The translations under genes were made by a program, and so were the position numbers. This document shows, in pieces, positions 1 to 23,284 of a stretch of 23,284 bases of DNA; position 1 is the stretch's first letter, and each line of letters opens with the position of its first letter. This DNA is from a virus. The notes under the pieces were generated by a model. The model did not search any database. It was not told the origin of the DNA and saw nothing but the letters and a program-made list of their open reading frames with translations. The stretch covers positions 1 through 23,284 of the IMG/VR virus record IMGVR_UViG_3300046167_000731; one strand, 5' to 3'.

Positions 1-216
1 ATTTGCCGGTTCATTAAACACGTTAGATGTCATGCTTAAATCAAGCCCACCATCTTTTTTAAATCCGATGATAATGACAGCATTAATGTCTTCACCCCGT
101 AATTCTTTGATCGCCGTCAAAAGCTTGCTTTCTTCTGATCCATCCAGATCGGCGTCCAACCGCTTATCTAGATCAATGACGTTCTCTCTACCTTCGATCA
201 CAGTGAAATCTGGCAT
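1..216 (-). CDS. Small hypothetical phage protein, 3' end cut off by the window
   Basis: This minus-strand frame is open from an ATG at 216 to the window edge (72 residues visible, starting MPDFTVIEGRENVIDLDKRL). The stop of the terminase gene shares one base with this ATG (TAATG), and a GAGAGGTGG ribosome binding site lies about 5 bases upstream, so it is translationally coupled to terL. The visible part is acidic at first, then has a hydrophobic strand (NAVIIIGF) suggesting a small alpha/beta fold. I do not recognise the family. The coupling suggests a late protein co-expressed with the packaging motor, but no function can be assigned. Confidence 0.7.
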   Translation of the reverse strand, partial: MPDFTVIEGRENVIDLDKRLDADLDGSEESKLLTAIKELRGEDINAVIIIGFKKDGGLDLSMTSNVFNEPAN

Positions 217-1493
217 TACCCACCTCTCAATCTAAATGAACCTGTGTTGATGCGTTTGATTGGCCGAAGCTGCATGAGGGCGTAGCCGATGGCATCGCAG
301 AGGTGATCCATGCCGCTCTTCTTATCTGGTTTGCCATTATCATCGAAAGATAAACCCTCTAAACCTCTGATCAGCCCCTTACATCGGGGGTTAATTAGGA
401 GCCGGGGGACACCGTCTGCATTTCGCAAGACTGCCTGAGTACAATTAATTCTATCTCTTACTGGCGCAGTTCTCGACGGTGCAATTACAGAATACCCTGC
501 CCCACCTAGAATCGTAAAGTCTGTATTTCCCCCGGCGGATGTTTTTCTTTGCCTTCCGCTAGGATCTGGATACGCAATTAGTTCGCGCTCTTTAAATCTT
601 TTGTCGATCTCTGTAACGAGCATCGAGGTGTTGCCGCCGAATATCTCAATTTCATCAAAAGCTAGCAGTAACCCGTCCTCTGCTTCACAGAGAAAGATCG
701 CGCTCATTGGATTGATGTTAAAGTCGATTCCGGCGTAGACCGTACCTCCAAGATCCACAGCGTCTTTGCTGACGTTAATCTTTCGGTCAAAGCTAGAATA
801 CACGCGGCTGGATGGGTTGCTGAAGGCGGCTTCGAACTCTTGCCGGAACTGATGCTCGGACAGGGTTTCGCGGGCAGCGGCGACTTCATCATCATCCACG
901 TTTCCGCCTTGCAGAGTTGTGTAACTGTGGGCGCTCCATTGTGGTTCACTGGCCTCGGCATATGTGAATAGATCATAGACCCAGTTAAGACCCTTGGGAG
1001 TTCCACAAGCGAGCATATCTCCGCGTCTATCGGCAAGCGCCGGGCGCAAGACTTCAAACCAGATGTGAGCCGGTTGGTCAGCGATTTCATCGAGCAAAAC
1101 CATGTCGATTGCCATGCCTCGGAGTCCATCGCCGTTATCCGCGCCACCGAGCTTAATCATCGATCCCCAGTGTTTAATTATAATCTCTAGGGACGTTTCG
1201 TTGCTGTACTCCACCATTTCTTTTGGGATTGCGTTTTTCAGTTCGCGCCAGAAGATTTGTTTGGTTTGTTTCAGCGATGGGCCAACGATCAGTATGTTTG
1301 CCCGCTGACGGGTTTGCGCTGCCCGCACTGCTTCATGCATCATCAGGTAAGACTTGCCGAAACGCCTTCCCGCAATGACCACTCTGAACCTCGCCGGATC
1401 AGTATAGACTTGGGTTTGGGCGTGAGTGAGGCCCAGCGCTTCTTGAATGCCTTTTTGGTCGTTACTTAGTTCATCAAGGGTTTCAGTTGCCAT
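216..1493 (-). CDS. terL: Terminase large subunit (packaging ATPase/nuclease)
   Basis: This is the ATP-driven motor that docks on the portal, pumps DNA into the procapsid and cuts the concatemer. In the 425-aa form starting MATETLDEL, a Walker A motif AGRRFGKS is at residues 41-48, Walker B MVLLDE at 131-136, and a coupling-type motif CGTPKG at 163-168. The C-terminal RNase H-like nuclease has acidic residues in YAGIDFN (D257), YPDPSG (D310) and MDHLCDAIGYAL (D396, D400). Length and motif order are normal for TerL. I chose the ATG at 1493 because it overlaps terS by only 11 bases and has AGAGGAAG upstream; a start at 1562 would overlap terS by 80 bases. It lies on the strand opposite to the portal and all later structural genes. 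The family assignment is secure from the motifs; headful versus cos packaging cannot be decided here. Confidence 0.96.
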   Translation of the reverse strand: MATETLDELSNDQKGIQEALGLTHAQTQVYTDPARFRVVIAGRRFGKSYLMMHEAVRAAQTRQRANILIVGPSLKQTKQIFWRELKNAIPKEMVEYSNETSLEIIIKHWGSMIKLGGADNGDGLRGMAIDMVLLDEIADQPAHIWFEVLRPALADRRGDMLACGTPKGLNWVYDLFTYAEASEPQWSAHSYTTLQGGNVDDDEVAAARETLSEHQFRQEFEAAFSNPSSRVYSSFDRKINVSKDAVDLGGTVYAGIDFNINPMSAIFLCEAEDGLLLAFDEIEIFGGNTSMLVTEIDKRFKERELIAYPDPSGRQRKTSAGGNTDFTILGGAGYSVIAPSRTAPVRDRINCTQAVLRNADGVPRLLINPRCKGLIRGLEGLSFDDNGKPDKKSGMDHLCDAIGYALMQLRPIKRINTGSFRLRGG

Positions 1494-2091
1494 TATCGGT
1501 GGGGCTTCCTCTACGCTGAAGCACTGGCACAAACGGTTTGATTTCTTTGTTTGAGTCAGCATTCAGCCGGTGAATGTTGGTTTCTAGTTCTGTAATGGTT
1601 TTGGCGATGTTGGTTTGCTTGGTGACAAGATCGAAGACACTTTCTTTGTAGTTCACAAAGTCATTGGCACGTTCATCACCTGATCTTTTCAGATCAATTA
1701 CCATCGACAGGAAATCCCAATCCTCATGTAATTTCTCCAGACGAGACTTTTGCCTTTGTAGAACTGTTTTCTTAATATCGACATCTTTGGCGTACACATC
1801 TTCGCTTGTGATGCGTTTCTTTTTGTCAATTTTCTGAACTTCTTCTTCCAGAACTCTGGTTCTTGCGTCCACATTCGCTTGAGCGCCTGTGTCACGGCTC
1901 CAACCGTGCCTTTTTGCATACTGATCTATGGCTTGGAAGCTTCGACCCTGGGCAATTTCCATATCAGCTATGGCTCTAACGCTTACGCCTTGCTGGTATA
2001 GACCTCGGATCTGATCCCAATCAGGTTGTTGACGCTTTTTCTTCTCAACCCGTTGATTTTCAACAGGTAATTTCTCAACATTGCTTGCCAT
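1483..2091 (-). CDS. terS: Terminase small subunit, probable
   Basis: The gene directly precedes terL and overlaps it by 11 bases. The protein (about 202 aa) begins with a basic linker, then has a helix-turn-helix-like segment (WDQIRGLYQQGVSVRAIADM followed by QAIDQYAKRHGWSRD, about residues 25-70), and then a long charged, helical middle compatible with an oligomerising coiled coil. This is the usual TerS plan: DNA recognition, ring formation and a C-terminal tail that contacts TerL. The ATG at 2091 has only a weak ribosome site. A TTG at 2106, five codons upstream and preceded by AGTAAGAAA, is the alternative. Function follows from the position and the DNA-binding motif rather than a strong family signature. 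Confidence 0.85.
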   Translation of the reverse strand: MASNVEKLPVENQRVEKKKRQQPDWDQIRGLYQQGVSVRAIADMEIAQGRSFQAIDQYAKRHGWSRDTGAQANVDARTRVLEEEVQKIDKKKRITSEDVYAKDVDIKKTVLQRQKSRLEKLHEDWDFLSMVIDLKRSGDERANDFVNYKESVFDLVTKQTNIAKTITELETNIHRLNADSNKEIKPFVPVLQRRGSPTDNGN

Positions 2092-2116
2092 ATCCAAATC
2101 CGTCAATTTCTTACTG

Positions 2117-2172
2117 TTGACGCAGCCTAATTTATTGACAAAATTATGTCTACATACAAATTAAAGTTGACA
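2117..2172 (+). repeat. Three same-orientation TTGAC repeats
   Basis: TTGACG at 2117-2122, TTGACA at 2135-2140 and TTGACA at 2167-2172 lie in the same orientation in the divergent gap. They may be two or three -35 elements or binding sites for a regulator. Nothing further in the sequence decides between these. Confidence 0.4.
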
Positions 2173-2173
2173 A
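2143..2173 (-). promoter_or_regulatory. Candidate minus-strand promoter for terS-terL
   Basis: Read on the minus strand, TTGTCA (complement of 2168-2173) is followed 19 bases later by CATAAT (complement of 2143-2148), each one mismatch from the sigma70 consensus. The 19-base spacer is longer than optimal, so this is a weak prediction. It fits the need for a leftward start between the portal and terS. Confidence 0.35.
2149..2163 (+). repeat. CTACATACA motif, copy 1
   Basis: TCTACATACAAATTA lies in the terS-portal divergent gap. Close matches occur in the gaps before 16768 (16730-16744) and before 17102 (17023-17038), with a looser one after the capsid gene (6579-6592). All are intergenic, which suggests a regulatory site rather than chance. 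The function is unknown. Confidence 0.5.
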
Positions 2174-2194
2174 AGTAGGAATGCAAAATATATG
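2167..2194 (+). promoter_or_regulatory. Candidate plus-strand sigma70-like promoter
   Basis: A perfect TTGACA (2167-2172) is followed after 16 bases by TATATG (2189-2194). Transcription would start near 2201 and reach the terminator at 2264-2299 after roughly 100 bases. The -35 hexamer overlaps the -35 of the candidate leftward promoter, so the two would compete or be co-regulated. Confidence 0.45.
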
Positions 2195-2263
2195 CACAAA
2201 TTGAAGGTAGAGGTTATGTGTTTCTCCTCCCAGCATCGCTTCCCTTCGACTTCAAGTCCAACT

Positions 2264-2299
2264 GCCTCGCCAGTCCTCTTTCGGCGGGGCTTTTTTTTT
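2264..2299 (+). terminator. Strong intrinsic terminator upstream of the portal gene
   Basis: An 8-bp stem (GCCTCGCC at 2264-2271 pairing with GGCGGGGC at 2283-2290, with one G-T pair) has an 11-base loop and is followed by nine T residues (2291-2299). This is a textbook rho-independent terminator. It sits 11 bases before the portal start, so rightward transcripts from 2107-2263 should end here unless antiterminated. Portal expression then needs readthrough, antitermination or a start I cannot see. Confidence 0.88.
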
Positions 2300-2310
2300 G
2301 GAAGAATGCT

Positions 2311-3693
2311 TTGGCTCAAATAGACAACCATTCAGCGTATCAGTGGCACCAAGAAGATTGGAGATTGCTGCGAGACTTTTATCGCGGCGAGCGCTGGGTC
2401 AAAACAGCGGGTCAAACCTATCTTCCTCAACTGGAAGATCAGAACACTGTTGAGTACCGCAACTACAAGGCCCGCACCGTTTATCTAAATGCAGTCAAGC
2501 GCACTGTCGCTGGGTTGGTCGGCGTAGCGTTTCGGCGCCCGGTTGAATACAGCATCGGCGAACAGAACGCTGATCTCATGGACGATCTGCAAAACTTCAC
2601 AAATGATGGCCTATCGTTTGAGGTGTTCTGTCGTGAGGTCTTTCGCGAGACAATCCTGATGGGCCGTTGTGGCGTTTTAGTTGATGCCCCTGCATCTGGC
2701 GGGCTGCCGTATGCAACGACTTATCACGCTGAAAACATCACCAACTGGTTTGTTGAAAGCCGTGATGGCCGCAAGCGAGTGACTGAGATCCAAGTATACG
2801 AGGCCGATAGCAACAATTACATCCGCCAGACATTTGGTACTGTTACCAGCGACCAGTACCGCGTTCTAAAGATCCAAGATGGCATCTATAATCAGTCTGT
2901 CATCATGCCCGATGATCAGGGCGAATATGGCGAGTCTTCTGACTTTTTTGTTCCCCAGGTTGGCAATCGACCTCTGGCGTCGATCCCGTTTGTTTTCTTT
3001 GGCCCCAACACATTGCTGTCCGACTGTGACACTAGCCCTGTGTTGGACATCGCCCGCCTCAACGAGAAACATTACTTAGCATCAGCGGATCTTTCTCATG
3101 CTCTACACTATTCCGCATTACCTACGCCGTTTGTTACCGGATATTCCGGTGAAGCCGGATCGCTTAGTCTTGGGCCTAATCGAGTCTGGCTACTGGATAC
3201 AGATCAAAAAGCCGGAATGTTGGAATTTAAAGGTGAAGGACTTTCCTTCTTGGAAAGCTCGGTTCAACGCCTCAAAGAAGAAATGAGCTTGATGGGTGCG
3301 GGGCTGATGGCTGAAGCGCGTCGAGGCTCAGAGAACTCAGAGGTCATGCAGTCACGGGCACGCGGAGAACAGGCTACTCTTCTTTCGGTGCTGGATACTG
3401 TTGAACGTGGCTTGGAGCGGGTGCTTGAGATGTACTTGATGTTCCGCCAGCGAGATCCATCAGAGGTTAACGTGCGACTCAACCGTGATCTATCCGAAAC
3501 CCGTTTGAGTTACCGCGATGTCCTGATGACGCTGCGCCTCTACATGAACGGTATTCTTCCGCTGGATGCGATTTTGGACAAGTTCTATGAGGGCGACATT
3601 CTCCCGTCCAACATGACAGCCGCTGAAGCCAAGGCGCTATTAGAGGAACCGGGACAGACGCCGGAGCCAGATCCTGATCGGAAGGTGTTCTGA
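2311..3693 (+). CDS. Portal protein, DUF4055 type
   Basis: The protein forms the dodecameric ring at the unique capsid vertex through which DNA passes and to which terminase and neck attach. The N-terminus (HQEDWRLLRDFYRGERWV, then a TYLPQLE segment, then VYLNAVKRTVAGLVGVAFRRP) matches what I know of DUF4055 portal proteins, and about 460 aa is normal for them. The frame stays open upstream to 2218, but that stretch is the terminator hairpin and T tract, so it is unlikely to be coding. I chose the TTG at 2311, which has GGAAG six bases upstream. An out-of-frame ATG at 2306 closes within a few codons. The stop overlaps the next ATG (TGATG). Confidence 0.93.
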   Translation: MAQIDNHSAYQWHQEDWRLLRDFYRGERWVKTAGQTYLPQLEDQNTVEYRNYKARTVYLNAVKRTVAGLVGVAFRRPVEYSIGEQNADLMDDLQNFTNDGLSFEVFCREVFRETILMGRCGVLVDAPASGGLPYATTYHAENITNWFVESRDGRKRVTEIQVYEADSNNYIRQTFGTVTSDQYRVLKIQDGIYNQSVIMPDDQGEYGESSDFFVPQVGNRPLASIPFVFFGPNTLLSDCDTSPVLDIARLNEKHYLASADLSHALHYSALPTPFVTGYSGEAGSLSLGPNRVWLLDTDQKAGMLEFKGEGLSFLESSVQRLKEEMSLMGAGLMAEARRGSENSEVMQSRARGEQATLLSVLDTVERGLERVLEMYLMFRQRDPSEVNVRLNRDLSETRLSYRDVLMTLRLYMNGILPLDAILDKFYEGDILPSNMTAAEAKALLEEPGQTPEPDPDRKVF

Positions 3694-3881
3694 TGGCAAA
3701 GAAGCCCGCAAGGAAATCCACCGTAAATGCGGCTGGCAATTACACGAAGCCGACGATGCGTAAGCGCCTGTTCAACAAAATCAAAGCGGGAACCAAAGGC
3801 GGCAATCGAGGTCAATGGTCGGCAAGAAAAGCCCAATTGCTCGCGAATGAATATAAAAAAGCTGGAGGCGGCTACAAGTGA
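3693..3881 (+). CDS. Small basic phage protein (KAGxKGGxxGQWSARKAQLL motif)
   Basis: This 62-aa, strongly basic protein contains GNYTKPTMRKRLFNKIKAG and GQWSARKAQLLANEYKKAG, a module I recognise as recurring in environmental phages, often just ahead of the module encoded at 3928-4170. It starts one base before the portal gene ends and has GGAAGG upstream, so it is coupled to the portal. The function is unknown. The charge suggests contact with nucleic acid or with the capsid interior, which is inference. In other phages I believe the two modules can be fused; here stops separate them, and the second is in the +1 frame, so a lost fusion cannot be excluded. Confidence 0.8.
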   Translation: MAKKPARKSTVNAAGNYTKPTMRKRLFNKIKAGTKGGNRGQWSARKAQLLANEYKKAGGGYK

Positions 3882-3927
3882 ACACTTTTGTAACCGGGAA
3901 GCGAGTAGTGATCGGAAAGGACAAGTC

Positions 3928-4170
3928 GTGGCGCTTAAAAAATCTCAAAAAAGCCTCAAAAGCTGGACGAAACAAAAGTGGCGCACGAACACCGGGAAAG
4001 CGTCATTAAAGGGCGGCGGGAGATATCTGCCTGATGCGGCGTGGAGTTCCTTATCCCCTGGAGAAAAAGCAGCGGTTTCCCGCTCAAAAAACAAAGCCAC
4101 AAAATCTGGCAAGCAAGTTTCAAAAATGCCGAAACGGATCGCACGAAAAGTTGCGAAGCACCGCAAGTAA
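3928..4170 (+). CDS. Small basic phage protein (KSWTKQKWRT / GRYLPDAAWSSLSPGEKAA module)
   Basis: The 80-aa product starts at GTG 3928 with GGAAAGGA seven bases upstream. The open frame extends further left but overlaps the preceding gene without coding character. Visible features are SLKSWTKQKWRT, a GGGRYLPDAAWSSLSPGEKAA segment and a Lys/Arg-rich tail (PKRIARKVAKHRK). I recognise this as a short module of environmental phages, of the kind annotated as a DUF, with no established role. The position between portal and scaffold, together with three other basic mini-proteins, suggests a capsid-associated or DNA-associated role. Confidence 0.75.
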   Translation: MALKKSQKSLKSWTKQKWRTNTGKASLKGGGRYLPDAAWSSLSPGEKAAVSRSKNKATKSGKQVSKMPKRIARKVAKHRK

Positions 4171-4176
4171 GCCTCA

Positions 4177-4218
4177 TCAGACTAACCGTCTGAGGTTCAC
4201 GCTGCGCTCTTGGCGCAG
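4177..4218 (+). other. Two tandem hairpins between small genes
   Basis: TCAGAC (4177-4182) pairs with GTCTGA (4188-4193) across a 5-base loop. CTGCGC (4202-4207) pairs with GCGCAG (4213-4218) across a 5-base loop. Neither is followed by a T tract, so they are not typical terminators. They may be RNA processing or stability elements between the genes at 3928 and 4242. Confidence 0.5.
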
Positions 4219-4241
4219 ACAATTCATCAAGGAGAACATCG

Positions 4242-4334
4242 ATGCCTAAAGGAATTGGCTACGGCAAAAACGTAAAGACCGCGAAGGGCGGCATGAAGCT
4301 CAAAGGGAAGAAAAAGGGTGGCAAACGCAAGTGA
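4242..4334 (+). CDS. 30-aa Lys/Gly-rich mini-protein
   Basis: The ATG has an excellent AAGGAG site seven bases upstream. The product starts MPKGIGYGKNVKTAKGG and ends in a run of Lys/Gly/Arg; about 40 percent of residues are Lys or Arg and about 30 percent Gly. MPKGIGYGK-type peptides recur next to portal and scaffold genes in phages, which supports it being a real gene despite its size. The function is unknown; an internal DNA-condensing or capsid-interior role would fit the composition. Confidence 0.7.
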   Translation: MPKGIGYGKNVKTAKGGMKLKGKKKGGKRK

Positions 4335-4668
4335 CACCACCCGCAAGGGTGGACGCGTAATATACCGGGGAAAGAGCTTCCCAGGCTTCAACAAGCCTAT
4401 GCGGAACACAGGATCATCGCAGCACAAGATGGTGGTTCTCGCTAAGAAGGGAAGCAAAGTTAAAGTAGTCCGTTTTGGCCACAAAGGCTATGGGCACAAT
4501 TACAGCGCATCAGCGCGAAAGAATTACCTGACCCGTTCCGCAGGGATCAGGAATAAGGCGGGCCAATTGACCGCAAAAGACAAATTTTCAGCGAATTACT
4601 GGGCGCGGAAAACCCTATGGGCTGGTTCCGGTGGTTCAAAGAAATCTCCCCCGAAACGTAAAAGCTAG
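4318..4668 (+). CDS. Small basic phage protein, DUF6321-like
   Basis: This 116-aa product contains YRGKSFPGFNKPMR, a KMVVLAKKGSKVKVVRFGHKG strand-rich segment, and NYSASARKNYLTRSAGIR followed by FSANYWARKTLW, which I recognise as a DUF6321-type pattern of environmental phages. The start is uncertain. GTG 4318 overlaps the preceding gene by 17 bases and has GGGAAGAAAAAGG upstream. The recognisable domain begins near residue 13. It is rich in Lys, Arg, Tyr and Ser. The function is unknown, and it lies directly before the scaffold gene. Confidence 0.8.
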   Translation: MANASDTTRKGGRVIYRGKSFPGFNKPMRNTGSSQHKMVVLAKKGSKVKVVRFGHKGYGHNYSASARKNYLTRSAGIRNKAGQLTAKDKFSANYWARKTLWAGSGGSKKSPPKRKS

Positions 4669-4679
4669 AGATTGGATCA

Positions 4680-5414
4680 ATGGCAGAAGAAATTAATGCG
4701 CCAGAGGCGCAAAGCGATACAGGTACGCCTGATGTCAACGAAATCGTAAGAAAAGCAGTCGAAGAACAGACCGCTGGATTGAAGCGAAACCGCGATGAAC
4801 TGCTTGCCGAAAAGAAGGCATTGCAAGAGCGCGTAAGCCAGTTCGACGGGCAAGACATCGACGAACTTTTGAAGCTGAAAAGCCTTGTTGAAGACAATGA
4901 GGAAGCCAAGCTAATCGCTGAAGGCAAGATCGATGAGGTCTTCAGCAAGAGATATGACCGGGCGTTTAGAGACTTGAACAGTCAAGTCCAAGCCCGCGAT
5001 GAGAAAATCGAAAGTCTGAGCGGCGAGCTTAAAACTAAAGCAGACGCTTATGCTCAAGTGACTATCGATACAGCAATACAGCGGGCCGCAAGCGAGCTTG
5101 GTGTACAGACAACCGCCCTGCCAGACGTAACGGCGCGGGCGCGAGGTGTATTTGCCGTCGATGAAAGTGGTGGGTTAGTGGCCCGCAACGGAGATGGCAC
5201 ATTACAATTTTCGAAAGACGGTCAGTCTAGTCTAACTCCAGGGGAGTGGCTGGAGTCAATGCGGAAAAATGCTCCGCATTGGTGGCCAATTTCAACAGGT
5301 GGCGGGGCCACAGGCGGGTCAGGCGTAGGCCCAAACGGGAAGATGACCGTTGATGCTGCGTCATCCCTTGATTTCGAGTCTTACAAAAAGGCGCGAATGA
5401 ACGGGCAAATCTAA
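4680..5414 (+). CDS. Capsid scaffolding protein
   Basis: The 244-aa protein has an acidic, low-complexity N-terminus, a long charged helical coiled-coil region (about residues 20-125, with LKRNRDELLAEKKALQERV and the SLSGELKTKAD region), and a small C-terminal part with a Gly-rich linker (STGGGATGGSGVG) and a final basic helix (YKKARMNGQI). This is the usual make-up of phage scaffolds, whose C-terminal helix often contacts the coat protein. It lies immediately upstream of the capsid gene, 26 bases away. Scaffold would guide coat assembly and then leave or be degraded. The ribosome site is weak. Confidence 0.87.
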   Translation: MAEEINAPEAQSDTGTPDVNEIVRKAVEEQTAGLKRNRDELLAEKKALQERVSQFDGQDIDELLKLKSLVEDNEEAKLIAEGKIDEVFSKRYDRAFRDLNSQVQARDEKIESLSGELKTKADAYAQVTIDTAIQRAASELGVQTTALPDVTARARGVFAVDESGGLVARNGDGTLQFSKDGQSSLTPGEWLESMRKNAPHWWPISTGGGATGGSGVGPNGKMTVDAASSLDFESYKKARMNGQI

Positions 5415-5440
5415 CTTTTCAATCTTTAAGGAGATGAGCA

Positions 5441-6577
5441 ATGGCTAATACCATTCTTACACCATCCATCATCGCCAACGAAGCCCTGTTGATTTTGGAG
5501 AATAATCTGACGGCAGCTAACACTGTCTTCCGCGATTATGAGTCAGAATTCACTGGTTCTCGCGTTGGTGATACAATCACAATCCGCAAGCCAGCCGGCG
5601 TTTACTGTGAACGAGTTCACTAGCTCAATCACAAAACAAGACATCACTGAAACCAGTGTGTCTATGCAGCTTGAAAAGCACTTCGACGTTTCAACCGAAG
5701 GTCACCTCTCGCCAGATGACTTTGGATCTCGACGGCTTCTCAGAGCGCGTAATCGAGCCAGCAATGGTTGCTTTGGCTGAACAAATCGATGGTTATATCT
5801 ATGACCAGTACGATGAAGTTCACAACACTGTCGGAACAGCCGGAACCCCACCAGCTTCATTGGCGAACTTGGCCGCAATCGACCAAATTCTCAACGAGCA
5901 AAAGGTTCCAATGTCTGGCCGCGTTGGCTTTATGAACCCAGCCGCAAAAGCAGCTATGATGGGTATCGAAGCAGTCGTAACCGCTGAAAAGCGTGGCGAT
6001 GGCGGAACAGCGTTGCGCGAAGCCTCAATGGGTCGCGTGATGGGTCTTGATTTCTACGGCGTACAAGGCGTGAAATCACATACCGCTGGTTCACAGGGTG
6101 GACAGTCTGGCTTATTGGTAAACGGCGCAGTGTCAGCAGGAGCAACTACTATGAACGCAGATGCGGCTCACGCATCGGCTGCAACACTGAAAAAAGGTGA
6201 TGTCTTCACCGTTGCCGGTGTTTTCAGGTTCATTTGTTGTGACAGCCGACAAGACAGCTTCTGGTTCAGCGTTCTCAGGTATCGCGTTCTCACCAGCGGC
6301 ACCAACAGGCGGCTTTGCAGATAACGCTGCAATCACTGTTAAAGACGATCACGTTGCTAACATCGCGGGTCATCCTCGCGGCTTGGCACTGGCAGTTGTT
6401 CCTCTGGCGCTTCCAATGGATGCATCAGGTCGTGCGGCTATCGTTTCAAACCGTGGCCTCTCAATTCGTGTTGTACAAGATTATGACATCTCATCAAAAT
6501 CTGATGTGATCTCATTCGACGTACTGTGCGGAGCGAAAGTGATCCAGCCAGAATTGCTCACTCGCGTTTTGGGCTAA
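5441..6577 (+). CDS. Major capsid protein, P22 coat-like, interrupted by three +1 shifts
   Basis: The start (MANTILTPSIIANEALLILE) with AAGGAG upstream is typical of P22-like coat proteins with the HK97 fold. The gene then needs three frame corrections. After TITIRKPA near 5595-5600 the frame moves +1 to AFTVNEFTSSITKQDITET. After KHFDVSTE near 5699-5701 it moves +1 to VTSRQMTLDLDGFSERVIEP. After GDVFTVAG near 6215-6229 it moves +1 to the SFVVTADKTASG frame, which runs to the stop. Each is restored by removing one base (GG at 5597-5598, GG at 5700-5701, and the T run or GG in 6218-6228). The repaired product is about 377 aa, normal for the family. As written no intact coat protein could be made. 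Sequence error is the simplest explanation. Confidence 0.92.
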
Positions 6578-6578
6578 T

Positions 6579-6592
6579 TTCCTACAGACACA
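6579..6592 (+). repeat. CTACATACA-like motif, degenerate copy
   Basis: TTCCTACAGACACA lies just after the capsid stop and about 40 bases before a terminator. It resembles the three better copies at 2149, 16730 and 17023. A TATACT box follows at 6608-6613. It is a weaker match and could be chance. Confidence 0.3.
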
Positions 6593-6631
6593 GTACATGC
6601 ATAAATTTATACTGCGTCTGCCTGACAAGAG

Positions 6632-6653
6632 AGGGGGCTGTCCGGCCCCCTTT
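6632..6653 (+). terminator. Intrinsic terminator after the major capsid gene
   Basis: AGGGGGC (6632-6638) pairs with GCCCCCT (6645-6651) across a 6-base loop and is followed by a short T run. The T tract is only three bases, so termination may be partial. That would set a high level for the capsid gene and a lower level for the fibre genes downstream. Confidence 0.75.
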
Positions 6654-6672
6654 CAATACAACAGGAGAAACT

Positions 6673-6966
6673 ATGAAACTCTTTAAAAATAAAGACTTTG
6701 TGGTCGTTGATCCCGGCACAGACGCTTACGATCACTTCATCAAGCAGGGCTACAAAGAAGATAAAAAAGTTGCTGCGAAAGAGAGAGCGGAAGATCCTTA
6801 TCGCCAAGAGGGCGACCTTATCGATATTGATGCGCTGAACAAAGTGCAGATCGAAGACATGGCCCGCCAAGAGTTTGGCGTTGAGATGGATCGCCGTTGG
6901 TCACTACCCCGCATGAAAGAACAGTTAGCTGGATTGTTTGCGAAGGCTGAAAAAGAGGAAGAGTGA
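6673..6966 (+). CDS. Hypothetical protein with a SAP/LEM-like C-terminal helix pair
   Basis: The start MKLFKNKDFVVV has AGGAG upstream. The frame opens earlier (6526) but that part lies in the capsid gene and the terminator. The 97-aa protein has a beta-like N-terminus, an acidic middle, and a C-terminal segment LNKVQIEDMARQEFGVEMD followed by RRWSLPRMKEQLAGLF. This resembles the short helix-extended-helix (SAP/LEM/Rho-N-like) motifs found at the ends of small phage head proteins. It is the first gene after the capsid terminator and could be a head completion or decoration protein; this is inference. Confidence 0.75.
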   Translation: MKLFKNKDFVVVDPGTDAYDHFIKQGYKEDKKVAAKERAEDPYRQEGDLIDIDALNKVQIEDMARQEFGVEMDRRWSLPRMKEQLAGLFAKAEKEEE

Positions 6967-7328
6967 TGGCTGCCGGAAATTTTGATTTTGTATGTGAGCA
7001 AGGCGCTACTTTTAAGCACACGATTACATATAAGGATTCCAACGACACGGCAATTAACTTAGCCGGATATTCTATCCGAATGGACGTTAGATATGCAAAA
7101 ACAAAGAACGCCGATGCAGTGGTGCAGTTAAATGCCAGTAATTCAAGAGCCACGGTACTCAACGCGTCTGAGGGTAAAATCCAACTTTTAATTTCTTCAG
7201 TTGATACCACTTCTCTTCAACCTGGCGAATATTTTTACGACTTAGAAATTGAAAACTCCACAACACCTCCGGTGGTCGAAAGAATTTTGGAAGGTTTATT
7301 CACCGTTGATGGCGAGGTCACAGGATGA
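6966..7328 (+). CDS. Beta-sandwich virion protein, BppU-N-like
   Basis: The 120-aa protein starts at ATG 6966, overlapping the preceding stop (TGATG). The pattern CEQGATFKHTITYKDSNDT, INLAGYSIRMDVR, then TSLQPGEYFYDLEIEN and RILEGLFTVDGEVTG is the compact beta-sandwich seen at the N-terminus of baseplate upper or fibre-anchoring proteins and in many stand-alone phage proteins. It overlaps the next gene by four bases (ATGA) and heads the fibre cassette, so it probably anchors or adapts fibres. The family link is from memory of the pattern and is moderately certain. Confidence 0.75.
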   Translation: MAAGNFDFVCEQGATFKHTITYKDSNDTAINLAGYSIRMDVRYAKTKNADAVVQLNASNSRATVLNASEGKIQLLISSVDTTSLQPGEYFYDLEIENSTTPPVVERILEGLFTVDGEVTG

Positions 7329-7579
7329 CAGCCAACACTGTAACGGTTGAAGACAAAAGAAATAACGTAACCGTTAGTGAGAGCGGAATAAAAGTTGTTG
7401 TTGCTGACACTGAACTCAAGGTCGTTACCGTTGGGGTTCAAGGGCCAGCCGGATCGCAAGAAATTGCCGGGAAGGTCGTCGAACCCAGCCCCAGTTTGAA
7501 CGGCGGCGAGTTCTTAATTTATGACGCAACCGATGATCGGTTTGAATTTGTAACAGCGCTGGACGGCGGCGTAATCTAA
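7325..7579 (+). CDS. Small fibre-associated protein with a GxxGPAG segment
   Basis: This 84-aa protein is mostly beta-strand-like valine-rich sequence (NTVTVEDKRNNVTVSESG, VVVADTELKVVTVGVQGPAG), with a short collagen-like GVQGPAG, and ends FVTALDGGVI. Proteins of this size and pattern follow the BppU-N-like gene in many phages, probably as a trimeric fibre linker. It is translationally coupled to the preceding gene through ATGA. The role is inferred from position and composition. Confidence 0.72.
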   Translation: MTANTVTVEDKRNNVTVSESGIKVVVADTELKVVTVGVQGPAGSQEIAGKVVEPSPSLNGGEFLIYDATDDRFEFVTALDGGVI

Positions 7580-7590
7580 AGGAGCTTTAA

Positions 7591-8835
7591 ATGGCCAATA
7601 CCATCAAAATTAAGCGCCGTACAAGTGGTACGGCTGCCCCAAGCACATCTGACATCAGCCAAGGTGAATTGGCTTTTGTAGAGGCTTCCCAGAAGCTTTA
7701 TTACCGGGACGCCTCTGACAACATTCGAGAGATTGGCGGATCGGGCGCATTCTTGAAGTCGAATGAAAACGACACGATGGATGGTGACCTCACAGTTACC
7801 GGCGCATTGGTTGTGCAAGGCACCACCACAACGGTTGATAGCACCACGGTGTCAATCGCTGATGCGAATATGGAATTGGCATCGAGCAACAACAACGATG
7901 GGTCTAACGGCGTAACTACTGACGCGGTGGATTTTGGTGTTTACGGTAATTTCAATAAAGATCCTGGCTCGGCTAACACGACTGCATATGGCGGTTTTTT
8001 CCGCGATGCTAGCGACAGCGGTAAATTCAAGTTTTACACTGGGCTAGAAGCTGAACCGACCTCTACAGTCAACACCTCTGGCACTGGATATGCAGCGGCT
8101 ACAGTGGTTGCTGGAACTTTTGAGGGTGACCTAGCCGGATCACCCACAATCACCGCTGCAACGGTTGCTACAAGCCTCGATATGAACGGCACAGAGCTTA
8201 TTCTGGATGTTGATGGTGATACATCGATCACCGCTGACACAGATGATCAGATCGACATTAAGATTGGTGGAGCCGATGAAATCAACATCACTTCAACGGT
8301 CATCCAGCCAGCCACAAATGGCGGCATGTCGCTTGGCTCTTCTGGTAATAGGTTTTCAAATATTTATGCCTCGGGCACATCCTTTTTAAGCAGTGCCTCA
8401 ATCGGCGGTGGTGCAATTCAAAACACGACAATCGGTGCTCTCGTCCCAAATACGGGTGCGTTCACTAGCGTCAGCGCATCTAGCCAGATCACATCTACGC
8501 TAGCAACTGGCACTGCGCCAATGGTTGTCGCTTCGACTACAGCGGTCAGCAACTTAAACGCCGATATGCTGGATGGGCAACATGCTCCAAGTGGCACAAT
8601 TGTTGGTACGTCAGACACACAAACGCTGACAAACAAGACTTTGACCAGTGCGGTGATGACAACACCACAGATCAACGACACATCTGCCAATCATCAGTAT
8701 GTGTTTGGGGTTTCTGAGTTGGCGGCTGATCGGACTGTTACGCTTCCGCTTCTGACCGGCAATGATACTTTTGTTTTTGCCAATCACACACAAACGCTGG
8801 ATAACAAAACCATCGACTGTGGAACCTTCTCATAA
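7591..8835 (+). CDS. Tail fibre protein, 414 aa
   Basis: The gene has AAGGAG upstream. The N-terminus (IKIKRRTSGTAAPSTSDIS, QGELAFVEASQKLYYRD) is the short module found at the start of many marine phage fibres, similar in pattern to the major tropism determinant N-terminal domain. The rest is Ser/Thr/Ala/Gly-rich beta-repeat sequence, with a DGDLTVTGALVVQG strand repeat near residue 65, LNADMLDGQHAPSGTIV near 320 and a TQTLTNKTL / TQTLDNKTI pair flanking the C-terminus. Such sequences form trimeric beta-helical fibres. The N-terminal module is paralogous to that of the 1544-aa fibre at 9262, so both probably dock on the same virion partner. Confidence 0.88.
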   Translation: MANTIKIKRRTSGTAAPSTSDISQGELAFVEASQKLYYRDASDNIREIGGSGAFLKSNENDTMDGDLTVTGALVVQGTTTTVDSTTVSIADANMELASSNNNDGSNGVTTDAVDFGVYGNFNKDPGSANTTAYGGFFRDASDSGKFKFYTGLEAEPTSTVNTSGTGYAAATVVAGTFEGDLAGSPTITAATVATSLDMNGTELILDVDGDTSITADTDDQIDIKIGGADEINITSTVIQPATNGGMSLGSSGNRFSNIYASGTSFLSSASIGGGAIQNTTIGALVPNTGAFTSVSASSQITSTLATGTAPMVVASTTAVSNLNADMLDGQHAPSGTIVGTSDTQTLTNKTLTSAVMTTPQINDTSANHQYVFGVSELAADRTVTLPLLTGNDTFVFANHTQTLDNKTIDCGTFS

Positions 8836-9284
8836 TGTCAGAAAATACCCCGGATCTGGCAATTTTGAGAAATCAACTCGCGTATCAAAATGAATATGCC
8901 AACGTGCAAGGCGAAGTGACCGGCGAATTTGTTGGTCGTTTCATCGAGGCTGAGTCAAAGTACAAACTTTTGGAGAAGGCACAGGTTTCTTTACAAGAAA
9001 GTTTGTCTGCATATCAAAAAAAGAACCAAGAATTAAAGCAAGATTTCGATCAACTCAAAGCAGAGTTAGAGGCTGCTAAGACAAATATCGATGCTTTTGA
9101 AACACAAAACAACGACTTTAGAAACGAGGTAAATGAGCTTCGTGAAAAGAAACAAATAGTTACAAAGCAGAGACAAGAAGCCCAAGAGCTTGCGGGCAAA
9201 TATCTTGAAGAAATTACTGACCTCAAATTGAAGCTTGAGGAAAAAGTGAAGGGGCCAAAGCGTGGTAAACGTAGTCAAACATAG
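8835..9284 (+). CDS. Coiled-coil protein encoded between two fibres
   Basis: The 149-aa protein begins at an ATG sharing one base with the preceding stop (TAATG). From about residue 40 to 140 it is an uninterrupted, charged heptad-like helix (KYKLLEKAQVSLQESLSAYQ, then a FDQLKAELEAAK region and ITDLKLKLEEKV), ending in a basic tail KGPKRGKRSQT. This is a clear coiled coil with no catalytic motif. It may be a fibre shaft, oligomerisation partner or fibre chaperone. It overlaps the next gene by 23 bases. The exact role is unknown. Confidence 0.82.
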   Translation: MSENTPDLAILRNQLAYQNEYANVQGEVTGEFVGRFIEAESKYKLLEKAQVSLQESLSAYQKKNQELKQDFDQLKAELEAAKTNIDAFETQNNDFRNEVNELREKKQIVTKQRQEAQELAGKYLEEITDLKLKLEEKVKGPKRGKRSQT

Positions 9285-12200
9285 ACGAAGTAGTTCGACG
9301 GGCGAAACTCCCAGCGCTTCAGATTTAGAAGTCGGAGAAATCGCTCTCAACACCGCTGACGCTAAGTTGTTCATCAAACACACTGACGGCGTTGTCTATG
9401 AAATTTCTGGCGGTGGCGCTGGATCTTTGTCTGCGATGACAGATACCACAATTACTTCTCTAGGCGATGGCGAGTTACTTGTTTATGACACCACTAGCAG
9501 TAAGTGGATTAACCAAACGCTTTCAGAGGCTGGCATTGCCCCGGTCGCCTCACCTGGGCTGACCGGAACACCTACTGCGCCAACGGCTAGCGCGGCAACA
9601 AACAGCACCCAGATCGCCACGACTGCCTATGTGACTACAGCGGTTTCTAATCTGGTTGATAGCGCTCCAGGTGCGCTGAACACCCTCAATGAGCTAGCAG
9701 CGGCTTTAGGGGATGATGCTAATTTCAGTACTACTGTAACTAATTCAATTGCTACCAAACTGCCTTTAGCTGGCGGGACTATGACTGGCAAATTAACTTT
9801 GACAGCCGGTGATGATGATGGAGCATCTCCTAATCCAGCTTTAGAAATTACAAACGGTACTGTTTATATATCCCACGATGAGGCTACGATCATTTTTGAT
9901 GAAGGTCAGAAGATGATCACGACTAATGACGGTAACGGTAACTTTAGTATTATAGGTGGCGCAGATGACGATGGAGTACACGTTGATAGTGTAAGCGGCA
10001 CGTCTGGTTTAGCCAGAATGACTCTAGATAGTGATGGAGCAGATGGCGTAATTTATCATGCGGTTGGGCCTAGACGATCTGGAGGGTCAGCCGCTAACTT
10101 AACTCATGCATTAAGAATTGCTAATAATTCTACAACAGGCCTCACATGGATTACTGGTAGCGCCACCTTTCCAGGCAGTCTTACTAGCACAACATCTACC
10201 ATTTTCCACGACAACTACCACCCCAATGCAGACAAATGGACTACAGCCCGTACATTATCCCTGACAGGAGATGTCACTGGCTCTGTAAGCTGGGATGGTT
10301 CTGGAAATGCTTCACTAGCTGCTACGGTGGCGAATGACAGTCATACTCATGTTTTTGGAAATATTACTTCAACATCTTTGTCTTCCTCTAGTAATTTAGA
10401 CGATTACACTACTAGAGCATTAGCGCATTGGGGATCTTCTAACCCATCTAATAGTCCATCTGCATATGGCGCTATGTTTGTAATCCCAGATGGTAACCAA
10501 CCCCAACAGCTAGTACAGACATACGGCGGGGCGGCTAACAAAGTTTCACTGTACGGTAGACGTAAAACTAGCGGCACATGGGATACGAGTTGGACACAAT
10601 ATTTTAGTGACCATTATCATCCCAACGCCGACAAGTGGACTACATCCCGCACATTAACTCTCTCAGGGGAAGCATCTGGTAGCGTGTCTTGGGATGGTTC
10701 AGCTAATGCTACGCTAAGTGTAACCCTAAATGATAGCGCCTTAGATGATCAATACGTTACTGTTGGTGCAAGACACACAGGCAATGCAGATAGTCTAGTC
10801 CAAACATCTAAGGCCAGTATCCGTATCTGGGATGTTTCTACGGCTACTGACGATCCGTCAGGCGCAACTGATGGCTTAATATTAAGCGCAGGATGGGACA
10901 GTTCCAGTTGGGGTATTCAGCAATACCACGATTTTCACAGTAACGATCTCTATTTACGTTCCAAGAATAATAACAGCATGACATCTTGGGATCGTGTTTT
11001 CCATGATACTTACCACCCCAACGCTGACACCTTAACAACTGCACGAACCATCAACGGCGTATCGTTTGACGGTTCTGCGAATGTCACAATAGCTGACAGT
11101 ACCAAACTGCCTTTAGCTGGCGGGACTATGACGGGTACGCTTACATTAGGCAGCAACCCATCTAATGCAGGAGAGTTACGTTTAAATGACACTTCAACAA
11201 CAGCATATACTGTAGCCTTTAAAGGAACAGGAACCAGAGGTTATGCATTTGAGGGTAGCGCTTCTAGTGCTGATTATAACACAACCTTTTCTAACGCAGG
11301 AACAGGGGATCATAACGTAAACATTAATGGTCATTTAGGTATTGGCGGCACAGCAACAGATGCAAACTGGAGTGATGCAACGTATGGCAATACAGAAGTT
11401 TCTATAGATGGTGGTGGTGGCTATGGTGTTTTACACTTTAGAGGTGATGGCGCTGGAAGCTCAGAAACTCGCTATTCTGTAGGTGTAGGCGATGGCATTT
11501 TCTACATGGCATATGATGATAATGATGGCGTCCATAGAGTAAAGGTAAATACATCTCACCAACTTATAGTTAATGAAACTAGCGGTGGCAGTGGGGAGAA
11601 AAGAGTATTCCACGATGGCTATCACCCCAACGCAGATACGCTAACAACTGCAAGAACCATTAATGGAGTATCGTTTAACGGATCTGCTAATATCACTGTA
11701 GCTGACAGCACTAAGCTGCCATTGAGTGGCGGTACTATGACGGGCGAATTGCAACTAAATGCTCGTCTTGATGTTGGTGATGGCTCAAGCGCAGATACTG
11801 AAATCAGAGTTTACAAATCTGATAACAACGTCAGCGATCACATTCAGTTTTACAACGGCACAACCCGTGTAGGTGAGATTGGTTGTGAAGATACAACGTG
11901 GCTGCGTATTAACCAAGAGACTAACAAAAACATTTATACGCCCAGATATATACGAGCGGATGCGGGCTTTTTTGTTGATAGTACTGCAAAAGGCATAAAC
12001 GGGTCAGGAAACTTTATTGGCGGCACAATTACGGGTGCGTCGGATGCGAATGTAAGCAATTGGGATACGGCTTACACTACTGCTAACGCTGCTTTACCAA
12101 AAGCTGGCGGTGCTATGACGGGAAGCTTGAAAATTGACACAGACAATCAACAAAATGGTGCCTTACACATTGAAAACAATGTTACAGATACCAACAATGA

Positions 12201-13896
12201 CTTTTACTTCGCGCAAGAGATTATACAAACTCTAAGTGGGTCACAGGCAGCAACAGGAGATCGTGAGCAAGGCGGGATCTACATGGACATTAACTCTACC
12301 AACACTGGTGGAGATACGTCACAAGAACATCGTGCATACGGTATATACCTTGATATGGACAGCACGGGTGACGCTGACAATGTTACGGGTATTTATTCCA
12401 ACGTAGTTGCTACCCCAACAACAGGCACAACATCAAATGTATGGGCTGGTTATTTTTGGGCAGAGGACAACGGCGGTGCTGGTAGTGTCAGCAACGTGCA
12501 TGGCATACAATCTTTTGCATATTCTGATAATAGCAACTCTGACACCGACAATATGTACGGGGGGTATTTCAAAGTTTATAATGCCGCTGACAGTGCTGCT
12601 ATTGGTCAGGCTCATGGCGTTTACTCTGAAGTAGAAATAACGGCTGGAAGTGGCGATATATACGGAAATACTTACGTTTATCGTGCGGAGCTTGATAACA
12701 ACGCTGGCGAACAGTCCAACAGTACATATCTTTATTACGGCAACTACGCGGGAACTTTACCGTCAACAGCTTGGGGCGTTTACATTGTAGACACGGTAGA
12801 CAACTACTTTGCTGGAAGCTTGCAGATCGGCGATAAAATTGCCCACGCAGGCGATACTGACACCTATTTCCAATTTCATGGCGCAAACCTAGCTCGTATG
12901 GTTCTTGCTGGTGCAGAAGTGCAGGAGTGGGGCGCTAACTACACTCTTTTTAGTGACAGTGATCAAGTAAGACTAGGCAGTGGCTCAGACTTCCGAATGT
13001 ATTTTGATGGCACTAACACTTATTTTCGCAACTATGCTCATGCCGGTGGTAATATTTACTTCCAAGGTGAGGATACAGAAGGCACTAATCATGGCTTAGT
13101 TAATATGCGCTGTGATACTTCTTCCCCGTATGTGCAACTACTCCAAAACGGCGGGGAACGCCTACGCACTCTATCTGGCGGGGTGGGTGTAACGGGGCTG
13201 ACTGTTGGTGACGTTGATGCCACTCCGCATAATCCTAGCGGCTTGCAAGTCAGCATGAGCAGTGACGAAAAGATAGTGCTGTCAGGCTCAAGCCAACCTT
13301 ACATTCGCTGGCAAGAAGGCACTGCTGATAGGGCATATATTCGCTGGAGTAGTGGTGGCTCTTTAGACTTCCGCAATCAAGAAAATGGTCATTTTAAGTT
13401 TCAATCAACCGTAGATGGTCAGGCTTCTAGATTAATTCTGCTAAGAAACGACACCACAACTGTAAGTGGCAATGAATTAGGCTCTATCAACTTTGGTCAC
13501 ACAGATGGAGACCCTGATTATCCAACTCAGACTATATCTCAGTTGCCTGCTCGCATCCTTGCTGAAGCAACTGAAACTACTGGTTCTGGCGATGACGGTG
13601 CAAGGCTACGGTTTTTTGTCAAAGCGACAAATGCAAACAAAGATACTAACAGCGTTGAGGCTCTGCGAATAGATCAAAACAAAGCGGTAACTTTTTACGG
13701 AAATGCAATTTTTAATGGCACAGTAACAGGCATATCCGCTGGTGCTGAAGATGATATTTTCTGGGAAAACAACCAAGCTGTTACTTCAAACTATACAATT
13801 ACAAATAACAAAAACGCTATGTCGGCAGGGCCGATTACAATTAACAGTGGTGTTACTGTTACGGTCGGGGATGGGGAAGCTTGGACGGTGGTGTAA
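9262..13896 (+). CDS. Very long repeat-bearing tail fibre, 1544 aa
   Basis: The GTG start has AAGGGG about nine bases upstream and lies inside the coiled-coil gene. The N-terminal module (VVKHRRSSSTGETPSASD, EVGEIALNTADAKLFIK) is related to that of the 7591 fibre. Next comes a phage fibre repeat region (GLTGTPTAPTASAATNS, TTAYVTTAVSNLV, KLPLAGGTMTG), four copies of a segment with YHPNAD plus TT(A/S)RT near residues 315, 450, 582 and 785, and a further LPxxGGxMTG series. The C-terminal part holds a different beta-rich region (YGIYLDMDSTGDADNVTG) and ends TINSGVTVTVGDGEAWTVV. No S74 intramolecular chaperone is visible at the C-terminus. It is probably the main host-contact fibre. It is intact over 4.6 kb. 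Confidence 0.93.
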   Translation: MVNVVKHRRSSSTGETPSASDLEVGEIALNTADAKLFIKHTDGVVYEISGGGAGSLSAMTDTTITSLGDGELLVYDTTSSKWINQTLSEAGIAPVASPGLTGTPTAPTASAATNSTQIATTAYVTTAVSNLVDSAPGALNTLNELAAALGDDANFSTTVTNSIATKLPLAGGTMTGKLTLTAGDDDGASPNPALEITNGTVYISHDEATIIFDEGQKMITTNDGNGNFSIIGGADDDGVHVDSVSGTSGLARMTLDSDGADGVIYHAVGPRRSGGSAANLTHALRIANNSTTGLTWITGSATFPGSLTSTTSTIFHDNYHPNADKWTTARTLSLTGDVTGSVSWDGSGNASLAATVANDSHTHVFGNITSTSLSSSSNLDDYTTRALAHWGSSNPSNSPSAYGAMFVIPDGNQPQQLVQTYGGAANKVSLYGRRKTSGTWDTSWTQYFSDHYHPNADKWTTSRTLTLSGEASGSVSWDGSANATLSVTLNDSALDDQYVTVGARHTGNADSLVQTSKASIRIWDVSTATDDPSGATDGLILSAGWDSSSWGIQQYHDFHSNDLYLRSKNNNSMTSWDRVFHDTYHPNADTLTTARTINGVSFDGSANVTIADSTKLPLAGGTMTGTLTLGSNPSNAGELRLNDTSTTAYTVAFKGTGTRGYAFEGSASSADYNTTFSNAGTGDHNVNINGHLGIGGTATDANWSDATYGNTEVSIDGGGGYGVLHFRGDGAGSSETRYSVGVGDGIFYMAYDDNDGVHRVKVNTSHQLIVNETSGGSGEKRVFHDGYHPNADTLTTARTINGVSFNGSANITVADSTKLPLSGGTMTGELQLNARLDVGDGSSADTEIRVYKSDNNVSDHIQFYNGTTRVGEIGCEDTTWLRINQETNKNIYTPRYIRADAGFFVDSTAKGINGSGNFIGGTITGASDANVSNWDTAYTTANAALPKAGGAMTGSLKIDTDNQQNGALHIENNVTDTNNDFYFAQEIIQTLSGSQAATGDREQGGIYMDINSTNTGGDTSQEHRAYGIYLDMDSTGDADNVTGIYSNVVATPTTGTTSNVWAGYFWAEDNGGAGSVSNVHGIQSFAYSDNSNSDTDNMYGGYFKVYNAADSAAIGQAHGVYSEVEITAGSGDIYGNTYVYRAELDNNAGEQSNSTYLYYGNYAGTLPSTAWGVYIVDTVDNYFAGSLQIGDKIAHAGDTDTYFQFHGANLARMVLAGAEVQEWGANYTLFSDSDQVRLGSGSDFRMYFDGTNTYFRNYAHAGGNIYFQGEDTEGTNHGLVNMRCDTSSPYVQLLQNGGERLRTLSGGVGVTGLTVGDVDATPHNPSGLQVSMSSDEKIVLSGSSQPYIRWQEGTADRAYIRWSSGGSLDFRNQENGHFKFQSTVDGQASRLILLRNDTTTVSGNELGSINFGHTDGDPDYPTQTISQLPARILAEATETTGSGDDGARLRFFVKATNANKDTNSVEALRIDQNKAVTFYGNAIFNGTVTGISAGAEDDIFWENNQAVTSNYTITNNKNAMSAGPITINSGVTVTVGDGEAWTVV
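9754..9785 (+). repeat. 32-bp perfect direct repeat inside the long fibre gene, copy 1
   Basis: The 32 bases beginning ACCAAACTGCCTTTAGCTGG are repeated exactly at 11101-11132. They encode the TKLPLAGGTMT segment. Perfect nucleotide identity over 1.3 kb distance suggests recent duplication or gene conversion and offers a recombination point. Confidence 0.9.
11101..11132 (+). repeat. 32-bp perfect direct repeat, copy 2
   Basis: This is identical to 9754-9785. Related but diverged versions encoding KLPLSGGTMTG and LPKAGGAMTG lie near 11713 and 12096. Confidence 0.9.
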
Positions 13897-14120
13897 TGGC
13901 TGATATTTATCTTTCATCAGATCACGGGCTTCAATGGGGCAACGTAACTCTGACGCCGCGAGAACTTGCAGACAATATTTTGGGCATTGATCTTGTAAAC
14001 GGCTTGTTGGTTTTCGACGCGGTTAAGATCGTTAACTCTCCAGATCGTGAGTACATTACGGATAGCAGAGGGGTTAGGCACATGCTGATTGATCTTGCTG
14101 AGAGGGTTTTAGGCGAATGA
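13896..14120 (+). CDS. Small hypothetical protein in the fibre cassette
   Basis: The ATG shares one base with the long-fibre stop (TAATG). The 74-aa product begins MADIYLSSDHGLQWGNVTLT and ends MLIDLAERVLGE; it looks like a compact alpha/beta protein. It is coupled to both neighbours (ATGA overlap at 14117). I do not recognise a family. Its place directly after the fibre suggests a fibre assembly or tail-tip role. Confidence 0.75.
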   Translation: MADIYLSSDHGLQWGNVTLTPRELADNILGIDLVNGLLVFDAVKIVNSPDREYITDSRGVRHMLIDLAERVLGE

Positions 14121-14497
14121 GTACATTAAAAGTAAACACTATAGAAGAAGCGACCTCAAACGGTCGTGATTTCTACTTTATACGGGTATGGGTAAACTAC
14201 AGCAATCTTTCTAGCGTTAATACAATTCGGGCAGAAAAAGGAGTTTCATCTGTTTCAGACACAGGCACTGGTGCATTTCAAGTAAATTTTGACACAGCAT
14301 TTGCTAACGCATTTTATGCGACCGCTGGAATGAACGGAGACAATGGCTCTAGTACAAACAACGCTGCAATTTCATACAATACTGGTTCAGGTGCAAATGG
14401 GAATACAACAACCTTCCGACGATTTTCAGCGGAAAACGTAGACTCAGGGATGTCAGACTATACCAACAACACAATTTTATTCAGCGGTGATCAATGA
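14117..14497 (+). CDS. Tail-tip / fibre protein of the MSxLKxN type, paralogue A
   Basis: The 126-aa protein has an N-terminus MSTLKVNTIEEATSNGRDF and a core RVWVNY...GVSSVSDTGTGAFQVNFDTAFANA. This is a beta-rich module common at the ends of marine phage fibres. It aligns by eye with the protein at 14895 (RAWVNF...GVSSITDLGTGRYQVNYSTTLSTA), so the two are paralogues separated by one gene. It is linked to its neighbours by ATGA-type overlaps. Probable receptor-binding tip subunit; inference. Confidence 0.8.
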   Translation: MSTLKVNTIEEATSNGRDFYFIRVWVNYSNLSSVNTIRAEKGVSSVSDTGTGAFQVNFDTAFANAFYATAGMNGDNGSSTNNAAISYNTGSGANGNTTTFRRFSAENVDSGMSDYTNNTILFSGDQ

Positions 14498-14898
14498 TGA
14501 CAGAACATACAAAATATCGTGTAATATTTGATGACCCTGATGCTCTTGATGAGTCAACTAAAGTGCTTGTTCCTTCGCAAAACTGGTTAGATGAAGCTAT
14601 GGCTGGTAACTTGCCGCCCATCTGGGTTTATTGGCAGCTTCAAGACGATGAGCAGCAAGCCATTAAAGAAGGGCGTCATAGCACGTTTCAGCACGATCCA
14701 GACAAACATGCCTTGCAGTGGACTGCTACACGCATTGGCCCTTTAACGGAAGAAGAAGCTATGGAATATTTGTGCATGAAAGACTTGCCTCGCAAGTGTT
14801 GGGCAGAAGAACACAACCGCCCAATGTTTAAAATTGTGCGTACAGAGGAAGTGCCAAGCGATAGGCAGTTTAGAAATGCTTGGGAGATGGCGGCATGA
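14494..14898 (+). CDS. Fibre-cassette protein ending in a DRxFRNAW motif
   Basis: The product of about 134 aa ends with EVPSDRQFRNAWEMAA. A D-R-x-F-R-N-A-W element is a landmark I know from fibre-assembly-type phage proteins, where it is normally followed by a helical region starting with conserved Val/Asp/Lys residues; here the protein stops four residues after the motif. The gene at 15264 contains the matching continuation (FREAW followed by VISVNLEKAKEIWRDKI). The body (WVYWQLQDDEQQAIKEG region) is not recognised. A role as fibre assembly factor is tentative. Confidence 0.75.
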   Translation: MMTEHTKYRVIFDDPDALDESTKVLVPSQNWLDEAMAGNLPPIWVYWQLQDDEQQAIKEGRHSTFQHDPDKHALQWTATRIGPLTEEEAMEYLCMKDLPRKCWAEEHNRPMFKIVRTEEVPSDRQFRNAWEMAA

Positions 14899-15239
14899 GT
14901 ATATTAAAGGCAAATGCATTACAGGATACAAGTGGTAACGGGCTTTACCCCGCTAGGGCTTGGGTAAATTTTAAAGGCACAGGAACTGTATCCATTTATG
15001 AGGATGGTGGTGTTTCAAGTATAACTGACTTGGGCACAGGAAGATATCAAGTGAACTACTCAACCACCCTTTCAACCGCAAACCCTGCGCCTGTTACAAC
15101 TGCAAACTATGCCAACGCAGGTGCATCTGTTTGGGCAGACGCTTATAGCCTAAGTTCATCCTCCTTTAGAACTTTAGTTAAGTCAGATGCCAATCAGACC
15201 CTTGACGCTTACGCTTTATATGCTGTGGCTACAGCATGA
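14895..15239 (+). CDS. Tail-tip / fibre protein of the MSxLKxN type, paralogue B
   Basis: The start is the ATG at 14895, overlapping the preceding stop by four bases. The 114-aa product begins MSILKANALQDTSGNG and has a core ARAWVNFKGTGTVSIYEDGG followed by VSSITDLGTGRYQVNYSTTL, then a Ser-rich end. It is a clear paralogue of the 14117 product, diverged mainly in the C-terminal half. Two versions of the same tip module suggest duplication followed by divergence of receptor specificity. Confidence 0.82.
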   Translation: MSILKANALQDTSGNGLYPARAWVNFKGTGTVSIYEDGGVSSITDLGTGRYQVNYSTTLSTANPAPVTTANYANAGASVWADAYSLSSSSFRTLVKSDANQTLDAYALYAVATA

Positions 15240-15263
15240 CATTAGCTAATCTAGGAGAGAAAA

Positions 15264-15620
15264 GTGACAACATTCATTAAAATTGGCGCTACAGAATATG
15301 ATGCCGCTGATTATACTATCACTGGTTACAGACAATTTCGTGAAGCGTGGCAAGCTGATACAGATACGGCTGTAATTTCTGTAAATCTTGAAAAAGCCAA
15401 AGAAATTTGGCGTGATAAAATAAGAAAAGGTCGCAAAGACAAGCTCGCAGCATTAGATACGGCGTATATGAGGGCGCTTGAGGCGGGCAGTGATACCACT
15501 CAAATCGTGACTGATAAACAAGTATTAAGAGATGCGCCCGCGCATCCAGACATTGCAGCGGCCACCACGGTTGAAGAACTTGTAGAAGTTCAACCAATCC
15601 CAAATCATAGCATTGAATAA
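15264..15620 (+). CDS. Tail fibre assembly-like protein
   Basis: The 118-aa product starts at GTG with AGGAG upstream. It contains YRQFREAWQADTDTAVISV, NLEKAKEIWRDKIRKGRKD, KLAALDTAYMRALEAGSDTT and VLRDAPAHPDIAAATT. This pattern of a helical region with LAALD and LRDAP elements matches small phage proteins following tail fibre genes and usually annotated as tail assembly chaperones. It probably helps fold or attach the neighbouring fibres or adhesin. Confidence 0.8.
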   Translation: MTTFIKIGATEYDAADYTITGYRQFREAWQADTDTAVISVNLEKAKEIWRDKIRKGRKDKLAALDTAYMRALEAGSDTTQIVTDKQVLRDAPAHPDIAAATTVEELVEVQPIPNHSIE

Positions 15621-15622
15621 AC

Positions 15623-16711
15623 ATGCCCGGCATCGTCGTTCAGCATAATCAAATTGGTGGAAACGGGAGTTCAGGAGCCGTAGACACTCAGTCTCTCTCC
15701 AGCCTTACTTCAACATATCCTAATAATTTTTCTGGATCTTCTGTCCTTGAAATAAATGGCCGTGTGAAGTTTTTTGGTGATCCGAACAGTGGATTGGAAC
15801 CGATTACGTTGGGTGATGGCACTGTTTTTTATGTTGATAGCGAGTTTCCTTTGCGAACTGATATTTTAACTTCTGGGACAAGTTGGTCTAGAGCAACCGT
15901 ATCAGGGGCAACTCAGATAAAAGTTTGGGTTGTTGGCGGCGGTGGCAGCGGCGGATCTGCGTCTACAGACGGTGGTCGTGAAAAGGTTGCCTCTGGTGGT
16001 GGTGCTGGCGGTGTGGCTGTTAGAACATACACCTACTCATCCACAACAAGTGCTTCTATTTCAATCGGAGCGGCTGGCGCAGCATCCTCTGGAGCTTCGG
16101 GGGGTGGAACGGCACGATCAGGTAGAAATGGTGGCACTACAACATTCAATCCCAACTCTGGAACCACAATATCCGCAACTGGTGGTTCAAGAGGCTTTGG
16201 CTCAAGGCAAGGAACTTTAGGGAATAATGCAAATACCACTGGTATGCCGGGAGAAAATTCAACTAGCACTCTTGGAGGTCAATGGGGTGGATGTGGTGCC
16301 TCTGTAGGTGGAACAGGGTCTGGCGGTGACCAAAATTACACTGGCGGCGTAAGCATAGGGTTTTCTATCGGGGGTGACGGGTCACAGGCTTCTGGTGGCG
16401 GCTCAGTAAACTTTGGCCTTGGATCAGACACAGGAAATTTTGACGGGCTTGTAGTTACTGGTAGTGGTCAAAGATATGGAGAAGATAGCCCTCTGCCAAA
16501 CCCTCCCGCTGGTATTAGCGCTGCGAGCAACTTTAATTCCGCTTGGACTTTTCGTGGTGGCGCTGCAAATGAACATTCAAGTGGAACCTCTGTAAACGGT
16601 GACGCTGGTACAAATTTTGGGGCTGGCGGCGGCGGGATGGCACAGGAAAGCGGAGCGTTGAGAGCGGGTGGAGCGGGAACCGCTGGGGTTATTATTGTTC
16701 AGTATCTCTAA
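15623..16711 (+). CDS. Glycine-rich tail adhesin
   Basis: The 362-aa protein begins with a short region (MPGIVVQHNQIGGNGSSGAV) and a virion-binding-like part up to about residue 95. From about residue 100 it is dominated by glycine-rich runs (VVGGGGSGGSA, SGGGAGGVAV, GAGGGGMAQ), which in T-even-type adhesins and related receptor-binding proteins form polyglycine helices supporting variable loops. It ends GGAGTAGVIIVQYL, a typical end of such domains. This is likely the receptor-contact protein at the fibre tip. It closes the fibre cassette; a 56-base gap with a candidate promoter follows. Confidence 0.88.
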   Translation: MPGIVVQHNQIGGNGSSGAVDTQSLSSLTSTYPNNFSGSSVLEINGRVKFFGDPNSGLEPITLGDGTVFYVDSEFPLRTDILTSGTSWSRATVSGATQIKVWVVGGGGSGGSASTDGGREKVASGGGAGGVAVRTYTYSSTTSASISIGAAGAASSGASGGGTARSGRNGGTTTFNPNSGTTISATGGSRGFGSRQGTLGNNANTTGMPGENSTSTLGGQWGGCGASVGGTGSGGDQNYTGGVSIGFSIGGDGSQASGGGSVNFGLGSDTGNFDGLVVTGSGQRYGEDSPLPNPPAGISAASNFNSAWTFRGGAANEHSSGTSVNGDAGTNFGAGGGGMAQESGALRAGGAGTAGVIIVQYL

Positions 16712-16712
16712 C

Positions 16713-16741
16713 TTGAATTTGCATATTTTTCTACATACATT
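16713..16741 (+). promoter_or_regulatory. Candidate promoter before the 16768 gene
   Basis: TTGAAT (16713-16718) and TACATT (16736-16741) are separated by 17 bases. The -10 overlaps the second copy of the CTACATACA motif. The gene start lies 27 bases after the -10. Confidence 0.35.
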
Positions 16742-16744
16742 ACA
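16730..16744 (+). repeat. CTACATACA motif, copy 2
   Basis: TCTACATACATTACA lies in the gap between the adhesin and the 80-aa gene. It matches copy 1 (2149) over the first ten bases. Confidence 0.5.
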
Positions 16745-16767
16745 CATATCAAACTGAAGGGAAGATT

Positions 16768-17010
16768 ATGAATACCGAAACAAGCGAAATGATTGTTGAA
16801 AATGAAGAACGAACATTCAACATCGATGGCACTAAAATAAAGGAATCTGAATTATCTCAAGAACAAATGTATCTTATGAGGCTTGTTGATAGGTTAAAGT
16901 CTGAAACCTTCAATATCTCAATGTCTTTAGATGAAAAACAGTTTGCTTTAGAAACCGCAATGAAGCGACTTGGTGCCACTGTTAAAAAAGAAGAAGCTGA
17001 GTCCAGTTAA
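16768..17010 (+). CDS. Small helical protein, DUF6447-like
   Basis: The 80-aa protein has a good ribosome site (GAAGGGAAG). The pattern FNIDGTKIKESELSQEQMYL followed by a long helix up to LETAMKRLGATVKKEE is like that of small phage proteins grouped in DUF6447 (an ID-G-x-x-Y-like hairpin, then an LS-x-E-x-x helix). It stands alone between two copies of the CTACATACA motif and upstream of a strong terminator, so it may be its own transcription unit. The function is unknown. Confidence 0.78.
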   Translation: MNTETSEMIVENEERTFNIDGTKIKESELSQEQMYLMRLVDRLKSETFNISMSLDEKQFALETAMKRLGATVKKEEAESS

Positions 17011-17022
17011 AACTTGCCTTTT

Positions 17023-17038
17023 CCTACATACAAATTTA
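17023..17038 (+). repeat. CTACATACA motif, copy 3
   Basis: CCTACATACAAATTTA lies just after the 16768 gene and 25 bases before a terminator. It matches copy 1 over CTACATACAAATT (13 bases). Confidence 0.5.
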
Positions 17039-17062
17039 ACACAAATATAAGATAAGGATATT

Positions 17063-17086
17063 AAAGGGCCATTTTGGCCCTTTTTT
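17063..17086 (+). terminator. Strong intrinsic terminator before the neck genes
   Basis: AAAGGGCC (17063-17070) pairs with GGCCCTTT (17076-17083) across a 5-base loop and is followed by T residues. The next gene starts only 16 bases beyond the T tract, leaving no room for a normal promoter in between. The neck and tail operon must therefore be read through this terminator or use an unusual start. Confidence 0.9.
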
Positions 17087-17101
17087 GTTTTGGAGATGCC
17101 A

Positions 17102-17611
17102 ATGACATTCGCACTTGTCGCTGAAACAGGATCGGGAGTGAGCGGGGCAAACGCCTATGCCACAGTATCAAATGCTGATACATATTTCGATGGACAGATC
17201 TACAAAAACTCTTGGATCAAATCATCTTCAGCGCAAAAAGCCCAAGCCTTGGCGATGGCCACTTCGACCCTCGATACTCTGGTTGCTTGGAACGGCACAA
17301 AAAAGGTTTCAACCAATCCCCTAGAGTGGCCACGCAAAGGTGTAACTGAAAAGAACGGATACGCGATTGCCGATGATGTAATCCCCGATGTCATCAAAGA
17401 AGCAACATATCTCACCGCTCTCGGTCTGCTTGAAAGCAATCGCAGGGAAGAACCTGGTGACGCCGGCATTGATGAACTGACCCTGGAAGGCATCGATATT
17501 AAATTTAATAAAACAGACAGATCATCAATTTTGCCCCACTTTGTAATGCTTGTCGTTGAAGATTACGGGCGTATCAAAGGCGGGCGTTTTGCAAGCGTGT
17601 CGAGGTCATAA
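17102..17611 (+). CDS. Head-tail connector, DnaT-like family
   Basis: The ATG at 17102 has TGGAG six bases upstream; a TTG at 17090 lies close to the terminator tail and is less likely. The 169-aa protein has ETGSGVSGANAYATVSNADT YFDG near the N-terminus, then a helix with AQALAMATSTLDTL and the marker LEWPRKGV, followed by IPDVIKEATYLTALGLL. This is the phage family usually labelled putative DnaT-like single-strand DNA-binding protein, whose members sit at the first neck-gene position and are thought to be gp6/gp15-like adaptors. I favour the connector role from context. Confidence 0.88.
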   Translation: MTFALVAETGSGVSGANAYATVSNADTYFDGQIYKNSWIKSSSAQKAQALAMATSTLDTLVAWNGTKKVSTNPLEWPRKGVTEKNGYAIADDVIPDVIKEATYLTALGLLESNRREEPGDAGIDELTLEGIDIKFNKTDRSSILPHFVMLVVEDYGRIKGGRFASVSRS

Positions 17612-17979
17612 TGGATCTAGCGGCAAAGATTTCAAAGACACTCAAGACCGTAGGTAAAGTCATTGATGGGTCGGAGAAAGATCTTGTCGTTACTAAAATG
17701 AAAGCGAATGTTTCATACGATCCAACCACAGGCAGTTTTAGCCAAATGAACTCTAAAACATACAGAGTTAAAGGTATCGTAACAAACACAAGTCAAAACC
17801 AACAGGATCTTCAGCGGCAGCGACAACAAACGAAGCTTGTTCTGATCGCCTATAAAGACTTGCCCGTTGAAATCGAAACATCTGACAAAGTCAATTTCGA
17901 CAAGCAAGACTACTTCATTACTGAAGCGAGCTTAGACGCAGCCTCTGCACTTCATCGGCTGAACGTGAGGTCTGGATGA
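17611..17979 (+). CDS. Head closure / neck protein, probable
   Basis: The ATG shares a base with the preceding stop (TAATGG). The 122-aa protein has a helical start (MDLAAKISKTLKTVGKVIDG) and then a beta-barrel-like part (SKTYRVKGIVTNTSQN, TKLVLIAYKDLPVEIETSDK, DYFITEASLD). This is the size, fold pattern and gene position of head-closure (stopper) proteins, which lock the portal channel after packaging. The specific family is not recognised, so the call rests on position and fold pattern. Confidence 0.75.
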   Translation: MDLAAKISKTLKTVGKVIDGSEKDLVVTKMKANVSYDPTTGSFSQMNSKTYRVKGIVTNTSQNQQDLQRQRQQTKLVLIAYKDLPVEIETSDKVNFDKQDYFITEASLDAASALHRLNVRSG

Positions 17980-18536
17980 CGATTAAATTGGTTCGAAAAG
18001 GCAAGTCGCTCGACAGCCTAGAAAAGAGTTTGGAGAGGACTATAACGAATGAGCTTAAAGCGATTGTTTCAATGGCCCATAGCGAAGTTCTGGCACATAC
18101 TCCGGTTAATACGGGAACGCTGGCTGCAAATACGAACTTCTCTCTTAATCAGCCGGATCGATCTTTCGGTGTACTTGAAAATGAGGTCGATAGAGATGCC
18201 TCTCAAGTCGCGCTTCCGGTCTATGGTGCCTCGACTATGGAAAAAAATCGCCCGCAAGCACTAAGCTTGGCAGTCAGAACAAGAAACAGAGCATTAAAAA
18301 GCTTTAAGATCGATTTTTCAAAAAAGAAAACCTACAAATTCTTCATCACCAACGCGACACCCTACGTCACTGACGTTGAATACGGGCAGGGCATTAACAT
18401 TAAAGCCCGTCAAAGCGCCGTTGGGATGTTTCGCAAGTCAGTTCAGAAAATAAAACAGAACATCAAGTCCGGCAAAGGCAAGCGTTTCGGCAAGTTCGAT
18501 CAGCGCATGTCAGGCCCGCGCACATTCACTGAGTAG
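17976..18536 (+). CDS. HK97 gp10-like neck/tail protein
   Basis: The start overlaps the preceding gene by four bases (ATGA). The 186-aa protein has an N-terminal helix, the landmark HTPVNTGTLAANTNF and later NATPYVTDVEYGQG, which together are the signature of the HK97 gp10 / tail-completion family that joins head-completed capsids to tails. A basic C-terminal tail follows. The insert between the two landmarks is longer than in minimal members. Confidence 0.85.
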   Translation: MTIKLVRKGKSLDSLEKSLERTITNELKAIVSMAHSEVLAHTPVNTGTLAANTNFSLNQPDRSFGVLENEVDRDASQVALPVYGASTMEKNRPQALSLAVRTRNRALKSFKIDFSKKKTYKFFITNATPYVTDVEYGQGINIKARQSAVGMFRKSVQKIKQNIKSGKGKRFGKFDQRMSGPRTFTE

Positions 18537-18541
18537 TCCAA

Positions 18542-18964
18542 ATGAAATACGATGAAGAGCGAAAACAGATTGAGAGCCGCTTTCAAACCATTTGGGCTGC
18601 TTCAACCTATAAAGATGTGCCTATCATCTTTGAAAATGTCCCGTTCAAAATCGTTCCAAGCAAGGACTACGTTGCCATCCAGATCTTAGCGGCTGGCGGG
18701 GAAAAGCTTGAAATGGGCAACACCTTCTTTCGCAACGAAGGCATCATTCAGTTCGATATCTATGTGCGAGAAGAAACCGGATCTGCAACCGGCAAAAAAA
18801 TGGCAGACGTAATTTCTGACTCCTTTCGGAATGTCAGATTTGGGGATGCAGCCAGCGGCTACATACTCACAAGAACGCCAAGTTTTCGTTCACTAGGGGT
18901 GGATGATGGGCGATTTAGAATGGTGCTATCCGTTGAATATCAGCGGGATGTGAGCATCGCTTAA
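18542..18964 (+). CDS. Tail terminator protein, DUF4128-like
   Basis: The 140-aa protein starts with a helix (YDEERKQIESRFQTIWAAS), then DVPIIFENVPFK, IIQFDIYVREETGSATG, KKMADVISDSFRNV, and ends with a strand MVLSVEYQRDV. This is the ferredoxin-like plan of lambda gpU-type tail terminators and of DUF4128 proteins. It would cap the tail tube and join it to the neck. The order connector, stopper, gp10-like, terminator, tube is the standard one. Confidence 0.85.
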   Translation: MKYDEERKQIESRFQTIWAASTYKDVPIIFENVPFKIVPSKDYVAIQILAAGGEKLEMGNTFFRNEGIIQFDIYVREETGSATGKKMADVISDSFRNVRFGDAASGYILTRTPSFRSLGVDDGRFRMVLSVEYQRDVSIA

Positions 18965-18965
18965 C

Positions 18966-18978
18966 GGCATTTTATGCC
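18966..18978 (+). other. Short hairpin between tail terminator and tail tube genes
   Basis: GGCAT pairs with ATGCC across a TTT loop, with no T tract. This is at most a weak pause or RNA stability element. Confidence 0.3.
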
Positions 18979-19000
18979 CCACCAACCTGGAGATTAGATA

Positions 19001-19973
19001 ATGTCTAATACATACTTCGCCGATAGCAGCGAAACGCGGGTTGCCCTGATAGAAGAAGCCACATGGGGCACAACGCCGTCTACGCCAGCTTTTAAAATAA
19101 TGAGAGTGACGGGCGAAAGCTTGTCAGTCGAAACAGAAACAGTCACAGGATCTGAGCTTCGCGCAGATCGCAACGTGGCCCACCTCATCAATGCGTCTAA
19201 GGCAACTGGCGGATCGATTGAGATGGAACTTAATCACGATGATGTCGTTCATCTGATGATGGAAAGTGCGATGCAAGCTGCATTTAGCTCTGACAAACTC
19301 ATCAATGGCGTGACTCCAAAGATGTTCACAATGGAGCGCACGTTCAGCCACACATCCGGCGGATCAGGCACAAATACATTTGTGCGGCACAGCGGCATGA
19401 TGGCCGATACGATGGCCCTAACAATGTCAGCGGGATCGATGATCACGGCAAGCTTTGGCTTCCTGGGGAAAGAGGCAACATCAGCGGCTGCCGCGATTAC
19501 CGGGGCTACCTATACCGCCGCCTCAACTACACCGCCTCTGTCAGCGTCAGCAGATTTTGCATCTTTAACAATGTCAAACATCACCTCGCCTAAGATCTCA
19601 AGCTTGAGCCTCAACACGACAAACAACCTTCGCCGCCAGCAAGGCGTTGGGGTTGAGACATCAGTCGGATTGGGCACAGGCCGCTTTGAGGTGACCGGCT
19701 CTATGGATTTCTACATGGAGAACAAAGAGGTGCTTGATGACTATCTTGGCGGCACGGCTACGAGCTTGGCCTTCACCATTGGTGCAGCGGCTGGAGCGAA
19801 GTACACATTCACAATCCCAACTGTGAAGTTTGAGTCAGTTACCATCAACGCAGGGTGGCAATGATCAAGATGTATTTGTCTCAGCGGGCTGGAGAGGCCT
19901 GTTTAGCGCTGATGTCGATAGTGGCACAGGCGGAAGCCAAGGCGGGACAATGATGATCGAGAGGAGCGTTTAA
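19001..19973 (+). CDS. Major tail tube protein, with one +1 frame disruption near its end
   Basis: This gene encodes the repeating subunit of the tail tube. It starts with CTGGAG upstream. The segments VALIEEATWGTTPSTPAF, VTGSELRADRNVAHLINASK and GSIEMELNHDDVV are typical of siphophage tail tube proteins of the type seen in marine phages. As written the frame ends at 19864, but moving +1 at the GGG at 19853-19855 gives VTINAGGNDQDVFVSAG and continues to a stop at 19973 with a ribosome site for the next gene just before it. Removing one G restores a protein of about 323 aa. The extension has clear coding character (DSGTGGSQGGTMMIERSV). Confidence 0.9.
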
Positions 19974-19975
19974 TT

Positions 19976-20146
19976 ATGTGGACGGCTTCTGTTTCATTCT
20001 CCTATTACGATGATGATGGAGAGAAAACGGTCAAAGTTGGGAGCGAAGTGAATGCTCCCAGCGATTGGCTCGACAACTGGGCAAAACAAGGTTTGGTAAA
20101 GTCATCTGCCAAGCCAAAAGCAAAAAAGGCCGAAGCGGATAGCTAA
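19976..20146 (+). CDS. 56-aa hypothetical protein
   Basis: The ATG follows the tail tube stop by two bases and has GAGGAG upstream. The product starts MWTASVSFSYYDDDGEK, has SDWLDNWAKQGLV in the middle and a basic Ala/Lys-rich end (KPKAKKAEADS). A short strand region followed by a D-W-L-x-x-W helix is a common form in small tail-module proteins of phages. The function is unknown. It lies between the tube and chaperone genes, so it probably helps tail assembly. Confidence 0.78.
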   Translation: MWTASVSFSYYDDDGEKTVKVGSEVNAPSDWLDNWAKQGLVKSSAKPKAKKAEADS

Positions 20147-20157
20147 AGCCCTAGGGG

Positions 20158-20180
20158 GGGCACTTCGCCGGGGGGTGCCC
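20158..20180 (+). terminator. GC-rich hairpin, possible weak terminator
   Basis: GGGCAC (20158-20163) can pair with GTGCCC (20175-20180) across an 11-base, G-rich loop. Runs of seven and six G flank the stem. There is no clean T tract, so termination is doubtful. It may regulate the chaperone genes, whose start lies 20 bases further on. Confidence 0.4.
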
Positions 20181-20199
20181 TCTCATTATTGGAGACATT

Positions 20200-20594
20200 A
20201 TGTCTAATTTTTTATCCCGTTACTCCACAGACAGCACTCTTGAAACAGAGGGGGTCTGGGTTGATTTTGGCGATGGCATTCAAGTTAAAGGTCACTCGCG
20301 AGAACACCGATGAAGCGCAGAAATTCCGCCAGAAAATTCTTCACAAGTATCGCTACTCACCGTAAGATCCCTGATGAAGTTTTGACCGACCTGGCGACCA
20401 AAGTTTTGGCGCATGTTTTAGTCAAAGATTGGAAAGGCATCACCGACGAAAAAGGCAAGGATCTGCCCTACACGCCGGAAAACGCATATAAGATCTTTTC
20501 AGAATTCAAAGACTTTCGCGAGGATGTTTCAACGGCATCGCAAGAGCGGGAGTTCTTCAAACAAGAAGAGATTGCGGCCCAAGCAAAAAACTAG
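20200..20594 (+). CDS. Tail assembly chaperone, G-like short form (two +1 disruptions)
   Basis: The ATG at 20200 has GGAGA upstream. The protein begins MSNFLSRYSTDSTLETEGVW with VDFGDGIQVK. At 20290-20291 (GG in AAAGGTCAC) the frame must move +1 to VTRENTDEAQKFRQKILH. At 20360-20361 (CC in TCACCGTAA) it must move +1 again to reach RKIPDEVLTDLATKVLAHVL and a normal stop at 20594. With both extra bases removed the product is about 130 aa. The EGVWVDFGDG start is typical of chaperone genes between tail tube and tape measure. In lambda terms this is gpG: it coats the tape measure protein during tail assembly. Confidence 0.88.
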
Positions 20595-20930
20595 AGGAAG
20601 TCCTTGGTTGGATGGTCGATTGGGGGCATCGGATTGATGATCTTCAGAACATGGTTAGCGATGATTACATCCCCGCTGCCTTGGAACGAAGGACCGGAGC
20701 CGGTGCTTGCAAACCAACCCGTCTTGGACGCCTTTTATTTTTTAACATCGAGGCGGGTTAGCCACTTCGATGCGATTGGCTGCATACCCTTGAGTGAGAT
20801 GATTTCTTACACCCAGGTTGCCGGGATGAATGATCCGGCGACACGGGAAGAGTTCATCTTTTTCCTGAGTTTTGCCGACAACTTTTACGTTGGTAAAATA
20901 AACGAGAAGAAAGCGAAATCACATGGCTGA
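20200..20930 (+). CDS. Tail assembly chaperone, GT-like long form made by -1 frameshift
   Basis: The short form reads GCA AAA AAC TAG. The A AAA AAC at 20585-20591 is exactly in register for a tandem -1 slip, which bypasses the stop and continues LEEVLGWMVDWGHRIDDLQN MVSDDYIPAAL. Near 20683-20684 (TTGGAAC) a surplus base again moves the frame +1 to NEGPEPVLANQPVLDAFYFL, which runs to a stop at 20930, eight bases inside the tape measure gene. With three surplus bases removed and one slip, the long form is about 242 aa. The T part has the usual tail-chaperone pattern (PVLDAFYFLTSRRVSHFDAI). Long and short forms would act together to recruit the tube protein to the tape measure. Confidence 0.85.
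20585..20591 (+). promoter_or_regulatory. Programmed -1 frameshift site A AAA AAC
   Basis: Six A residues and a C form X XXY YYZ in the zero frame (codons AAA AAC), followed directly by a TAG stop. Such a site at the end of the G gene is the established arrangement in lambda and many siphophages. Confidence 0.85.
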
Positions 20931-23284
20931 CAGCAGCATTGAAATTCAGATTAGCGCCCGTGGCGCTGATCAGGTCGTTAAAGATTTCAAAGCAATTAAT
21001 GCTCAAGTGACTGCCCTTAACAAGAAAATAGGGGACTCCGCTGGAATAAATAAGTTCGTTAAATCGATGGCGGATGCATCGAAGAACTTTACAAAAGCTC
21101 TGAAGTCGATGGAGCAAGCTCTCAATAAAATTAAAGGGTCAACTCAGGCCGTTCAAAACGCTCAAAAGCAGCAATCAAACGCACGCTCCCAGCAAATAAA
21201 AAACCAAATCTCTGATCTTAGGGCGCTAGGAACCGCTGAACGTCAAGCTAGCCGACTACAAGCAAGATTTGATAGAGCGGGATTTAACAGCGGATCTGGC
21301 CCAGCAAGTGCCTTGCGAGGTTTGAGAGGTGACATTGCTGGGTTGCCTAGTGGCGGGCCGGAAAGAACTCTAGCGATGGTTAGGGCGCAACAGAAGTTCA
21401 ACCGCGCCATAGATGCATCTCAAGAAAATTTAGAGGCCTCAATGGGACAGTAGACACGGCGGTTCGTCGTACTGGCCGATTGGGAACTAGCTTCTCTGGA
21501 TTGCGCGGAATACTTCTCAATACGGGTGTGGCACTATCTGGTATTACTGCAGTCTTGGGCTTTAGAGAAATACTAGATGCCGTAAGAACCATTCAACGCT
21601 TTCAGTTTACCATACAAGCCGCGTCTGGAAGCGCTGAAATATTTGGGAAAAACCTTGAGTTCTTGCGGGGCGTTTCCAAGTCGATAGGTATCAACTTAGC
21701 TGAAGTTGGTCAGCCGTTTGGTCGATTTATTATGGCAGCAAAAGAAGCTGGCTTTGAAACCGATGAAACAAATCAAGCGTTTGCAAAAATCGCTGGATCG
21801 ATGAGGAACCTTGGCGGATCAGCCGCTGATACAGCCGGTGTTGTTCGAGCTTTTGAGCAGTCTTTGTCCAAAGGCAAGTTCATGGCTGAAGAGGTTAGAT
21901 TGCAGCTCGGCGACAGATTGCCAGTGGCTATGACTGCGCTCCGCAAAGCAACCGGCATGACCGGCGAAGAATTAAACGATGCCTTTGAAAAGGGTAAGTT
22001 GTCAACAGAAAAATTCTTTCTTCCATTTGTAGATGCTTTGTTCGACGCCACTGGCGGCGAAAATCAACTCAGAATGGCCTCAAAAGGGTTGGCGGCTGAA
22101 CAAGCTCGACTGGCAACCGCGACACTTGAAGCAGCCGATGCGTTTGGGCGCGGAGAGAACGATGATGGATTCACATCCGCCGTTTCTGAAGCAAACAGAG
22201 AATTAACTGCGATGCTATCTGAGGCCAACACTATTCAGTTCTTAGAAAAACTTGGAACTGTAAGCGCAAATGCAGCACGAAGTTTTATGCAAATGGCGAA
22301 TGCATTTTTCGATATTGCTATGAACATGGGGCCAGCACTTAAAACATTAGAAGATGGATCAAAGCAAGCGACACGAGCGCCAAGAACATTCATGCAAGCA
22401 TTTGCCGAATTTGTTCTAGGAACAGATGCGGCTCAAGCCTTTTTCAATCCAAGCGGGGGTTTGATGCCAGTTGGTGGAAATAGAGCTAGCCCTCATACTG
22501 GCTTAAAAACTAGCATTGGAATGGATCAGGACTTTGGGTTTGACTCTGTAACACCCGAAGATCGCCAAGCGGCTTTAATGCTTTCAATGGGGGGTCTTAA
22601 ACCTTCTTACCGCCCCCCATCTTATGGCAATTTTTCAGAACGCCGTAACGAAGCTTTGTTAAGAACGAGCAATCCCGGTGCGGTTTCAGCCAGAAGAGCC
22701 GGAGAGGATGCCGAGGCATTGGCGTTAAATCCCGGCAAAGAAGGTATAGCTGAATTGCAAAAATATATGCAAACGGCTGAGAGAACTCGCGCCGTTGTTG
22801 ATGCATTAGACGTAGCAATAGTAAAAGGCACCGTTACAACAGCGGCCCAGGCTTCAGCATTTAATCAAAACACACTCGCAGTCTTTGATAATAAAGGAGC
22901 GCTCGAAGATCACATTAGCACAGTCCAAAAAGAAATAGATGCAGACAAAGACGCGAAAGACGAAAAAGACAAAAACAAAGTTCTGTTAAGAGAACTGAAG
23001 GACTCAATCTCTACAACGACCACTACCACAATTGCGCTTGCAAGCGCTCAACTGCAAGGAACAACCGAATTAAAAAGGGCTAGTGGGCAGATTGAAATAA
23101 ATAACACAGTCCAAAAAGCATATAACGATTTAATTGCTCTTGGAGAAAGTGCTGAGAACGCCTCTAATTTGACGAAGACTCTACGCCTAGCTCTGGAGCA
23201 AAAGCTAAATACAGAGATCACTCTTTCTCTTGAACTTGAGCAAGCGCGACTTGATGCCGAAGCTGAAGCAGATAGACAACGAGC
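20923..23284 (+). CDS. Tape measure protein, 3' end outside the window, with an internal -1 frame change
   Basis: This protein sets tail length and is ejected ahead of the DNA. The start (MADSSIEIQISARGADQVVK) is typical, followed by long helical Gln/Ala/Lys-rich sequence. The zero frame ends at a TAG at 21453. A -1 move at A AAT TTA (21426-21432) gives ENLRGLNGTVDTAVRRTGRL and then an open frame to the window edge. That part contains LRGILLNTGVALSGITAVLG (a possible membrane segment), the tape-measure N-domain pattern AEEVRLQLGDRLPVAMTAL and GMTGEELNDAFEKGKLST, and a long charged helical region. At least 787 residues are visible. The gene starts eight bases before the chaperone stop. Confidence 0.9.
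21426..21432 (+). promoter_or_regulatory. Slippery-type heptamer A AAT TTA in the tape measure gene
   Basis: The heptamer is in register with the zero frame (GAA AAT TTA) and slipping back one base joins the two halves of the tape measure protein. The zero-frame stop lies six codons later. It may be true recoding or a lost base in a sequence error. Confidence 0.45.

Follow-up and report, generated by a model that had tools for sequence, protein, structure and literature searches.

A promoter-terminator unit predicted to encode an ar14/CcsR-like small RNA at the terminase-portal junction of a probable alphaproteobacterial phage

Results

The window, that is, the whole stretch of DNA analysed here, is a 23,284-base virus record from IMG/VR. 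Its left part carries the TerL gene (216-1493, leftward) and the terminase small subunit (TerS) gene (1483-2091, minus strand, phrog_1206), the latter divergent from the portal gene (2311-3693, plus strand), which starts with TTG and matches the portal family phrog_145 with an E-value of 1.5e-99. The rightward genes encode portal, scaffold, major capsid, fibre, neck and tail proteins. The major capsid gene (5441-6577) is split into three frames in the window and is intact in the sister contigs L002 and L003, so that the break probably reflects sequencing or assembly errors. Leftward, the locus continues in another sister contig, G001 (IMGVR 3300017743_000127), with a tyrosine integrase, a winged-helix gene and a cell-wall hydrolase, for which reason the phage is probably temperate. 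Portal relatives include phages of Roseobacter, Caulobacter and Erythrobacter, which is consistent with a host that is probably an alphaproteobacterium.

Analysis of the region between TerS and portal revealed a promoter of the alphaproteobacterial sigma70 type on the plus strand (GTTGACA-16-TATATG, 2166-2194), with a predicted transcription start near 2200-2201. The perfect TTGACA (2167-2172) and the TATATG box (2189-2194) named in the first-pass annotation are both present, separated by a 16-nt spacer, and form the best site of this type in the window: GTTGAC-16-ATATAT agrees at 10 of 12 positions with the consensus CTTGAC-N16-18-CTATAT and is the sole site reaching at least 10/12 on either strand, the consensus being alphaproteobacterial and the host only probably a member of that group. 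A comparable promoter, CTTAGAC-N17-CTATAT, precedes the NfeR1 RNA and has been described as a recognisable alphaproteobacterial RpoD signature (PMC10746234). With an Escherichia coli sigma70 weight matrix the promoter ranked only 78th in the window, because the last position of its -10 box lacks T, and it was outscored by neighbouring sites at 2117 and 2135 in the same intergenic region.

Downstream of this promoter lies an intrinsic terminator (2264-2299, plus strand), in which GCCTCGCC, an 11-nt loop and GGCGGGGC form an 8-bp stem (2264-2290) followed by nine T residues (2291-2299). The T run is the longest in the window, and the hairpin (-14.3 kcal/mol) is the most stable among those preceding at least six T. 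Its terminator score of 34.4 has only one comparable counterpart on the plus strand of the window, at 17063-17086. The strength attributed to this terminator on first inspection was therefore confirmed. In RNA folding from three assumed starts the terminator stem paired with a probability of at least 0.97 and no antiterminator fold was obtained, and attenuation through a leader peptide or an alternative fold was consequently rejected.

The Shine-Dalgarno sequence of the portal gene (GGAAGA, 2300-2305) begins directly after the T run and ends five bases before the TTG codon at 2311. This start fits the alignment of relatives and the upstream stop codon in L002. An alternative GTG start at 2218 was discarded: the portal frame is open up to that point in the window, but L002 carries TGA there through a CG to GA change at 2237-2238. 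Since no promoter fits between the end of the T run at 2299 and the ribosome-binding site starting at 2300, portal mRNA must pass the terminator, and the earlier statement that portal expression needs escape from it follows from the anatomy of the sequence. A 35-aa ORF spanning the terminator (2216-2323, plus strand) is probably not a gene, as it has no PHROG family match. Together with the stop codon in L002, this agrees with the earlier view that no convincing gene lies between promoter and terminator.

The predicted transcript (2201-2299, plus strand; about 97 nt) folds into a 5′ hairpin (hairpin 1, 2203-2247), a short linker and the terminator. Hairpin 1 displays a 13-nt loop, GUUUCUCCUCCCA (2220-2232), which contains the anti-Shine-Dalgarno motif CUCCUCCC. 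Comparison with Rfam revealed a full-length match of positions 2203-2296 to ar14 (RF02344), in which the alignment runs end to end and CUCCUCCCA lies in register within the loop. The match scores 25.9 bits, with E-values of 0.0016, 0.003 and 0.3 when the searched sequence is 2190-2310, 2090-2320 or the whole window, respectively. The corresponding match in L002 reaches 29.3 bits (E 0.00028 over the region, 0.033 over 14.5 kb). Both scores lie far below the ar14 gathering cut-off of 58.8 bits, and a search of Rfam at gathering thresholds reported nothing, nor did a tRNA search. When the 14.5 kb of the sister contig was compared with all 4,227 Rfam families, E-values of 1 or less were obtained for ar14 and anti-hemB only, both at the predicted RNA. 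Anti-hemB, the second match at this region, likewise carries UCUCCUCCC in a loop. In the whole-window scan, an L20-leader match at 16982-17096 scored as high as the ar14 match and was taken as accidental.

In canonical ar14-type hairpins the loop is likewise 13 nt long, as in ACUCCUCCUCCCA. The window has a single copy of CTCCTCCC, and shuffling of 2201-2263 put this sequence in a hairpin loop in 48 of 100,000 cases. With a 41-nt hairpin model for which 32 other hairpins were used and the window was left out, hairpin 1 ranked first in the window with a weak 13.1 bits (E 0.26), and its L002 form ranked first over 151 kb including twelve other loci, again weakly (18.6 bits, E 0.07). The predicted RNA thus has a hairpin of the kind found in the "cuckoo" family, exposing CUCCUCCC in its loop at 2220-2232, and ends, like those RNAs, in a Rho-independent terminator hairpin (2264-2299). 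Where ar14 RNAs have three hairpins, each with an unpaired CCUCCUCCC, a single loop with CUCCUCCC was found here. That loop preserves eight of the nine motif bases, the first C being replaced by U, and the terminator loop, AGUCCUCUUUC, lacks the motif. It has to be noted that pyrimidine loops in 5′ hairpins beside a terminator can arise by chance.

Within the phage itself, the best target candidate is AGGAGAAAC (6652-6675), located before the ATG at 6673 of the gene that follows the major capsid gene. Nine loop bases of the RNA (GUUUCUCCU) are complementary to it (-13.5 kcal/mol), which makes it a possible target, and the pairing may be due to chance.

The promoter-terminator element is identical in the sister contig L001, and two of its bases are changed in L002. 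These changes, at 2237-2238, both make one pair or strengthen one in hairpin 1, and the whole RNA becomes more stable (from -30.3 to -34.2 kcal/mol). The predicted RNA is represented by these two sequence variants only, too few for an analysis of covariation. Over the tract 1401-2600 the window and L002 show nine differences, whereas the flanks differ by about 3-6%; either recombination or constraint is possible as the cause. Scans of proteins and alignments, together with a DNA scan of viral contigs, found no intermediate relatives, portal identity dropping from about 99% straight to about 36%, and the intergenic DNA had no match among named phages.

Of the 53 loci found with the same divergent TerL-TerS/portal layout, many are pieces that overlap within one contig or another, and few lineages are represented. 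The intergenic regions read in these relatives contain TTGAC-type boxes and measure 135-141 nt, as opposed to 219 nt here. None of the other distinct upstream regions examined contains the strong terminator. Because it is confined to the near-identical clade of the window, the predicted unit is a lineage-specific addition rather than a conserved RNA for packaging or for a late switch. The search for a conserved RNA at the junction in relatives, proposed with the first-pass annotation, showed conservation in the near-identical contigs only, and the next relatives with the same layout lack the unit. The region of the relatives (for example, 3360-3500 of L022) has a feature of its own, the conserved palindrome AGTCAA-N7-TTGACT, which possibly overlaps the -35 boxes of divergent promoters or serves as an operator. 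A contig end of one relative (L249 1-180, G007) carries about 21 tandem copies of the 8-base unit AATATACG.

Upstream of the promoter, at 2150-2158 on the plus strand, lies CTACATACA, which is more over-represented than any other 9-mer when the window and the left sister sequence are taken together. It occurs there in six copies, where about 0.1 would be expected, and each copy is on the strand that carries the rightward genes (positions 2150, 16731 and 17024 of the window and 1100, 4295 and 4569 of contig L235). After three copies had been seen in the window, previously unseen sequence yielded three more, against an expectation of 0.014. The sites are mostly intergenic and just before genes. 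CTACATACA is absent from three relative contigs, and a literature search found nothing relevant. Its spacing to a -35 box is not constant, which led us to reject it as a plain -10 box; a phage-specific promoter element, a site for a repressor or stoperator, and an antitermination signal are possible functions. Stoperators are repressor sites that are asymmetric and aligned with the direction of transcription (PMC9283540). The copy at 17024 is followed by the second strong terminator of the window (17024-17086 for the combination, plus strand), which directly adjoins the Shine-Dalgarno sequence belonging to a structural (neck) gene with its start at 17102. As the two terminators directly precede the ribosome-binding sites of the portal gene and of this gene, both structural blocks may be under elongation control, whether by antitermination, a stoperator-like regulator or simple leakage.

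At least 120 stretches with two CCTCCTCCC motifs were obtained from viral contigs, and thirteen loci were examined with Rfam. Among the matches listed, nine of these thirteen carried ar14 above the cut-off (71-82 bits; contigs L282, L361, L371, L379, L368, L338, L278, L294 and L374, whose viral status is that assigned by IMG/VR). Again among the matches listed, the RNA adjoins a DNA helicase gene (phrog_16), an exonuclease gene (phrog_10477) or both in eight of the nine contigs, and in the ninth, L374, a different helicase gene lies close by. The predicted RNA of the window differs in both module and form from these viral ar14 RNAs, most of which lie in this recurrent helicase/exonuclease module. 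The L282 RNA had no BLAST match among named phages. No report of a phage-borne ar14 was found in the literature covered, from which the original paper on the cuckoo family was missing, so that novelty is not certain.

Discussion

Altogether, the data lead us to propose, with moderate confidence, that 2166-2299 is an independent unit for a phage sRNA of about 97 nt with the ar14/CcsR ("cuckoo") design, which would act in trans and would also limit late-gene expression. According to this model, host RNA polymerase would start at about position 2201 from a host sigma70 promoter and would usually stop at about 2297, releasing the short RNA. Hairpin 1 would then present CUCCUCCC in its 13-nt loop for pairing with GGAGG-type ribosome-binding sites, and such pairing with the Shine-Dalgarno regions of target mRNAs, from the host and possibly from the phage, would block translation. 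A fraction of the polymerases would read through, by leakage or with the help of a phage antiterminator, and would produce the portal operon mRNA with the sRNA as its leader. With the portal Shine-Dalgarno sequence directly behind the terminator, portal mRNA must be a read-through product, and attenuation of the late operon is the presumed second role of the unit. The RNA of about 100 bases with its own promoter, as predicted in the first-pass annotation, is thus well supported by the sequence. Of the two products then considered, a short RNA or an attenuated leader, the short RNA is favoured, and attenuation takes second place.

RNAs of the ar14 and CcsR types are chromosomal regulators of stress and nutrient responses in alphaproteobacteria. 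The predicted RNA resembles ar14, which includes NfeR1 of Sinorhizobium meliloti and belongs to the cuckoo family, in its alphaproteobacterial-type promoter, its similar length, its 5′ hairpin, whose 13-nt loop ends in CUCCUCCCA, and its intrinsic terminator hairpin. In ar14, however, each of three hairpins exposes CCUCCUCCC (PMC10746234), and in SmelA075 and SmelA099 the same loop motifs are combined with variable stems (PMC3927594). The phage RNA differs in having one such loop, with U in place of the first C, a terminator loop without the motif, and a score of 25.9-29.3 against the cut-off of 58.8; it also lies in a phage late region and runs on into portal mRNA. Given the single loop and the missing first C, we describe it as ar14-like and do not file it as a member of ar14. 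With the CcsR RNAs of Rhodobacter sphaeroides it shares the logic of an anti-Shine-Dalgarno loop plus terminator. Those RNAs consist of four tandem units processed from a transcript that includes a DUF1127 gene (PMC10253847), whereas a single unit with its own promoter was observed here, its neighbours are terS and portal, and no DUF1127 gene was found beside it or elsewhere in the contigs examined. Apparent CcsR-type arrays in two Rhodobacteraceae genomes scored 42-54 bits with the ar14 model, also below the cut-off, indicating that a score of this kind does not by itself exclude kinship.

The same arrangement could be a late-gene attenuator only, with a promoter-proximal terminator that is overcome by a phage factor or leaks at a fixed rate, the RNA being a by-product and CUCCUCCC a chance occurrence. 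We consider this a serious possibility, though not the probable one. Late structural genes lie behind promoter-proximal intrinsic terminators in the lambda Q (P_R′-t_R′) and Xp10 P7 systems as well; Q provides a phage precedent at lambdoid late promoters (PMC6606751), and P7 bypasses terminators before the late genes of Xp10 (PMC6624301). The position of the terminator between late promoter and late genes corresponds to Q-type control, and both structural blocks of the phage stand behind terminators that abut the Shine-Dalgarno sequences of portal and of the neck gene at 17102. Attenuation by itself leaves the ar14-like fold unexplained, however, and the other divergent relatives have no terminator at this junction. 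In addition, neither an antiterminator gene nor the Q families PF06530 and PF03589 were found in the partial contigs, and no direct-repeat Q site was recognised between the -35 and -10 boxes, although Q sites of unknown phages are not predictable. The earlier suggestion of a control point for late gene expression is therefore borne out as regards the placement of the terminator between promoter and portal, and the regulatory role itself is presumed.

The unit might also be a relic or moron scar, left as a promoter-terminator cassette after the loss of its gene and having no present function. This appears unlikely: the longer intergenic region (219 versus 135-141 nt) and the restriction of the terminator to one clade would fit such an origin, but a sister contig has kept the unit nearly unchanged between flanks that differ by about 3-6%, a pattern that recombination could also explain, and hairpin 1 is preserved by both base changes. 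A packaging-related RNA or packaging site, also raised initially, could account for the location beside terS and for the unusual conservation of 1401-2600 between the window and L002 (nine differences). It found no support, since no Rfam packaging RNA matches the unit and relatives with the same terminase and portal layout lack it, and we consider it highly improbable.

The sRNA unit that we favour recalls IsrK of the Gifsy-1 prophage, where one promoter gives rise to a short terminated sRNA and to a longer read-through mRNA reaching an antiterminator locus (PMC4825925). Read-through in our phage would lead to head genes instead, and no sequence relation to IsrK is claimed. As a speculative extension, which we rate as rather unlikely, the terminated RNA might be a captured ar14-like sRNA that lowers the mRNAs of the host or of competing phages, whereas read-through would launch the head-gene operon, both outputs being coupled by the efficiency of termination.

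With clear ar14 RNAs in another nine viral contigs, among the matches listed, the idea of phage-borne anti-Shine-Dalgarno RNAs becomes testable. If phages do carry RNAs of the ar14/CcsR type, one of them at the entry to the head genes, these RNAs would offer a route to reprogram host translation.
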